Shown piece by piece: positions 1 through 64,000 of a stretch of DNA of 64,000 nt. The DNA is taken from contig NZ_CP054021.1 in assembly GCF_005862305.2 (NCBI RefSeq), positions 1,674,001 through 1,738,000 on the forward strand, in the 5' to 3' direction. Position numbers and translations under genes: made by a program. The notes under the pieces are model-generated. The model was not told where the DNA came from. It made no database searches and saw only the letters and a list, made by a program, of their open reading frames with translations. Each line of letters begins with the position of its first letter. Position 1 is the first letter of the stretch. Origin of the DNA: Rhizobium indicum (lineage in GTDB: Bacteria; Pseudomonadota; Alphaproteobacteria; Rhizobiales; Rhizobiaceae).

Positions 1-1145
1 GCAAGGTGGTGCGGGCCCGGCTTTCGGATGCCCTGCACTTCTGGAAGCGCGACCAGGGCAATCTGCCGGATCTCGAGACGCTCACGGCTTCGGCGGCAAA
101 GTTCAGCCTCGACATCAAGAAGCCGCTCGATCAGCGCATGGCCAAGCTCGATGCGCTTGACGTGACGTTCCATGCCAAACTCGGCACACAGGGCGCGCGT
201 GTCGCCCGCATCCGCACACTGGCCAAGGAATTGGCTGATATCACCGGCGCCGACGCGGCTCTCATCGATCGCGCCGCCGTGCTCGCCAAGGCCGATCTGC
301 GCACCGAAGCGGTCGGCGAATTCCCGGAACTGCAGGGCTTGATGGGCCGCAAATATGCGGTGTTGCAGGGCGAGAATGCTTCCGTTGCCGCAGCGATCGA
401 GGATCACTACAAGCCGCAGGGTCCATCGGACCGCGTGCCGGAGGACAAAGTGGCGATCACCATCGCCCTTGCCGACAAGCTCGATACGCTGATCGGTTTC
501 TGGGCGATCGACGAAAAGCCGACAGGGTCGAAGGATCCATTTGCGCTGCGGCGGGCAGCACTCGGCGTCGTCAGGATCCTGCTGGAGCGAAGGATCCGCC
601 TGCCGCTGCTGGCAACGACAAGGGATGGCGACCTGCTCTCCTTCTTCCACGACCGTCTCAAGGTCTATCTGCGCGACCAGGGCGCCCGCCACGATCTGAT
701 CGACGCCGTGCTGACTTCAGATGCCGACGACCTGCTGATGGTGGCGCGCCGCGTCGAAGCGCTGACGGCCTTCATCACCTCGGAGGACGGCAAGAACCTG
801 CTCGCCGGCACCAAGCGGGCGACGCAGTTGCTCGCCGCCGAGGAGAAGAAGGGCACCGTGATCGCTGACGGCGTTTCGCAAGCGCTTCTGACGCTCGATG
901 CCGAGAAGGAGCTGTTCGCCGCAATCTCCAGCGCCTCGAAGGATGCGTCGGACGCCGTCGCCGGCGAGGATTTCCGCTCGGCAATGGAAGCGCTTTCCAA
1001 GCTGCGCGGCCCGGTCGACCGCTTCTTCGAAGACGTGCTCGTCAACGACGAGGACGCCGCCATCCGCGCCAACCGCCTCGCCCTGCTGCGGCTGATCCGC
1101 GAGGCGACGGGAACGGTTGCGGATTTCTCGAAGATTTCGGGGTGA
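1..1145 (+). CDS. glyS: Glycyl-tRNA synthetase beta subunit (C-terminal part, 5' end outside window)
   Basis: The reading frame is open from the left window edge to a TGA, giving about 380 residues of C-terminal sequence. The stretch with [21 protein letters not shown] followed by [12 protein letters not shown] and [18 protein letters not shown] is characteristic of the beta subunit of the alpha2-beta2 bacterial glycyl-tRNA synthetase (HD-like and anticodon-binding regions). The beta subunit helps charge tRNA-Gly in the cytoplasm together with the GlyQ alpha subunit. glyQ is also in this window but about 13 kb away on the opposite strand (14178-15134). The ATG at position 6 is internal, not the true start. 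Confidence 0.95.
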
Positions 1146-1193
1146 TGTTCGGCTTCTTGCAGTGTCGATGCAGCGCGGTTTCGAAAAACATCT

Positions 1194-1332
1194 GCCCCTC
1201 ACCCTAACCCTCTCCCCGCTTGCGGGGAGAGGGGACGTGCCCCACTAGAGGTGAGCGAGGAACGGAGAGGTCGCGGCGTGTTCCCCTTCGCCCCGTTTAC
1301 GGGAGAAGGTGCCGGCAGGCGGATGAGGGGCG
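1194..1332. repeat. RIME-like double-palindrome intergenic repeat (family A)
   Basis: About 139 bp between glyS and the next gene. One end carries the palindrome CTCTCCCCGC-tt-GCGGGGAGAG after CCCTCACCCTAACC; the other end has CTTCGCCCCGT-tt-ACGGGAGAAG before a TGCCGGCAGGCGGATGAGGGG edge. The same element occurs inverted at 24261-24400, with compensating base changes in the stems, and as partial copies near 27279-27361 and 27475-27560. This fits the Rhizobium-specific intergenic mosaic element type. Confidence 0.8.
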
Positions 1333-1411
1333 GATACGGTTCGCTACCCATTGAACAACCCGCCCACCCCAACACTGGCATTGCCGCCACTACGGCGCTA
1401 TTCAAGCAGAC

Positions 1412-1900
1412 ATGCAAAACAAGATTCTTGTCAGCGCCTGTCTCATGGGCCATGCCGTCCGCTATGACGGTCGGGCGAAGCCGTTGCTTCATTCGGCGAT
1501 CGAGACATGGCAGGCCGAGGGCCGGTTGGTGACGATCTGTCCGGAGATGTCGGCGGGCATGCCGGTGCCGCGCCCTCCGGCCGAGATTGGAAATGGTGCG
1601 ACCGGCGAGGATGTGCTGGCCGGCACGGCGCGGGTTGTCGAGCTGACGGGCCGGGATGTGACGGAAGAATTCCTGCAAGCAGCAATGAATGCCGTGGCGC
1701 TCGCAAGGCAGGCCGGCTGCCGTTATGCGCTGCTCATCGACGGCAGCCCGTCCTGCGGATCCGGTTTCATATATGACGGCACGTTTTCCGGCCGCAAGCA
1801 GGCCGGCAACGGCGTGACGGCGGCGGCGCTGAAAGCGGCCGGTGTCGAAGTGTTTTCCGATCACGAGATCGAGCGGCTGATCGACCGTATCGCGCAATGA
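1412..1900 (+). CDS. DUF523 (YbbK-like) family protein
   Basis: This 162-residue protein matches the DUF523 family over its whole length. It starts with ILVSACLMGHAVRYDG, continues with a conserved CPEMSAGMPVPRPPAEI block and has the SPSCGSGFIYDG motif near residue 115-125. The spaced cysteines (SAC, CPE, SCGS) suggest a metal- or thiol-dependent site, but the biochemical role of the family is not established. The Shine-Dalgarno sequence before the ATG is weak. It stands alone between a repeat and a convergent chemoreceptor gene. Confidence 0.85.
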   Translation: MQNKILVSACLMGHAVRYDGRAKPLLHSAIETWQAEGRLVTICPEMSAGMPVPRPPAEIGNGATGEDVLAGTARVVELTGRDVTEEFLQAAMNAVALARQAGCRYALLIDGSPSCGSGFIYDGTFSGRKQAGNGVTAAALKAAGVEVFSDHEIERLIDRIAQ

Positions 1901-1978
1901 GCCTCAAAAGGCACGGCCGCCGGAGAACCGACGGCCGCTAAGAATTTGGTGATAAAAACGCTTTTGTCCCCGTGCCGT

Positions 1979-3802
1979 TTAAGCGGCACGGCGACCTTGA
2001 TGCATGGCCGGGGCAGCACCTTCGCCACTGACGCGGAAGCCGCGGATGAGATCGATCAGTTCGTCGGTATCGCTGGCGAGCGTTTCGGCCGATGCCGTGG
2101 TCTCTTCGGCCATGGCAGCATTCTGCTGGGTGGCGGCATCGAGCTGGTTCATCGACGAGGAGATCGAGCGCAGCGTGGTGTCCTGTTCGGAGGCGCTGTG
2201 GGCGATCTTGGCAACGATCTCGTTGGCAGCCTTGATCTGGTCGGAGATGCGCTTCAGCGCCTCGCCGGCCTCGCCGACCAGACGGACGCCGTGATCCACC
2301 TGGCTGGAGGAGCGGGCGATCTGGTCCTTGATCTCCTTGGCCGCAGCGGCGGAACGCTGGGCAAGTTCGCGCACTTCCTGGGCGACGACCGCAAAACCCT
2401 TGCCGGATTCACCGGCACGCGCCGCCTCGACGCCGGCGTTCAGCGCCAGCAGATTGGTCTGGAAGGCGATCTCGTCGATAACGCCGATGATCTTGGTAAT
2501 CTCCGAGGACGACTTCTCGATGCCGCTCATCGCCTCGATCGCCTGGGTGACGATCGCATCGCTATGCGTTGCCTCGGTGCTGACCGCGTGGACGCGCTTG
2601 CTCGCTTCATGGGCGCCATCGGCCGTCTGACGGACGGCGACGGTGAGTTCGTCGAGAGCGGCCGAGGTTTCTTCCAGGCTGGCGGCCTGGCGCTCGGTGC
2701 GCTGTGACAGCTCGTTCGAAGCGCGGCGGATCTCTTCCTTGCTGGTGCCGATGTCGGTGCCCTTGGCGCTGACCTTGGCCATGGCGGCCTCGAGATGCGA
2801 CAGCGCATCGTTGAAGTTGTCGCGAAGGGCGGCATACTTCTGGCCGAGATCGGCGCAGCGGACGGTGAGGTCGCCGCGGGCGATCATCTCCAGCGCCTGG
2901 CCGATCGTCGTCACCACCCGCGCCTGCAGCGTTGCTTCATCCTGCTGCTGGCGCAGATTGTTTTCGCGCTCATTTTCCAGCGCCAGTTGCTGGGCCGCCT
3001 CGCGATCCGACATCGCATGGCGTTCCCTGATCTTTTCCTGCAGTGACTGCGTCGCCTTCGCCATCATGCCGACTTCGTTGTTCATGCCGGTGTGCGGAAT
3101 GGTGATCGAAACATCCTCTTCGGCGACAGCCTTGAGGGCGGAATGGACGTTGTTGAGAGGTCCCGATATGCCGCGGATGACGATATAGGCGGCTGTCATG
3201 GCAAGGAAGAACAGGACGATGCTGCCGGAGAGCGCGGTCAGGATCGTGCTGTTTATCTGAGCATCGAGATCGTCCATGTAGACGCCGGTGACGACGACGA
3301 TCTTCCAGGGTTCGAAGGCCTGGCCATAGGCCGTCTTGCGATAATCGCCAACGGGTTGGCCCGGTTTGACCGTGGAATAATATTCGACGAGACCGCCGCC
3401 CTGCTGCCCGAGCTTGACCAGCTCATCGCGATAGAGCTTGCCTTTGCTGTCCGGCTGGCCCTTGTTGATCTGCCCGACTTTCGAGGCATCGTAGTGGAAT
3501 ACCATCTGGACGTCGTAGCTATAGCCGAAGAAATAGCCGTCCGGATCGTATTTCATCCCGTTGACGGTGGTGTAGGCCTGCTTCTGGGCATCCTCCAGCG
3601 TCATTTCGCCGGCGGTGACCTTGGCCTGGTATAGCTTGAGAACGGAGACCGCCGACTGAACCTCGGCGCGCAGCATGTCATAACGTTCCTTGTAGATCGC
3701 ATCGACCGAGGAGCGGATCTGCAGGGAGGTGGCGATCGCAAAGGCAATCATCAGGCCGACGACCAGCAATATGAGCTGCTTCGATATCTTCAAATTTTTC
3801 AT
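1979..3802 (-). CDS. Methyl-accepting chemotaxis protein, sCache_2 sensor
   Basis: A 607-residue transmembrane chemoreceptor. The N-terminus has a membrane anchor (about residues 5-30), then a periplasmic single-Cache domain (PDGYFFGYSYD, FEPWKIVVVTGVY), a second membrane helix near residue 190-210, a HAMP region, and a long coiled-coil signalling domain with the hairpin-tip sequence IDEIAFQTNLLALNAGVEAA. It should bind a small ligand in the periplasm and control CheA. I start at ATG 3802 (MKNLKISKQL), which aligns with its neighbour (MKKLKIAHQL) and follows GAGGCGTC; the in-frame TTG at 3814 is less likely. From about residue 230 onward it is almost identical to the next gene. No C-terminal CheR-tethering pentapeptide is seen. 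Confidence 0.95.
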   Translation of the reverse strand: MKNLKISKQLILLVVGLMIAFAIATSLQIRSSVDAIYKERYDMLRAEVQSAVSVLKLYQAKVTAGEMTLEDAQKQAYTTVNGMKYDPDGYFFGYSYDVQMVFHYDASKVGQINKGQPDSKGKLYRDELVKLGQQGGGLVEYYSTVKPGQPVGDYRKTAYGQAFEPWKIVVVTGVYMDDLDAQINSTILTALSGSIVLFFLAMTAAYIVIRGISGPLNNVHSALKAVAEEDVSITIPHTGMNNEVGMMAKATQSLQEKIRERHAMSDREAAQQLALENERENNLRQQQDEATLQARVVTTIGQALEMIARGDLTVRCADLGQKYAALRDNFNDALSHLEAAMAKVSAKGTDIGTSKEEIRRASNELSQRTERQAASLEETSAALDELTVAVRQTADGAHEASKRVHAVSTEATHSDAIVTQAIEAMSGIEKSSSEITKIIGVIDEIAFQTNLLALNAGVEAARAGESGKGFAVVAQEVRELAQRSAAAAKEIKDQIARSSSQVDHGVRLVGEAGEALKRISDQIKAANEIVAKIAHSASEQDTTLRSISSSMNQLDAATQQNAAMAEETTASAETLASDTDELIDLIRGFRVSGEGAAPAMHQGRRAA

Positions 3803-4006
3803 GACGCCTCGCAACGGGAATGGGTGAATACATTCCGGTGCGGTTTTCTACCGCCTGTGCGAGCGCGCCAAACAAGACGACGCGTCTACCGCTGCTAAAA
3901 CAAACATGCTGCGACCGGGTAAGGAACAATTGATGCCCACCCTATAAAAAAGCTTTAACTTTATTGTTCGCGATCCGAATTTCCCTCAAAATCCAGGGGT
4001 GCTTAC

Positions 4007-4038
4007 AAAGAAAAACCGCCGGATTTTCATCCGGCGGT
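4007..4038 (-). terminator. Rho-independent terminator of the downstream chemoreceptor gene
   Basis: A perfect 10-bp stem (ACCGCCGGAT / ATCCGGCGGT) with a 4-nt loop lies just after the stop of the 4063-5883 gene when read on the minus strand. It is followed by TTTTTCTTT on that strand. Confidence 0.85.
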
Positions 4039-4062
4039 CCATATCATTTGTTGTTGAGACTC

Positions 4063-5883
4063 TCAGCCTGCCCGGCGCATCGGTTCAGCCTGGCGGTGCT
4101 GCGGTGCGCCGACTCGGAAGCCGCGGATGAGGTCGATCAGCTCGTCGGTATCGGTGGCCAGCGTCTCGGCGGATGCCGTGGTCTCTTCGGCCATGGCGGC
4201 GTTCTGCTGGGTGGCGGCGTCGAGCTGGTTCATCGACGAGGAGATCGAGCGCAGCGTCGTATCCTGTTCGGAAGCGCTGTGGGCGATCTTGGCGACGATC
4301 TCGTTGGCAGCCTTGATCTGGTCGGAGATGCGCTTCAGCGCCTCGCCTGCCTCGCCGACCAGACGGACGCCGTGATCCACCTGGCTGGAGGAGCGGGCGA
4401 TCTGGTCCTTGATCTCCTTGGCCGCAGCGGCGGAACGCTGGGCAAGTTCGCGCACTTCCTGGGCGACGACCGCAAAACCCTTGCCGCTTTCACCGGCACG
4501 AGCTGCCTCGACACCGGCATTCAGCGCCAGAAGGTTGGTCTGAAAGGCGATCTCGTCGATGACGCCGATGATCTTGGTGATCTCCGAGGATGACTTCTCG
4601 ATGCCGCTCATCGCCTCGATCGCCTGGGTGACGATCGCATCGCTATGGGTGGCTTCAGTGCTGACCGAGTGGACGCGCTTGCTGGCTTCATGGGCGCCAT
4701 CGGCGGTCTGGCGGACAGCGACAGTGAGCTCATCGAGGGCGGCCGAAGTTTCTTCGAGGCTGGCGGCCTGGCGCTCGGTGCGCTGCGACAGTTCGTTGGA
4801 AGCGCGGCGGATCTCTTCCTTGCTGGTGCCGATATCGGTGCCCTTGGCGCTGACCTTGGCCATGGCGGCTTCGAGATGCGACAGCGCATCGTTGAAGTTG
4901 TCGCGAAGGGCGGCATACTTCTGGCCGAGATCGGCGCAGCGAACGGTAAGATCGCCGCGGGCGATCATCTCCAGCGCCTGGCCGATGGTCGTCACCACGC
5001 GAGCCTGCAGCGTTGCTTCGTCCTGCTGCTGGCGCAGATTGTTTTCGCGCTCGCTTTCCAGCGCCAGTTGCTGGGCCGCCTCGCGATCCGACATCGCATG
5101 GCGCTCCCTGATCTTTTCCTGCAGCGACTGCGTCGCCTTGGCCATCATGCCGACTTCATTGTTCATGCCGGTATGCGGGATGGCGATCGAAACGTCCTCT
5201 TCGGCCACCGACTGCAGTGCATTGTGGATGTCCTTCAGCGGATGGGAGATGCCGCGGATGAAGAAGACGGCGGCGGCAATGCCGCAGACGAAGACGATCA
5301 GCGAGGCGGTCAGCGCCTTCCAGATCGTCGCATTGACCTTCTGCTGCAGATCGTCGAGATAAACGCCGGTGCCGACGACGATCTTCCAGGGCTCGAAGGC
5401 CTTGGAATAACCGCCCTTGAGGAAGACCTGGTCTTCCGGCTGACCCGGCTTGGTCCAATAGTAGAAAGTGCGGCCGCCGCCGGCCTTGCCGTTGTCGACC
5501 AGCGCCTGGCTGAATTTCGCGCCGGTCTTGTCGACCTGGCCGCTCATGTCCTTGCCGAGATTGACCGGGCTCGGATGGAAGAGCTGGATGACGTTGTAGT
5601 CGAAGCCGAAGAGATAACCGGATGGCTGAAAGGAGACGCGCTTCAGGATTTCGAAGGCCTCGGCCTGGGCGGCCTCATGGGTCATCTGACCGGCCTTCTC
5701 GCGCTCATGGAAGGTGTTGAGGACGGAGATGCCCGATTCGACCTGCGTGCGCAGCATGTCGAAACGCTCGTCGTAGATCGCCTGTTCGGAGGTGCGGATT
5801 TCGAAATAAGTAGCCACTGCAAAAGCAGCCATTAGGACGCCGATCAGCGCAAACAATTGATGCGCAATCTTGAGCTTTTTCAT
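4063..5883 (-). CDS. Methyl-accepting chemotaxis protein, sCache_2 sensor (paralogue)
   Basis: A 606-residue chemoreceptor with the same plan as its neighbour: anchor helix, periplasmic sCache_2 domain (SFQPSGYLFGFDYN, FEPWKIVVGTGVY), second helix near residue 185-210, HAMP and signalling hairpin. The sensor domain is clearly diverged from the neighbour, with different ligand-facing segments, but the HAMP-to-C-terminus part differs at only a handful of positions in about 370. That suggests recent duplication or gene conversion of the signalling half while the sensors stayed different. Each gene has its own Shine-Dalgarno (GAGGC) and the pair is separated by a terminator, so they are probably transcribed separately. 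Confidence 0.95.
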   Translation of the reverse strand: MKKLKIAHQLFALIGVLMAAFAVATYFEIRTSEQAIYDERFDMLRTQVESGISVLNTFHEREKAGQMTHEAAQAEAFEILKRVSFQPSGYLFGFDYNVIQLFHPSPVNLGKDMSGQVDKTGAKFSQALVDNGKAGGGRTFYYWTKPGQPEDQVFLKGGYSKAFEPWKIVVGTGVYLDDLQQKVNATIWKALTASLIVFVCGIAAAVFFIRGISHPLKDIHNALQSVAEEDVSIAIPHTGMNNEVGMMAKATQSLQEKIRERHAMSDREAAQQLALESERENNLRQQQDEATLQARVVTTIGQALEMIARGDLTVRCADLGQKYAALRDNFNDALSHLEAAMAKVSAKGTDIGTSKEEIRRASNELSQRTERQAASLEETSAALDELTVAVRQTADGAHEASKRVHSVSTEATHSDAIVTQAIEAMSGIEKSSSEITKIIGVIDEIAFQTNLLALNAGVEAARAGESGKGFAVVAQEVRELAQRSAAAAKEIKDQIARSSSQVDHGVRLVGEAGEALKRISDQIKAANEIVAKIAHSASEQDTTLRSISSSMNQLDAATQQNAAMAEETTASAETLATDTDELIDLIRGFRVGAPQHRQAEPMRRAG

Positions 5884-6160
5884 GATGTGCCTCGCAAAGC
5901 AGGTGAATTCAAAACAATTCCGGATCGGTCAACTCCCGACCCGCGGACGTCTCAAATCGCCCGCGCAGCTAGCGCAATCATGCGTCCTCCGGCCTCTCGA
6001 TTGGTAAAATTAGAGTGAATGACTAAATTATCTTTTAACGATCCATGGCTTCTATTTGCACGACTTGGGAAGATCGAAATATAAATTCTCGAATAAATGC
6101 GTAAGTTGCATTCTTCTATTTAATTTCAATAATTCAGTTTTTGATTGTGCATTGAAACAA

Positions 6161-6194
6161 GAATGCACCCTCGCTGCTCATCGAGGGTGCATTC
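6161..6194 (-). terminator. Perfect 13-bp hairpin, possible terminator of the 6377-6829 gene
   Basis: GAATGCACCCTCG and CGAGGGTGCATTC form a perfect 13-bp stem around an 8-nt loop. Read on the minus strand it is followed by TTGTTTCAAT, a weak T tract, and it lies about 180 bp after the gene that ends at 6377. The remaining sequence from 5884 to 6160 is AT-rich and I see no gene in it. Confidence 0.5.
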
Positions 6195-6266
6195 AGTCCA
6201 CCGGTGGTGGAACCCCAATCGATCGAAACCTTGATCAGGCAGGGGCAGGGAACTTATTTGCTTTGC

Positions 6267-6374
6267 GCAATTCCCGGCAAAACCGCTGCGCGCTTTGCCT
6301 GGAAGTTGCTTGATCTCTTTGTCTTTACGCAATTCCGCACGCAAAACCGCTAACGCACTTTTGCTGGAAGTTGC
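6267..6374. repeat. Two hairpin repeats of the constant-loop family (GCAATTCC class)
   Basis: Two copies, 6267-6309 and 6329-6374. Each has an outer stem of the GCAATTCC / GGAAGTTGC type, an inner stem of GCAAAA / TTTGC type and a CCGCTGCGCGC- or CCGCTAACGCAC-like loop. They are degenerate members of the class seen cleanly at 26328-26371. The second copy ends 2 nt before the TAG stop of the neighbouring minus-strand gene. Confidence 0.75.
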
Positions 6375-6376
6375 TC

Positions 6377-6829
6377 CTAGAAACGCAGCTTGAAATCGGA
6401 AGCGTTAAGGGCTGCCGGTTGTTCCGCCATGCCGGCCGCAACGGGCTTGGCGTCGCCGCCGATGACGGCTGCGGTCGTCGCATTCATGTCGATGCCGTCT
6501 GCTGAAGGCGCCTCGGCAAGCATCGCTTCCGGGGTTGCCTTGCTGACGAAGACGACGGGCGAGCCGCCCATCCAGCCTTCGGTGCGATAGATCTTCTTTT
6601 CGCCGCCGACATCGCGGATTTCACTCGCCTGGAGGACGCCGGGCTTCAGCTCCGGCACCGTATAGTCCTTCTTGGTGAGCTCCGCCTGGAGCGGTGGGCA
6701 ATGGGCGCAGGTTTCGGTGACGATGCTGCCTTCAGCGGACGGCGCAGTCTTGCCGACCACCTCTATCGAGGACGCCATTGCTGAGCCTGCCATCAGCAGG
6801 ATTGCCGCACCTAGAAAAATCTGACGCAT
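6377..6829 (-). CDS. Hypothetical exported protein with a CxxC-type motif
   Basis: A 150-residue protein with a clear Sec signal peptide (MRQIFLGAAILLMAGSAMA, cleavage after ASA-like residues near 19-20), so the mature part should be periplasmic. It carries CAHCPP at about residue 40-45, a conserved-looking GWMGGSPVVFVSK segment and an Ala/Pro-rich C-terminal third. The CxxC suggests metal binding or thiol redox, but there is no recognisable thioredoxin fold. The start is ATG 6829, preceded by GGAGC at 8 nt; the upstream TTG is not needed. I do not recognise a function; it resembles small secreted proteins conserved in Rhizobiaceae. Confidence 0.75.
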   Translation of the reverse strand: MRQIFLGAAILLMAGSAMASSIEVVGKTAPSAEGSIVTETCAHCPPLQAELTKKDYTVPELKPGVLQASEIRDVGGEKKIYRTEGWMGGSPVVFVSKATPEAMLAEAPSADGIDMNATTAAVIGGDAKPVAAGMAEQPAALNASDFKLRF

Positions 6830-6928
6830 CAAAGTTGCTCCGTCTCATCTTCGGAGCAAATTAGCGCAGCTTTGTTTCCATCCCGTCAGGGGAAAGGGTA
6901 AAAATTTAAAGAACGCGGCGGTTTATAC

Positions 6929-8206
6929 TCACGCCGAGCCGGTTTCGCGCTCGATCGCCCGCCAGCCGATGTCGCGCCGGCAGAAGCCGTTTTCCCATCT
7001 CACCCTGTCAAGCAGCGTGTAGGCGCGGTCCTTGGCCTCGGCGACCGTGCCGCCGGACGCGGTAACATTCAGCACGCGGCCGCCGGTCGAAACCAATGTG
7101 CCATCCCTCAGACCCGTGCCGGCATGAAACACCTTCTCGCCCTCGCCTGCATCCGGGAGGGAAAGGATCGGCGTGTTCTTCTCGTAGGCGCCGGGATACC
7201 CCTTCGAGGCCATGACCACCGTCAGTGCCGGATCGTCGTTCCATTCGGCCTTGACCTGATCGAGCGTGCCGTTGGCGGTGGCGAGCAGCAGTGGCAGGAG
7301 ATCGCTCTTCAACCGCATCATCATCACCTGGCATTCGGGGTCGCCGAAGCGGACATTGTATTCGATGAGCTCCGGCCCCTTCCTGGTGATCATCAGCCCG
7401 GCGAAAAAGACGCCGGAGAAGGGATGACCGCTCTCTGCCATGCCGCGCATCGTCGGCTCGATGATCTCCTTCATCGTCCGCTCGACCATCTCGGCGGTCA
7501 TCACAGGCGCCGGCGAATAGGCGCCCATGCCACCGGTATTGACGCCGGTATCGCCCTCTCCCACTCGCTTATGATCCTGGGCGGTTGCGAGCGGCAGCGC
7601 ATGTTTGCCATCGCAGAGGCAGAAGAAGCTCGCCTCCTCGCCATCGAGATAGGCCTCGACGACGACTTCGGCGCCGGCAGCGCCAAAGGCGCCCTCGAAG
7701 CAGTCGTCGACCGCGGCCAAAGCTTCATCGAGCGTCATTGCAACCGTCACGCCCTTGCCGGCGGCAAGACCATCGGCCTTGACGACGATCGGCACGCCCT
7801 CGGCGCGGATATAGGCTTTCGCCTTCGGTCCATTGTTGAAGCGCTGGTAGGTGCCTGTCGGAATATCGTAGCGGGCGCAGATATCCTTGGTGAAGCCTTT
7901 GGAACCCTCGAGCTGGGCTGCGGCAGCGGAAGGACCGAAGACCGAAAGGCCATCGGCGCGCAGCCGGTCGGCAAGGCCGGCAACCAGCGGCGCCTCCGGG
8001 CCGACGACGACGAAATCGATCGCCTTGTCCTTGCAGAAGGCCGCGACCGCTTCGTGATCCTCGATGTCAACCGGCACGAGGACGGCGTGTTCGGCAATGC
8101 CGGGATTGCCGGGTGCGGCGTAGAATTCCGTCATCAACGGCGATTGCGCCAGCTTCCAGGCGAGCGCATGCTCGCGTCCGCCCGATCCGATCAACAGAAC
8201 CTTCAT
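6929..8206 (-). CDS. purD: Phosphoribosylamine--glycine ligase
   Basis: A 425-residue ATP-grasp enzyme that joins 5-phosphoribosylamine and glycine to make GAR in purine biosynthesis. It opens with [20 protein letters not shown] and has the ATP-grasp signatures [12 protein letters not shown] (about residue 142-153), [10 protein letters not shown] and RFGDPECQ. Length is usual for the family. The start follows AAAGGG at good spacing. It is a single gene with its own promoter region. Confidence 0.98.
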
Positions 8207-8271
8207 GCGCGACCCTTTCCTTTTCTGTCTGGCGGTTAAGGGCCAGGGGCCGAAAGGTCAAGCGGGAAAGC

Positions 8272-10206
8272 TTACCAGCCCCCGCCTCCCCCGCCTCCGC
8301 CGCCTCCTCCGGACGAGCCGCCGCCGGAAAAACCGGAGGATGAGCTCGACGGCGGCGGCGAAGGAATCGTCGACGCGATGGTCGAGGCCATGGACGAGGA
8401 AAAGCCGCCTATACGATCGGAGAAGCTGCCACTGTTGAAGTTGCCGGAATACCAGGCGGGCGCATAGGCGGCCGCCGCGCCGGCTGCAGCTGCCGCAAGC
8501 CAGGTTTCGAATGTGCGCGACCAGGGTTTTTCGACACCGAGCGCCACCGCATAGGGCAGCAGCGTCTCGAAATGCCGCGGCGACATTTCCGGGGCGCCGG
8601 CCGTGTTCATCCGGTCTTTCTCGGCAAGCGTCAGATATTGGCGCAGACCGTCTATGCCATCCATCATCTTGGCGCCGAGCGGGGTCGGCGCACCCATGAT
8701 GAAGAAATAGAGAATGTTCAAAAGCACGATGCCGCCAACGGCAAAGAGCATCGGCGTTTCGTGCAGTTGCACCAGCGAGGAGGCAAGCGCCAGCCCCATG
8801 GTCGCCAGGATGCTGATGCCGACGAAGACGCCGATCGCGGCGGAGATGATGGCGATGATCTTGCCGAACAGCGAATTGCCGCGATGCAGCGACCTGACGA
8901 GGCCGGCGACGAACACCGAAACGAAGACCGAGATGACAATCGGGATCAGCATCACCGCGATGGTGTCGGGCTCCAGCGAACCAAAAACGAACAGGGTCAC
9001 CAGGGCCGCGGCGCTGAGCGCGATGCCGCCTGCGGTATAGGCCAGGTTGGAATTGTAATATTTGCCGCGATGCTCCTTCTCGATCGCCGCGCGGAAGGAC
9101 TGACCGACGGATTTCACCCGCTCGCCATTGGCCTTGTCGATCGTCAGCGTCGAACCGGCGCCGCCGGCAACCTTCAGCAGTTCGATTTCGCCGGCCTGGA
9201 ATTTCTCCTTGCTGAGCGGCTTGCCGGTGCCCTGGATGACGATCGAATTCTTCAGGTCTTCGAGCTTGACGTAACCGCGGACGGCAAGATTGAGGGCGGT
9301 GGCGGACAGCGCCGTCCAGCCCTCACCGGAGAAGCCCTTATTGTCGATGTAATTGACCAGCGCCGGCGAGATACCATCCGGCGCGTCCCAGCGCGGCACG
9401 ACGACACCCCGGGCAGGATCGCGGCCGACCTTCAGCCAGGAGCGCGTGTAGTAGGCGAAAACGAGGATCAGGCCGCCGAAGCCGATGAAATAATTGCGGT
9501 TGTCCTTCAGCCACCAGGTGCTTTCCATATCCGCGCTTGGCGGATCGATCGACCCCTTCGGCATGCGGATCGCAAAGGTCAGGCCTTCGTGGGCATCGAG
9601 CGGCGCGGTGGTGGAAAAAACTAGGCCGGCGCCGGTTTCGCTGACGCGGGCATTCTTTCCCGTCGCGCCCTCAGGGCCGGTGAAGAAGGTCGTCTCCGTC
9701 GCGCCGACGTCAGGCGGCAGCTTCACCGTTGCCGTGGCTGAGCGGATCGGGAAGATCCAGCCATTGCCGGTGACGTTCCAATAGAGTTCGTCGTGATCGT
9801 CGAAATAGCGGATCTGGCGGTTGGTCCTGTAGGTGAAGACATATCGATGACGGCCCGGCGTCACCGTCACATCGGCAGAACCGGCATAGATGCGGATGCC
9901 GCGTGATATCGATTCGGTGTGCCAGGGCTCTTCCTCGCCATCGCGCTGGACCGAGACCATATCGAAATCGACGCTGCGGCGACGGCCGTCGGCATCGGTG
10001 AAATAGAGCGGGAAGTCACGGAAGATGCCGTGGTTGATCTGATTGCCCTCGGCATTGACGGTGATCGTCTCGGTCACCGACATCGCGCCGCTCTTTTCCA
10101 GCGCGATATCGGAGGCGAAACTGTCGATCACCTCGGCGGCAAACGCCACTGGGGCGGTCAGCATCAAGAGCAGTGCAAAGCAAAATCCGAAAAACCGACG
10201 CCCCAT
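8272..10206 (-). CDS. DUF2207 domain membrane protein
   Basis: A 644-residue membrane protein. It has a signal peptide ([19 protein letters not shown]), an extracytoplasmic beta-rich DUF2207 domain (about residues 25-230, with [22 protein letters not shown] and [16 protein letters not shown]), a membrane helix near 245, a cytoplasmic part and further helices around 390-500. The tail is a glycine/serine-rich run ending GGGGW, a feature common in DUF2207 proteins. The family is linked to LemA proteins and envelope stress, but its role is unknown. I start at ATG 10206 because the longer frame would overlap aroA; the signal peptide begins exactly there. It lies 38 bp after aroA and is probably cotranscribed. 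Confidence 0.88.
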
Positions 10207-10244
10207 CCCTGTCTCCCCGCCGGCAGCCTCGGCTGCGTGTTTCG

Positions 10245-11507
10245 TCAATCTTTGTCCTGATAGGTCACGCCAAGTGCTGCCAGCGTCCGCCAGTAGGCGG
10301 GGAAGGTCTTGCCGACGCAATCGGGATCGAGAATGGTGATGCCGTCGATCTTCAGCCCGGCGAGCGCGAAACTCATGGCGATGCGGTGATCGGCGAAGCT
10401 GTCGATCTCCGCCGGCAGATGCTTGCCCACCAGTGCGGGATCCGACTGCACGATCAGATCATCGCCCTCTTCGCGGGCAAGGCCTGAAACAATGCGGTTG
10501 AGCCCGGTCGAAAGCGCCCGGATGCGGTCGCATTCCTTGACCCGCAGGTTGGCGATGCCGACGAAGCGAACCGGTGTCTCGTTGAAAGCGGCAAGCACGG
10601 CAAGGGTCGGAACGGCATCCTGCATCTGCGAGCCGTCGATCTCCGCCGGCAGATGCGGGAATTTGGCGATGATGTCATAGGCGCGCGCATCCGGCTGAGA
10701 GAAGGTATCGGAGGGAACACCGAGATCGATCACGCCACCCGTCAGCACTTCGGCTGCCCAGAGATAGGTCGCGGCCGAGGCATCCGGCTCGACGACGAAA
10801 TCGGCGGCGCGATAGCCGGTCGGCTCGACGCGCCAGGTGACCGGGCTGGTCTTCTCGACCTTGGCGCCGAAGGCTTTCATCGCCGCGGTGGTCAGATCGA
10901 TATAGCCGAGCGCGCCGATATCCTCGCCGACGAGTTCGATATCGACCGGCCGGTCGCCGCCGGCCGCCATCATCAGCAGCGCCGAGACATACTGGCTGGA
11001 CAGGCCGCCATCGATGCGGATGCGGTCGGCCTGGAAGCGGCCGGTGCCCTTGACGGTGACCGGCGGGCAGCCGGTCTCTGCGGTGACGTCGATGCCGAGC
11101 GTGCGCATCGCCTCGACCAGCGGGCCGATCGGGCGCTTGCGCATATGCTCGTCGCCATCGACGATGACGATGCCGTCGACCAAAGCCGCAGCCGCCGTCA
11201 GGAAGCGTGTCGCCGTGCCGGCATTGCCGAGGAAGAGCGGCGTCTTCGGCGGCAGCAACCTGCCGGTGCCGGTAACGACGAAGCTGGTGTCGTCTGGCTC
11301 GTCGATCGCAACACCCATGGCGCGCAGCGCTTCGGCCATATAACGCGTATCGTCGCTCTTCAGCGCCCCGGTCAGCCTGCTCGTGCCCTTCGCAAGGCCG
11401 GCGAGCAGAAGCGCGCGATTGGTGATCGACTTGGAGCCCGGCGGCATGGCGCGGCCCGAAAGCGGCCTGCCCGGCGGGATGATCGTGAGTTTGGCTGTGC
11501 GTGTCAT
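10245..11507 (-). CDS. aroA: 3-phosphoshikimate 1-carboxyvinyltransferase (class I-like EPSP synthase)
   Basis: A 420-residue enzyme of the shikimate pathway that transfers enolpyruvyl from PEP to shikimate-3-phosphate. Signatures are [19 protein letters not shown] near residue 20, [16 protein letters not shown] near 92 and [15 protein letters not shown] near 170. These are the class I (E. coli-like) forms; the alphaproteobacterial class II enzyme has GNAATGCRL and SAQVKSA instead. Rhizobia usually encode a class II aroA elsewhere, so this may be a second, divergent EPSP synthase. The gene sits between LemA and DUF2207 genes and is probably part of that transcript. Confidence 0.9.
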
Positions 11508-11598
11508 GCTGTTCTTCCGTCCATAGGGCGACCCTAAAGCGCGTCGCGATCTGCCCTTGCTCTTAGTCGCTTTCTCGCAAAGGCAAAATGCCGGATCG

Positions 11599-12150
11599 TC
11601 AGAATTTCACGGTGGGGACGGCGCGGTCGGCCTCGTTGGTGATTTCGAAATATTCCCGCTTGGCAAAATCGAACTGACCGGCAACGAGATTGGACGGGAA
11701 GCTTTCGACCTTGACGTTCAGGTCGCGGGCGGCACCGTTGTAATAACGCCGGGCCATCTGCAGCTCGCCTTCCATGGTTTCCAGCGAGGCCTGCAATTCC
11801 GCAAAGTTCTGGTTGGCCTTGAGATCGGGATAGGCTTCGGCGAGCGCGATGACGCGGCCGAGCGCCTGGCCGAGCAGCCCTTCCACCTGCGCCCTGCCGG
11901 CAACATCGCCTGACGGCACGGCCTGCGCCTTGTTGCGGAGCTCAACCACCTCTTCGAGCGTCGATTTTTCGTGGGCGGCATAACCCTTGACCGTCTCGAT
12001 CAGGTTCGGGATCAGATCGGCGCGGCGCTTGAGCTGGACATCGATGCCCGACCAGGCCTCTTCCGCCATCTGCCGCGCGCGAACCAGACCGTTGTAGATG
12101 AAGACGAGATAGAGCGCGATGACAACGATAATAGCGAGTATCACAAACAT
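11599..12150 (-). CDS. LemA family protein
   Basis: A 183-residue protein with one N-terminal membrane helix (MFVILAIIVVIALYLVFIYN) and the LemA core, NGLVRARQMAEEAWSGIDVQ followed by LKRRADLIPNLIETVKGYA, then a helical body. LemA proteins are membrane-anchored helical bundles; no enzymatic activity is known. They often occur next to DUF2207 or TPM-domain proteins, and here DUF2207 genes lie on both sides. The start at ATG 12150 follows a GGGGAG Shine-Dalgarno. Confidence 0.93.
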   Translation of the reverse strand: MFVILAIIVVIALYLVFIYNGLVRARQMAEEAWSGIDVQLKRRADLIPNLIETVKGYAAHEKSTLEEVVELRNKAQAVPSGDVAGRAQVEGLLGQALGRVIALAEAYPDLKANQNFAELQASLETMEGELQMARRYYNGAARDLNVKVESFPSNLVAGQFDFAKREYFEITNEADRAVPTVKF

Positions 12151-12263
12151 GCAGATGAGCTCCCCGATTTGCTGATCGCACGTTAGTGATTCGGCATAAC
12201 AAAGTCATCGTGGCGCAGTCACTCTTTGACTGATTTCGATCAGACTTTGAAAATACCGCTCGC

Positions 12264-12815
12264 CTAAGAACTTGTTCGCCAATCCGGAGCATAGGCATCC
12301 ATCTTCTCGCTCTCTCGCCAGAGGTTGAAACGTTCGGTCCACCGTTGCTCGACACCAAGCGCGACGGCGAAGGGCAGATGGTGCTCGTAGCATTCGATCG
12401 ACATTGGCGGGCCATCGATCTCGCCGTGGAAATAACGGTGCAAACTGAGGATGTTATTGCGCATCTGTCGCTGCTTCGACGTTGGCATGCGCAGCATCGC
12501 CAAAACGCCGATAATGCCGGCAATGTGCAGCAAGATCGCCACCAGATATGGCTGCTGTTCGCCGATCACCTCAGTCATGCCAATATAGCCAAGCGCAACA
12601 ATCAGTATGGCCGGAAGACCCACAAACAAACTAATCGCCTGTTTGAACTGCTCGGAGGTGCCGGTGGCCACGGGAAACCGCTCTGGATGGCGGAACATTG
12701 TTACCACCAGAAAAACAATGAACAATATCCCGCAGATGGCCGCGGAAAAAATCAAGAGGCCCGACAAATAGGCAGTGGCAATGCCAAGAACTAGAATTGT
12801 CGCCGAAGTCGTCAA
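12264..12815 (-). CDS. C-terminal half of a split DUF2207 protein
   Basis: A 183-residue product with two or three membrane helices in the first 100 residues. Its last 60 residues (HHLPFAVALGVEQRWTERF, YAPDW) align with the end of the complete DUF2207 protein at 8272-10206 ([23 protein letters not shown]). The only start at the junction is a TTG whose bases overlap the TGA stop of the upstream gene (TTGA), so it is expressed by coupling, by a -1 frameshift, or not at all. It lacks the Gly-rich tail of the intact copy. Confidence 0.7.
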   Translation of the reverse strand: MTTSATILVLGIATAYLSGLLIFSAAICGILFIVFLVVTMFRHPERFPVATGTSEQFKQAISLFVGLPAILIVALGYIGMTEVIGEQQPYLVAILLHIAGIIGVLAMLRMPTSKQRQMRNNILSLHRYFHGEIDGPPMSIECYEHHLPFAVALGVEQRWTERFNLWRESEKMDAYAPDWRTSS

Positions 12816-14014
12816 CGCTGCTCGATCTGCGCCGCCTCTAACTTTCCAATATCCTCGGCGACTACCTGGTGCAAGTCACGTTCGAAACCATACAGGGCAT
12901 ATACGACGGTGCGCCGATCATTGACAGGCCGCTCTCCTTCAATTCGACCAAATACCGAACGTGTCACAGCTGGAAGACCATACCATCTGGCGCGCGCCAC
13001 CTTGCCCTTCTTGCGCACCTGCCTGGCAGACAAATCCGAAGCTTCGACATTCTCTCCAAGGCCAGAAATGCGAAGCAGTCTCTTCATTGCGAGATGGCAG
13101 ACAGACGCCATGAAGGCCGCCTTTGCAGTATCCGGCTTCCAGTTCCAAAACACATAGGCCGCTAAAGCAGGCGACATGCTCTCCGTCTTCTTGCTATCGA
13201 CAGCAACTGAAGGTGCAGGCAATCGCCAGCTCTGCCCCAATCTCATGAGGACAAACAGGCCGGCGAGGAGCGGCCCCAAAATGCTTATGAATGGGAGAAA
13301 GTGATCGGAGAGCCACCACTGCACCCGCTTGCCGCTCGTTACGGTCACAAAGGTCCCTGCGGGATATTCGATCTCGATGTCCGGTAGCTTTGGATCGGCT
13401 TTACCTACTGGAATAGATACCAAGATCTCATTCGGTGCGCTCCGCGTAATGGCATAGGCCGCCGCCCGATCCTGTTGCGAGGGGCGTACCGTTCCGCCCG
13501 GCGGCAGTTTTAGAGTAAGCGTTTTTTTCGCTCCCTGGCCGTGCACGCGGCCCATATAGGCCGGCAGGAAGAGAACCTCGCGATCGCCTTCCTGACGAAC
13601 CAGGCGTCCGAGCCAGTAAACGATCTGGATCTTTGTAACACCGGTGAGCAGATCTGCAGAACAGCCTTTGCAGTGCTCCGTTCCGATGTAAACCGAATAG
13701 CCCGGCACATTGTTTTCTTTGAAATAATATTCGTCAATTCCGTCACGCCGGGCTGCGCCCAGTTCGAAATCTCGCCAGTGAACAGCACCTGACGCATCCG
13801 TGAAACGTTGAGGGATATCAACGTAGACGCCGCCGTAATTTTCCGCCCTTTTGACCAAAATATCGAAGTTTTCCGACACAAACGCACTGCCGTCGGTATA
13901 GACTTCGATCGTAGTGTTTGCCGAATAGACGGTGAATTCTTTGTCGAAATTGCTGCACGAAGTCAGGACGAACAGCATGGCGCATAAGATGGGCCATGCT
14001 AAAAGGCGCAACAT
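12812..14014 (-). CDS. N-terminal half of a split DUF2207 lipoprotein
   Basis: About 400 residues. It begins with a lipoprotein signal (MLRLLAWPILCAMLFVLTSC; lipobox LTSC), then a DUF2207 domain (SFVSEN-, GGVYVDIPQRF), a membrane helix near residue 245-265 and a cytoplasmic segment that stops at TGA exactly where the frame of the 12264-12815 gene begins. The two pieces align end to end with the intact DUF2207 protein, so an ancestral single gene has been split. I choose ATG 14014 because it starts the lipoprotein signal; the frame is open back to 14137. Codon usage looks more AT-rich than in the neighbours. Confidence 0.72.
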   Translation of the reverse strand: MLRLLAWPILCAMLFVLTSCSNFDKEFTVYSANTTIEVYTDGSAFVSENFDILVKRAENYGGVYVDIPQRFTDASGAVHWRDFELGAARRDGIDEYYFKENNVPGYSVYIGTEHCKGCSADLLTGVTKIQIVYWLGRLVRQEGDREVLFLPAYMGRVHGQGAKKTLTLKLPPGGTVRPSQQDRAAAYAITRSAPNEILVSIPVGKADPKLPDIEIEYPAGTFVTVTSGKRVQWWLSDHFLPFISILGPLLAGLFVLMRLGQSWRLPAPSVAVDSKKTESMSPALAAYVFWNWKPDTAKAAFMASVCHLAMKRLLRISGLGENVEASDLSARQVRKKGKVARARWYGLPAVTRSVFGRIEGERPVNDRRTVVYALYGFERDLHQVVAEDIGKLEAAQIEQR

Positions 14015-14177
14015 CCTGGGGGCGGAATTTTCATACAAAAGTTTAAAGTAAAGAATACCGCTCTTCAAACGAGATACCGAAGCCATACGTGATCGCAACA
14101 CCCACAAGACAATGTGGGGGCGGTTTGCGCAATACAAAAGAAGCGTAGCGCCGGAAGCGACGGAAATTAGACGGCTT

Positions 14178-15134
14178 TTACGCCGCCTCTTTCGACAGAT
14201 TGACGCCGCCGGCGTCGGTCAGCAGGAAGGCTTCGCCGCAAGCCTTGGCAAGCGTGCGAACGCGCAGGATGTAGCTCTGGCGCTCGGTGACCGAGATGAC
14301 GCCGCGGGCATCAAGCAGATTGAAAACATGGCTTGCCTTGATGCACTGGTCATAGGCGGGGAAGACGCATTTGTGCAGGCGCTGGTTGGCGTTGTCGCCG
14401 GGGGCGCCAGCATCGAGCAGCGCCCGGCATTCCTTCTCGGCGTCGACAAAATGGCGATGCAGCATCTCGGTATTGGCGAACTCGAAATTATGACGCGAAT
14501 ATTCCTGCTCGGCCTGCAGGAAGACGTCGCCATAGCTGATCTTCTCGTCGCCGTCGCGGCCGTTGAAATTCAAATCATAGACATTGTCGACGCCCTGGAC
14601 ATACATGGCGAGGCGTTCGAGGCCATAGGTCAGTTCGCCGGCGACGGGTGAGCATTCGATACCGCAGACCTGCTGGAAATAGGTGAACTGCGAGACTTCC
14701 ATGCCGTCGCACCAGCATTCCCAGCCGAGGCCCCAGGCGCCGAGCGTCGGGCTTTCCCAGTCGTCCTCGACGAAGCGGATGTCGTGCAGCAGCGGATCGA
14801 GGCCGATCGCCGCCAGCGAACCGAGATAGAGCTCCTGTAGGTTCGGCGGGTTCGGCTTCAGGATGACCTGGTATTGGTAATAATGCTGCAGCCGGTTCGG
14901 ATTTTCGCCGTAGCGGCCGTCGGAGGGACGGCGGGACGGCTGGACATAGGCCGCCTTCCACGGCTTCGGGCCGAGGGCGCGCAGCGTGGTGGCCGGGTGG
15001 AAGGTGCCGGCACCGACTTCCATGTCGTAGGGCTGCAGCACCGCGCAACCCTTGTCCGCCCAGTAGTTATGCAGGGTCAGGATCAGCGCCTGGAAGGAGC
15101 GCTTCGGGTTCATATGGTCTGGGATAGCTGACAT
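14178..15134 (-). CDS. glyQ: Glycyl-tRNA synthetase alpha subunit
   Basis: A 318-residue catalytic subunit of the bacterial tetrameric glycyl-tRNA synthetase. It is nearly invariant in the family: [18 protein letters not shown] at the start, [20 protein letters not shown] near residue 38-57, [18 protein letters not shown] near 100, and [19 protein letters not shown] near 138. Length is usual. It is the downstream gene of a minus-strand group with the S49 peptidase and a small membrane protein. Its partner glyS is not adjacent. Confidence 0.98.
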
Positions 15135-15268
15135 CGAACGGCACCGATTGCGTGGGATTTATCGGCGCGACAGGTGCCATGGAGGGCGGCGGGGGTCAAG
15201 ACTTTTGCGGCGGCGGAGAAGCGTCGAATGCCGATAGGGAAGAGGAATTCTTTCTGTGCTGCGGGGGG

Positions 15269-15440
15269 TACCCCCCTCTGTCCTGCCGGACATCTCCCCC
15301 ACAAGGGGGGAGATCGGCTGGGGGGAATGTCCCGGCTTTCATAACGGCTCCGCGCAGGCGTTCCGTTGTTTGGGGAAGCCTTAACCACTTGCCGATCTCC
15401 CCACCTGTGGGGGAGATGCCCGGCAGGGCAGAGGGGGGCT
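15269..15440. repeat. Long imperfect inverted repeat (family B palindromes)
   Basis: Two arms of about 50 nt (15269-15317 and 15391-15440) are imperfect reverse complements, and each arm also contains its own palindrome of the CATCTCCCCC / GGGGGAGAT type. Together they could form one long stem or two hairpins. This is a typical rhizobial intergenic palindrome pair. It occupies most of the 367-bp space upstream of glyQ. Confidence 0.75.
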
Positions 15441-15501
15441 TCCCACCTGCAGAGCGCCCGGAGCGGCAGCCGGATGAGAGGCAGATGAGTGGCGACGCCC
15501 C

Positions 15502-15693
15502 TTATTCTCCCTCGCGCTTCAGCCGGTATTCTCCGGTCGCCGGGTCCTTGACCAGCGTGCCGATGGCGCCGGTCTGGCGCTCCTTTTCAGCGCGGCGCGA
15601 CTTTTCGGCGAGCTTGCGGGCATCGGAGACGAAGCGGCGGTAGAGCCACCAGGCTGAGAAAACCAGGACCAGGATCGTAATAAGCTGTGCCAT
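15502..15693 (-). CDS. Small conserved membrane-anchored protein
   Basis: A 63-residue protein with one N-terminal membrane helix (MAQLITILVLVFSAWWLYRR) followed by a highly charged cytoplasmic tail ending in VKDPATGEYRLKREGE. It lies 18 bp after the S49 peptidase gene on the same strand, suggesting cotranscription. Small proteins of this form next to sppA-like genes are conserved in Rhizobiaceae; the function is unknown. Confidence 0.75.
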   Translation of the reverse strand: MAQLITILVLVFSAWWLYRRFVSDARKLAEKSRRAEKERQTGAIGTLVKDPATGEYRLKREGE

Positions 15694-15711
15694 GCCCCTC
15701 TCTTGCTCCTC

Positions 15712-16572
15712 TCAAAGCCCGAACCGGCTCCACAATGCTCTCTCTTCCGCCGCTTCGACAAGCCCCGTCGCGAGACCGGATGCAGCACCTTCGAGCGAGA
15801 CCGGCGATACACCGGGAATCCGGCGGCCGAACAGGCCGCGGCCCGCGGTGACGAGCTCCAGCTTGGTCTTCTGGCCGTAGCGCCTTTTCAACTCCTGGCG
15901 CATGTCGCCGAGGCCATCGATGAGGCCGAGTTCGAGGCCGCGCGTGCCGCTCCAGAACAGGCCGGAAAACACCGCTGCATCGTCCCTCAGCTTGCCGGCG
16001 CGACGTTCGCGCACCATGGATATGAAGACCTGATGGATTTCGAGCTGCAGGCTTTTCAGATACTCGATGTCCTTTTCCTTTTCCGGCTGGAAAGGATCGA
16101 GGATCACCTTGTTTTCGCCCGCCGTATAGACGCGGCGCTCGACGCCGATCTTCTTCAAGAGTTCGGGAAAGCCGAAACCGCCGGAGACGACGCCGATCGA
16201 GCCGACGATCGAGGTGGCGTCGGCGATGATCTCGTCGCCGGCAAGCGCGATCATGTAACCGCCCGAGGCGGCGACATCCTCGACGAAGACCAGAACCTTC
16301 TTCTGCTTCTCGCGGGCGAGCTCGCGAATGCGGGTGAAGATCAGGCGCGACTGTACGGGCGAGCCGCCCGGCGAATTGATGGAGATGGCGACTGCCGGTG
16401 CGTCCTTCATGGCGAAGGCCTTTTCCAGGACCGGAGAGACATTGGCGAGGTTGAGGGTCGGCCGGAACTGGCCGCCGCCGCTGATGATCGCCCCCTGCAG
16501 GCGAACGACCGGAATGGTGATGCCGTCCTTGCGGAACCGTTTCGGCATCAGTTTTCTCAAGAATCCGGCCAT
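15712..16572 (-). CDS. S49 family signal peptide peptidase (SppA-like)
   Basis: A 286-residue single-domain S49 serine protease. Key segments are [12 protein letters not shown] near residue 60, [19 protein letters not shown] near 95-115 with the nucleophile serine in [16 protein letters not shown], and the candidate catalytic lysine in [11 protein letters not shown]. Such enzymes degrade leftover signal peptides at the cytoplasmic membrane. The N-terminus here has no obvious membrane helix. I start at ATG 16572 (MAGFLRKL), preceded by AAGGATGGGAA; the longer frame to 16611 has no support. Confidence 0.9.
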
Positions 16573-16672
16573 TTCCCATCCTTCGCTTCGGGTCGCACGA
16601 TCGTCACCCATGTATGCGCTGGAACGACAAACGCAATGGCTGCGTTCCTGAAAACATTGGGTTGAATTTGTT

Positions 16673-16721
16673 GTTGCGAATGACTTGCATTATCATTCTA
16701 ACTCGTCATAGTGCAATGCAC
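16673..16721 (+). promoter_or_regulatory. Candidate Mur/Fur-type operator and palindrome upstream of mntH
   Basis: TGCGAATGACTTGCATTATC followed by ATT (16675-16697) resembles Fur-family boxes; its complement contains AATGATAATGCAAGTCATT. In rhizobia the Fur homologue Mur represses manganese transport genes through such sites. About 15 bp downstream lies the perfect palindrome GTGCA-A-TGCAC (16711-16721), 21 bp before the start codon. Assignment to Mur is by similarity only. Confidence 0.55.
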
Positions 16722-16742
16722 GATAAAACAGGTGGAAATCGC

Positions 16743-18083
16743 ATGGACGTGCTCAATCCGAATACAAAGAGCGGCTGGCGGCACGAACGCGGAGAAGCGT
16801 CGCTGTCGGATGTCTACCGCACCGTCGGAACCGGGCGTCACAGCTCGATGTGGCGAAGGGCGGCAGCCTTCGCCGGGCCGGGCTACATGGTCGCCGTCGG
16901 GTACATGGACCCCGGCAACTGGGCGACCTCGCTCGCCGGCGGCTCGAAATTCGGCTATGCGCTGCTCACCGTCGCGCTGCTTTCCAACCTGATGGCGATC
17001 GTGCTGCAATCGCTCTGCGCGCGCCTGGCGATCGCCTCCGGCCGCGACCTCGCACAGGCCTGCCGCGACGCCTTTCCGAAATACGTCTCCTTGCCGCTCT
17101 GGGCCTTTGCAGAAATCGCCATCATCGCCACCGATATCGCCGAGGTGATCGGCACGGCGATCGGCCTCAACCTGCTGATGGGCATCCCGCTCGAACTCGG
17201 CGTGCTGATCACCGCGCTCGACGTCTTCGTGATCCTCTTCCTGCAGAAGCTCGGCTTCCGCTGGGTGGAAGCCTTCATCATCGCGCTGCTCGGCGTCATC
17301 GCGGTCTGCTTCGGCGTGCAAATCCTGCTGGCCGACCCGCAATGGGGCGCCGTTCTCACCGGCTTCTTCCCGACGACCGAGATCGTCACCAATCCGGAGA
17401 TGCTCTATCTGGCGCTCGGCATTCTCGGCGCGACCGTCATGCCGCACAATCTCTACCTTCACTCCGGCATCGTGCAGACGCGGGCCTATGGCCATACCGT
17501 TCCCGAAAAGAGGGAGGCGCTGACCTTTGCGACGATCGACTCGACGGTTGCGCTCTGTTTCGCGCTGCTGATCAACGCCGCTATCCTGATCCTGGCAGCC
17601 GCCGCCTTCAATGCGCACGGCAAGACCGACGTCGTCGAACTCGGCGATGCCTATTCGCTGCTGTCGCCGCTGCTCGGCCTCGCCATCGCGCCGACGCTGT
17701 TCGGCATCGCGCTTCTCTGCTGCGGTCTCAACTCGACGGTGACGGCGACGCTTGCCGGCCAGATCGTCATGGAAGGCTTCCTGAAGATCCGGCTGAAGCC
17801 GTGGGTGCGCCGCCTGATTACCCGCGCCATCGCCATCGTGCCGGCGGCGATCGTCACCATCTGGTATGGCGACCAGGGCACGGCGGAGCTGTTGATCCTG
17901 ACCCAGGTGGTGCTCAGCCTGCAGCTTTCCTTCGCCGTCTTCCCGCTTGTCATGTTTACCGCCAACAAGGCCAAGATGGGCGAACTCGTGGCACCGCGCT
18001 GGCTGAGCGGCCTCGCCTATCTGATCGCGATCGTCATCGCCGGACTGAACATCAAGCTGCTCCTCGACTTCGTCACCGGCTGA
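16743..18083 (+). CDS. mntH: NRAMP family divalent metal (Mn2+) transporter
   Basis: A 446-residue inner-membrane proton-coupled Mn2+/Fe2+ importer with about 11 helices. The two metal-binding motifs are present: [12 protein letters not shown] in helix 1 (about residue 55-66) and the helix 6 motif [13 protein letters not shown] (about residue 227-239). The start at ATG 16743 follows AGGTGG at 7 nt; the frame extends upstream to 16614 without support and would overlap the operator. The Fur/Mur-like box upstream suggests repression when manganese is sufficient. Confidence 0.95.
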
Positions 18084-18087
18084 AGCA

Positions 18088-18107
18088 TTTTCAGGAAAAG
18101 TGTGAAG
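18088..18107. repeat. Half-copy of the constant-loop hairpin repeat
   Basis: GCATTTTCAGGAAAAGTGTG lies 4 nt after the mntH stop. It matches one arm and part of the loop (CACAC complement) of the repeat class at 26328-26371, but the other arm is absent. Confidence 0.5.
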
Positions 18108-18112
18108 CCAGC

Positions 18113-18883
18113 CTAAAGCCTGGCATAGGCCGCCCGGCCATTGTTGAAATCATCGACGAGAGGGGAGAACTTGTGGCTCCCCTCTTCGTGCATGATGAGC
18201 GCCGCACGCAGCGACAGCCGCGCCCGCGATCCCTTGATCGCTGTCACCAGGATCCGCACGGCGTTTTCACCCGGACGCGGATGGATGGCGGTGATCTCGA
18301 TGCCGCCGAAGCGCCGGCCGCAGGCCGTGATGATCTCGGCGATCGATTGCGGCCTGGCGATCAGCGACAATTGCCCGCCTGGGATCATGATGGCGCCCGC
18401 CGTGCGGATCCAGCTTTCGAACAGGCCGTCGGTCATCGCATGGGCCTCGGCCTTCAGCGCATCCGGCGTGCGCCGGTCGCCGGCATCGTTGAAGGGCGGG
18501 TTCATGATGACGTGGTGGAAGCTCTCATCGGTGAGCCCCGCATCGTTGCGCGCCTTGGCGATCAGCGTCACATCCGCCTCGACGACGCTGACGCGGCCGG
18601 CGACATGGGCATTGTCGGGCAAAAGGATGCTGCGGCGGGCATAATCGGCCATCTCGGCCGAGCGTTCGAAAAGCACGACTTCTGCATCGGCAAGGCGCGA
18701 GGCGACGGCGAGGCCGGCAGCGCCGGCGCCGGCACCGAGATCGGCAACCCTGACCGGGCGATCGTCGGCGACCAGAGCCGCAAGCAGCATCGCATCCATG
18801 CCGGAGCGATGGCCCCTGCCCTTCGGCTGCACTACATGGAAGCCGCCGCGATGAAAGGCATCGACAGTATCAGTGGCGGTCAT
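18113..18883 (-). CDS. TrmN6-like N6-adenine methyltransferase
   Basis: A 256-residue Rossmann-fold methyltransferase. It shows the SAM site VADLGAGAGAAGLAVA (about residue 42-57) and the catalytic N6-adenine motif NPPFND (about residue 130-135). The N-terminal FHVVQPKGRGHRSGMDAMLL matches the YfiC/TrmN6 family, which methylates A37 of tRNA-Val1. In alphaproteobacteria the exact target is not proven. It starts 7 bp after the DUF2007 gene, so they form one transcript. Confidence 0.88.
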   Translation of the reverse strand: MTATDTVDAFHRGGFHVVQPKGRGHRSGMDAMLLAALVADDRPVRVADLGAGAGAAGLAVASRLADAEVVLFERSAEMADYARRSILLPDNAHVAGRVSVVEADVTLIAKARNDAGLTDESFHHVIMNPPFNDAGDRRTPDALKAEAHAMTDGLFESWIRTAGAIMIPGGQLSLIARPQSIAEIITACGRRFGGIEITAIHPRPGENAVRILVTAIKGSRARLSLRAALIMHEEGSHKFSPLVDDFNNGRAAYARL

Positions 18884-18889
18884 CGGAGC

Positions 18890-19117
18890 TCACTTCCGCT
18901 CGCGCAGCTCGCCGCCGAGACCGGCATCGGTGAGGATGCGGCGCGCCTGATCGGCCATTTCCTCATCCACCAGCAGGCGGCGCGACAGCATGCCGAGCGA
19001 GCCTTCCAGCACGCTCATGCCCTGATCGGCGATGAAGCAGTGAATTCCGGCATCCTTCATCAAACTCTCGGCATAAGAGAGAAGAACGGGGTCGTTGGCG
19101 CGGATAAGCTCATGCAT
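18890..19117 (-). CDS. DUF2007 domain protein
   Basis: A 75-residue protein, MHELIRANDPVLLSYAESLM at the N-terminus, then AGIHCFIADQGMSVLEGSLG and RRLLVDEEMADQARRIL. This is the DUF2007 (putative signal-transducing, ferredoxin-like fold) pattern. Function is unknown. I start at ATG 19117, where family similarity begins; the open frame reaches 19177. It is cotranscribed with the methyltransferase and divergent from the polyprenyl synthase gene. Confidence 0.85.
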   Translation of the reverse strand: MHELIRANDPVLLSYAESLMKDAGIHCFIADQGMSVLEGSLGMLSRRLLVDEEMADQARRILTDAGLGGELRERK

Positions 19118-19225
19118 TTGCCGTCGTTTTCCTTCCAATTTCGCCCAGCGCGACAATTCACCCCTTGCCGCGTCCATCGCCCCTTTCTATTGTCAGGTGC
19201 AATGAATGAATAGGAGTCCGGGTCG

Positions 19226-20242
19226 TTGGGCGTGGTCATACCGCTTGAAGAAAGCAAAAACAAACTGGCATCCATAAAGCCGCTGGTCGATCTCACCAGG
19301 GCGGACATGGAGCGAGTAAACCAGCTCATTCTGTCTAAGGCCGGCTCCGATGTGCAGATGATCCCGGAAGTGGCGAACCATCTGATCTCGTCCGGCGGCA
19401 AGCGGTTGCGGCCGATGCTGACGCTGGCTTCCGCGTCGCTGTTCGACTACAGGGGCGAAAATCACGTCAAGCTCGCCACATCGGTCGAGTTCATGCATAC
19501 GGCAACGCTGCTGCATGACGACGTCGTCGACGAAAGCGATCTGCGCCGCGGCAAATCGACGGCGCGGATGATCTGGGGCAACCAGGCAAGCGTGCTGGTC
19601 GGCGACTTCCTGCTCGGCCAGGCCTTCCGCATGATGGTCGATGTCGGCTCGCTCGATGCGCTGGACGTCTTGTCTTCCGCCGCCTGCGTGATCGCCGAAG
19701 GCGAGGTGCTGCAGCTTTCCGTCGCCAAGAACATGGAGACGACGGAGGACGATTATCTCTCGGTCATCCGCGCCAAGACGGCGGCCCTCTTTGCCGCCGC
19801 CTCCGAAGTCGGGCCGATCGTCGCCGAGGCCGGCCGGTCTGGCCGCAATGCGCTGAAATCCTACGGCATGAATCTCGGGCTCGCCTTCCAGCTGGTCGAC
19901 GATGCGCTCGACTATGGCGGCAAGGCGGCCGATCTCGGCAAGAATGTCGGCGACGATTTCCGCGAGGGCAAGATCACCCTGCCGGTCATTCTCGCCTATC
20001 GCCGCGGCACCGAGGATGAGCGCGCCTTCTGGCGTGATGCAATCGAGGCCGGCAACAGCACCGACGCCAACCTCGAAAAAGCGCTGGGACTGATCACTAA
20101 ATACGGCACGCTCAGCGACACGATCGGCCGCGCGATCCATTACGGCACGATCGCGCGCGATGCGCTTGCGCCGCTTCCCGATACGGTCTGGAAATCTGCC
20201 CTGATGGAAGTGATCGACTTCTGCATCGAGCGCGTCAATTGA
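19226..20242 (+). CDS. ispB: Polyprenyl (octaprenyl-type) diphosphate synthase
   Basis: A 338-residue trans-prenyltransferase that makes the side chain of ubiquinone. Both Asp-rich motifs are present: HDDVVDESDLRRG (about residue 95-107) and LVDDALDYGG (about residue 222-231), plus GGKRLRPMLTLASA near 58. Chain length cannot be read from sequence alone; in rhizobia the ubiquinone is Q10, so decaprenyl is possible. The start is a TTG at 19226, supported by an AGGAG at 9 nt; no ATG fits better. Confidence 0.95.
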   Translation: MGVVIPLEESKNKLASIKPLVDLTRADMERVNQLILSKAGSDVQMIPEVANHLISSGGKRLRPMLTLASASLFDYRGENHVKLATSVEFMHTATLLHDDVVDESDLRRGKSTARMIWGNQASVLVGDFLLGQAFRMMVDVGSLDALDVLSSAACVIAEGEVLQLSVAKNMETTEDDYLSVIRAKTAALFAAASEVGPIVAEAGRSGRNALKSYGMNLGLAFQLVDDALDYGGKAADLGKNVGDDFREGKITLPVILAYRRGTEDERAFWRDAIEAGNSTDANLEKALGLITKYGTLSDTIGRAIHYGTIARDALAPLPDTVWKSALMEVIDFCIERVN

Positions 20243-20376
20243 TCAAACGTCCTTGATCGCAGGCTGATTTTCTTGCAGCGCCGCTTCAAAAAAGCCATCC
20301 TGTTATGAATCAGTGATCGCAACTGGTTTTGCGGCCGGCACCATTTGTCGGGACGCTGTCGAAGAAAGGTTTCCTA

Positions 20377-22209
20377 ATGCGGCAGAGAATTGCCATCCGT
20401 CTTCTTACGAGCGCAGCGCTGGCCGCTGTCCTTTCGCTCAGCGGTGTCGGCGGCGCGAACGCCGAGGATGCGGCCAAGACAGACGATGCCGGCACAGCCG
20501 TTCACTTCGATGCGGACAGCGTCACCACTTTCTCTGGCGCCTTTCTCGCCGCGCGCACGGCCGATGTCGATCATGACTACGAAACGGCAATCGAACTCTA
20601 CAAGAAGGCGCTGCAGATCGAGCCCGGCAATCCCGAGATTCGCCAGCGGCTGATGATCTCGCTGCTGCTCAATGGCGATATCAAGGACGGCGTCAAATAT
20701 GCCAATGACCTGAAGGGCGATCCTTCCGTCGAGCGTATCACCACGATCGTGCGCGGCATGGATGCCGTGCGCCGCGACGACTACAAGTCCGCCGAGGCCA
20801 TCCTGAAATATAAGGGGCCAAACGATCTCGACCGGATGATGAACGACCTGCTGCTTGCCTGGGCCCGCGTCGGCGCCGACCGCGGCAAGGAAGCGCTCAC
20901 CATGGTCGAGAAGATGAAGGGCCCGGACTGGTTTCGCATCTTCCAGAATTATAATGCCGGGGCGATCGCCATCGCCATCGGCGACGTGAAATCCGCCCGC
21001 AAGCACCTGAACGATGCCGTGCTCGACAAGGAAGGGGGCGCAACCGCGCCCGACACCTTCATGCGCGCCGTGATGGCGCTTGCCCGTCTCGAAGCAACGC
21101 AAGGCAATAAGCAGAAGGCGCTCGACGCCGTTTCCGTCGGCGACAACCTGCTGCCGAACTATGCGCCGCTGAACGCGCTGCGCGACAGTATCGAAAAGAA
21201 CGAGAAGCAGGAACAGCAGGTCAAGACGGCCGAAGAAGGCGCTGCCGGCGTGCTCTTCTCGGTCGGCGGCGCGCTGAACCGCGACGGCGCCGAGGACATC
21301 GTCTCGCTTTACCTGCAGACGGCCAATGCGCTCGATCCGAACAGCGCCGATACGCTGGTGCTGCTCGGCGGCATTGCCGAGAAGCAGAACCAGATGGACC
21401 GCGCCATCGCGCTCTACAAGAAGGTGCCGGAGAATTCGCCGATGCGGCGCATTTCCGAGCTGCAGCTCGGCCTTGCCCTTGCCCAAGGCGGCAAGGTGGA
21501 CGAGGCGCGTAAGCACCTGCAGGCGCTGATCGCCTCCGACCCGAAGGACATCCGCAGTTACCTCGCCTATGGCAGCGTGCTCTCCGACGCCAAGGACTAC
21601 CAGGCGATGGCCGCCAATTACGACAAGGCCGTCGAAACGATCGGCCCCATTCCCGGCCGCGCCAACTGGAGCGTCTTCTTCCAGCGCGGCATTGCCTATG
21701 AGCGGCTGAAGAAGTGGGACCAGGCGGAACCGAACTTCCGCAAGGCGCTGGAGCTCAATCCCGACCAGCCGCAGGTGCTGAACTATCTCGGCTATTCCTG
21801 GATCGACATGAACCGGAACCTCGACGAAGGTCTCGGCATGATCAAGAAGGCCGTGGAGCTTCGCCCTGACGACGGCTACATCATCGATTCGCTCGGCTGG
21901 GCCTATTTCCGCCTCAACCGCTTCGACGATGCCGTCGACGAGCTGGAGCGGGCCGCACAGATCAAGGCCGGCGACGCGACGATCAACGACCATCTCGGCG
22001 ATGCCTACTGGCGCGTCGGGCGCAAGCTCGAGGCCGTCTACCAGTGGAACCGGGCGCTCGCCTCCGAGCCCGAAGCTGCCGAGATCCCGAAGATCAAGGA
22101 CAAGGTCGCCAACGGCCTGCCTCCCGTCAGTGACGATGCCAAGGCGGCCGACAAGAAGCAGCCGGATCCGGCGCCCGTCACCCCGCCGCCGGTCGACAAG
22201 AAATCCTGA
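20377..22209 (+). CDS. Exported tetratricopeptide repeat protein
   Basis: A 610-residue protein with a signal peptide (MRQRIAIRLLTSAALAAVLS, cleaved near ANA-ED) and many TPR units, clearest at residues 60-120, 330-400 and 430-560 (for example AEPNFRKALELNPDQPQVLN, DEGLGMIKKAVELRPDDGY). The tail is Pro/Lys-rich. TPR arrays mediate protein-protein contacts, probably in the periplasm. The start at 20377 follows AAAGG and begins the signal peptide. It lies between ispB and ispE on the same strand, a conserved rhizobial context, but no role is known. Confidence 0.9.
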   Translation: MRQRIAIRLLTSAALAAVLSLSGVGGANAEDAAKTDDAGTAVHFDADSVTTFSGAFLAARTADVDHDYETAIELYKKALQIEPGNPEIRQRLMISLLLNGDIKDGVKYANDLKGDPSVERITTIVRGMDAVRRDDYKSAEAILKYKGPNDLDRMMNDLLLAWARVGADRGKEALTMVEKMKGPDWFRIFQNYNAGAIAIAIGDVKSARKHLNDAVLDKEGGATAPDTFMRAVMALARLEATQGNKQKALDAVSVGDNLLPNYAPLNALRDSIEKNEKQEQQVKTAEEGAAGVLFSVGGALNRDGAEDIVSLYLQTANALDPNSADTLVLLGGIAEKQNQMDRAIALYKKVPENSPMRRISELQLGLALAQGGKVDEARKHLQALIASDPKDIRSYLAYGSVLSDAKDYQAMAANYDKAVETIGPIPGRANWSVFFQRGIAYERLKKWDQAEPNFRKALELNPDQPQVLNYLGYSWIDMNRNLDEGLGMIKKAVELRPDDGYIIDSLGWAYFRLNRFDDAVDELERAAQIKAGDATINDHLGDAYWRVGRKLEAVYQWNRALASEPEAAEIPKIKDKVANGLPPVSDDAKAADKKQPDPAPVTPPPVDKKS

Positions 22210-22257
22210 CGGACCATGCCTGACGAGGCCCCGGCCGGCGTGCGATCAAAGAAATAG

Positions 22258-22303
22258 AGCATGATGTCGTGCGAAAACCGCTCACACTTTTCGGTATCAT
22301 GCT
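22258..22303. repeat. Constant-loop hairpin repeat (AGCATGAT class) containing the ispE start codon
   Basis: Outer stem AGCATGAT / ATCATGCT, inner stem CGAAAA / TTTTCG, loop CCGCTCACAC, and an asymmetric bulge (GTCGTG against GT). A second copy is at 57600-57645. The ATG codons of ispE (22261, 22264) lie inside the left arm, and there is an in-frame TAG at 22255. Confidence 0.85.
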
Positions 22304-23166
22304 CCAGCGTTTCCGAGGAAGCTCGCGCGAAAATCAACCTGGCCCTGCATGTGACGGGCCAGCGGCCGGATGGCTATCATCTGCTCGATATGCTGGTGAC
22401 CTTCGCAGATCACGGCGACCGGCTGGACTTCATGCGGTCGCCGGCCGACGCATTCACCCTGTCGGGCCGTTTCGGCGAGGTGCTTGCCGGCGACGGCGGC
22501 ACCAACCTGGTGCTGAAGGCCCGCGACCTCCTGCGCGAGGCAATCGGTCCCCTCGCCTTTCCCGTCCGTATCCATCTCGAAAAGAACCTGCCGATCGCCT
22601 CCGGCATCGGCGGCGGCTCGGCCGATGCAGCCGCGACGCTGCGCGGGCTGATGCGGCTCTGGGGCACGACATTATCAGCGGAGACGCTTGCCACGCTGGC
22701 GCTGAAGCTCGGCGCCGACGTGCCGATGTGCCTTGAGAGCCGGCCGCTGATTGCCCGCGGCATCGGCGAAAAGATCGAACCCGTGCCGGAGCTGCCGGCC
22801 TTTGCCATGGTGCTTGCCAATCCGCTAAAGGGCGTCTCGACGCCAGAAGTTTTCCGCCGGCTGGCGACAAAGAACAATCCGGTCCTGAGCCTGGCACCGT
22901 CTCAGACTGCCGACTGGCTCGCCGCGATTGCTGCTGCCCGCAACGACCTGGAGCCGCCGGCGCGCGAACTCGTGCCCGAGATTTCGGAGATCTCGGCGAT
23001 GCTGCAAGCTCACGGCGCCCTGTTGACCCGCATGTCCGGTTCCGGCGCCACCTGTTTCGGCATCTTTGAGAGCATGACTGCTGCCGAACATGCAGCGGCA
23101 GCTCTTCACGACGAGCGCCCTGGCTGGTATTTCCAGGCGGCGAAAACGGTTTCGGGAGGCGCATGA
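22261..23166 (+). CDS. ispE: 4-diphosphocytidyl-2-C-methyl-D-erythritol kinase
   Basis: A 301-residue GHMP kinase of the MEP isoprenoid pathway. It phosphorylates CDP-ME at the 2-hydroxyl. The N-terminal EARAKINLALHVTGQRPDGYH and the ATP loop PIASGIGGGSADAAATLRGL (about residue 116-135) are diagnostic, with MSGSGATCFGIF near residue 258. The first 16-18 residues are encoded by a repeat hairpin and do not look like the family. There is a stop just upstream and no later ATG/GTG/TTG before the conserved region, so the repeat really supplies the start. It overlaps moaB by 4 bp. Confidence 0.93.
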   Translation: MMSCENRSHFSVSCSSVSEEARAKINLALHVTGQRPDGYHLLDMLVTFADHGDRLDFMRSPADAFTLSGRFGEVLAGDGGTNLVLKARDLLREAIGPLAFPVRIHLEKNLPIASGIGGGSADAAATLRGLMRLWGTTLSAETLATLALKLGADVPMCLESRPLIARGIGEKIEPVPELPAFAMVLANPLKGVSTPEVFRRLATKNNPVLSLAPSQTADWLAAIAAARNDLEPPARELVPEISEISAMLQAHGALLTRMSGSGATCFGIFESMTAAEHAAAALHDERPGWYFQAAKTVSGGA

Positions 23167-23717
23167 TGGCAGGTCTGGACGAAAAGCGGCCCTTCATCGC
23201 GGTCGGCATTGCGGTTCTGACGATCTCGGATACACGCACGCCGGAGACGGACAAGTCAGGCGACACGCTGGCGGCGCGGATTACGGAGGCGGGGCATAGG
23301 CTGGTCGACCGGGGGATCGTGCCCGATGATCGCGAAAAGATTGCCGCGCGGGTGAAGGCCTGGACTGAGAACCAAGACATAGACGTCGTCATCACCACCG
23401 GCGGCACCGGCTTTACCGGCCGCGATGTGACGCCAGAGGCGCTGGAACCTTTGTTCGAAAAGCGGATGGACGGCTTTTCCGCCATCTTCCACCGGATCTC
23501 CTACGAGAAGATCGGCACGGCGACGATCCAGTCGCGCGCCACGGCAGGTGTTGCCAACGCCACCTTCATCTTCGTGCTGCCGGGTTCGCCCGGCGCCTGC
23601 CGGGATGCCTGGGACGGCATTCTGAAAGGACAGCTCGACTATCGCAGCGTGCCCTGCAATTTCGTCGAGATCATGCCGCGTCTGGACGAGCACCTGAAAC
23701 GCGGCGCGACGAAGTAG
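23163..23717 (+). CDS. moaB: Molybdenum cofactor biosynthesis protein B
   Basis: A 184-residue MoaB/Mog-fold protein. Core motifs are VLTISDTRTPETDKSGDTLA near residue 18-37, TTGGTGFTGRDVTPEAL near 79-95, and FVLPGSPGACRDAWDGIL near 139-156. MoaB-type proteins bind or adenylylate molybdopterin. The ATG overlaps the ispE stop (ATGA) and follows GGAGG, so the two genes are translationally coupled although their pathways are unrelated. Confidence 0.93.
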   Translation: MMAGLDEKRPFIAVGIAVLTISDTRTPETDKSGDTLAARITEAGHRLVDRGIVPDDREKIAARVKAWTENQDIDVVITTGGTGFTGRDVTPEALEPLFEKRMDGFSAIFHRISYEKIGTATIQSRATAGVANATFIFVLPGSPGACRDAWDGILKGQLDYRSVPCNFVEIMPRLDEHLKRGATK

Positions 23718-23740
23718 ACTGCCTGCAACGGCGATATTCC

Positions 23741-24055
23741 CTATGTCGCAAGGCCCGGCAGGACCGGCATCGTGTCCCAGCTGTCACCCGACAGCAGGAC
23801 GCAGCTTATGCCGTGAACATCCGTGACGATGAGGGTCCAGGTGCCGCTTTCGGCGGCATAGACCTCGAGAATGGCGTTCTGGTTGATCAGTCCGACTGCC
23901 GTGAGCTTTTCGGCGAAGTTCTTGTCGAGGAAATTGACGATTTCGGGTCGGCCTGCGCAACTGCGCATCATCTGCGATGCTGCCGAATGCGGATGCGCGA
24001 TCACCAATGTCGGCAATATGACGGCTATGAGGCCGTAGATCATACTGCGTACCAT
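23741..24055 (-). CDS. Hypothetical small exported protein
   Basis: A 104-residue protein. The N-terminus MVRSMIYGLIAVILPTLVIA is a signal peptide; the mature part has two cysteines (MRSCAGRPE and ISCVLLSGDSW) and a VYAAESGTWTLIVTDVHG strand-rich segment. It resembles small secreted proteins conserved in Rhizobium without known function. The start at 24055 is fixed by a strong AGGAGGT Shine-Dalgarno 5 nt upstream; the longer frame to 24208 runs into the repeat and is not supported. Confidence 0.8.
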   Translation of the reverse strand: MVRSMIYGLIAVILPTLVIAHPHSAASQMMRSCAGRPEIVNFLDKNFAEKLTAVGLINQNAILEVYAAESGTWTLIVTDVHGISCVLLSGDSWDTMPVLPGLAT

Positions 24056-24260
24056 GACGCACCTCCTTTCGCCGGAACCCGGCAGAAGAGGAGATTTTCG
24101 CTGACCTGTTCTGCCGTTCACCGGCACTCCATGGCCATTCCGTTGCGAAGCGAGGCGCTTCGACGGCGCCATGTTTGAATTATAGCGCGAAATCCTATTG
24201 GGCGCCATCTTTTGCGCGACGACGGGAGGAGCATGATACTCCTCCGAGGTTCGGCGACCC

Positions 24261-24400
24261 GCCCCTCATCCGGCTGCCGCCACCTTCTCCCCGTAAACGG
24301 GGCGAAGGGACATGCCGCACCGGCTTCCCTCAATCTCGACGCTGCGTTTGGCACGTCCCCTCTCCCCGTTTTTTACGGGGAGAGGGTTAGGGTGAGGGGC
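24261..24400. repeat. RIME-like double-palindrome repeat (family A), inverted copy
   Basis: About 140 bp with ends GCCCCTCATCCGGCTGCCG and GGTTAGGGTGAGGGGC, and internal palindromes CTTCTCCCCGT-aa-ACGGGGCGAAG and CTCTCCCCGT-TTTT-ACGGGGAGAG. It is the reverse complement of the element at 1194-1332. The rest of the gap from 24056 to 24441 holds no gene I can see. Confidence 0.82.
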
Positions 24401-24441
24401 TGCCATTGGCGCGAAGGCAGGATGACGAAGAGCGGAATTGC

Positions 24442-24960
24442 TTAGCGTGCGGCGCGGGCGACCCAGGACGGAATGAGTTCGCTCGCCAGCTTGCGCGGCT
24501 TCTGGCCCTTGACGAATTCGGTAAGTCGCATGCCGCTTTTGGCGATGGCGAGCGCCTGCTTCTTCGGCAGGAGAAAGCCGAGTTCCAGCGGCGGCACGGC
24601 TCGGCCGACACGCTGGAAGAACGGGCGCCTATAGCCGCGCGATGCGGTGAAGCGCGCCGGCAGCTTGTTCAGCGCGACATATTCGGCGATCTCATCGATC
24701 CAGCCGGCCTGCGGTCTGGCGCCCGGCTCGACGAAGAGCAGCCATTCGCCGCGCGCCGAACGGACGATGTCCTTGATATCCCATTGCGAATGGAAGCGGC
24801 AACCGGCGGCGTCGGCGACCCGCGAGGTGCCGTCGCGCGAGCCGTGATCGAGCACGACCACGTCGCTCACAAGCCCCTCCACCGCGCCTGCCACCAATAC
24901 CGATAAGGTCTGTGCCAGCTCAGATTCCTGATCCTGACATTCGAGAACAACCGTCAACAT
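24442..24960 (-). CDS. Glycosyltransferase family 2-like protein
   Basis: A 172-residue GT-A fold-like protein. The N-terminal MLTVVLECQDQESELAQTL, the VVVLDHGSRDGTSRVADAAG segment (about residue 31-50, equivalent to the nucleotide-sugar-binding DGSxDGT) and RSARGEWLLFVEPGARP (DxD position replaced by EPG) are GT2-like. It is short and lacks a clear catalytic DxD, so it may be a degenerate or atypical member. I start at ATG 24960; the frame reaches 25011. It is divergent from the radical SAM gene. Confidence 0.75.
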   Translation of the reverse strand: MLTVVLECQDQESELAQTLSVLVAGAVEGLVSDVVVLDHGSRDGTSRVADAAGCRFHSQWDIKDIVRSARGEWLLFVEPGARPQAGWIDEIAEYVALNKLPARFTASRGYRRPFFQRVGRAVPPLELGFLLPKKQALAIAKSGMRLTEFVKGQKPRKLASELIPSWVARAAR

Positions 24961-25098
24961 TGACCATTTATAATGCGCCGCACAAATTTTTGCCAGCACC
25001 GTTTTCCTCATTTTGTTCTTGCATTGTTCTTATTTTACGGATAGGAATTTAATCAGCAAAACGGGCGGAGGCGATGGCTTTCGCCGCGGGAGAATCCG

Positions 25099-26256
25099 AT
25101 GAGAGAGCAGTCCCTGGCAGGGCAGGCCGCATTCGCGCCTGCCAATACGGCAGATATTGCCGATGCGATGATCGTTTCCTCCGGTCTGAGAGTCGAGGTC
25201 GATCGGCGGCGCGGACGTGGGGCGGGACTGAACCCGACAGGTCGGTTCGAAGCGCAGCAGCGCGAGACCGTCGACGATGGCTGGCAGACGTGGGAAGAGC
25301 TGCCGCCCTTCAAGACGGAAGTGCAGGTCGAAAAACCGCGCACGGCCATCACCCGCAACGAATCGCCGGACCTTTCCTTCGACCGCTCGATCAATCCCTA
25401 TCGCGGCTGCGAGCATGGCTGCATCTATTGTTTCGCCCGACCGACACACGCCTATATGGGGCTTTCTGCGGGGCTCGATTTCGAGACCAAGCTCTTTGCC
25501 AAGCCCGATGCGGCAAAACTCCTGGAGCGGGAGCTCGCCAAGCCCGGCTACAAGGTGCGGGTGATCGCGATCGGCACCAATACCGATCCCTATCAGCCGA
25601 TCGAGAAGGAATGGCGCATCATGCGCGGCATTCTCGAGGTGTTGAACAAGGCGAACCATCCGGTATCGATCGTCACCAAGTCGGCGATGATCCTGCGTGA
25701 TCTCGACATTCTGCGGGAGATGGCAGGCAAGAACCTGGTGCGCGTCGGCGTCTCGGTGACCACGCTGGATCGCAAGCTTGCCCGGACGATGGAGCCGCGT
25801 GCCGCCACACCGCCGCGGCGGCTGGAGACGATCCACACCCTTGCCGAAGCAGGCATCCAGACGGCAGTCATGGCCGCCCCGCTCATCCCGGCGCTGAACG
25901 ACCACGAGCTGGAGCGCATCCTCGAATCGGCAACGGCTGCCGGCGCCGCCGAGGCGAGTTACGTCATCCTCAGGCTGCCGCTCGAGGTCAGCCCGCTGTT
26001 TCGCGACTGGCTGCTGCAGCATTACCCCGATCGTTACCGACATGTGATGTCGCTGGTGCGCTCGATGCGCGGCGGCAAGGATTACGATGCCGAATTCGGC
26101 AAGCGCATGAAGGGCGCCGGCCCCTATGCCTGGCAGATCGCAAGGCGCTTTGAAATGGCCTCCAGACGTTTCGGCCTGACGCGCCGCAGCGTGCCGCTGC
26201 GCGACGATCTGTTCGTACCGCCGGATGGCAGCGGCGTGCAGCTGTCGCTGCTCTAA
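25099..26256 (+). CDS. Radical SAM protein, PA0069/Rv2578c family
   Basis: A 385-residue protein with the 4Fe-4S cluster motif CEHGCIYCFARPTHAY (CxxxCxxC, about residue 110-125), a SAM-binding beta-barrel with VRVIAIGTNTDPYQPIEK, and the C-terminal DDLFVPP segment near the end. It belongs to the PA0069 family, related to spore photoproduct lyase. The substrate is unknown; a DNA-repair or modification role is often guessed. The start follows GGGAG. It is a single gene with its own promoter region. Confidence 0.92.
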   Translation: MREQSLAGQAAFAPANTADIADAMIVSSGLRVEVDRRRGRGAGLNPTGRFEAQQRETVDDGWQTWEELPPFKTEVQVEKPRTAITRNESPDLSFDRSINPYRGCEHGCIYCFARPTHAYMGLSAGLDFETKLFAKPDAAKLLERELAKPGYKVRVIAIGTNTDPYQPIEKEWRIMRGILEVLNKANHPVSIVTKSAMILRDLDILREMAGKNLVRVGVSVTTLDRKLARTMEPRAATPPRRLETIHTLAEAGIQTAVMAAPLIPALNDHELERILESATAAGAAEASYVILRLPLEVSPLFRDWLLQHYPDRYRHVMSLVRSMRGGKDYDAEFGKRMKGAGPYAWQIARRFEMASRRFGLTRRSVPLRDDLFVPPDGSGVQLSLL

Positions 26257-26270
26257 CCTTTTGTTTTTAG

Positions 26271-26371
26271 GCAACTCCGGATGGAAACTGCTTCGCACTT
26301 TCCCTGGAATTACCTCTAACCTTTTACGCAATTCCGGACGGAAAACCGCTGCACACTTTTCCTGGAATTGC
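26271..26371. repeat. Tandem pair of constant-loop hairpin repeats (GCAATTCC class)
   Basis: The clean copy is 26328-26371: outer stem GCAATTCC / GGAATTGC, bulge GGAC against T, inner stem GGAAAA / TTTTCC, loop CCGCTGCACAC. A degenerate copy with a partly broken stem lies at 26271-26313. They follow the radical SAM gene stop by 15 bp. Confidence 0.85.
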
Positions 26372-26536
26372 TTCAAACTTGCGCATCGGCGTCTCGACAA
26401 AACCGCCCTGTTTTCGAGCCCCGAGCGCAATTCCCGCGGATGGCCTTGACCGCCACCATCCGTCGGGCCAGTCCCCGGCCGCCGCCCTGATCCGGGGACT
26501 TGCGGGAAATCGGGTTGGCGTGCGAGGTTCAGCCGC

Positions 26537-27226
26537 ATGAAACCTCGCACGCCACCCGATTCTCCCCTGCTTTTCGACACGGCTCCGCTCGTGCCGGATT
26601 TCAAACTCGAGCTCAAAGCCCGCAAGGCCGGCCATTGGCCGGTCGCCGGCGCCGATGAGGCAGGCCGCGGGCCGCTGGCCGGGCCTGTCGTCGCTGCCGC
26701 CGTCATCCTCGATCCGAAGCGCATCCCTGAGGGTCTGAACGATTCCAAGCAGCTTTCGGCGCAACGGCGCGAGGAACTGTTCGTGCAGATTCTGGCGACT
26801 GCGACCGTCTCCATCGCCTCCTCCAGTTCGACGCGCATCGACGAGACGGATATCCGCAAGGCAAGCCTCGACGCCATGCGCCGGGCCATCTGCAGCCTCT
26901 CCGTTCCGGCCAGCTACGTGCTGACCGACGGGCTCGACGTGCCGCCCGGCCTCGACTGCCCCGGACAGGCCGTGGTCAAGGGCGATGCCCGCTCGGTCTC
27001 GATCGCCGCCGCCTCGATCGTCGCCAAGGTGACGCGTGACCGGATGATGGCGCGGGCCCATCATGTATTTCCGGAGTACGGTTTTGCAGCGCATGTGGGT
27101 TACGGCACGGCGCAACACCGTGCCGGCATCGAGAGGCACGGCCCTTGTTCGCTCCACCGGATGAGCTTCAGGCCGTTGCGCAAGACCGAGGATGGTCCCG
27201 AGACGGACGAGCTGCTTTCCGAGTAG
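26537..27226 (+). CDS. rnhB: Ribonuclease HII
   Basis: A 229-residue type 2 RNase H, which cuts RNA in RNA-DNA hybrids and removes single ribonucleotides from DNA. It carries [20 protein letters not shown] (about residue 36-55, catalytic Asp-Glu), [36 protein letters not shown] (about residue 150-170) and [19 protein letters not shown]. Compared with E. coli it has an N-terminal extension of about 20 residues, common in alphaproteobacteria. Confidence 0.96.
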
Positions 27227-27278
27227 GGTCACCCAAGGAAAAGACGGGCAAACGAAAAGGCCCGGACATGCCCTGTGA

Positions 27279-27361
27279 AAGGGGCGCGCGAGGAACGGAG
27301 AGGTCGCGGCATGTCCTCTTCTCCCTTCGGGGAGAAGGTGCCGGCAGGCGGATGAGGGGCC
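27279..27361. repeat. Partial RIME-like repeat (family A)
   Basis: It matches the GAGGAACGGAGAGGTCGCGG to GGCGGATGAGGGG half of the 1194-1332 element, with the palindrome CTTCTCCC-ttc-GGGGAGAAG. The other half is missing. Confidence 0.7.
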
Positions 27362-27474
27362 GCACGGCACATCCGCCCCATTATCCTATCCGCCGCGCCA
27401 CAGCTACCTGAACCTAGTCGAGAGCGCGGTCGAAGCTCGTATGGGCGTTGCTGGGGAAAGACCGGCTTCGCCGG

Positions 27475-27560
27475 CCCCCTCATCCGCCCTACGGGCACCT
27501 TCTCCCCGCTGGGGAGAAGAGGGAATCGAGAGGGCGCGGCATGTCCCTTCGCCCTGTTTA
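27475..27560. repeat. Partial RIME-like repeat (family A), opposite orientation
   Basis: It begins with CCCCCTCATCCGCC, has the palindrome CTTCTCCCCGC / GGGGAGAAG and then a GAGAGGGCGCGGCATGTCCC edge. Together with the copy at 27279-27361 it fills most of the 505-bp gap between rnhB and the F0 operon, where I see no gene. Confidence 0.7.
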
Positions 27561-27678
27561 TGACGGTCCGAAGGACGGCGCGAGAAACTTGCTCGACCCA
27601 GGCGAAGGTGGCAATGCCGGATCAACGGCACCACGTTGTCCTCGGCACGAAGCCGAGTAAAGACCAAGCCTTGCCAAC

Positions 27679-27707
27679 AAAGAAAAGGCCGGGACATGCC
27701 CGGCCTT
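27679..27707 (-). terminator. Terminator of the ATP synthase F0 operon
   Basis: AAGGCCGGG / CCCGGCCTT forms a perfect 9-bp stem with a 5-nt loop, followed on the minus strand by TTTTCTTTG. It lies 26 bp after the stop of atpF. Confidence 0.85.
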
Positions 27708-27732
27708 CCCTCTCAATCTTTTTCGAAGCTGC

Positions 27733-28224
27733 TCAGTTCAGCCGCGTCTTGACCTGGCCGACGGCATTGCCGAAGAGCTCGGACTGGATCTTGGCGTCGG
27801 CCCGCTTGGCAAGCACGGTTTCGGCGGCCGCGATTGCGAGATCGACGGCGGCGGAACGCACCGCCTTCATCGCCTCGACCTCGGCCTGCCTGATCTTCTG
27901 CTCGGAGAGCGCCGTGCGGTTGGCGACGAATTCTTCCGTCTTCTTCTTCGCCTCAGTGGTCAGCATTTCGGCTTCGCGCTCAGCGGCGGCAACGATGTGG
28001 GCCGCTTCGGCTTCCGCTTCCTTGCGCTTGCGCTGGTATTCGGCGAGCAGGTGCTGAGCCTCCTCACGCAGGCGCTTGGCTTCGGCCAATTCGTTGCGGA
28101 TCTGGTCGGCGCGGTCGTCGAGCGACCGTGCCAACATGCCCGGAACCTTCAGGTAAACGACCAGCGCCAGGAAGAGGACGAGGCCGACAAAGGCGAAGAA
28201 AGTCGCGTCAAAGGCAAATTCCAT
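27733..28224 (-). CDS. atpF: ATP synthase F0 subunit b
   Basis: A 163-residue peripheral-stalk subunit. One N-terminal membrane helix (FFAFVGLVLFLALVVYLKVP) is followed by a long charged coiled coil (RNELAEAKRLREEAQHLLAE, KRKEAEAEAAHIVAAAEREA). With b' it forms the stator that holds F1 against the a subunit. It starts 3 bp after b' and ends the operon. Confidence 0.95.
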   Translation of the reverse strand: MEFAFDATFFAFVGLVLFLALVVYLKVPGMLARSLDDRADQIRNELAEAKRLREEAQHLLAEYQRKRKEAEAEAAHIVAAAEREAEMLTTEAKKKTEEFVANRTALSEQKIRQAEVEAMKAVRSAAVDLAIAAAETVLAKRADAKIQSELFGNAVGQVKTRLN

Positions 28225-28227
28225 CGA

Positions 28228-28851
28228 TCAAGCCTCCTTCTTGGCAGCCGCGACGGCGGCGGCGACATCGGCCTTGGCGACGGTGCCGCCGATCAGCTGA
28301 TCGACCACGGCAGCCGCCGTTTCCTCGGCAATGGTGCCGACGTCGGCGAAGGCCTTGGCCTTGATCTCGCCGATACGCAGCTCGGCAGCCTTGATCTTTT
28401 CCGACAGGCTCGCCTCGACAGCGCGGCGTTCCTCTTCGGCCTTGGCCTTGGCGGCGTCGCGTGCGGCAGAGCCGATCGCGTTGGATTTGGCGCGGGCAGC
28501 GGCCAGTTCACCTTCATAGGTCTGGACGGCGGCGTCGGCTTCGCCCTTCAGGCGGCCTGCTTCTTCCAGATCCTGGGAAATGCGCGTGTGACGCTGATCG
28601 AGGATGGCCCCGATGCGCGGCGCGATGACCTTTTGCATGAGCAAATAGAAGACGCCGAACGTGATCACCAGCCAGAGCAGCTGGGACGCGAAGGTCGTCG
28701 AATCGAAAGGCGGGAAAGGGCCGCGGGCGTGTTCGCCTTCGGCAACACCAGTCTCGGTATGGACCTCGCCTGCGGCCGGAGCGGCGTGCGCATCCGTACC
28801 CGTCGCTGCCGCCGGTGCTTCCTCAGCGTAAGCCGGGGTCACAAAAAACAT
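28228..28851 (-). CDS. atpF2: ATP synthase F0 subunit b'
   Basis: A 207-residue second stalk subunit, as in photosynthetic and other alphaproteobacteria that use a b/b' heterodimer. The N-terminal about 55 residues are Ala/Pro/Glu-rich with a hydrophobic start; the membrane helix is [20 protein letters not shown], followed by [20 protein letters not shown] and a coiled coil. ATG 28851 follows GGAGG at 5 nt; the GTG at 28857 is less likely. Confidence 0.93.
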
Positions 28852-28928
28852 GCTCACCTCCAGGTGGACTGCAAATGCAAAGGATCACGGCTTGCGATCG
28901 CAGGCCGTGATCCATCTATTCGCCGATA

Positions 28929-29156
28929 TCAGACGGCGAAGAGGAGGAGGAGAGCGACGAGCAGCGAGAAGATGCCCAGAGCTTCCGTAACGGCGAAGCC
29001 GAATACCAGACGGCCGAACTGGCTGTCAGCGGCAGACGGATTGCGCAGTGCGCCGGAGAGGTAGCTGCCGAAAATATTGCCGAGGCCGAGAGCCGTACCG
29101 GCCATACCAAAGCAAGCCAGGCCTGCACCGATGTACTTTGCTGCTTCCGCTTCCAT
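28929..29156 (-). CDS. atpE: ATP synthase F0 subunit c
   Basis: A 75-residue proteolipid of two membrane helices joined by a polar loop (LRNPSA, residues 37-42). The proton-carrying carboxylate is Glu58 in FAVTEALGIF. It forms the rotor ring of the F0 motor. The gene has a strong Shine-Dalgarno (AAGGAG). Confidence 0.97.
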   Translation of the reverse strand: MEAEAAKYIGAGLACFGMAGTALGLGNIFGSYLSGALRNPSAADSQFGRLVFGFAVTEALGIFSLLVALLLLFAV

Positions 29157-29223
29157 GTTGAACTCCTTTGAAATGGTTGTTGCGGCGAATGACTGACGCC
29201 CTTTGACGTCGATGTCGTTATCC

Positions 29224-29976
29224 TTAGTGCCCGCCCGGATGGATTGCGTCGTTGAGGTACATGCAAGTCAGCACCGCAAAGACATAAGCCTGAAGGAAGG
29301 CGACGAGGAACTCGAGACCGGTCAGGGCGACGGTCATGATGAGGGGAAGAACGGCGCCGCCGATACCGAGAGCACCCATGGTTCCAAGCGAGGCGACGAA
29401 GCCTGCGAACACTTTGAGCGTGATGTGGCCGGCGAGCATGTTGGCGAAGAGACGAACCGAGAGCGAAATCGGACGCGACAGGAAGGAGATGATTTCAATC
29501 GCAATGACCAGCGGCAGCAGAAGGCCGGGCACGCCCGAGGGCACGAAGACATTCAGGAAGTGGAAGCCGTGCTTATAGAAACCGTAGACGAGAACCGTGC
29601 CAATGACGAGCAGGGCAAGGGCGAAGGTGACGATGATCTGGCTCGTCACCGTGAAGAAATACGGGAACATGCCAAGCAGGTTCGCCGTCAAGACGAACAT
29701 GAAGAGCGAAAAGACCAGCGGGAAGAACTTCATTCCCTGCTTGCCCGCGCCTTCCTTCAGCATGTTGGCGATGAATTCATAGGACATTTCCGCAACCGAC
29801 TGCGAACGGCCCGGCACGATGGCGCGGTTCGAGGTCGCGAAATAGAGGAAGCCTGCGGCAGCGGCAGCCGAAACGGCCATGAACAGCGATGCATTGGTGA
29901 ACGAAAAATCAATTCCGCCGATTTCGATCGGCACAATCTTCTGGATCAGGAACTGATGAGTCGGATCGTTAGACAC
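29224..29976 (-). CDS. atpB: ATP synthase F0 subunit a
   Basis: A 250-residue membrane subunit with five or six helices that forms the proton half-channels. The essential arginine lies in [19 protein letters not shown] (about residue 170-188), and [19 protein letters not shown] is also typical. The start is a GTG at 29976; no ATG is available nearby. It lies between atpI and atpE in the usual F0 order. Confidence 0.96.
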
Positions 29977-30038
29977 CGCTTGTTCTCTCTCTTTGGCCCG
30001 CAGGACGCGGGGTCATTGCACTGGACCGGAACCGGTCC

Positions 30039-30377
30039 TTATTTCTTGTCGTCCTTGTCGTCCAGGGGATGGGCCACCACCCCCGCAGAACGCAGCACGT
30101 TCAGAACGCCGGCACAAAATCCGAGAAGCAGAAGAACAATCAAACCCCAAGGCGCCGTGCCAACAAAACGGTCGAGGAGATAGCCAAGGAGAGCACCGAC
30201 GACGATTGCGGAAATGAACTCGCTGGAAAGCTTCATCGCCTGGGCATAACCTTTGCGGCTTACCTCGGCGCGGGCTTCCCTAGCCTCGTCTTCTCCCGTC
30301 TCGACGCCCTTGGTCGCGAGTTTCGCTCCCAATTGCGCACGGCGCTTTTCTAGACTTTCCTCGCGGTCGTCCGCCAT
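30039..30377 (-). CDS. atpI: ATP synthase protein I
   Basis: A 112-residue protein with two membrane helices (SEFISAIVVGALLGYLLDRF, WGLIVLLLLGFCAGVLNVLR), an N-terminal charged segment and a Lys/Asp tail. This is the AtpI form that precedes F0 genes and helps c-ring assembly or Mg2+ handling. It is the first gene of the operon; the promoter should be in 30378-30648, where I see no gene. Confidence 0.9.
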   Translation of the reverse strand: MADDREESLEKRRAQLGAKLATKGVETGEDEAREARAEVSRKGYAQAMKLSSEFISAIVVGALLGYLLDRFVGTAPWGLIVLLLLGFCAGVLNVLRSAGVVAHPLDDKDDKK

Positions 30378-30648
30378 GGATCTCTCCTCGCCTGCCCGTC
30401 GCCCGCACTCCCGCTACCCCGGTCATTCGGACCCCGGACGCGAAGGTTGAGACCCTTCCGGCCCGTTCTGAAGTCGCGCGCAACATAGTTTTAGGGATTA
30501 GCATAGTCAAGGCGTAGACAGCTTCTGTCCAGCGAGAAAATAATTCCATCAAATCAAAGAGATAAATCGACTCCGGGTCGATCGCGGAAATTCGACGGAA
30601 AGAATCCGCTTTTCCGGGCCGGAAATCGGCTTGCCCCGGCGATTTATC

Positions 30649-31860
30649 TCAGCTCCAGCCGCCGCCATAGGTGCGATAGAACACATGAAGACCGATGCGG
30701 CCGACCTTTTCCATCGTCTTTGCCCATTTCGGTCTGACATAGACGGCATGGTAATGCGTCGCCGACCCCACCTGCGGCAGCCAGATCTTGCCTGATGTCA
30801 CCGCCATCGCCACGTCGCGGGCGACTCGCCAGTGATATTCCGAGTTCACCCTGTCCTTGATGCTGTCGCAGGCGAAGGAAAACTGGCAGCGGTTGCGCCA
30901 ATCCTCGTTCTGATAGACGACGCCGCAGATGGTCTTCGGATAGGAAGGGTTGCGGACGCGGTTGAGAATGACCTGGGCGACGGCCGCCTGACCCTTCACC
31001 GATTCTCCGCGCGCTTCGAAATAGATGCCGGAGGCAAGGCACTGCTGTTCCCGTGCGGAAAAGACGCTGGGTGCCAGCACGCTTGCGGCCCAGGCGTGAT
31101 CGCGCGGGCCGATCTCCGGAACGAAGCGGCCGCTATCCTGTTCGGCCAGAATCGAATCGAATGGCGATTGGCGGGCATAGTCGGGTGCGGCCGGTGCGTA
31201 GGCGGTGGCCAGCACATCGGCCTTGTTGCTGGTGACGAGGCTTGCGAGCATCGCCGGCACGCCATTATCGGTCACAACAGGCTGCGTCTTATAGAAAGAT
31301 GTGGCGATCTCGATTTCCTTGCCCTGGATCTTCGGCTTGACGAAGGCCGACCGATCCTTGAGATCGAAGCTCGGGGTGAAGAGCATCTTCGTGCGATCGA
31401 GGATCGAGCCGGCAGAAAAATCCTTCGGCGGCTGCATCTTCTCGACAGAGACGACGCGGCCCTTCTTGCTGCGGCGATTGACGCGATCCTCGTCCGGCGT
31501 GTCTTCGTGGCCTTTGTCTTTGGCGGTAAAGGCGACCTTGCGGCCGTCGGGCAGCACCATGCCGGCGCCGGCTGCGATCGAACCCGTCACCATCGGCTCG
31601 GCAAAGGCGAGTTCGGCCTGGTGGATGGAGCCGGCCGGAGAATTGGTCATCACCATACGCCAGTTCCCGCCCTCCTGATCGAGGCCGGCGAGCATCGCGG
31701 CGAGATCGGCATGAGATGCGACGCTCGGGAAAATCAGCCAGCCGGCGAGACCGAAGATTACGGGCGACACCCAATTCTCGGGAATGAGACGCAGCTTGCT
31801 ACGGGAAGGGCTCTTTCGACGCAACACAGACTCCGAGCATGGAACGCGGGAACATTCCAT
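30649..31860 (-). CDS. SleB-type cell wall hydrolase
   Basis: A 403-residue envelope protein. A membrane helix/signal anchor (VSPVIFGLAGWLIFPSVASH) is near residue 32-51, followed by a long variable linker. The C-terminal SleB-like hydrolase domain (about residues 275-403) has CLASGIYFEARGESVKGQAA with the catalytic Glu, NRVRNPSYPKTICGVVYQN and WLPQVGSATHYHAVYVRP. It should cleave peptidoglycan in the periplasm. The start at ATG 31860 is the first in frame. It stands upstream of atpI in the same direction but with a 270-bp gap. Confidence 0.9.
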   Translation of the reverse strand: MECSRVPCSESVLRRKSPSRSKLRLIPENWVSPVIFGLAGWLIFPSVASHADLAAMLAGLDQEGGNWRMVMTNSPAGSIHQAELAFAEPMVTGSIAAGAGMVLPDGRKVAFTAKDKGHEDTPDEDRVNRRSKKGRVVSVEKMQPPKDFSAGSILDRTKMLFTPSFDLKDRSAFVKPKIQGKEIEIATSFYKTQPVVTDNGVPAMLASLVTSNKADVLATAYAPAAPDYARQSPFDSILAEQDSGRFVPEIGPRDHAWAASVLAPSVFSAREQQCLASGIYFEARGESVKGQAAVAQVILNRVRNPSYPKTICGVVYQNEDWRNRCQFSFACDSIKDRVNSEYHWRVARDVAMAVTSGKIWLPQVGSATHYHAVYVRPKWAKTMEKVGRIGLHVFYRTYGGGWS

Positions 31861-32019
31861 TGAAAATCTCGCATTAACCTTGACGTCCGGTTAACAGGCC
31901 GTGCCGAAATGTGTCCATGAGAACTCTTGGATGTTCTAATGTGGTGGATAATTTCGTGAAATGAAATGTGCCTGCATCCTTGCGAAAATCCCCTCCCCAC
32001 CCTTGCGCAGTCCCCTCCC

Positions 32020-32138
32020 AAACCCCTCCCCACAAGGGGGAGGGACTTAGCGCGGCACCGCCTCGCTTATTCTGAAATGTCGAAAAGCTGACAAACGGCG
32101 CAACTGGTTAAGCCCCTCCCCCTTGTGGGGAGGGGTTT
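32020..32138. repeat. 30-bp inverted repeat pair (CCCCTCCCC palindromes)
   Basis: Arms 32020-32049 and 32109-32138 are reverse complements with a single mismatch, separated by 59 bp. Each arm also holds a smaller palindrome (CCCCTCCCC-acaa-GGGGGAGGG). An extra CCCCTCCC half-unit lies upstream near 31990-32019. It sits between the kup stop and the divergent upstream region of the hydrolase gene. Confidence 0.8.
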
Positions 32139-32163
32139 GGGGCGGGGTCGTTGCCCCACGCAA

Positions 32164-34062
32164 TCAAATAATAACGTGCGAGCCCAGTTCCACCACGCGG
32201 TTCGCCGGCAGACGGAAGTAATCCGAGGGGTTGGCGGCTGCGTTGGCGAGCGCGATGTAGAGCCGGTCCTGCCAGTAAGGCATGCCCGACTTGGCGTCCG
32301 GCACCAGTTTGCGGCGGCCGAGATAGAAGGAGGTCGACATGATGTCGAACTTCAGTCCTGTCTTGCGCAGTGTCGCCAAGGCCTGCGAGACGTTCTGCGA
32401 TTCCATGAAGCCGAACAGCAGTTCGACGCGGGAGAAACGCTCGGAAATCTGCTCTATCTTGTAACGGTCGTGGCTCGGTACACGCGGTTTGTTGATCGTG
32501 CGGATCGTCAGGATGACGTTGCGGTCGTGAAGCACATGGTTGTGCTTGAGGTTGTGCAGCAAGGCGGCGGGGGCGGATTCCGGATCGCTGGTCAGGAAGA
32601 TCGCGGTGCCCGGAACCTGGGCCGGCGAATGTTCGCTCTTGCGCTCGATCGAGCTGACGAAGGAGGCGAGTGGAATATCGGTGTGGCGGGTCTTTTCCAT
32701 CAGGATCGCCGAGCCGCGACGCCAGGTCCACATGACGACGGTAAAGGCCGTGGCGATCATGATCGGGATATAGCCGCCGTCGTGGATCTTCAAAAGGTTG
32801 GCGCCGAGGAAGATCAATTCGAGCACGACCAGCGGCGCAAGCGCGATCACCGCGACGGGAAGCGACCAGTTCCAGCGGGCGCGGACGAATTCGAAGGCCA
32901 TGATCGAGGTGACGACCATCGCGCCGGTGACGGAAATGCCATAGGCGGTCGCCAGCGCGTCCGACGTCTTGAAACTCAAGACCAGGAAGATGACGCCGAT
33001 GAACAGCACGGCATTGACCGAAGGCACGAAAATCTGCCCGGTATTGGTTTCCGAGGTGAAGAGGACTTCCATGCGCGGCAGGAAGCCGAGGTTGATGCCC
33101 TGGCGCACCATCGAGAAGGCGCCTGTGATGACCGCCTGGCTGGCGATGATCGTCGCGGCGGTCGCCAGGATGACGACCGGCAGCAGCGCCCATTTCGGAA
33201 ACATCAGATAGAAGGGATCGGACATCGTCATCGGATTGCCGAGAACGAGCGCCCCTTGCCCGAGATAGTTCAGCGTCAGCGCCGGGAAGACCAGCAGGAA
33301 CCAGGCCCACTGGATCGGGCGGCGGCCGAAATGGCCGAGATCGGCATAGAGCGCCTCGGCGCCCGTCACCGTCAGGAAGACGGCGCCAAGCACGACAATA
33401 CCGTAGAAGCCCTCGTGCAGCAGGAAGGCGACGGCATAATAGGGATTGAAGGCGGCAAGGATGCCGTAATCATCCGAGATATGGGAAATGCCGGCGGCAG
33501 CCATGACGAGGAACCAGACGGCGGTGATCGGGCCGAAGAACTTCGCGACGGCGCCGGTGCCGCGCGATTGCACGACGAAGAGCAGCGCCAGGATCACCAC
33601 CGAGATCGGCACGATATATTCAGAGAGCCTGGGTGTGACGAGCTTCAGACCTTCGACGGCCGACAGCACGGACAGTGCCGGCGTGATCATCGCATCGCCG
33701 AGGAAGAGGGCAGCACCCATCAGGCCGAGCAGCATCAGGATGGCGGTGTGGCCGTTGGCGGTCTTCATCAGCAGGGCGAGCAGCGACAACGTACCGCCCT
33801 CGCCGTCGTTGTCGGCGCGCAGCAGGAAGAGCACATATTTGATGGTGACGATGATCGTCAGCGCCCAGATCATCAGCGAGATCAGGCTGATGACTTCAAA
33901 ACGGGTGACGCCGTCATGGGCCACGGGCTTCAGCGCCTCGCGAAAGGCATAGAGCGGGCTGGTGCCGATATCGCCGTAGACGACGCCGACGGAACCCAGC
34001 CCGAGATAGAACAGCTTTTTCGGCGTCATATGGCGTTCGTTCGGATGGCTCTCTTCGGACAT
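32164..34062 (-). CDS. kup: Kup/Trk-type potassium uptake protein
   Basis: A 632-residue low-affinity K+/H+ symporter with 12 predicted membrane helices in the first about 440 residues and a cytoplasmic C-terminal domain. Signatures are [20 protein letters not shown] near residue 21-40 and [20 protein letters not shown] near 120. It begins 18 bp after the corA stop, so the two genes are likely one transcript for K+ and Mg2+ uptake. Confidence 0.96.
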
Positions 34063-34080
34063 GAAGTTTCAACAGGCTCC

Positions 34081-35079
34081 TCAGAGCCAGCCTTTCCAGC
34101 GGAAAAAGAAAAAAGGGATGACGGCGGATAACGCCATCAGGGCCAGCGAATAGGGATAACCCGCGGCCCAGGTCAGCTCCGGCATGACCTGAAAGTTCAT
34201 ACCATAGATGGAGGCGACCAACGTCGGCGGCAAGAACACCACCGAGGCGATCGAGAAAATCTTGATGATCGAGTTCTGCTCGATGTTGATCAGCCCGAGC
34301 GAAGCGTCGAGCAGGAAGGTGATGTTGGCGGCGACGAAGGAAGCATGCTCCGATAGCGACTGGATATCGCGGGAAACGGTGCGGCAGAGCTCCTTCGCCT
34401 CGCGGTCCTGCTGGATCGCCGGGATCGTGTGAAAGAACGTCAGCAGGCGGGCAAGCGAACCGAGACTGTCACGAACCTTGCTGATCATCCGGTGATGGCC
34501 GGCAATATCGCGCAACTTCTCCTCGAGGTAGTTCGAGGGCTTACGCACTTTCCTTGCCCGGTCGCCGAAGACATGCGTCGACAGGATGTCGATGCGCGAG
34601 ACGGAGATTTCGAGAATCTCGGCGGTGCGGTCGACGATCGTCTCCAAGAGCTTGGCAAGAAGGGCAGCGCCGCTGCGCCAATTTTCCGGCAGCCGGTGGA
34701 GGGCGGCGATGAACAGCGCAAAGGATTTGGGATGGGCGTAGCGAATGGTGACCAGGCGATTTCCAGCCAGGATGAAAGCGACATCTGTCAGCGTCGGTAC
34801 GTCGGTGTCAGCCTTCCAGAGCAGCGAGGCGGTCATGAAGACGGCGTCGTTTTCGACATAGAGACGGGCGGAAGGCTCGATATCCTTGAGGTCGTCGCGG
34901 GTCGGGACCTCGATGCCGAGAATCTTCTCGACATAGAGTTCCTCATCGCGGGTCGGCTCGATCATGTCGATCCAGACAACATCCTCGGGAAAGGACGCGG
35001 CATGCGACAGATCGCGGATCTCGACCGACCTGCAATTGGAACAGTAAGCGGTGATCACCGGTCGTCTCTCCGGCTGCAT
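34081..35079 (-). CDS. corA: CorA family magnesium/cobalt transporter
   Basis: A 332-residue channel. The cytoplasmic funnel domain is followed by two C-terminal membrane helices, the first ending in the diagnostic YGMNFQVMPE (GMN selectivity motif, about residue 291-300) and the second YSLALMALSAVIPFFFFRWK. It moves Mg2+ (and Co2+) across the inner membrane as a pentamer. The start is ATG 35079. It leads the corA-kup unit. Confidence 0.95.
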   Translation of the reverse strand: MQPERRPVITAYCSNCRSVEIRDLSHAASFPEDVVWIDMIEPTRDEELYVEKILGIEVPTRDDLKDIEPSARLYVENDAVFMTASLLWKADTDVPTLTDVAFILAGNRLVTIRYAHPKSFALFIAALHRLPENWRSGAALLAKLLETIVDRTAEILEISVSRIDILSTHVFGDRARKVRKPSNYLEEKLRDIAGHHRMISKVRDSLGSLARLLTFFHTIPAIQQDREAKELCRTVSRDIQSLSEHASFVAANITFLLDASLGLINIEQNSIIKIFSIASVVFLPPTLVASIYGMNFQVMPELTWAAGYPYSLALMALSAVIPFFFFRWKGWL

Positions 35080-35401
35080 CCAACCTTAAAGGCCGGCATG
35101 CGCGTTGTGCTCAACCGCATCGCAGTTCCCAATCCTTCGATCGACAAGACAACTCCGAACTTGCAGGCGGGCCGGCCTCTTCGAAACGAAGACAACCGTC
35201 ACTGAGCATCTGCAGCAAAACGCCATCATGGCGCCGCGGCATATGAAGCAAAGCCGTGAAATAATCAAGACATCTTCCGTGAAGCGCGGCTTTTCACCAC
35301 GTTTCACCCACAATTTGGGGTATCCGCCGGGGTGATTCGGCGCCCTCTAAAATGCCGCGCATCGCAGGTGATCCATACGATGCGCTTCAGCTCTTTGTAT
35401 C
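35080..35401. other. Intergenic region without a recognisable gene
   Basis: About 320 bp between corA and the tandem hairpin repeats. It should hold the corA promoter. Short open frames exist on both strands but none has family-like sequence, a good ribosome site or rhizobial codon pattern. Confidence 0.5.
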
Positions 35402-35563
35402 ATGCATGCCGTTGTCCCGGAACCGCGGCACACTTCCGGGCGACATGCATTTTGTTTTATGCATGTCGTTATCCCGGAACCGCAGCACACTTCCGGGCGA
35501 CATGCATTTTGTTTTATGCATGCCTTTATCCCGGAACCGCGCACACTTCCGGGCGACATGCAT
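35402..35563. repeat. Three tandem constant-loop hairpins with a 57-bp period
   Basis: Copies at 35402-35450, 35459-35507 and 35516-35563, joined by TTTGTTTT spacers. Each folds with outer stem ATGCATGTCG / CGACATGCAT, one-sided bulge (TTGT or TTAT), inner stem CCCGGAA / TTCCGGG and loop CCGCGGCACAC, CCGCAGCACAC or CCGCGCACAC. The last copy shares one base with the TAA stop of mrp. Confidence 0.9.
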
Positions 35564-36732
35564 TATTCGAAGACGATTGTCGGCGCCGGACGCTGGGACT
35601 GACCGGCGATCTGTTCCCAGACCTTGGTGGCGATGCCGCGATAGATGCCTGCGACGACGCCGTTCGGCTCGGAGGCGACAAGCGGCGTGCCGGCGTCGGA
35701 GGTTTCGCGAATATTCATCGTCAGCGGCACTTCGCCGAGGAAGGGCACGCCGATGCGCTCTGCCTCCTTGCGGGCGCCGCCATGGCCGAAGATGTCGTAG
35801 CGGGTGCCGGTATCCGGGGCGATGAAATAGCTCATATTCTCGACGATGCCGAGCACAGGCACCTCGACCTTGCGGAACATGTTAAGGCCCTTGCGGGCAT
35901 CGATCAGAGCGAGATCCTGCGGTGTGGAGACGATGACGGCGCCGGCAAGCGGCACCTGCTGGGCCATGGTCAGCTGCGCGTCGCCGGTGCCGGGCGGCAT
36001 GTCGACGACGAGGACGTCGAGCTCGCCCCAGGCGACTTCGCGCAACATCTGCAGCAGCGCCGACTGGACCATCGGCCCGCGCCAGATCATCGCCGTCTCC
36101 TCGTCGACAAGGAAGCCCATCGACATGACTTTGAGGCCATAATTCTCCATCGGATTGATGATGCGGCCGTCGATCTGCGTCGGGCGGCCGGATATCTTCA
36201 GCAGCCGCGGCATCGAGGGACCATAGATATCGGCATCGAGAATGCCGACACGAAGACCGTTGGCGAGCAGGCCGAGTGCGAGATTGACGGCGGTGGTCGA
36301 CTTGCCGACCCCACCCTTGCCCGAGGCGACGGCAATGATGGCACCGATGCCGGGCACGCCGATCTTGCCGGCGCGCGGCGGTTGTTGAGGCGCGTGGGCA
36401 TGGCCCGCATGATCATGTTGGTGATCGTGGCCGGCATGGCCGTGAGGCGGGTTCGGCCGGGCAGCCGGAGCGGCGGCGGCCTTCTTGTCGGCGGTCAGTG
36501 TGACGAGGGCACCCTTGACGCCCGGCATTTCCTTGATGACGCGCTCGGCGGCGAGCCGCATCGGCTCCAGCTCCTTGGCGCGATCGGCCGGGACGGTGAT
36601 GGAGAAATAAACCTTGCCGTCGGAAATGAAGACGTCGGAGACCATGCCGAGCTCGACGATATCGTGCTCGAGATCGGGTCCACGCACGGTCTTCAGCGTT
36701 TCGAGAACCTGTTCCTTGGTAACGTCGGCCAT
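35563..36732 (-). CDS. mrp: Mrp/ApbC family Fe-S cluster carrier ATPase
   Basis: A 389-residue P-loop protein. The N-terminal MIP18-like domain (about residues 1-85) is followed by a His/Pro-rich linker (HGHAGHDHQHDHAGHAHA near 100-120) and the ATPase domain with deviant Walker A VASGKGGVGKSTTAVNLALG (about residue 137-156) and DADIYGPSMPRLL. It transfers Fe-S clusters to target enzymes. The CxxC common near the C-terminus of many members is not evident here. The His-rich linker may bind metal. The start follows GAGGGTGGA. Confidence 0.93.
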   Translation of the reverse strand: MADVTKEQVLETLKTVRGPDLEHDIVELGMVSDVFISDGKVYFSITVPADRAKELEPMRLAAERVIKEMPGVKGALVTLTADKKAAAAPAARPNPPHGHAGHDHQHDHAGHAHAPQQPPRAGKIGVPGIGAIIAVASGKGGVGKSTTAVNLALGLLANGLRVGILDADIYGPSMPRLLKISGRPTQIDGRIINPMENYGLKVMSMGFLVDEETAMIWRGPMVQSALLQMLREVAWGELDVLVVDMPPGTGDAQLTMAQQVPLAGAVIVSTPQDLALIDARKGLNMFRKVEVPVLGIVENMSYFIAPDTGTRYDIFGHGGARKEAERIGVPFLGEVPLTMNIRETSDAGTPLVASEPNGVVAGIYRGIATKVWEQIAGQSQRPAPTIVFE

Positions 36733-37264
36733 TCCACCCTCACTGCTGCTTGCAGATCACAAATAGTGGAGACGGAAGCCTTCGCCAAACAAAATCAACG
36801 GGAGGAAAATCCGGCGCGCCAAAAGAGCGCCGGGGAGACTTGGCAATCCGTTGCGGCCATCAAGTCCGCCGGGCTTTCGCCCTGATGGCCGCAACGGTCT
36901 CCCCGAGAACCGGCGCAATCCGGGGCGAACTAGAGCAAGCCGAGCAAAAGGCCAGCGAAAAGTGAACTGGGAAGACTAAATCGCGAACAGCCGGGAAAGA
37001 AGCGGTGCCAAAACGCAACAACCGCCGCCGACACCGAAGAGCCGGGAGAAAGCGGCATCGGCGTCGGGCAGCGGTGTGTCGGCCGCGCCATTTCCTGGCG
37101 CTGGTCTCAAAGTCCCCTCTGGACCTCTCGCACAAGAGATGCAGAAAGCGTGCCAGATGGAAAATTAGGAAAAACAGCGCAAAAGCGCTCGGGACAGGCT
37201 TCCAACGGGAAGGACTTGCCTATGCGCTGGGCGGCTTCGAAAGCAGTCGGTTGTTTTTTGCAAC
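36733..37264. other. Intergenic region with one long hairpin (36849-36896)
   Basis: This stretch of 532 bp has no gene I can support. It holds the mrp promoter side and, at 36849-36896, a perfect 14-bp stem CGTTGCGGCCATCA / TGATGGCCGCAACG with a 20-nt loop that contains a second small stem GGGC-TTTC-GCCC. No T tract follows on either strand. Confidence 0.6.
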
Positions 37265-37999
37265 TTATTTGATCAGGCCGATGCGCAACGCCTTGGCGAC
37301 GGCCTGGGTGCGGTTGACCGTGTCGAGCTTCTTGGTGGCACGGTTGAGGTAGTGATTGACCGTATGCTCGGACAGGGTGAGGATTTCGGCGATTTCGGCA
37401 CTGGTCTTGCCGGCCGCCGTCCAGTTGAGGCAATCGATCTCGCGGTCGGTCAGCGTGTCCGTCATGCGCGTATCGAGGTTGCGGATCTCGGCAAGCCTGT
37501 CGAAGACATGGATGGAGATGTAGCAGAGCTCGCGCATCTCAGCCGGGCTGAAGGGTTCGCGGTCGCCGGCGAAAGAGATGGCGCCGCGCAGGCCGGAGGG
37601 CTCATGCGTCGGGAAATAGGCGCAGCGCATCATCTTGAAACGTTCGAACAGGGAGGCGACGAGAATGGACTTGCCGTCGTCCCGCGACCAGTTCTGGCGG
37701 GACATGTCGTAGAAGAAGGGCCGCGCGGATGTTCTCAGCCGCCTGAGGACCGGGCTGTTCACCATCAGGCCTTCCTGGTCGTAGAGCGCCAGAAGCTCGG
37801 CCGGCCAGCTGGTGATGACGGTGCTGCCCTGAAGATCGAAGGAGGTGATCGGCGGCAGGTTGAGAACCATGAAGGCACGGCTGCGATAGGCTTCCGTCAC
37901 CCGTTTCATGAAACGGAAAATATCGAACTGGGTCTTCAAGCCCGCTATTTCCTGAACATAATCGTCTTCTTCCGTGGATGTTTGCGACAAGGGTGCCAT
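37265..37999 (-). CDS. LuxR-type solo transcription regulator
   Basis: A 244-residue protein with an N-terminal autoinducer-binding-like domain (about 15-165) and a C-terminal GerE/LuxR helix-turn-helix (TDREIDCLNWTAAGKTSAEI, then LSEHTVNHYLNRATKKLD, residues about 180-235). No luxI-type gene is nearby. In the pocket, the TraR Trp57, Tyr61, Asp70, Pro71 positions read Leu69, Tyr73, Ser82, Pro83 here, so two key acyl-homoserine-lactone contacts are replaced. It may bind another ligand or none. I start at ATG 37999; a GTG at 38002 is equally possible. Confidence 0.88.
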   Translation of the reverse strand: MAPLSQTSTEEDDYVQEIAGLKTQFDIFRFMKRVTEAYRSRAFMVLNLPPITSFDLQGSTVITSWPAELLALYDQEGLMVNSPVLRRLRTSARPFFYDMSRQNWSRDDGKSILVASLFERFKMMRCAYFPTHEPSGLRGAISFAGDREPFSPAEMRELCYISIHVFDRLAEIRNLDTRMTDTLTDREIDCLNWTAAGKTSAEIAEILTLSEHTVNHYLNRATKKLDTVNRTQAVAKALRIGLIK

Positions 38000-38252
38000 C
38001 ACATTTCTTCATCTTCGGCACAGCGGCCGGCAAACCGTTTGCGAAACCTGCCCGCCATGGGGGTTTCGAATGCATCGGGGAACGACGATCGCTGGTTGGA
38101 AACGGCTTCAGCGTTGAGCGTTCGGCCGGTGACTGGTTGTAGATTTCGCGGACCGTTCTAGTTGTGGTGATTCGTCGGCAAATCTCAATATCGCGCTCAT
38201 CATAAGCATGCTCTGCGATTGCGTCCAGCAGCGGGCCGATTGCAATTTTCCC

Positions 38253-39050
38253 TCAGCGGCGCGGACCGAGACGAACGCGCATACCTTCCATAATCCTCCC
38301 AGCCGCCAGCTGAACCGGAACGGACCATTGGTGCAGAAGTTCCATCGACAACCGATAGGCCGGACCGGTAATCGAAATGCCACCCATAAAGGTCCGATCC
38401 TCCGACCAGACGGGTGCGGCAACGCAGCGGATGCCGGCCTCATGCTCTTCGCGGTCGAAGGCATAGCCCTGATCGGCAATCTCGCGGATTTCGGCAAGCA
38501 GGGTTTCGGCAGAGACATGGGTCGAGGCGGTAAAGCTGGTGAAGATCAGGCCGGCAAGCAGTTCGACGAGGCTTTCGGCCGGCAGCAGCGAAAGGGCGGC
38601 CTTGCCGACGCCGGTGCAATAACAGGGCGAGGCATTGCCGATCTGCGAATACATGCGCACCGGTTGACGGCCTTCGACCTTGTCGAGATAGATGATCGAC
38701 TGGCCTCTGAGAACGCCGAGATGCACCGTCTCACCCGTCGCCTGCTGCAGATCTCTGAGGTGCGGTTCGGCAATCAGGCGGAACTCGTTGCGCGCCCAGC
38801 TGCGCGCGGCGAAATCGAGCAGGCGCAGGCCGGGCGCATAACGGCCGTCGCCATCGAGCTCGAGCAGCCCCTCCTCCACCAGATGGGTGAGCTGGCGATG
38901 CAGCGTGCCGCGCGGCTGGCTGGCAAGGCCCAGGAGATCGGTGAAACGCAGCGGCGCATCCGCATGGGTGACGAGATCGAGCAGAACCATCAGTTTGCCG
39001 AGCGTGCCGGTCTCGCGCGCCTGTGCTGTGCTTTCGCCGTTTGAATTCAT
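38253..39050 (-). CDS. IclR family transcription regulator (probable regulator of the galactose operon)
   Basis: A 265-residue regulator with an N-terminal winged helix (about 15-80; LRFTDLLGLASQPRGTLHRQ) and a C-terminal IclR effector domain (GETVHLGVLRGQSIIYLDKV, ASPCYCTGVGKAALSLLP, and GGISITGPAYRLS near the end). It is divergent from the dehydrogenase-dgoK-dgoA-lactonase operon, with palindromic half-sites between them, so it most likely controls that operon in response to a pathway sugar acid. I start at ATG 39050; the open frame to 39131 would run across the operator. Confidence 0.92.
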   Translation of the reverse strand: MNSNGESTAQARETGTLGKLMVLLDLVTHADAPLRFTDLLGLASQPRGTLHRQLTHLVEEGLLELDGDGRYAPGLRLLDFAARSWARNEFRLIAEPHLRDLQQATGETVHLGVLRGQSIIYLDKVEGRQPVRMYSQIGNASPCYCTGVGKAALSLLPAESLVELLAGLIFTSFTASTHVSAETLLAEIREIADQGYAFDREEHEAGIRCVAAPVWSEDRTFMGGISITGPAYRLSMELLHQWSVPVQLAAGRIMEGMRVRLGPRR

Positions 39051-39086
39051 CGCCTCGTCCGCCCTTGACAGAAAGGGCAGTGTAAT

Positions 39087-39129
39087 TGGATAATTCCATA
39101 TAGTCAAATTCAGTTCCAAATAATGGAAC
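39087..39129. promoter_or_regulatory. Candidate IclR operator between regulator and galactose operon
   Basis: GTTCCA-AATAA-TGGAAC (39113-39129) is a perfect inverted repeat, and TGGA-TAAT-TCCA (39087-39098) is a second set of the same half-sites in inverted order, 14 bp away. The pair lies in the shared promoter region of the divergent genes, which is typical for IclR-type regulators. Confidence 0.65.
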
Positions 39130-39155
39130 ATTTAAGTCGGGAGGCGACGGTGACC

Positions 39156-39920
39156 ATGATGGCAGCACAATTTCCCGAATTCAAAGACCGAGCCGTGCTG
39201 GTGACCGGCGGCGGATCGGGCATCGGTGCTGCGATCGTCGAAGGTTTCGCGCGCCAGGGCGCCAAGGTCTCGTTCATCGATATCGCCGAGGCCGCCGGCC
39301 GCGAGCTCGCCGAAAGGCTGTCGCGGGAGACGGCCCATCCGGTCTCCTTTTACCATGCCGATCTGCGCGACATCGAGGCGATCCGGCGCACGGTCAATAT
39401 TGTCATTGCCAACTCGGGGCCGATCCGCGTGCTGGTCAACAATGCCGCCTGGGACGACCGCCATGAATTCGACGATGTGACCGAGGCCTATTGGGACAAC
39501 AACCAGGCGGTCAACCTGCGGCATGTATTCTTCACCTCGCAGGCAGTCGTGCCGTCGATGCGGACGGCCGGCGGCGGGGCGATCATCAATATGTCGTCAA
39601 TCGCCTTCAAGCTGAACATGGGCGGCTTTCCCGCCTATGCGGCAGCCAAGGCTGCGGTCGTCGGGCTGACGAAGAGCTTGGCGGGCAGGCTCGGACCGGA
39701 GAACATCCGGGTCAACTGCATCCTGCCCGGCATGGTCGTCACCGAGCGGCAGATGCAGCACTGGCTCACCGAGGAGAGCATTGCGCGCTCGGTCGAGGAC
39801 CAATGCCTGAAGGTCGCGCTCAAACCCGATGCGATCGTCGGTCCCTGCCTGTTTCTTGCATCCGACTGTGCGGCGGCGATGACCGCCCAGTCCCTGATTG
39901 TCGATGGAGGCGTTCTGTAA
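39156..39920 (+). CDS. SDR-family dehydrogenase, probable D-galactose 1-dehydrogenase
   Basis: A 254-residue short-chain dehydrogenase. It has the cofactor motif VTGGGSGIGAAIVEGFA near residue 16-32, the VNNAAW segment, the catalytic Ser in INMSSIAF and YxxxK in YAAAKAAVVGLTKSLAGRLG (about residue 155-175). It is first in an operon with dgoK, dgoA and a lactonase, so oxidation of galactose (or a related aldose) to the lactone is the best guess. ATG 39156 lies 11 nt after GGGAGG; GTG 39150 is also possible. It overlaps dgoK by one base (TAATG). Confidence 0.88.
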   Translation: MMAAQFPEFKDRAVLVTGGGSGIGAAIVEGFARQGAKVSFIDIAEAAGRELAERLSRETAHPVSFYHADLRDIEAIRRTVNIVIANSGPIRVLVNNAAWDDRHEFDDVTEAYWDNNQAVNLRHVFFTSQAVVPSMRTAGGGAIINMSSIAFKLNMGGFPAYAAAKAAVVGLTKSLAGRLGPENIRVNCILPGMVVTERQMQHWLTEESIARSVEDQCLKVALKPDAIVGPCLFLASDCAAAMTAQSLIVDGGVL

Positions 39921-40837
39921 TGGCTAATCCCGCTTATGTCGCGGTGGACTGGGGCACCAGCAGCTTCCGGCTCTGGCTGATCGGTCGGGACGGCACCGTC
40001 CTTGCCGAGCGCCGCAGCGGCGAAGGCATGACGAGCGCCGCAAAGACCGGCTTTTCCGCCGTGCTTGCCGGCCATCTCGCCGCCATCGAGGCGCCGGAAA
40101 ACCTGCCGGTGATCGTCTGCGGCATGGCCGGCGCCAGGCAAGGCTGGGTCGAGGCCGGTTATATCGACGTGCCGGCGCCGCTCGCCTCGATCCTGACCGG
40201 GGCGGTCTCCGTGCCCGGGGAAAGCCGCGACATTCGCATTCTGCCGGGCCTTGCCCAGCGGGACATGGCGAGGCCCGACGTCATGCGCGGCGAGGAAACC
40301 CAGCTTCTCGGCGCGCTCGGCCGCGCGAGCTCGGGCGCGCAGGCTGTCTGCATGCCCGGCACCCATTCAAAATGGGTGCATGTGACGGACAGCAAGGTAA
40401 CCGGCTTCTCGACCTTCATGACCGGCGAGCTTTTCGACGTCATCAGCAAGCACACGATCCTTTCGCATGCCGTGGCCGGCGCGGAAGAACAGCCGGTGGA
40501 TGCGGTAGCCTTCGAGGCGGCGGTCTCGGCCGCTTTCGCACGCCCGGCCCATGCCTCCAACCTGCTCTTTGCCGCCCGTTCCGGCCAGCTCCTGCACGGG
40601 ATTTCTGCCGCTGCCGCGCAAGCCCGGCTTTCCGGTACGCTGATCGGCCTCGAAATCGCCGGGGCGCTGCAGGATGCGGCAAACGGCACCACCATCACCC
40701 TCGTCGCCTCCGGGCGCCTGCAGGCGCTCTACGAACAGGCCTTCAGAACCCTCTCCCTTGCCTTCACCGCCATCGACGCCGACGCCGCCGTGCGGCGCGG
40801 GCTTTCGGCTGCCGCCGAAGCCATCTGGCCGAATTGA
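39920..40837 (+). CDS. dgoK: 2-dehydro-3-deoxygalactonokinase
   Basis: A 305-residue sugar kinase of the DgoK family. It phosphorylates KDGal (2-keto-3-deoxygalactonate) with ATP in the De Ley-Doudoroff galactose pathway. Signatures are VAVDWGTSSFRLWLIGRDG near residue 6-24, VIVCGMAGARQGWVEAGY near 65-82, and MPGTHSKWVHV near 145. The ATG overlaps the stop of the SDR gene, so translation is coupled. Confidence 0.94.
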   Translation: MANPAYVAVDWGTSSFRLWLIGRDGTVLAERRSGEGMTSAAKTGFSAVLAGHLAAIEAPENLPVIVCGMAGARQGWVEAGYIDVPAPLASILTGAVSVPGESRDIRILPGLAQRDMARPDVMRGEETQLLGALGRASSGAQAVCMPGTHSKWVHVTDSKVTGFSTFMTGELFDVISKHTILSHAVAGAEEQPVDAVAFEAAVSAAFARPAHASNLLFAARSGQLLHGISAAAAQARLSGTLIGLEIAGALQDAANGTTITLVASGRLQALYEQAFRTLSLAFTAIDADAAVRRGLSAAAEAIWPN

Positions 40838-40850
40838 GAAAGCTGACACG

Positions 40851-41492
40851 ATGAACCGTATCCCCTTCCCCGACATGAAGCGCCCGCTGATCGCCATCCT
40901 TCGCGGCATCCGGCCCGACGAGACCGAAAGCGTCGTCGGCGCTTTGATCGAAAATGGCCTGACGGCGATCGAGATCCCGCTCAACTCGCCGGAACCGTTC
41001 AAATCCATCGAGATCGCCGCAAAGATGGCGCCGGCCGAAGTGCTGATCGGCGCCGGCACAGTGCTGAGCGTCGAGGCGGTCGACAGCCTGCATGCGGCCG
41101 GCGGCAAGCTGCTCGTTACCCCGAATGTCGAGCCGGAGGTGATCATCCGGGCGCGCGAATACGGCATGGTGACGATGCCGGGCGTCTTTACGCCGACCGA
41201 GGCGCTGGCGGCGGCGCGGGCCGGGGCCACCGGTCTCAAATTCTTTCCGGCCAGCGTGCTCGGCCCTCCCGGCATCACGGCGATCCGGGCAATCCTGCCG
41301 CCTGAGCTCACGATTGCCGCCGTCGGCGGTGTCTCGGACAAGAACTTCGGCGATTACACCAAGGCCGGCATCTTCGCCTTCGGCCTCGGCACCAGCATCT
41401 ACAAGCCAGGAATGACCGCGTCAGAGGTTGCCGAGCGCGCCAAGGCGACCATTTACGCCTATGATGCAGCCATTGGGAGCGTGAACGTATGA
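40851..41492 (+). CDS. dgoA: 2-dehydro-3-deoxy-6-phosphogalactonate aldolase
   Basis: A 213-residue class I aldolase of the KDPG/KDPGal family, which splits KDPGal into pyruvate and glyceraldehyde-3-phosphate. It shows LIAILRGIRPDE near residue 13, the active-site Glu in TAIEIPLNSP, and the Schiff-base lysine in TGLKFFPASVLGP (about residue 126). It starts 13 bp after dgoK and overlaps the lactonase gene by 4 bp. Confidence 0.95.
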   Translation: MNRIPFPDMKRPLIAILRGIRPDETESVVGALIENGLTAIEIPLNSPEPFKSIEIAAKMAPAEVLIGAGTVLSVEAVDSLHAAGGKLLVTPNVEPEVIIRAREYGMVTMPGVFTPTEALAAARAGATGLKFFPASVLGPPGITAIRAILPPELTIAAVGGVSDKNFGDYTKAGIFAFGLGTSIYKPGMTASEVAERAKATIYAYDAAIGSVNV

Positions 41493-42376
41493 CCGATATT
41501 TATGAGTTCGAGGGCAAAACACTTTGCAATACCAATTCCGTTCTCGGTGAAGGCCCGACCTATGATCCGGACAGCAATACCGTCTGGTGGTTCAACATCC
41601 TCGGCAAGGAATTGCACGAGCTCCATCTTTCGACGGGCGCGAAAAAGGTGCATCCGCTGCCTGTGATGGCGAGCGTGCTTGCCCGCATCGACGCCGGGCG
41701 GCAGCTGATCGCGACGGAAGAAGGGCTTTTCGTGCGCGATGTGGCGAGCGGCAACCTCACCTTCTACGCCGCGCTCGAAAACGACAGGCCCGAAAACCGT
41801 TCGAACGACGGCCGCACGCATCCTTCGGGTGCGCTCTGGATCGGCACGATGAGCAAGCGGGCGGAAAACCAGGCCGGCGCCATCTACCATGTCGCCAGCG
41901 GCAAGGTGACGAAGATCTTCAACGGCATCAGCATCCCGAATTCGATCTGCTTCTCGCCTGACGGCACGGTCGGCTATTATACGGATTCCCGCATCAACCG
42001 GCTGATGCGCGTCATGGTCGATCCGTTGACCGGCCTGCCCTCGGGCGAGCCGATCGTGCTCGTCGACAGCATGGACGACCCGGGCAGCATCGACGGCTCG
42101 GTGGTCGATGCCGACGGCTATCTGTGGAATGCGCGCTGGGGCGCCGGCGTCGTCGATCGCTACAGTCCGGACGGCCTGCGCATCTCGCGCTATATGGTTC
42201 CTGCCGTCCAGCCGTCCTGCCCTGCCTTCATCGGCGTCAATGCCGACCGGCTCGCAGTGACGACCGCCTGGGAAGGGCTCGACGAGGATGCGCGGTCGGC
42301 GCAGCCCAGTGCCGGCGCGCTTCTGGAACTCGGCATCGACGTCAAAGGCGTGTTCGATCCCGTCTATGTGATCTGA
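41489..42376 (+). CDS. SMP-30/gluconolactonase-like sugar lactonase
   Basis: A 295-residue six-bladed beta-propeller lactonase. Metal-site segments are NSVLGEGPTYDPDSNTVWWF (Glu ligand, about residue 14-33), NDGRTHPSGALWIGTM (about residue 108-123), IPNSICFSPDG (Asn ligand) and VVDADGYLWNARWGAG (Asp ligand). It should hydrolyse galactono-lactone or a similar lactone after the dehydrogenase. No galactonate dehydratase is present in this cluster, so that step must be encoded elsewhere. A terminator follows. Confidence 0.92.
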   Translation: MTDIYEFEGKTLCNTNSVLGEGPTYDPDSNTVWWFNILGKELHELHLSTGAKKVHPLPVMASVLARIDAGRQLIATEEGLFVRDVASGNLTFYAALENDRPENRSNDGRTHPSGALWIGTMSKRAENQAGAIYHVASGKVTKIFNGISIPNSICFSPDGTVGYYTDSRINRLMRVMVDPLTGLPSGEPIVLVDSMDDPGSIDGSVVDADGYLWNARWGAGVVDRYSPDGLRISRYMVPAVQPSCPAFIGVNADRLAVTTAWEGLDEDARSAQPSAGALLELGIDVKGVFDPVYVI

Positions 42377-42400
42377 TTTTTGCTGGCCATCGGTGATCAG

Positions 42401-42430
42401 AGCGCTCCCCACCGGGGCGCTTTTTCTTGT
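42401..42430 (+). terminator. Terminator of the galactose operon
   Basis: AGCGCTCCCC / GGGGCGCT forms a GC-rich stem with a short loop and is followed by TTTTTCTTGTTTT, 24 bp after the lactonase stop. Confidence 0.85.
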
Positions 42431-42604
42431 TTTGGTGGCCACTCATCGATAAATGTTCCGTGAAAATCGAGAAATTTTCCGTGTTTTCAACCGGAACCAA
42501 TCACTCCACCAGTCATTTTCCCTTCGAACTGCCGCGGCAACGAGACCTGAGACACAGGTGTTGCCGGGTCAGCGACCACTAGAAAAAACGAAGGTAGGTT
42601 CGAA

Positions 42605-43210
42605 ATGACACGCAAACTCTTGACGACCGTTGCCGCTGGCGCCCTGTTTGCCACGGCTTTCGCACCGGCAGCATTCTCGCAGACGGCTCCGCAGCCTGCG
42701 GACCCCGCCGCTCCGACCCAGGCGGCTCCCGCCGATCCGGCAGCACCGAAGCCGATGACGCCTGACGTCACCAAGCCCGCAGGCGATGCCGCACAGGCTC
42801 CGGCCGCAGCACCGACGGCAGATACGGCTCAGGCCGGCTATCTGACCGAGCAGTCTCCGGACCAGGTCAGCGCCAACACCTATATCGGCCAATCGGTCTA
42901 TAACGGCAGCAATGAAAGCATCGGCAGCGTCAACGATCTGATCCTCAAGAAGGATGGCGGCATGGTTGCCGCAATCGTTGGCGTCGGCGGCTTCCTCGGC
43001 ATCGGTGAAAAGAACGTCGCCGTGCCGATGGAAAAGATCACCGTCGCGCAGAACACCCAGGACGGCAGCGTCAAGCTGACGACCAGTGAAACGGCTGAAT
43101 CGCTGAAGGCCGCACCTGAGTTCAAGACGCTGGCGATGCAGTCGGCCGAAAAGGCTCCGGCTGCGACCGGTACCGATACCACGGCGACCGGCTCGACCAC
43201 GCCTAAGTAA
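42605..43210 (+). CDS. Exported PRC-barrel domain protein
   Basis: A 201-residue protein. It has a signal peptide (MTRKLLTTVAAGALFATAFA), a Pro/Ala-rich low-complexity linker (about 25-75), and a PRC-barrel domain near residues 90-165 (YIGQSVYNGSNESIGSVNDL, VAAIVGVGGFLGIGEKNVAV). Such exported PRC-barrel proteins are common in rhizobia and may be linked to envelope stress; no function is proven. It is a single gene closed by a terminator. Confidence 0.9.
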   Translation: MTRKLLTTVAAGALFATAFAPAAFSQTAPQPADPAAPTQAAPADPAAPKPMTPDVTKPAGDAAQAPAAAPTADTAQAGYLTEQSPDQVSANTYIGQSVYNGSNESIGSVNDLILKKDGGMVAAIVGVGGFLGIGEKNVAVPMEKITVAQNTQDGSVKLTTSETAESLKAAPEFKTLAMQSAEKAPAATGTDTTATGSTTPK

Positions 43211-43235
43211 TCCGTGCGCGGTAGTATAGCGTAGG

Positions 43236-43265
43236 CGATGGCGCTCCCAGGGGCGCCATCGTTTT
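43236..43265. terminator. Terminator after the PRC-barrel gene
   Basis: CGATGGCGC / GCGCCATCG, perfect 9-bp stem, 8-nt loop, followed by TTTT on the plus strand. It lies in the convergent gap before the GGDEF-EAL gene. A second GCGCCATCGC half-unit just after it may be a duplication of the right arm. Confidence 0.8.
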
Positions 43266-43281
43266 ATGAGGCGCCATCGCT

Positions 43282-44646
43282 TTATGCGCTGGCCCGCTCC
43301 GCCATGGTCGGATCGTAATAGTTTTCGTGCAGGAAGCGCAGCGTGGCGATACCGTCGGCCGGACGGCCGAAGTGATAGCCCTGGCCCATGCCGCAGCCGA
43401 GCGTGCGCAACTTCACGGCCTCGGCATAATCCTCGATGCCTTCCGCCACGACTTCCAGCTCCAAGCCCTCGCACATGGTAAGGATCGCCTTGATGATGTG
43501 TTCGGAGGCGCGATCGGAATTAATGCGCGAGACGAAGGCGCGGTCGATCTTGATCTTGTCGAAGATGAAGTCGCGCAGGCGCCCAAGGCTCGATTGGCCG
43601 GTGCCGAAATCGTCGAGCGAGATGCGCACACCGGCGGCGCGCAGATCGGCGATGATGCGGTGAGCGGTATCGGCCGAACTCATCACCGCGGTCTCGGTGA
43701 TCTCCAGTTCCAGGCGATGCGGATCGAAGCCGACGCGACCGAGGATCGACAGGACGCTGCTGCTCGTCCCCGGATCCATCAATTGAGCCGAGGAAAGATT
43801 GAACGACAGAAAGAGTTCGCGCGGCCAGGAAAGTGCGGCTTCCGCGGCTTTGCGCAGCAACGCCTCCGACAGCGCATCGATGAAGCCGCGCTCCTCGGCG
43901 AGCGGCACGAAGACACCGGGGGACACAAAGCCGAGATCGGGATCGTTCCAGCGGGCAAGCGCTTCGAAGCCGACGACCTGATTGTTGGACAGCGAGACGA
44001 TCGGTTGGAAATGCACATCGATCGCGTCGGAGATGATGGCATTTCTGAGCGCCTGCTCCAGCTGCGTCGCACGCTTCATTTCCTGGGCGATCTCGCGCGA
44101 ATAGACGGTGATCTGGCCGCGGCCGCGGCGCTTGGAACGGTAGAGGGCGGTCTCGGCGCTCTTCAGCAGTTCCTCGCAATCCTCTCCGGCGAAGGGATAG
44201 ATGGAAAAGCCGAGTGAGGCGGAGAGGCGGACGTTGCGGTCACCGAGGTCATAAGGCGCCGACAGCACCTCGCGGATCATCTGGCCGAATTTCTCAGCAC
44301 TCGCCCGCTCGAAGATCAACGGCAGCACGAAGGCGAATTCGTCGCCATCGTGGCGGGTGACCAGCGCGCCATCCGGAATGCAGGCCCTGAGACGATGGGC
44401 GACCTGGCAGAGGATTTCATCGCCGGCTGTCGAGCCGAACAGATCGTTGATCGGCTTGAAACTGTCGAGGTTGACGATGCCGATGGTGAAGGGGGCCGGA
44501 TCGTTGGCGCGCTCAGCGGAGATCTGCAAGACCTTGTCCCGCATGCGATTGCGGTTGCCCAATCCGGTCAGCGGATCGGTATAGGCCATCGCCTGAAGCT
44601 CATTCTGACCGACGGTCAAGAAAGCTATGTCCGCCGATTTCATCAT
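43282..44646 (-). CDS. GGDEF-EAL protein (c-di-GMP phosphodiesterase with variant DGDEF)
   Basis: A 454-residue cytoplasmic protein made of a GGDEF domain (about 15-175) and an EAL domain (about 190-445), without a membrane anchor or obvious sensor. The cyclase motif reads DGDEF (residues 100-104) instead of GGDEF, so cyclase activity is uncertain. The EAL domain has all key residues (FEALARW, FNLSS, LELEITE, DDFGTGQSS, IKIDRAF, VVAEGIE, GQGYHFGRP), so phosphodiesterase activity is likely. Next to the PAS-receiver gene, both on the minus strand. Confidence 0.92.
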   Translation of the reverse strand: MMKSADIAFLTVGQNELQAMAYTDPLTGLGNRNRMRDKVLQISAERANDPAPFTIGIVNLDSFKPINDLFGSTAGDEILCQVAHRLRACIPDGALVTRHDGDEFAFVLPLIFERASAEKFGQMIREVLSAPYDLGDRNVRLSASLGFSIYPFAGEDCEELLKSAETALYRSKRRGRGQITVYSREIAQEMKRATQLEQALRNAIISDAIDVHFQPIVSLSNNQVVGFEALARWNDPDLGFVSPGVFVPLAEERGFIDALSEALLRKAAEAALSWPRELFLSFNLSSAQLMDPGTSSSVLSILGRVGFDPHRLELEITETAVMSSADTAHRIIADLRAAGVRISLDDFGTGQSSLGRLRDFIFDKIKIDRAFVSRINSDRASEHIIKAILTMCEGLELEVVAEGIEDYAEAVKLRTLGCGMGQGYHFGRPADGIATLRFLHENYYDPTMAERASA

Positions 44647-44784
44647 CCAAAACCCGAGCTTTCCTCCGGAGCCATGCAGAAGAATGACCGGCAGGTCTTA
44701 ACAATTCGATAGTAAATCAGCGGCATAGGCGCTTGAACCTCCCCAAAATCTAGGGAGTTGACGGGTATTTTGGCGTCCACACAC

Positions 44785-44803
44785 TTTTGCGCGACATGCT
44801 TCA
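44785..44803. repeat. Half-copy of the constant-loop hairpin repeat supplying a stop codon
   Basis: CACTTTTGCGCGACATGCTT followed by CAG matches the right arm and edge of the copies at 53029-53077 and 57702-57750. The left arm is lost. The TTCA edge (variant of TTTA) contains the TGA stop of the PAS-receiver gene. Confidence 0.7.
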
Positions 44804-46522
44804 GCTTCGGGCCCGCATGGCCTCATTCATTAGATATTTCTGAAATATAGTCTCAAGCATATCAGGGCTGACGGGTTTCATGATGACGTCGTCCATGCCT
44901 GATTTGACGCATTCGGCGCGGTCACGCTCGAAGGCCTGGGTGAGCACGCCGATGATCGGGGTGCGGTTGCCACCGCCGGTTTCCTCCATCTGCCGGATGA
45001 GGCGCGCGGCCTCGAAGCCGTTGAAACCCGGCAGGGAAATATCCATCAGCACGATCTGCGGCCGGTGCTCGGCCCATAGGCGCACGGCCTCGTCGCCGGT
45101 CGCCGCAAGCATGTGGCGATAGCCGAGGCCTTCGAGGATCTGTGAAAAGACGATCTGGTTGATATCATTGTCTTCGGCGACGAGAACCTGTAGGCCGACC
45201 GGATCGTCGGAAATGCTGATTTCCCAATCCGCATCCGAACCGGCGGCGCTGCGGCTGTTGCGATTGAAATGGCGGGCGATCTGGAAGGTGAGCTCGTTGG
45301 CGATCTGGAAACCGTCCATGACGAGCGCCGGGATGCCGTATTGCTCGGCAAGCTCGAGGCAGCGCATGCCCATCTGGTTGTCGATGATCAGAAGATCAAG
45401 CGAGATGCCGGAGGAAGTGGCGATTTCGAGGAACCGCTCCTCTTCATCCTCGCCCCGGACCGAGCAGGATTCGAAGCCGTATTTCGTCAGCGTCCGCAGC
45501 GCGGCGGTCTCGGCGGCGAGGTCTGCCGTGACGACGAGGACCTTGCGGCCGGAGAAATTCTCCGGAACGATCGCTTCCATCGCCGCCGGTTCGCGCCGTG
45601 CGATGCCGCTTGGTACCGGCACATAGGCCCGGCGATAGCTTTGATTGCTGGAGGCGGTGATCGCGGACGCTTGGCCGAACTCGTCGAGATCGGCGCCGTC
45701 GCGCGGCAGATCCTGCATGGTCGACACCAGGAAATAGCGGCCAGGCTTGCCGATGCGGTGCTTGCGGCTGACGATATCGCGCTCGATGCCGTCGCGGGAG
45801 ATCTGCCGCTGGCGGGAGACGGACATCTCGCCGGTCTCCAGCACATGGCGGTCGCTTTCTTCGAAGCGCTTGGCGATCTCTTCTGAAAAAAGATCGCCGC
45901 TCTTGCGCCCGAGCACCTCGTCGGCGCTCGTCTGATATTTCTCGCAGAAGGCAAGGTTCACCGCGACATAGGTGAGGTTGCGGTCCTTGACGAACAGCGG
46001 GAACGGCAGATTGTCGAGAATATCCTCGGTGAGCTGCACCCGCTCCAGATCCGAGCGCCATTGCTCTTCACGCTTCTTGTTCTCGGAAATGTCGGAGATG
46101 ATGCTGACGCCGTAACCACCCGGCAGCCTGCGCTTGACGAAGCGGACCCAGCGGTCGGCGCCGTGGCGCTCGACGGCATCGAAGCGCTCGCGCCAATGCG
46201 AGGCGATTTTCTGCGACAGCCAGTCCTCGCGGCTCAACGAGCCACCCTGCCTGACATCATACTGCTGGCGAATGCCGGTGTCGTACATTGCGCCGAGGAA
46301 ATCGCGAAGCCGGGTGCCCGGCTTCAGCATCTCGGCAGGCAGCGGAAAGAATTCGAGTATCTGGCGGCTTGCGAAGATCAGATGATCGTTTTTGTCGTAG
46401 ATGATGAAAGCTGCCGAAAGGCTGTCGCACACCACATCGAAAAGCGCCGTCTGCAGATCGGCCTCGGCGGGAGACCCATCGATTTCTGATGATGTGTCCG
46501 CCTTTTCGAAGCCGGCACTCAT
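44801..46522 (-). CDS. PAS-PAS-receiver protein without a kinase domain
   Basis: A 573-residue cytoplasmic protein. The first PAS-like domain (about 25-145, FIIYDKNDHLIFASRQILEF) is followed by a second (about 160-275, NLPFPLFVKDRNLTYVAVNL), a degenerate receiver-like domain (about 310-400, VLVVTADL, LLIIDNQMG) and a complete receiver (about 440-565, VLVAEDNDINQIVF, phospho-Asp in VLMDISLPG, switch Thr in GVLTQ, Lys in MKPVS). There is no histidine kinase or output domain. I start at ATG 46522; the frame reaches 46585. It may serve as a phosphate sink or scaffold. Confidence 0.9.
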   Translation of the reverse strand: MSAGFEKADTSSEIDGSPAEADLQTALFDVVCDSLSAAFIIYDKNDHLIFASRQILEFFPLPAEMLKPGTRLRDFLGAMYDTGIRQQYDVRQGGSLSREDWLSQKIASHWRERFDAVERHGADRWVRFVKRRLPGGYGVSIISDISENKKREEQWRSDLERVQLTEDILDNLPFPLFVKDRNLTYVAVNLAFCEKYQTSADEVLGRKSGDLFSEEIAKRFEESDRHVLETGEMSVSRQRQISRDGIERDIVSRKHRIGKPGRYFLVSTMQDLPRDGADLDEFGQASAITASSNQSYRRAYVPVPSGIARREPAAMEAIVPENFSGRKVLVVTADLAAETAALRTLTKYGFESCSVRGEDEEERFLEIATSSGISLDLLIIDNQMGMRCLELAEQYGIPALVMDGFQIANELTFQIARHFNRNSRSAAGSDADWEISISDDPVGLQVLVAEDNDINQIVFSQILEGLGYRHMLAATGDEAVRLWAEHRPQIVLMDISLPGFNGFEAARLIRQMEETGGGNRTPIIGVLTQAFERDRAECVKSGMDDVIMKPVSPDMLETIFQKYLMNEAMRARS

Positions 46523-46705
46523 GCTATTGCGTCCCACATCTGTTCGATTTCGCAGCTTCCGGAGGTATGTGATTAGAAATGCCATTTTTATGTTAAAACC
46601 GGCTTAACATTACCTATTCCCAATTTTGGGGGAGCCCCGGATCACGTTTCCGGAAAGCCTGTCGAAACCCCTTCCCTCCGGCCCGCGAATCCCCGAAAAT
46701 AGCCC

Positions 46706-48508
46706 ATGGCCATCAGACAGCTTTCCGAAACGCTCATCAACCAGATCGCCGCCGGCGAAGTCATCGAACGGCCGGCGAGCGCTGCCAAGGAACTGATCGA
46801 AAACGCGCTCGACGCGGGCGCGACGCGCATCGAAATCGCCACGTCAGGCGGCGGCAAGGCGCTGCTGCGCGTCAGCGACAACGGCTCGGGCATGGACGCG
46901 GTCGATCTGGAACTGGCGGTCAGGCGCCACTGCACCTCGAAGATCTCGGAGACGCTCGAGGATATCCGCACGCTCGGCTTCCGCGGCGAGGCTCTGCCCT
47001 CGATCGGCTCGGTCGCGAGGCTCAGCATCGCAAGCCGCAGGCGCGACAGCGCAGGCGGCCACGAGATCGCCGTTGCCGGCGGCAAGATCGCGCATCTGCG
47101 CCCGGCCGCCGCCAATCCCGGGACGATCGTCGAAGTGCGCGACCTGTTCTTCGCCACACCCGCCCGGCTCAAATTCCTGAAGACGGAAAAGGCCGAGGCC
47201 GGCGCCATCACCGAGATCGTCAAGCGCATGGCGATCGCCTTTCCGGCGGTGCGCTTCGTGCTGTCGGGCTCGGACCGCGCGACACTGGAATTCCCGGCGA
47301 CCGGCGACGACCATCTGGCCCGTATGGCGCAGGTGCTCGGCAAGGAATTCCGCGACAACGCCATTGCGCTTGACGCCATGCGCGAAGAGATCGCACTTAC
47401 CGGCTTTGCCGGCGTGCCGACCTTCAATCGCGGCAACTCCGCCCATCAATACGCCTTCGTCAATGGCCGGCCGGTGCAGGACAAGCTGATCCTCTCGGCG
47501 ATCCGCGGCGCCTATGCCGAGACGATCCCATCCGGACGCTATCCGGTGGCGGTGCTATCGATCACGCTCGATCCCGCTCTCGTCGACGTCAACGTGCATC
47601 CGGCAAAATCCGACGTGCGATTCCGCGACCCCGGCCTGGTGCGCGGCTTGATCGTCGGCGCCATCCGCGAGGCCTTGGCGCGCGACGGCAGCCGAGCGGC
47701 AACGACGGGTGCCAGCGACATGCTGCGCTCCTTCCGCCCCGGCTTCCAGCCGTACGCTCAGCGGCCGCAAACGGCATGGTCGGCCGAGACCTCGCCCTCC
47801 CGGCCCTATCAGCCGGCAGCGAGTTTCGGCGAACGGCCACAGGCGTCCTTTGACGGACTTTCGATGCCGACGGCGCGGGCCGAGCCGCAGTTTTCGCCGC
47901 AGCCGGCAGCCCCCGAACCAACCGCGAGGTATCCGCTCGGCGCGGCGCGGGCGCAGATCCACGCAAACTACATCGTCGCCCAGACCGAGGACGGGCTCGT
48001 CATCGTCGACCAGCATGCAGCACACGAGCGGCTGGTCTTCGAGGCGATGCGCAAGGCGCTGCATTCAAAGCGGCTGGCCTCGCAGGTGCTGCTCATCCCC
48101 GAGATCATCGATATTCCGGAAGAGGACTGCGATCGGCTGATGCAGCACGCAGCCGAGCTTTCCGAACTCGGCCTTTCGATCGAGCGTTTTGGCCCAGGCG
48201 CAATCGCCGTGCGCGAGACGCCGGCGATGCTCGGCGAGGTCGATGCGCATGGGCTGATCCGCCAGCTGGCCGACGAGATCGCCGAATGGGACACGGCATC
48301 GGGCCTGTCGGCCAAGCTCGAATATGTGGCGGCGACCATGGCCTGCCACGGGTCGGTGCGCTCCGGACGGCGGCTGCGGCCGGAGGAAATGAACGCGCTG
48401 CTGAGAGAAATGGAAGTGACGCCCGGCTCCGGCCAGTGCAATCACGGCCGGCCGACCTATATCGAATTGAAGCTCAGCGATATCGAACGGCTTTTCGGCA
48501 GAAGCTAA
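46706..48508 (+). CDS. mutL: DNA mismatch repair protein MutL
   Basis: A 600-residue GHKL ATPase. N-terminal motifs are [20 protein letters not shown] (residues 10-29), [21 protein letters not shown] and [26 protein letters not shown] is near 292-304. The C-terminal dimerisation domain follows a Pro/Ala-rich linker (about 335-410). It contains [12 protein letters not shown] and [14 protein letters not shown], but no DQHA(x)2E(x)4E endonuclease core is complete ([12 protein letters not shown] is present, so an endonuclease-type motif is retained). It couples MutS recognition to strand incision. Confidence 0.97.
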
Positions 48509-48547
48509 AAAAGCTGGAAAAGCAAGCCTTGCGGGAGTATGGCAGAC

Positions 48548-48646
48548 TAAAGCGTGTCGCGATCTTTCAGATCCGCTTACCACGCTTTAGGTGTTTGGTG
48601 TCCGCATGTCGTGATCGCAAAACCGCGGCACACTTTTGCGCGACAT
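48548..48646. repeat. Composite two-hairpin repeat (GCATGTCG class)
   Basis: The first hairpin has arms TAAAGCGTG (48548-48556) and CACGCTTTA (48581-48589). The second, 48604-48646, is GCATGTCG / CGACAT, bulge TGATC against G, GCAAAA / TTTTGC, loop CCGCGGCACAC. Same composite element as at 52972-53077, with compensating changes in the first stem. Confidence 0.88.
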
Positions 48647-48667
48647 AGACTGCAGGGAACGGAGCGC

Positions 48668-48898
48668 ATGAATTTGTTCGAAGGGCACGGAAACCGCGAG
48701 GCGAAGATCCGGTATCTCGATGGCGATTTCCAGATTCTCTCGCCCGGCTCCTATGTCGTTTGTGCGATGACGGGCAAACAGATCCCGCTCGACGAATTGC
48801 GCTACTGGAGCGTCGCCCGGCAGGAGCCCTATGCCGACGTGATCTCGGCCATCGATGCCGACAAACGCGCCGGCGTGCTGCCGAACCAGCGGCGCTAG
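48668..48898 (+). CDS. DUF2093 domain protein
   Basis: A 76-residue protein: MNLFEGHGNREAKIRYLDGD, then FQILSPGSYVVCAMTGKQIP and LDELRYWSVARQEPYADV. This is the DUF2093 pattern, a small conserved alphaproteobacterial family of unknown function. It starts at ATG 48668; the open frame before it runs through the repeat and is not genuine. Repeat hairpin ends 22 bp upstream. Confidence 0.9.
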   Translation: MNLFEGHGNREAKIRYLDGDFQILSPGSYVVCAMTGKQIPLDELRYWSVARQEPYADVISAIDADKRAGVLPNQRR

Positions 48899-49081
48899 AT
48901 ATTGCGATCCGCGTCGGAGGTTCTGGCTGTGGTCTGCAGCCCGGAGCTGCTGCACGGAAAATATCCATTCGGTCACCCGACGACTTGAAATACCATAGGC
49001 TCGTCCAGGACAACCTCGCATCGACTGGCCGGCGTGGCTCCGGGCCACAGGGCTCGACGATACCCGACAGCCGGGTGAGGT

Positions 49082-49116
49082 TTGCCTCCGCCGCCTATGC
49101 GGTCGGCGGAGGGCAA
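49082..49116 (-). terminator. GC-rich hairpin after the sugar-binding protein gene
   Basis: TTGCCTCCGCCG / CGGCGGAGGGCAA forms an 11-12 bp stem with one bulge, 5 bp after the stop of the minus-strand gene. No T tract follows, so it may instead protect the 3' end of the transcript. Confidence 0.5.
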
Positions 49117-49120
49117 CCGT

Positions 49121-50038
49121 TCACTTGAATTTCGCCATATTCTCAGGCGTCACGAGCGCAGCGCCTGAGTCAATCAAAGACTCAACCTTCTCTCCGCGAA
49201 TCGATTTTACCAACGCATCCACACCGAGTTCAGCCATCTTGGTGGGGAACTGTGCCACCGACGCATCCTCGACCCCACTCTTCAGCGCTTCCTCTTCGCC
49301 GCAGCAGAAGTCGAAACCGACCAGCACAATCTTGTCATTGGCAGTGCCGGCATTCTTGATGGCGCGCGCCGCGCCAGCAGCGGGCGGGCCGCAAGCGGCA
49401 TAAATGGCCTTGAGGTCCGGGTTCTTCGTCAGTAAATCCTCGGCGACACTGATCCCGAGTTCCTCGGTGCAGTTTGTTGCGCCTTTCCCGACGATCTCGA
49501 CATCAAGTCCCTTCAGCCCTTCAAGCATGCCCGTCACACGGTCATCAAGCGCCGGCACACCGGGCACACCCTCAAGAATTCCGAGCGTGTCGCCGGCTTT
49601 AAGAACAGTTTTGAGATATTCGCCGGCGATTTTGCCGGCGGCGAAGTTGTTGGTCGTGGCAAGCGCCGTCCTGCCGTTCCAATCCGGAATATTGTTATCC
49701 ATCAGCACGACCTTGATGCCGGCCGCCACCGCCTTGTCCAGGGCAGTGGACACGGTGGGATCGACGGGCGTCAGGGCAATGCCCTGCACGCCTCGTGTCA
49801 CCATCGACTCGATCTGTGCAATCTGGCCCTCGATGTCGGTTGCCGACGTACCCTGCCCGTAGATGATCTCGACGCCGGGATTTCTCTTTGCATAGTCTTT
49901 GGCGGCGTTCTCCATTGTAGCGAAGAACGGCACCGGGAATTTGGTTATAAAGCCGAGCTTCACCGGCTCCTGCGCCAAGGACGGGACTACAGCGACGGCC
50001 AGGAGCGCAAGAGCTCCCAGCAGGGATTGCGGTTTCAT
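49121..50038 (-). CDS. Sugar ABC transporter periplasmic binding protein (CUT2 type)
   Basis: A 305-residue PBP1-fold protein with a signal peptide (MKPQSLLGALALLAVAVVPS, cleaved at LAQ-EP). Typical segments are KLGFITKFPVPFFATMENAA, QIESMVTRGVQGIALTPVDP and KVVLMDNNIPDWNG. It resembles ribose/fructose-type binding proteins of the CUT2 class. A cysteine pair in FDFCCGEEEALKSG is unusual. It is the third gene of the permease-ATPase-binding protein operon; a GGGAGGT Shine-Dalgarno precedes the ATG. The substrate cannot be told. Confidence 0.92.
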   Translation of the reverse strand: MKPQSLLGALALLAVAVVPSLAQEPVKLGFITKFPVPFFATMENAAKDYAKRNPGVEIIYGQGTSATDIEGQIAQIESMVTRGVQGIALTPVDPTVSTALDKAVAAGIKVVLMDNNIPDWNGRTALATTNNFAAGKIAGEYLKTVLKAGDTLGILEGVPGVPALDDRVTGMLEGLKGLDVEIVGKGATNCTEELGISVAEDLLTKNPDLKAIYAACGPPAAGAARAIKNAGTANDKIVLVGFDFCCGEEEALKSGVEDASVAQFPTKMAELGVDALVKSIRGEKVESLIDSGAALVTPENMAKFK

Positions 50039-50115
50039 GTTTACCTCCCATGTTTCGACCGCCCTCCTCTAGAGCGATCTCGTTGTCCGCTGCCCCAACG
50101 AAGCAGCGATCTCCC

Positions 50116-50880
50116 TTAAGCCTCGGCGCCGACAATCATCGCGACAAGGTCCGGCTTGTTGGCTTGCGTCGGCTTCAGTTCACCCACCTTGCGACCCTGC
50201 CGCAGCACAACCGCCCGATCGGCGATTTCGACGACATGTTCCATATTGTGCGTGATGATGATCACGGCATTGCCGTCGGCTTTGAGCTGATTGATAAGGT
50301 CAAGAACCTGGCGAGACTCGCGAAGGCCGAGGGCGGCCGTTGGTTCGTCAAGGATCACCAGCTTGCGCGCAAAAACAATGGCGCGCGCGACCGCGATCGC
50401 CTGTCGCTGTCCCCCAGACATCAGCGCGACCGGCGCGTCGAATCTCGGCAGCTTAACCTTCAGGCGATCGATGACACTCGCCGCCTCACGTTTCATCAAG
50501 CCCGTGTTGAGGAAGCGGAGCGGAAGCGGCAGCCAGGAGGGGAAAGAGATTTCTCGTCCGCAATAGAAATTCTGGACGGGGGTCAGGTTGTCGAAAAGCG
50601 CCAGATCCTGATAGACGGTTTCAATACCGGCGCGGCGGGCGGCGGCCGTTGAATGGAGCGATACGGGCGCACCATCCACGAGGATCTCTCCTTCGTCGAG
50701 ACGATGAAGCCCGCTGATGCATTTGACAAGCGTCGACTTGCCGGCGCCGTTGTCACCCAAGAGAGCGGTTACCTCACCGGAGTAGGCATCGAAGCTTACA
50801 TTTTTCAGGGCATGGATGGCGCCAAAGCGCTTCTGCGCGTTTCGAACCGAAAGTGCCGGTGTGGTGGATGCCTGGTTCAT
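50116..50880 (-). CDS. Sugar ABC transporter ATP-binding protein, single nucleotide-binding domain
   Basis: A 254-residue ATPase with Walker A GDNGAGKSTLVKCISG (about residue 41-56), signature ALMSGGQRQAIAVARAI (about residue 152-168) and Walker B LVILDEPTAALG. Most CUT2 systems (RbsA, XylG) use a fused double ATPase of about 500 residues; this one is a single domain as in FrcA-type fructose importers. It overlaps the permease gene by 4 bp (ATGA). Confidence 0.94.
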   Translation of the reverse strand: MNQASTTPALSVRNAQKRFGAIHALKNVSFDAYSGEVTALLGDNGAGKSTLVKCISGLHRLDEGEILVDGAPVSLHSTAAARRAGIETVYQDLALFDNLTPVQNFYCGREISFPSWLPLPLRFLNTGLMKREAASVIDRLKVKLPRFDAPVALMSGGQRQAIAVARAIVFARKLVILDEPTAALGLRESRQVLDLINQLKADGNAVIIITHNMEHVVEIADRAVVLRQGRKVGELKPTQANKPDLVAMIVGAEA

Positions 50881-51935
50881 TGTACGCTCGCCGATTGAAG
50901 CACGCGTGCGCGCGCCTCGAGATGATTGCGAAGCACATCAGCCTCTACGGCGATGACGATGACGAGCCCAATCGCGATCATTTGAAAGAACACGTCGACG
51001 CCGAGAAGGTTAAGGGCGTTGCGGATGACGCCGATCAGCACGGCGCCGATCAGGGCGTGGCCGAGGTGGCCTCGTCCGCCAAGGAAGCTGGCGCCACCGA
51101 TAATCACCGCAGCAATCGTGTCGAGTTCCAAAAGATTGCCGTAGATTGGCGAGGCGGCGGCGGTCCGTCCCGCGAGCAGCACCGCGCCGACACCTGCACA
51201 AAAGCCGCAAATAATGTAGGTTGCGAGCAGAACACCCTTTACCGGTATACCCATGCTTCTGGCGGCATTCGGCGCGCCGCCGACCGCATAGATCCATCGG
51301 CCACAGACCATCGACTTCGTCAGGATCAGAAAAAGAAACCCGAACATCGCAACGACAAAGAAGGAATTGGGCACACCAAGCGTCGTACCGCCACCGATCG
51401 CAGTCACTGCATCGGGCATCCCGCGCATGGTTGTGTGGCCGGGCGCCAATGCAAGTGCCAGGCCGCGGCAGATACTCAAGCTAGCGAGTGTAATAATGAA
51501 AGGGTGCGGCAGCCGACCATAGACAAAGACCACACCGTTGACCGCACCGACAGCCGCACCTGCAAGCAGCATGGCCACAATGACGACGATCGAGGAATCA
51601 ACCTGCTGGTAGACGAGCCCGCCAATGACTGTCGCGAGCGCAAGATTCGAGCCGACAGACAAATCAATCCCGCGCGTCAGGATAACGAGCTGCTGCCCCA
51701 TTGCGACAACGGCAATCACTGCCGTCTGCGCAAGGATGTTCCCGAGGTTCATGGGCTTTAGGAAAGCCGGCGTGATCAAACTGACGACGGCGATGAGCAT
51801 AATGAGGATCAATAGTGGGCCCAGGCTCAATAGCCTCAGCCCCAATGTGATGCCAGATTGTCTCGGATGGAAGGTTGCATCCTGCGAACCGCCAGGCCGC
51901 GACGAATTCTGAGGCAGAATCCCGGAGTCTTCCAA
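50877..51935 (-). CDS. Sugar ABC transporter permease (CUT2 type)
   Basis: A 352-residue membrane protein with about 8-10 helices of the BPD_transp_2 family. Landmarks are NLGNILAQTAVIAVVAMGQQ near residue 75, LVILTRGIDLSVGSNLALAT, VNGVVFVYGRLPHPFIITLA and the C-terminal IGGASFLGGRGHLGHALIGA. It is first in the minus-strand operon and divergent from the GntR regulator. Confidence 0.94.
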   Translation of the reverse strand: MEDSGILPQNSSRPGGSQDATFHPRQSGITLGLRLLSLGPLLILIMLIAVVSLITPAFLKPMNLGNILAQTAVIAVVAMGQQLVILTRGIDLSVGSNLALATVIGGLVYQQVDSSIVVIVAMLLAGAAVGAVNGVVFVYGRLPHPFIITLASLSICRGLALALAPGHTTMRGMPDAVTAIGGGTTLGVPNSFFVVAMFGFLFLILTKSMVCGRWIYAVGGAPNAARSMGIPVKGVLLATYIICGFCAGVGAVLLAGRTAAASPIYGNLLELDTIAAVIIGGASFLGGRGHLGHALIGAVLIGVIRNALNLLGVDVFFQMIAIGLVIVIAVEADVLRNHLEARARVLQSASVQ

Positions 51936-52034
51936 ATTCCCCTAGCCTCCCCCGTTTTTTATACATAAGAAACATATGATACACGTACGTCAACTTGTTT
52001 TTTATGGATAGTTAATTATACCGGGAGTTGAATC
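51936..52034. promoter_or_regulatory. Divergent promoter region of the ABC operon and its GntR regulator
   Basis: About 100 bp, AT-rich unlike its surroundings. It contains AACATATGAT, the 8-bp palindrome ACGTACGT (51983-51990) and TTGTTTTTTATGG, which could be operator or -35/-10 parts. A GntR-family site is expected here, but I cannot define it with confidence. Confidence 0.45.
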
Positions 52035-52919
52035 ATGAGAACTGATACGACCTTCAAACGGGCATTCAACGATATGATCGATATCATTCGGACGCTCGAT
52101 CTCGGGGAGGAATTGCCGTCCGAAAACGTCCTGCGCGCCCAGCTCGGCGTGAGCAGAACGACGGTGCGGAAGGTGCTGGCGGGGATGTCCGCCCGTGGGA
52201 TCATCATATCTGAAGCGCACAGGCGGATCATAGGTGAGCAGCCGCGGCAGATAGAGCGCTATCCGAAGGAAGAGACCTTGGCAATTTCGGAACAGGTCGA
52301 GACGAGCTTCATGGAATGGATGCTGCGCGGCGATGCCTGTCCGGGCACAGAAATCAATGAGGCGGAATTAGCCCGGAAATTCGGCGTCGCGACAACGATC
52401 GTCCGGGAGTTTCTCAATCGATTTCAGAAATATGGGCTGATCGAGAAGCGTCAGAATGCCGGCTGGGTTTTTAAGGGGTTCACAGCCAGTTTCGCGCTCG
52501 AACTGTTCGAGATCAGAGAGATGTTCGAAATGCGCTCCGCACGGCTGTTCGCTGCCCTGCCCGACGGCTCGCCCGTCTGGAAGCAGATCCAAGCTATGCG
52601 GGCGGCACATTTGGAACTGCTCGCGGATATCGACGCCCGGTTTCAGGATTTCTCGGAGCTGGACAGCCGGTTCCACCGGCTGATTACGGCAGTCGCGCCA
52701 AACCGCTTTATCGAAAGCTTCCAAGACGTGATAACCATGGTCTTCCACTATCACTATCAATGGAACAAGCGTGATGAACGCGCGCGGAACGAGGTCGCCA
52801 TCAGAGAGCATCTCGCGCTGATCGAAGCCCTGGAAAGCCGTAATATCGCTTCGATCGATCGCGCATGTCGGTTGCATCTGACTTCCGCCCGCGAGACTTT
52901 GCTTCGCTCGATCGCGTGA
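52035..52919 (+). CDS. GntR-FCD family regulator with two tandem winged helices
   Basis: A 294-residue regulator. The first GntR-type winged helix is at about 10-70 (GEELPSENVLRAQLGVSRTT), a second at about 85-150 (GTEINEAELARKFGVATTIV, then NAGWVFKGF), and an all-helical FCD effector domain at about 155-290 (FEIREMFEMRSARLFAALP, ELDSRFHRLI, REHLALIEAL). Ordinary FadR/GntR proteins have one DNA-binding domain, so this architecture is unusual. It is divergent from the sugar importer and probably represses it. The start follows CGGGAG. Confidence 0.9.
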   Translation: MRTDTTFKRAFNDMIDIIRTLDLGEELPSENVLRAQLGVSRTTVRKVLAGMSARGIIISEAHRRIIGEQPRQIERYPKEETLAISEQVETSFMEWMLRGDACPGTEINEAELARKFGVATTIVREFLNRFQKYGLIEKRQNAGWVFKGFTASFALELFEIREMFEMRSARLFAALPDGSPVWKQIQAMRAAHLELLADIDARFQDFSELDSRFHRLITAVAPNRFIESFQDVITMVFHYHYQWNKRDERARNEVAIREHLALIEALESRNIASIDRACRLHLTSARETLLRSIA

Positions 52920-52971
52920 TCGCGTTGCCTGTACAGATGTGCGCAGGACGAGACGTTTTGCAGCAGCCCGC

Positions 52972-53077
52972 TAAAGCGCGTCGCGATCTTTCAGATTCGC
53001 TTGTCGCGCTTTAGGTCTTTGTTTTTACGCATGTCGTTGTCGCAAAACCGCTGCACACTTTTGCGCGACATGCTTTA
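52972..53077. repeat. Composite two-hairpin repeat abutting lpxK
   Basis: The first hairpin has arms TAAAGCGCG (52972-52980) and CGCGCTTTA (53005-53013). The second, 53029-53073, is GCATGTCG / CGACATGC, bulge TTGTC against G, GCAAAA / TTTTGC, loop CCGCTGCACAC. The following TTTA holds the TAA stop of lpxK. Just inside lpxK, 53079-53107 resembles a half-copy of the GCAATTCC class. Confidence 0.9.
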
Positions 53078-54148
53078 GAGCGGTTCAGCCTTTCCCGGAA
53101 TTGCTTTACCCCCGGCCTTCATCTCCCGCAGGCGCCGCTCGCGGCAGGCGGCGATCGCCCGGTCGATGATGAGGCTGGGGGCGAGGTGATCCTCAAAGAC
53201 CATGTCGACCTCGATCACCCGGCTCTTTTCGACGAGCCGCGCCGCCTTGCCGTGATGGCCGGAAAGGCGGACGAAATCCTTGGAGGTGGTGACGATCAGG
53301 AGACCTTGACGTTCAGCGGTCGTCAGGATGTCGTCGATCTCCTCCTCGGTCAGGTGCTCGTGATCACCGAAGCTCTTGGCGACCACGATCTCGGCGCCGC
53401 GCGATTCAACCGTGCGGAAGAATTTGGCGGGATCGGCAATGCCGGCAAAGGCGAGCACCTTCGTGCCGGCCAGCGTATTGTCGCCGCGAACTTTCAGCGA
53501 TGCGGTGAAATAGGGCTTTGCCGCGCGCGCCGCCATGCGAACGATCCTGTCGGCGGCGTTGCCGCCACCGACCTTCAGCAAAGCGGTCGCAGAACGCAGC
53601 TGCTGGCGGATCGGCGCGCGGACCGGGCCACCCGGAACGATATGGCCGTTGCCGAGGCCGCGCGTCGCGTCGATGACGAGCAGGGCATAGTCGATCGCCA
53701 GCCGGGCACTCTGGAAACCGTCATCCATGATGATGAGATCGGCGCCCTCCGCCACCAGGCGCTGAGCCCCTTCGACGCGCCGGCGGGAAATCACCGTCAG
53801 CGCTTCCCGGGCAAGCAGCAAGGGCTCGTCGCCGACGGCAATCGCGCGGTGATGATCGGGTTCGACGACGGTGGTCACATCGAGCGAGCCGCCGTAACCC
53901 CTGCTGAGAAAGCCGGGCTTCAGCCCCTTCGCCTTGGCGGCGCGGGCAATCGTCAGCGCCGTCGGCGTCTTGCCGGCGCCGCCGACGGTGAAATTGCCGA
54001 CGCAGATAACCGGGATGGGAACGGAAGCGCGGCGTGCATGGGCCATGCGGTGGCCGGCGATACGGCCATAGAGAAAAGAAAGCGGCAGCAGCAGCCAGGC
54101 CCGCCAATCGGCTTTCCTCCACCAGAACGGTGGCGCTTCAGATATCAT
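53075..54148 (-). CDS. lpxK: Tetraacyldisaccharide 4'-kinase
   Basis: A 357-residue membrane-associated kinase that phosphorylates the lipid A precursor at the 4' position. The Walker [21 protein letters not shown] (about residue 48-67), GFLSRGYGG and [20 protein letters not shown] are diagnostic. I start at ATG 54148 ([15 protein letters not shown]); the frame reaches 54214. The last residues [11 protein letters not shown] and the stop are encoded by repeat-derived sequence. It is the last gene of the Kdo/lipid A cluster. Confidence 0.95.
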
Positions 54149-54225
54149 CTTGCCGTCCCGCTCCCCTGCCCCTCGACTGGCCGGATTGAGAAGCCAAAAT
54201 CGATGAAAATGCAAGCCCTTACGGA

Positions 54226-54948
54226 TTAGGCGGGCTGCAGGTCCGGCAGCAGCGTCTCGATGGCAGTGATATCGTCGAGCACGTGGTCGGCCGCGGCGGC
54301 AAGCGTCTCCCGCGAACCGGTGCCGGTCAGCACCGCGATCCTCAGGCCGGTGCCGGCATTCAGACCCATGTGCAGATCGTGGTTGTTGTCGCCGACCATG
54401 GCTACCTCTTCAGGCGAAAGACCGGTCGCAGCGCAGAAGCCGAGCACCATGCCCGGCTCCGGCTTGACGCCGAAACCGCTGTCATAGCCGGCGATGTAAT
54501 CGATATAGCGGGCAAAACCGAAGCGTTCCGCCGTCTGGCGGATCGACCGCTCATTGTCGCTGGAGGCGACGCCGAGCTTGAAGCCGCGCCGATGCAGCCG
54601 CTCGAAGAAGCCGGCGAGGTCGGTCACCGGCACGGAAAATTCGGCGGCGCTGGAAAAGAGTTCGTCGAGGCGGACCGTCAGCTCGCCGACATCGACCATC
54701 GAACCCGCGGCAACCAGACCCTCAGCGATCTGGCGGGTATTGCCGGCGGCAAGCAGGCTGTCGGGAACGATATGGCCGGTCACCGGATCCATGCCGCAGG
54801 CCGAAAGCAGCCGGTTGGCGAGAAGCTGATCCCCCTGGGCTGCGATGCGGGCAAGCTCGCGATTGACCGGCAGCCAGCTCTCGTCATAGTCGAGCAGCGT
54901 GCCGTCCTTGTCGAAGAGGATGCCTTTGATAGGGGACGCTACCGACAT
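54226..54948 (-). CDS. HAD-superfamily hydrolase, phosphoglycolate phosphatase-like
   Basis: A 240-residue HAD phosphatase. Motif I is [16 protein letters not shown] (nucleophile and acid/base Asp, about residue 10-25), motif [13 protein letters not shown], and motif [14 protein letters not shown]. The substrate is not clear. It lies between waaA and lpxK (9 bp after waaA), a conserved position in rhizobia, so a role in LPS precursor or Kdo metabolism is possible. Confidence 0.88.
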
Positions 54949-54957
54949 CTTCGCTCC

Positions 54958-56277
54958 TCAGACCTGGGCCACGGCCTTGGGCAGCAGCCGCGCCTTCACC
55001 GTCAGCGGATTGATATAGGGTTCCAGGCCCTTCACTGTCGCTGTCAGCGCGCCGCGCATTTCGTGCACGGCGGTGATGCCGGCCTCGATCATATTGCGGC
55101 GGGCGTCGTCGTTGATCAGCAGATAATGCACGCCCTTGGCCAGCATTTCGGTATCGCGCACCATGCGGGCGCTGCCGCTGCGGGCAAGCTTCTGATAGGC
55201 ATCGCGGAAATTCTGCACATGGCCGCCGGAGAGAATGGCGCAGCCAAGCATGGCGGGCTCCAGCGGGTTCTGGCCGCCTTCGGCAAAGAGCGAGCGGCCG
55301 ACGAAGGCGATTTCCGTCAGTCTCAAATAGAGACCCATTTCGCCGATCGTGTCGCCAAGGAAGATATCGACATCGGCGGACAAGACATCGTCGCGGGTGC
55401 GGCGGGCGACCTTCAGCCCCTGCTTGACCAGGGCCGCCTCGATCTCGTCGCTGCGCTCGGGATGGCGCGGCACGATGATCGTCAACTGGCGGTCGCGCTC
55501 CCTGAGCGCCCGGTGAACGATGGCGGCGGCGTTCTCCTCGCCGTCGAAGGTCGAGATTGCCGCCCAGGTCTTGCGCTCGCCGATCTGCTTCTTGTAGCGG
55601 GCGAAGACAGCGCTGTCATAGGGCGGTGCGTCGGTATCGACCTTCAGATTGCCCGAGGTGATGACGGGGACGGCGCCGAGATCGCGGAAGCGTTCGGCAT
55701 CGACATCCGACTGGGCGATGACGAGGGCGAGATTCTCGAACAAGGCTTCGGCGATCGCCGGGCGGCGACGCCAGCGGGCAAAGGAGCGGTCCGACATGCG
55801 GGCATTGATCAGGATCTGCGGAATGCGGCGGCGGCCGAGCTCCAGCACCGTTGCCGGCCAGATCTCGGATTCGGCGATGATGGCGCAATCGGGCTGCCAA
55901 TAATCGAGGAAGCGGCTGACGGAGGGCTTCAGGTCGAGCGGCACATATTGATGGATCGCTTCCTGGCCGAGGCGCTCGGCGGCGAGCTTGGCCGACGTGA
56001 TGGTGCCGGTCGTCAGGATGACATGGATGTCGCGGCGGCGGATTTCGCGGATCAGCGGGATGACGGCGTTGGTTTCACCGACGCTTGCGGCATGGAACCA
56101 GATGAGCGGGCCCTGCGGCCGGTTGGCGCTCGGATAGCCGAAGCGCTCCAGGCGGCGGGCCCTATCTTCCTTGCCCTTGGCCGTGCGGTAGGTGATATAG
56201 AGGCCGACGACAGGAGAGGCCACGGTTCCCGCCAGACGGTATGCGTTCAGACCGAACCGCGCCATCCGGGAACTCAT
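54958..56277 (-). CDS. waaA: 3-deoxy-D-manno-octulosonic acid transferase
   Basis: A 439-residue GT30 enzyme (KdtA) that adds Kdo to lipid A at the inner membrane. It has an N-terminal membrane helix, RLERFGYPSANRPQGPLIWF, HAASVGETNAVIPLIREIRR with the catalytic Glu (about residue 65-84), AESEIWPATVLELGRRR near 135, and the C-terminal GGQNPLEPAMLGC donor-binding segment. Start at ATG 56277. Confidence 0.96.
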   Translation of the reverse strand: MSSRMARFGLNAYRLAGTVASPVVGLYITYRTAKGKEDRARRLERFGYPSANRPQGPLIWFHAASVGETNAVIPLIREIRRRDIHVILTTGTITSAKLAAERLGQEAIHQYVPLDLKPSVSRFLDYWQPDCAIIAESEIWPATVLELGRRRIPQILINARMSDRSFARWRRRPAIAEALFENLALVIAQSDVDAERFRDLGAVPVITSGNLKVDTDAPPYDSAVFARYKKQIGERKTWAAISTFDGEENAAAIVHRALRERDRQLTIIVPRHPERSDEIEAALVKQGLKVARRTRDDVLSADVDIFLGDTIGEMGLYLRLTEIAFVGRSLFAEGGQNPLEPAMLGCAILSGGHVQNFRDAYQKLARSGSARMVRDTEMLAKGVHYLLINDDARRNMIEAGITAVHEMRGALTATVKGLEPYINPLTVKARLLPKAVAQV

Positions 56278-56450
56278 CGCGCCAGCCTCCGATCAAAACC
56301 GATCGACATCAAACCCATTCCCTAATTATCGTTGCGGCCGCAATGGCCGATTAATTTGTTCAGAATGCGTCCAACAATCCGGATCGACGGGCGCGCCCGA
56401 TGCACCAACGCCCCGCTCGAGGAGGGGCCGGCCGGCGGCACTTGCTAAGC

Positions 56451-56696
56451 TCAGCCCTTGGGCTTTTCCTGCGGATCGAGCAAACGATGCATGTGGACGA
56501 TGAAGTAGCGCATATGCGCATTGTCGACCGTCTGCTGCGCCTTCGCCTTCCAGGCCGTCAGCGCCGCGGCATAATCCGGGAAAATGCCGACGATATCGAG
56601 ACCCTGCAGGTCACGGAACTGGACGTCATCGAGGCTTTCCAGTTCGCCGCCAAAAACGAGATGCAGAAGCTGCTTCTTGTCACCGGAGTCAGTCAT
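56451..56696 (-). CDS. DUF4170 domain protein
   Basis: An 81-residue protein (LLHLVFGGELESLDDVQFRD, LDIVGIFPDYAAALTAWKAK, NAHMRYFIVHMHRLLDP). This is the DUF4170 family, found mainly in alphaproteobacteria between cysQ-like and waaA genes. The conserved tail MRYFIVHMHRLL suggests a small folded protein, but no function is known. Confidence 0.9.
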   Translation of the reverse strand: MTDSGDKKQLLHLVFGGELESLDDVQFRDLQGLDIVGIFPDYAAALTAWKAKAQQTVDNAHMRYFIVHMHRLLDPQEKPKG

Positions 56697-56757
56697 TTTT
56701 TCTTCTCTTTCTGCCTATTCTCCTCCGCCACCCATCTGCGGGATTTTGACGGAAACG

Positions 56758-57567
56758 TCAACTGTCTCGTCGCCCCGCAAAGGCCGCGAGGAATTCGCCA
56801 AGGCGGGGCGTTGGCGCTGCGCAAAGGACCTTGTGGGTGACCTCAGCGCGATTGTAGACGATCGGCCGGCCTTCGATGTCGACGAGGCCGCCGCCGGCAC
56901 AGACGAGGATCAGATCGGCAGCCGCAAGATCCCAATCATGTGAATTGCCTTTGACGAAGGTGCCTTCGAGACGACCGTCCGCCACCATGGCGATGCGATA
57001 GGCCAGCGAGGGAATGTATTTCTCGCGCGTCACCCGATCGCGGAATTCCGTCGGAAAGGTCTTCAGCAGGTCTTCGCCGATCGCAAGGCGGCTCATCTCT
57101 TCCGGTCCGGCGGCCGAAACGGTGAAGGGGACGCCGTTCTTCAGCGCCACGCCGCCCTCGACAGCCTCATAGAGCTCCTCGAGCGCCGGGGCATAGAGCA
57201 CGCCGGCGACCGGCCGGCCGCGATGAACCACCGCGACGCTCACGCACCAGACCTTCTGCCCGCCGAGGAAGGCGCGCGTGCCGTCGATCGGATCGATGAT
57301 GAACAGCGTCTCGCGTGAAAGGCGGTCGGCATCGTCGTCGGTTTCTTCCGACAGCCAGCCATAATCCGGCCGGGCCTTGCGCAGGATGGTCTCGAGCGTC
57401 TTGTTGGCGGCGAAATCGGCGGCGCTGACGGGCGAACGGTCCTCGTTCTTCCACCAGACCTCAGGCGACTGGTTGAAGAAGCCGAAAGCGACGGCGCCCG
57501 CCTCTTTCGCAGCATCGACGATCAGCGTGAGATCGCTCTGCCACCGGGCTTTCTCCATGTCGCTCAT
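56758..57567 (-). CDS. CysQ-like 3'(2'),5'-bisphosphate nucleotidase / inositol monophosphatase family
   Basis: A 269-residue Li+-sensitive phosphatase fold protein. Metal-site motifs are WLSEETDDDADRL (about residue 74-86), FIIDPIDGTRAFLGG (about residue 91-105) and SHDWDLAAADLILVCAGG (about residue 209-226). It probably hydrolyses PAP/PAPS or an inositol phosphate. The ORF is open upstream to 57744 through a repeat, but similarity begins at ATG 57567. It is in the conserved group before DUF4170-waaA. Confidence 0.9.
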   Translation of the reverse strand: MSDMEKARWQSDLTLIVDAAKEAGAVAFGFFNQSPEVWWKNEDRSPVSAADFAANKTLETILRKARPDYGWLSEETDDDADRLSRETLFIIDPIDGTRAFLGGQKVWCVSVAVVHRGRPVAGVLYAPALEELYEAVEGGVALKNGVPFTVSAAGPEEMSRLAIGEDLLKTFPTEFRDRVTREKYIPSLAYRIAMVADGRLEGTFVKGNSHDWDLAAADLILVCAGGGLVDIEGRPIVYNRAEVTHKVLCAAPTPRLGEFLAAFAGRRDS

Positions 57568-57599
57568 CAGATCAATCCATCTCTCAATTGAATAGTCAG

Positions 57600-57750
57600 A
57601 GCATGATGTCGCCCGAAAACCGCTCACACTTTTCGGCATCATGCTCTCAAGCGCGTCGCGATCTTTCAGATTCGCGACGCGCTTTAGGTCTTTGATTTTC
57701 CGCATGTCGTTATCGCAAAACCGCTGCACACTTTTGCGCGACATGCTTTA
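57600..57750. repeat. Cluster of three repeat hairpins of two classes between tldE and the cysQ-like gene
   Basis: 57600-57645: AGCATGAT / ATCATGCT, inner CGAAAA / TTTTCG, loop CCGCTCACAC. 57649-57684: AAGCGCGTCGCG / CGCGACGCGCTT perfect 12-bp stem. 57702-57746: GCATGTCG / CGACATGC, bulge TTATC against G, GCAAAA / TTTTGC, loop CCGCTGCACAC. The TTTA edge supplies the stop codon of tldE (57748-57750). Confidence 0.92.
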
Positions 57751-59094
57751 GCGCCCGGCAAGCGTCATGCCCTCGATGGCAAACGTGGGGGCCGCAACGC
57801 CGAATTTGCGGTCGATGTCGTTTGCCAGCGTCAGGCGCATGAACATCTCCTTGAGGTTCGAGGCGATCGTCACCTCGGAGACCGGGAAGGTGAGCTCCCC
57901 GTTCTCGATCCAGAAGCCGGTGGCGCCGCGGCTGTATTCGCCGGTGATCATGTTGACGCCGTGGCCGATCAATTCGGTCACATAAAAACCGTTGCCGACG
58001 CTGCGGATCAGATCCTCCGGCGAGATGTCGCCGGGTTCCAGCGCAAGGTTGGTGGAAGAAGGCGAAACGGCGGTGCCGCCACGCACGCCGCGGCCGTTGG
58101 TCTCCAGACCCAACTCGCGCGCGGTCGAAGTCGAGAGGAACCAGTGCTTCAAGATACCATCCTCGATCATCACCAGGCGCTCGCCGGACACGCCCTCGCC
58201 GTCGAAGGGCCGCGAGGAAGGGCCACGCACGATCAGCGGATCGTCGGTGATCGACAGGCCCGACTTCAATACCTGCTGACCCATCTTGTCGCGCAGGAAG
58301 CTGGACTTGCGGGCGACGGAAGCACCATTGATCGCACCGGCGATATGGCCGACAAAGCCGCGGGCGACACGCGGGTCGAAGATGACAGTGATGTCCTTGC
58401 CGGTCGGCACCTGGCGCGGATTGACGCGCTTGATTACCCGTTCGCCGGCGCGACGGCCGATTTCAGCGGGATCGTCGAGCTCGGCGTAATAGAGACGGCT
58501 GTCATAATCATAATCGCGCTCCATGCCGGTGCCTTCGCCCGCGATGACGCTGACGGAATGACCGAAACGCGACGCCATGTAACTGCCTTCGAACCCGTGC
58601 GAGGTGGCAAGAACGAGGCCGCCCATGCCTGCGGAAGCGCCGGCGCCGGAGGAATTGGTGACACCCTTGACCGCAAGCGCGGCTGCTTCAGCAGCAAGAC
58701 CCGCCTCGCGCAGCATCTCGGAGGAGACCTCGGTGGTATCGAGCAATTGCAGGTCGGGATAGGATCTCGAAAGGCTCGCCTCATCCGCCAGGCAGGCGAA
58801 GGGGTCTTCCGGGGAAACCTTGGCCATGGCGACGGCGCGTTCGGCCAGCGCCTGAAGATCGAAGCCCGGATTGGCCGAAACGCTGGCGACACGCTTGCCG
58901 ATGAAGACACGCAGGGAAAAATCGTCGCTTTCGGAGGATTCCGTGCCCTCGACCTTGCCGAGGCGGACGCTCACCGATTGCGAGCGCGACCGGACGACGA
59001 CGGCGTCGGCGGCATCGGCCCCTGCCTTCCTTGCCAGATCGATCAATTGACTTGCGCGGGAAAGAAGTGTCGAGGAATCAATTTCAGAGGACAT
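57748..59094 (-). CDS. tldE: TldE/PmbA family metallopeptidase subunit
   Basis: A 448-residue protein of the TldD/PmbA family. Typical segments are RSQSVSVRLGKVEGTESSES, LRVFIGKRVASVSAN, VIFDPRVARGFVGHIAGAIN near residue 230 and ELIGHGVNMITGEYSRGATG near 390. It lacks the TldD HExxxH zinc motif, as expected for the TldE/PmbA partner. With TldD it processes peptides. ATG 59094 follows AGGAAAGG; the frame to 59139 has no support. Confidence 0.92.
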   Translation of the reverse strand: MSSEIDSSTLLSRASQLIDLARKAGADAADAVVVRSRSQSVSVRLGKVEGTESSESDDFSLRVFIGKRVASVSANPGFDLQALAERAVAMAKVSPEDPFACLADEASLSRSYPDLQLLDTTEVSSEMLREAGLAAEAAALAVKGVTNSSGAGASAGMGGLVLATSHGFEGSYMASRFGHSVSVIAGEGTGMERDYDYDSRLYYAELDDPAEIGRRAGERVIKRVNPRQVPTGKDITVIFDPRVARGFVGHIAGAINGASVARKSSFLRDKMGQQVLKSGLSITDDPLIVRGPSSRPFDGEGVSGERLVMIEDGILKHWFLSTSTARELGLETNGRGVRGGTAVSPSSTNLALEPGDISPEDLIRSVGNGFYVTELIGHGVNMITGEYSRGATGFWIENGELTFPVSEVTIASNLKEMFMRLTLANDIDRKFGVAAPTFAIEGMTLAGR

Positions 59095-59213
59095 GATTTG
59101 GCCTTTCCTTCGGCTTCCATTTATTGTGCACTCTCCCAAGCATCAAGGCCGCCGTCACCGATTCTTTGTCGGGGTTGCCTGCTTGCTCCCCGCCGTCGAA
59201 AGAAATTGTCAGC

Positions 59214-61028
59214 ATGTCAGCGCCCAATGCCTTTTTTTCCGAAACGATCCTGCTGCTTGGCGGGGCGGTGGTCGCCGCTCCGATCTTCAAGAAACTCGGG
59301 CTCGGCACGGTACTCGGCTATCTCGCCGCCGGCATCGTCATCGGCCCGGTCTTCCACGGCATCACCGACGGCGAACAGATCCTCGCCGTCGCCGAACTTG
59401 GCGTCGTCTTCCTGCTGTTCATCATCGGACTGGAGCTGAAACCCACCCGCCTCTGGCAGATGCGGCGCGACATCTTCGGCCTCGGCTCGGCGCAGGTGGT
59501 GCTGACAGGCCTGGCGCTGACCGCGCTTGCCTGGTTTTCCCAGGTTCTCGACTGGCGCGGCAGCATCGTTGCCGGATTTGGCCTGGCGCTGTCGTCGACC
59601 GCCTTCGCCATGCAGATCCTCGAGGGCGACGGCGACGTCAATACGCGATACGGGCAGCGCTCCTTTTCGATGCTGCTGTTCCAGGACCTGGCGATCGTGC
59701 CGCTGCTGGCGCTGATCACCATCCTCGACGGCGGCGACAAGGGCAGCAACGCGCCGCTGTTGGATTTCGCCATCGCCGTCGGCGCGGTTGCGGCGATGAT
59801 CGTCATGGGACGTTACCTGCTGACGCCGCTCTTCCAGATCATCGCCCGGACCGGCGCGCGCGAGGCAATGATCGCGGCTGCCCTCTTCGTCGTCATGGGA
59901 TCGGCGAGCCTGATGCAGCTGGCCGGGCTTTCGATGGCGATGGGCGCCTTCCTGTCCGGCGTGATGCTTGCCGAATCCTCCTACCGGCACGAGCTGGAGG
60001 CGGATATCGAGCCGTTCCGCGGCGTGCTGCTCGCTATCTTCTTCATCGCCGTCGGCCTGTCGCTGGAGCTGGACGTTCTCGCCGACAACGCGCTCTTCGT
60101 CATCGTCGCCGTGCCGATCGTCATGGCCGTCAAGGCGATCGTCATCTATGGGATCTGCCGGATCTCCGGCTCCCCGCACGACGATGCGATCCGCATCGCC
60201 TTCCTACTGCCGCAGGGCGGCGAATTCGGCTTCGTGCTGTTCACCACGGCGGCTGCGGCCGGGCTGATGTCGACGAGCACCGCCTCGCTGCTGGTCGCGA
60301 TCGTCACGCTGTCCATGGCGCTGACGCCGATCGGGTCGGCTCTTTCGAAGCGGCTGCTCAACGGCGACGAACAGGAGGAACTGGACGAGGATTTCGAGGG
60401 CGCAGGCGCCGACGTGCTGATGGTCGGCTTCTCGCGTTTCGGCCAGATCGCCGCCCAGATCCTGCTTGCCGGCGGGCGCAGCGTCACCGTCATCGATTTT
60501 TCGGCCGACCGCATCCGCCAGGCCTCCTCCTTCGGCTTCCGCATCTATTTCGGCGACGGCGCCCGCAAGGACGTGCTGCGCTCGGCCGGCATCGACCGGG
60601 CGAAGATCGTGCTCGTCTGCACGCAGAAGAAGGAGATCACCGACAAGGTGGTGGAGCTGGTGCAGGCCGACTATCCGCAGACGCGGCTCTACGTGCGTTC
60701 CTACGACCGCATCCATTCAATCGAACTGCGCAACAAGGGCGTCGACTACGAGCTGCGTGAAACGCTGGAATCGGGCCTACTCTTCGGACGGCGAACACTG
60801 GAGGCGCTTGGCGTTTCCGAGGTCGACGCCTATGAAATCGGCGAGGATATCCGCAAGCGCGACGAGGCGCGTCTGGTGCTGCAGGTGTCCGAAGGACTGC
60901 AGGCCGGGCGCGACATGCTGTTTTCCCATCCCGTCCGCCCCGAACCGCTGGTCAAACCGAAACGCGCCGCCGATCCTTTCGGGGGCGATCCGCTGGCCGG
61001 GACCGCGGATGCGACGGCGGATGCCTGA
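59214..61028 (+). CDS. Kef/CPA2-type monovalent cation:proton antiporter
   Basis: A 604-residue inner-membrane protein. Twelve or more helices (about residues 8-385) carry the CPA2 segments GYLAAGIVIGPVFHGITDGE, ELGVVFLLFIIGLELKP and SGVMLAESSYRHELEADIEP. A TrkA-N/RCK domain follows (about 400-520; VLMVGFSRFGQIAAQILLAG, VTVIDFSADRIRQA). It resembles KefB/KefC/YbaL proteins that export K+ for H+. Start at ATG 59214; the reading frame to 59124 runs across the divergent promoter. Confidence 0.93.
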   Translation: MSAPNAFFSETILLLGGAVVAAPIFKKLGLGTVLGYLAAGIVIGPVFHGITDGEQILAVAELGVVFLLFIIGLELKPTRLWQMRRDIFGLGSAQVVLTGLALTALAWFSQVLDWRGSIVAGFGLALSSTAFAMQILEGDGDVNTRYGQRSFSMLLFQDLAIVPLLALITILDGGDKGSNAPLLDFAIAVGAVAAMIVMGRYLLTPLFQIIARTGAREAMIAAALFVVMGSASLMQLAGLSMAMGAFLSGVMLAESSYRHELEADIEPFRGVLLAIFFIAVGLSLELDVLADNALFVIVAVPIVMAVKAIVIYGICRISGSPHDDAIRIAFLLPQGGEFGFVLFTTAAAAGLMSTSTASLLVAIVTLSMALTPIGSALSKRLLNGDEQEELDEDFEGAGADVLMVGFSRFGQIAAQILLAGGRSVTVIDFSADRIRQASSFGFRIYFGDGARKDVLRSAGIDRAKIVLVCTQKKEITDKVVELVQADYPQTRLYVRSYDRIHSIELRNKGVDYELRETLESGLLFGRRTLEALGVSEVDAYEIGEDIRKRDEARLVLQVSEGLQAGRDMLFSHPVRPEPLVKPKRAADPFGGDPLAGTADATADA

Positions 61029-61065
61029 TCACCCCTGAGCGGCTTGCGAAATTGACGCATTGAAT

Positions 61066-61527
61066 ATGAGGGGAGCGGCGTTTATCAAACGTCCGATCGG
61101 AGCGATCCAAGAGGGAATCTTGATCAGACGGACGACACAGATCGAACAATGGGCGCTGCGCATCCTATGCGCGGTCGCACTGGTGTTTGTCGGCTTCGCC
61201 CATCAGGTCCCCGCCGCGGCGGCTGGCGAATTTGATCCGGCTGAGCTGGCCCAATATGTGCTTCCGGACGGGACGCTGCCGACGCTTTGCGTCACCACGA
61301 CGGACACATCCGGTCAGAGCCAGCACGACAAGGCGCATTCGCACGGTTGCGAAGCCTGCCGGATCAACGTCTCCATCCTCCTGCCGACGCCGACGGACAT
61401 CGCCGGTGCTGCCATACCCTTTGCGGCCGAGGTTGAACTGCCAATCCGGACCGAGGCCTTCCATCGCCAACTTTTCCCGCCCAATACCGGTCCTCGGGCT
61501 CCACCTTCCGATCCGATCCCTGCCTGA
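61066..61527 (+). CDS. DUF2946-like exported protein with Cys/His motif
   Basis: About 153 residues from the first ATG. A signal peptide (QWALRILCAVALVFVGFAHQ) is followed by a mature part with HSHGCEACRINVSI (His/Cys pattern near residue 90-100) and a Pro-rich end GPRAPPSDP, as in DUF2946 proteins, which are often found near copper- or TonB-linked genes. Start is uncertain: the TTG at 61120, after GAGGG, would give a more compact signal peptide. It heads an operon with a PepSY protein and a copper-linked small protein. Confidence 0.75.
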   Translation: MRGAAFIKRPIGAIQEGILIRRTTQIEQWALRILCAVALVFVGFAHQVPAAAAGEFDPAELAQYVLPDGTLPTLCVTTTDTSGQSQHDKAHSHGCEACRINVSILLPTPTDIAGAAIPFAAEVELPIRTEAFHRQLFPPNTGPRAPPSDPIPA

Positions 61528-61616
61528 ACTTCGCGTTGCGGCAGGCGCCGTGATGCGCCTTTCAACGCCGGCCGACCTGCATGCGTGCCGTCGGTCGTGG
61601 ATACGGATCCATTCTC

Positions 61617-62990
61617 ATGTCGACCATTACTGCTGCCGAACCGGCGGCGAATGCCGCAAACGGCGTTTCGCTCTACCGTGCCATCTGGCGCTGGCATTTC
61701 TTTGCAGGGCTTCTCGTCATACCCTTCCTGCTCAATCTGGCTGTTACCGGATCGCTCTATCTCTTCAAGGACGAGATCAACAGCACCTTCTTCGGCTACC
61801 GCTACAATGTCCAGCCGGCTGGCGAAGCGCTGTCGGCGGAGCGGAGCGCAGAGATCGCCGCCTCCGCCGTGCCCGGCTCAATCGCGACATCCTACAAAGA
61901 CCCGGTCCTACCCGAGCGATCAGCCATCGTCACCCTCGCCAGCGATGCCGGCTCGATGCTGGTCTTCGTCAACCCCTATGACGGCAAGGTGCTCGATGTG
62001 GTCGGATCGAACGACGAGTTCAATTATGTCGTCAAGCGCATCCACAGCCTCGCCTATTTCGGCACCATAACGAACCGGCTGATCGAAATTGCCGGCGGCT
62101 TTGCCATGGTGCTCGTCGTTACCGGCATCTATCTCTGGTGGCCGCGACGTCAGACGGGCGGCGTTCTCAGCGTGCGGGGAACGCCCGGCCGCCGCGTTTT
62201 CTGGCGCGACCTGCATGCCGTGACCGGTGCCTTCGCCGGTGTCCTGATCTTCTTCCTCGCGATGTCAGGCATGCCCTGGTCGGGCTATTGGGGGGCGAAC
62301 GCCAATGCCTGGCTGACCGAACATGGCCTCGGCTATCCGGTCCAGCTCTGGGACGATGTGCCGAAGTCGCGAAAGGTCACCGAGGATATCCTTCCGAACA
62401 GCGGCTGGATCGTCGAGAAGGCGCCCGTTCCGCTTTCCGATATCGCCGCGGCGCAATCAGCCAAGCCAATCGGCCTCGACAAAGCCGTGGAGATCGCCAA
62501 ACGGCTGGGCATGGCGCCGGGCTTCGACGTGGCTATTCCCTCCGACGAGACGGGCGTCTATACCGCCTCGCTCTTTCCCGACGATCTTGCCGACGAACGC
62601 ACGCTCCATATCGACCAGTATTCCGGCAAACCATTGGTCGATATCGGCTTCGATCAATATCCGTTCCTCGGCAAAGCGATCGAGTGGGGCATCAATGTCC
62701 ACCAGGGACAGGAATGGGGGTGTTTCAACCAGCTGCTGATGCTCGCAACATGCCTTGCAATTGTGCTGAGCTGCGTGACCGCCGTCGTCATGTGGTGGAA
62801 ACGTCGCCCGATCGGCCGCCTCGGCGTGCCACCCATGCCGCCGAAGCCTTCGATCTATTACGGCCTGTGGGTGATCGTCGGGATCTTCGCCGTCACCTTC
62901 CCGATGAGCGGGCTCGCGATTGTCGCCATGATCGCCTTCGACCAGATCGTCGTGCGGTTCGTACCGTTGCTGAAACGTGTTCTCGCTTGA
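61617..62990 (+). CDS. PepSY-associated transmembrane protein
   Basis: A 457-residue membrane protein. Four helices are clear: IWRWHFFAGLLVIPFLLNLA near residue 22, LIEIAGGFAMVLVVTGIYLWW near 158, LHAVTGAFAGVLIFFLAMSG near 202 and LLMLATCLAIVLSCVTAVVM near 370. PepSY-like repeats lie in the extracytoplasmic loops. Members of this family often reduce or handle metals (iron, copper) next to TonB receptors. The context here, DUF2946 and a copper-uptake-linked protein, suggests copper. The start is ATG 61617. Confidence 0.88.
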   Translation: MSTITAAEPAANAANGVSLYRAIWRWHFFAGLLVIPFLLNLAVTGSLYLFKDEINSTFFGYRYNVQPAGEALSAERSAEIAASAVPGSIATSYKDPVLPERSAIVTLASDAGSMLVFVNPYDGKVLDVVGSNDEFNYVVKRIHSLAYFGTITNRLIEIAGGFAMVLVVTGIYLWWPRRQTGGVLSVRGTPGRRVFWRDLHAVTGAFAGVLIFFLAMSGMPWSGYWGANANAWLTEHGLGYPVQLWDDVPKSRKVTEDILPNSGWIVEKAPVPLSDIAAAQSAKPIGLDKAVEIAKRLGMAPGFDVAIPSDETGVYTASLFPDDLADERTLHIDQYSGKPLVDIGFDQYPFLGKAIEWGINVHQGQEWGCFNQLLMLATCLAIVLSCVTAVVMWWKRRPIGRLGVPPMPPKPSIYYGLWVIVGIFAVTFPMSGLAIVAMIAFDQIVVRFVPLLKRVLA

Positions 62991-63003
62991 GGAAGGCCAT
63001 CAG

Positions 63004-63456
63004 ATGAAGAAGATCATCGCTATTGTTGGCGGCGTGCTGCTTGCATCCATGGCATCTGCGGACGACGATCCGCAACAGGCGATCCCGGCAAGGCTAAAGG
63101 TGATGTTCGAAAGGCCAGACAAGCCGCTCGATATCGCCCCGGTCGTCGTTCAGGCCGATTGGGCGATCGTCGGCTGGCGGCAGGATGGACGCGGCGGACG
63201 AGCCCTGATGAAGAAGTCGCATCACGGCTGGAGCATCTATCTCTGCAGCGGCGACAGCCTCAAGGATACCGCAATGCTGGAGACGATCGGGCTTTCCGCA
63301 CATGAGGCCGCCGGGCTGGCTGCGAAACTGGAAGATGCCGAGGCCGGCCTCGATTCTTCGGCGCTTGCGCTGTTCTCAAGCTTCGAGGGCACGGTGATGA
63401 TGAACGAGGCTGCAAACGGTGCGGGTCACGCCGGCCATGAGGGCCATGCCCAATGA
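63004..63456 (+). CDS. Copper-uptake-associated exported protein
   Basis: A 150-residue protein with a signal peptide (MKKIIAIVGGVLLASMASA). The body has VVQADWAIVGWRQDGRGGRA and KSHHGWSIYLCSGDSLKD, and the tail is His-rich (GHAGHEGHAQ), fitting metal binding. I recall similar proteins being labelled copper uptake system-associated; this is a family-level similarity only. It starts 13 bp after the PepSY gene, after AGGAAGG. Third gene of the operon. Confidence 0.78.
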   Translation: MKKIIAIVGGVLLASMASADDDPQQAIPARLKVMFERPDKPLDIAPVVVQADWAIVGWRQDGRGGRALMKKSHHGWSIYLCSGDSLKDTAMLETIGLSAHEAAGLAAKLEDAEAGLDSSALALFSSFEGTVMMNEAANGAGHAGHEGHAQ

Positions 63457-63474
63457 AGCAAAGAAACAGCTAGA

Positions 63475-63610
63475 GCATGTCGCGCAAAAGTGTGCGGCGG
63501 TTTTGCGATAACGACATGCGCAAAAACAAAGCCTAAAGCGCGAAGAGCGAAGAGCGAAGAGCGAAGAGCGAAGAGCGAAGAGCGAATCTGAAAGATCGCG
63601 ACGCGATTTA
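63475..63610. repeat. Composite two-hairpin repeat with inserted heptamer array
   Basis: 63475-63519: GCATGTCG / CGACATGC, bulge C against GATAA, GCAAAA / TTTTGC, loop complement GTGTGCGGCGG. The second hairpin region (TAAAGCG ... ATCGCGACGCGATTTA) is interrupted by six and two-thirds copies of GCGAAGA (63540-63586). The TTTA edge at 63607-63610 supplies the stop of the patatin-like gene. Confidence 0.88.
63540..63586. repeat. Heptanucleotide tandem repeat (GCGAAGA)x6.7
   Basis: Six perfect GCGAAGA units and a partial GCGAA. It lies between the convergent genes ending at 63456 and 63608, in non-coding DNA. Copy number could vary between strains. Confidence 0.95.
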
Positions 63611-64000
63611 GCGCTTCAGCCGAGCCTCGATTTCCCGGTCAAGGGCGAATTTCAGGTCGTCCTTGACGCCGACGGACATGGCGAGGACTTCGCGAGCCTT
63701 GAGGAAATCCATGACGCCGGTGCGCCCGACCGTCGGGCGCAGGAAGATGTGCGGCGGGCGAAGCCTCAGCTTCAGCGAGATCGCCGTCTGCATCATCAGC
63801 TGGCCGGAACCGAAGATGCTCTCCATACGGTTCGGAATATGGGTGCCGTCGCCTTCCGGCGCACCGACGACATCGATGCCGACAACGATGTCGGCAAGAT
63901 CCATCAGGCATTCATAGGGCACCGGATTGCTGATGCCGCCGTCGATCATCACGCGGTCGCGCAGGCGCACCGGCATGAAGACGGCGGGGATGGCGGAAGA
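63608..64000 (-). CDS. Patatin-like phospholipase family protein (C-terminal part, 5' end outside window)
   Basis: About 130 residues open to the right window edge. SSAIPAVFMPVRLRDRVMID then GGISNPVPYECLMDLADIVV is the patatin segment that holds the catalytic Asp in DGG. A nucleophile-containing GxSxG part would be upstream, outside the window. Bacterial members are lipases/esterases, often in the envelope. The stop codon TAA lies in the edge of a repeat element. Confidence 0.88.
   Translation of the reverse strand, partial: SSAIPAVFMPVRLRDRVMIDGGISNPVPYECLMDLADIVVGIDVVGAPEGDGTHIPNRMESIFGSGQLMMQTAISLKLRLRPPHIFLRPTVGRTGVMDFLKAREVLAMSVGVKDDLKFALDREIEARLKR

Follow-up and report, generated by a model that had tools for sequence, protein, structure and literature searches.

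A family of bulged hairpins in the genome of Rhizobium indicum most probably represents the conserved half of non-autonomous mobile DNA repeats of the RIME, CIR and Bru-RS kind, which insert at TA dinucleotides and in which the apical part of the hairpin is held constant; we put the probability of this explanation as a whole at about 0.8. The elements are real, mobile and structurally conserved, yet of a known kind. New, as far as we have searched, are the apical hairpin that joins unrelated stems, a TA-duplicated empty site and an enrichment of element ends in stop codons. The hairpins were noticed in a stretch of 64,000 nucleotides, here called the window, that lies between 1.674 and 1.738 Mb on a contig of 5.03 Mb; the genome to which it belongs (the home genome) measures 7.53 Mb.

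Organisation of the conserved hairpin

An earlier note on the window had described 13 hairpins, assigned by their stems to four classes, as variants of one plan. Every one of these was verified in sequence and position, that at 63475 lying on the minus strand (Table 1). The shared plan comprises an outer stem of ∼8–10 bp, a 4-nt bulge in the 5′ arm that is mostly T-N-N-T, a 7-bp inner stem that is mostly CC-N-AAAA, and a 10–12-nt loop of the form CCG..CAC. The bulge is indeed one-sided and constant in position, as had been claimed, but its size is not the 4–6 nt against 0–2 nt then proposed; alignment of classes 1, 2 and 4 by pairing gives 4 nt in the 5′ arm against 0 in the 3′ arm, and in class 3 the bulge is GGAC against T. 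Among 50 copies from the home genome the left bulge is 4 nt long in 46 and the right bulge is absent from 42, as counted by a scanner with a mild bias towards 4 and 0. Several copies in the window are imperfect, namely those at 6267, 6329 and 26271 (class 3), 35402 and 35516 (class 4) and 22258 (class 1), together with that at 48604, in which the 3′ arm is truncated early; one partial copy (Table 1, last line) had not been listed before. Folded as DNA, the hairpins of classes 1, 2 and 4 (n = 3) and the 106-bp unit described below give z-scores of −3.5 to −7.4, and a class 3 copy gives −4.3 with a predicted fold that departs from the others.

Table 1. Conserved hairpins and bipartite elements in the window (positions are those of the window).
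Feature	Position	Strand	Details	Detected by
Class 1 conserved hairpin	57598–57647	+	11-bp outer stem; TCGC bulge; inner stem CCGAAAA/TTTTCGG; loop CCGCTCACAC	Hairpin scan, covariance model, folding
Complete RIME1-like bipartite element, ∼106 bp	57646–57751	+	Palindrome I, linker and conserved hairpin	
Palindrome I of the 57646–57751 element	57649–57684	+	GANTC site at 57669	
Class 2 conserved hairpin of the 57646–57751 element	57702–57746	+		
RIME1-like bipartite element	52971–53077	+	Conserved hairpin at 53029–53073	
RIME1-like element	48547–48648	+	3′ end decayed; conserved hairpin at 48604–48647	
RIME1-like element, reverse	63471–63610	−	Conserved hairpin at 63475–63519; short tandem expansion in palindrome I	
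Three class 4 conserved hairpins	35402–35563	+	Tandem array (35402, 35459, 35516), period 57	
Two class 3 conserved hairpins	26271–26371	+	At 26271 and 26328, period 57	
Class 1 conserved hairpin	22257–22304	+		
Two degenerate class 3 hairpins	6267–6374	+		
Partial copy	44779–44802	+	Loop end and 3′ arm alone	

Searched for by itself with up to two mismatches, the loop pattern gives 21 matches in this GC-rich window, where chance alone would give 28.6, and so is not enriched. The whole hairpin clearly exceeds its control: a strict family scan finds 50 copies in 1.264 Mb of home sequence and 0 in a single second-order Markov control of equal size. The sequence scanned consisted of the window, 59 chromosomal tiles and one tile from contig C2 (20 kb each, partly overlapping), of which 20 were evenly spaced and 40 were picked for holding matches. 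A scan of the window for bulged hairpins of any sequence lists 14, and nine of these belong to the family.

A covariance model built from nine copies of classes 1, 2 and 4, with class 3 excluded, matches the class 3 copy at 26328 with 34 bits (E = 7.6e-7), in support of the claim that the classes form a single family; the other three class 3 copies score at E = 0.39–4.9 under the same model. At gathering scores, no Rfam family matches in the window. Below threshold there is a match to mir-2545, an animal microRNA family, at 32024–32134 on the minus strand (E = 0.0015), which is almost surely an artefact of a GC-rich palindrome.

The hairpin as half of a bipartite element

Overlooked in the earlier note was that the hairpin is usually one half of a repeated unit. 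Most hairpins form the second half of an element of ∼100–110 bp, made up of a class-specific palindrome (palindrome I), an A/T-rich linker of ∼12–16 nt and the conserved hairpin, with a 3′ end that is commonly CTAG or TTTAG. A palindrome with an arm of at least 9 lies upstream of 33 of the 50 copies, compared with 5 of 50 random 75-mers, and 17 copies have no clear palindrome I. The unit at 57646–57751 folds into two hairpins and recurs in the genus as a single block of ∼106 bp; it matches 508 plasmid records, of which 367 come from Rhizobium, 121 from Sinorhizobium, 11 from Ensifer, one each from Agrobacterium and Bradyrhizobium and 7 from others, a count that covers plasmids only and is not normalised. 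Palindrome I carries a GANTC site in 17 of the 33 copies, in 12 of them within 5 nt of its centre, and lacks it in 16; the control figure is 475 of 4897 intergenic windows.

Other repeats were seen in the same sequences. Within palindrome I of the reverse element, 63530–63590 is a tandem expansion of 7-nt units (GCGAAGA). Relatives of the home genome carry a second bipartite family of ∼110 bp, with a palindrome I around AGCGCCGCGCG, a linker near CACTTTGAAT and a palindrome II that has variable stems and a near-constant loop, TCGATTCCGA, containing GATTC (a GANTC site). It is found opposite home 36751–36763, where 11 nt in the home genome correspond to 119 nt in G577, G007 and G023, and also at 6930–6942 (G023), at 46613–46616 (G005) and in loci L377–L391; it is possibly a parallel superfamily. 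Another dispersed palindromic repeat, CCCCTCACCCTAACCCTCTCCCCG.. / ..GGGGAGAAGGTG..GGATGAGGGG, occurs in the window at 1190–1340, 24300–24430 and 27280–27545 and is often polymorphic between the home genome and its relatives. Lastly, 2030–2329 and 4111–4410 are 300-nt copies, 95% identical, within neighbouring large open reading frames, and are probably duplicated genes.

Covariation of the stems

The claim that the stems co-vary around a near-constant loop is supported by the nine copies of classes 1, 2 and 4. In their alignment 96.3% of cells are paired and 16 cells are changed on both sides, and the covariation score is reached by none of 500 shuffles. Six pairs show changes on both sides, a number equalled in 21 of 500 shuffles, and further pair types are no more frequent than in shuffles (416 of 500).

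The covariation persists outside the window when the inner hairpin alone is held fixed. With only the 24-nt core (inner stem and loop) fixed, 68 of 89 copies have at least seven contiguous outer pairs, a count that lets some bulge be present, compared with 22, 23 and 25 of 89 in partner-shuffled controls, where the figure is high because the outer stem GCATGATC is common. The expected register has 69% of its cells paired. Six shifted registers were compared with it: four have 13–27% of cells paired, and the remaining two, at 65–66%, contain the same pairs moved outward. When the register is fixed at a 4-nt bulge, 38 copies form at least six pairs; they have 21 distinct outer arms, nine of which differ from one another at three or more of eight positions, and T occupies bulge position 1 in 36 and position 4 in 35 of these 38. 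Fewer than six outer pairs are found in 49 of 87 distinct copies in this register, some of them because the bulge is 5 nt long or the stem has decayed. Common ancestry inflates the covariation, GCATGATC being present in 39 of 90 rows. The bulge, inner stem and loop are thus kept, and the outer stem turns over and is mostly still paired.

Copy number and distribution

The home genome contains at least 150 matches to the model (the best 150 of 2576 candidates scored), and a pattern search finds 122 matches, compared with 0 in a reversed control. Copies are present in 31 of 41 genomes, the home genome included, and their number per genome within the genus ranges from 0 to at least 150. Hairpins with other stems occur in seven genomes from other families of the order, which were chosen because they had matches; some form arrays with a period of 55–60. 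The exact 24-nt core of the CCGG type was found in at least 119 stretches, 80 of which were listed, and the organism names among these listed matches place them in Hyphomicrobiales, Rhodobacterales, Caulobacterales, Sphingomonadales and others. A model of 99 diverse copies matches 24 of 289 Alphaproteobacteria genomes at E = 1e-4 when filtering is strict and 21 candidates are scored in each genome; on this measure the hairpin is patchy in the class. In a sample of the phylum, 24 of 200 genomes match, all 24 of them within Alphaproteobacteria.

An excess of plus-strand copies was noted on contig C1 (85 against 36 among 121 scored), and the genome-wide pattern search gave 91 plus and 31 minus. 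A replication-strand cause of the excess on C1 was rejected, as there is no flip between the two replication arms; the polarity of the KOPS motif GGGNAGGG indicates a terminus at about 0.3 Mb and an origin at about 2.8 Mb on this contig.

Presence, absence and TA duplication

Comparisons with close relatives show that the presence of the elements differs between them, which supports the earlier suggestion that the hairpins are mobile. Home sequence amounting to 264 kb was compared with G589, and ∼186 kb of it aligned. At home 1760751–1760854 a 102-bp class 3 element is present and G589 is empty; the home sequence reads CGGC-TA-(100 bp)-TA-AGCC against CGGC-TA-AGCC in G589, with the 26 nt flanking each side identical. 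This element has short GAGC..GCTC terminal inverted repeats, and a 244-codon open frame shared by the two genomes stops at this point, with TAG in the home genome and TAA in G589. Two further sites, at both of which called genes end, are consistent with TA duplication: the element at 63471–63610 compared with G589, and a RIME1 copy in G023 at home position 23715.

Several sites are polymorphic. The 63471–63610 element is absent from G589, G023 and G005, and both the 48547–48648 element and the 22257–22304 hairpin are absent from G007, G023 and G005; a 61-bp array unit at 1657628 is present in the home genome and absent from G589. No TA duplication is seen at the presence/absence sites 57588–57752, 48547, 22237 and 54225 (in G023), and at 54225 our simple caller calls no gene. 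Over the 50 home-genome copies, TA is found at 37 of the 3′ ends and 29 of the 5′ ends; it is lacking near the 3′ end in 13, and in 21 the 5′ end is unrecognisable.

The site at 57588–57752 was followed through 40 matched genomes of the genus (home included), from which 30 loci were examined. The hairpin is accompanied by the RIME1 unit at two loci (home and G011) and stands without it at three (G007, G005 and G012); the RIME1 unit is inverted at two (G015 and G022), a remnant is left at one (G019), and the family element is absent at 21, including G589, where the flanks are ∼95% identical. In G577 (L346) the hairpin is chimeric, with a class 1 5′ arm, a class 2 3′ arm and a partly unpaired stem, and apparently arose by recombination through the shared core.

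Stop codons and gene context

Element ends fall in stop codons far more often than other TA sites do. Using 1336 genes from our own simple caller, the terminal TA lies in a called stop codon at 19 of 66 testable ends (Fisher p = 1.9e-8), with 13 of 37 at 3′ ends (p = 2.6e-7) and 6 of 29 at 5′ ends (p = 0.0096); in the background, 488 of 7515 TA sites outside coding sequence, stops included, lie in TAA or TAG stops. At the 57702–57746 hairpin, for example, the element end TTTAG supplies the TAA stop of a minus-strand called gene that ends at 57748. In NCBI-annotated plasmids a CDS ends exactly at the terminal TA in 7 of 10 elements, in L423 at both ends, and the remaining three have a stop within the element, a TGA shortly upstream and none, respectively; eight of these ten were chosen for CDS overlap, so that they illustrate the arrangement and give no rate. 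The enrichment may reflect selective tolerance instead of targeting.

Of the 50 copies, 28 lie between tandem genes, 12 between divergent and 9 between convergent genes, and one at a tile edge; none is within a called gene (49 of 50 classified, overlaps of up to 25 nt allowed). In often providing the stop of an overlapped gene the element resembles BOX, the organisation of which is unrelated to that of the bipartite hairpin element. BOX of Streptococcus pneumoniae supplies the stop codon in 36 of 58 overlapping CDSs (PMC3049150).

Relationship to known repeats

RIME1 and RIME2, Rhizobium-specific intergenic mosaic elements, were reportedly described by Osteras in 1995. RIME1 measures ∼108 bp, contains two large palindromes and is intergenic; it occurs in Rhizobium and Sinorhizobium, with a copy between chvI and chvG in S. 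meliloti and NGR234, and is not known from A. tumefaciens or B. japonicum. The 106-bp unit at 57646–57751 has about this size and two hairpins, and class 2 is very probably RIME1; the kind of element is therefore already known. In contrast to RIME1 and RIME2, the same conserved hairpin is here carried on other palindromes too, and in other orders. Among 50 ChvG loci (48 from other genera, the home locus and one from the same genus) there is one clear family hairpin, in L179; at 936–982 of that locus it occupies the gap that separates the ChvG frame from a frame of 255 codons, a position like that reported for RIME between chvI and chvG.

The architecture is also that reported for CIR and probably that of Bru-RS. 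As described in a review (PMC2229807), CcrM-associated intergenic repeats (CIR) are ∼110 bp long, with two long inverted repeats and a linker, TA at their termini and GANTC in one loop; their target duplication is marked with a question mark and their mobility is said to need more evidence. The elements described here similarly have two inverted-repeat arms and a linker (33 of 50 with the upstream palindrome) and TA termini, but differ in that GANTC is present in palindrome I of 17 of 33 only and that target duplication, of TA, is seen at one perfect site. Bru-RS1 and Bru-RS2 are palindromic repeats of 103–106 bp (PMC10800456), and the window contains a sub-threshold match to Rfam RF02600 (BASRCI27, Brucella sRNA CI27), which we infer to be a Bru-RS copy. 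That match, at 57612–57758 on the minus strand (E = 1.4e-7, 49.1 bits, below the cut-off of 59.8), covers the class 2 hairpin, linker and palindrome I. RUP, ERIC and Correia/NEMIS are small non-autonomous MITEs that insert at TA and have TA at both ends (PMC2229807). The short GAGC..GCTC ends and the TA duplication (one perfect site, two consistent) recall this type, whereas those MITEs fold end to end and the present element is formed by two separate hairpins and a linker. The earlier remark that no description comes to mind that unites the classes is partly wrong: class 2 fits RIME1, and CIR has the same architecture (PMC2229807). Six strings of the conserved hairpin have no match in the literature text searched.

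Alternative explanations

That the hairpins act as RNA, as transcribed stem-loops bound by an RNA-binding protein, as mRNA stabilisers or as small RNAs, is highly unlikely in our judgement. Such a role would fit the RF02600 match, the many copies that start immediately past a stop codon and a report that REP and other repeat regions are transcribed in S. meliloti (PMC2873474). The 28 copies between tandem genes, however, are split into 15 sense and 13 antisense, which argues against a strand-specific RNA role, and the 12 copies between divergent genes and the occurrence of the RIME1 unit in both orientations at 57588–57752 point the same way; given the RF02600 match, some ‘sRNAs’ may simply be transcribed copies of repeats like these. 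The covariation, for its part, might arise without selection by quasipalindrome correction, in which one arm is rewritten from the other by template switching, with the loop constant through recent descent. This process concerns the covariation alone and is compatible with a mobile element. It could give the pairing, and neighbouring array units are often near identical; arm-to-arm copying ought, however, to remove the one-sided bulge, and the lasting bulge of 4 nt, sometimes 5, is not easily explained by it, nor does it sit well with an exact core kept across several orders with differing outer stems, in a set chosen for that core. We consider it rather unlikely as the source of the covariation.

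The RAYT-type system that had been proposed found no support, and we regard it as very improbable that these are REPs mobilised by a REP-associated tyrosine transposase of the Y1 type. The elements do resemble the GTAG/CGTC REPs, and BIMEs, as short bulged palindromes that are intergenic, present in high copy and arranged in arrays with a regular period of 55–60 bp. The home genome, however, contains no match to PF01797 (RAYT/Y1), and the presence of this family does not track hairpin richness: 6 of the 22 genomes rich in hairpins have it, as do 4 of the 16 that are poor in them (Fisher p = 1.0). No GTAG or CGTC tag is seen in the copies inspected by eye, the bulge is one-sided, and TA is duplicated at 1760751–1760854, an outcome that Y1 enzymes would not be expected to give. 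The loop of 10–12 nt is also large compared with the 4–5 nt given for CGTC families (PMC3733652). CGTC-tagged REPs were rejected as a match on loop and stem, and Br-REP1 and Br-REP2 of Bradyrhizobium because their sequences differ (PMC5082802). With no strand preference and no Y1/RAYT in the home genome, we read the repeats as non-autonomous DNA elements. Beyond PF01797, the search of the home genome for a parental transposase covered PF13358 (IS630), with two matches, and PF13340 (IS427-type), with three, two of them above the cut-off; neither was accepted as a resident partner, the inverted repeats at these loci being unlike the element ends. At L417 1258–1926 a class 3 element lies at the TAG with which the open frame upstream closes, and its hairpin is where a transposase fragment of IS630 type starts, an arrangement that recalls IS711 in Bru-RS, although the fragment merely adjoins the element. 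An origin of the elements as remnants of an insertion sequence like IS427/IS711 (IS711 belongs to the IS427 group), the hairpin being incidental, is unlikely, as the home genome has just three matches to PF13340 and the inverted repeats listed at those loci do not correspond to the element ends. Brucella IS711 duplicates TA at YTAR and has a reported preference for Bru-RS palindromes (PMC2266754), which favours the debris view; by analogy, an IS427-type enzyme would be the best candidate mobiliser.

Proposed mode of movement and implications

For non-autonomous mobile repeats, we envisage insertion of the complete element at a TA dinucleotide, which is duplicated in the process. Element ends start with A or G, so that insertion into TAA or TAG would restore the stop as TA+A or TA+G and keep gene length, and a good share of the surviving insertions would be of this stop-codon type. 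Once inserted, the hairpins would multiply or be lost as tandem units of ∼55–61 bp, with recombination between copies. In scattered lineages of Alphaproteobacteria the apical part has stayed near-constant as the outer stem changed yet remained paired, and the likeliest reason for this constancy is the action of a protein on the DNA hairpin, extruded or single-stranded, whose bulge and loop it would read. From these observations we infer that a protein recognises the hairpin and that a transposase targeting TA moves the elements in trans; none with matching ends was found in the home genome among the matches to PF01797, PF13358 and PF13340.

A more specific reading, which we put forward tentatively as possible, is that the apical hairpin is a recognition module, of an age that would account for its occurrence in several alphaproteobacterial orders, for a DNA-hairpin-processing protein that mobilises many RIME, CIR and Bru-RS elements of unrelated appearance without a Y1 enzyme and preferentially into stop codons. 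Outer stems would then be free to diversify, and the element ends would repair the stop codons that they enter. TA duplication together with landing in stop codons offers a testable account of both movement and host tolerance. The elements may also put a hairpin directly behind many stop codons, and effects of REP hairpins on translation and on the decay of mRNA have been reported (cited in PMC5082802). RIME, CIR and Bru-RS carry separate names, and a hairpin module shared in several orders would unite them as a superfamily.
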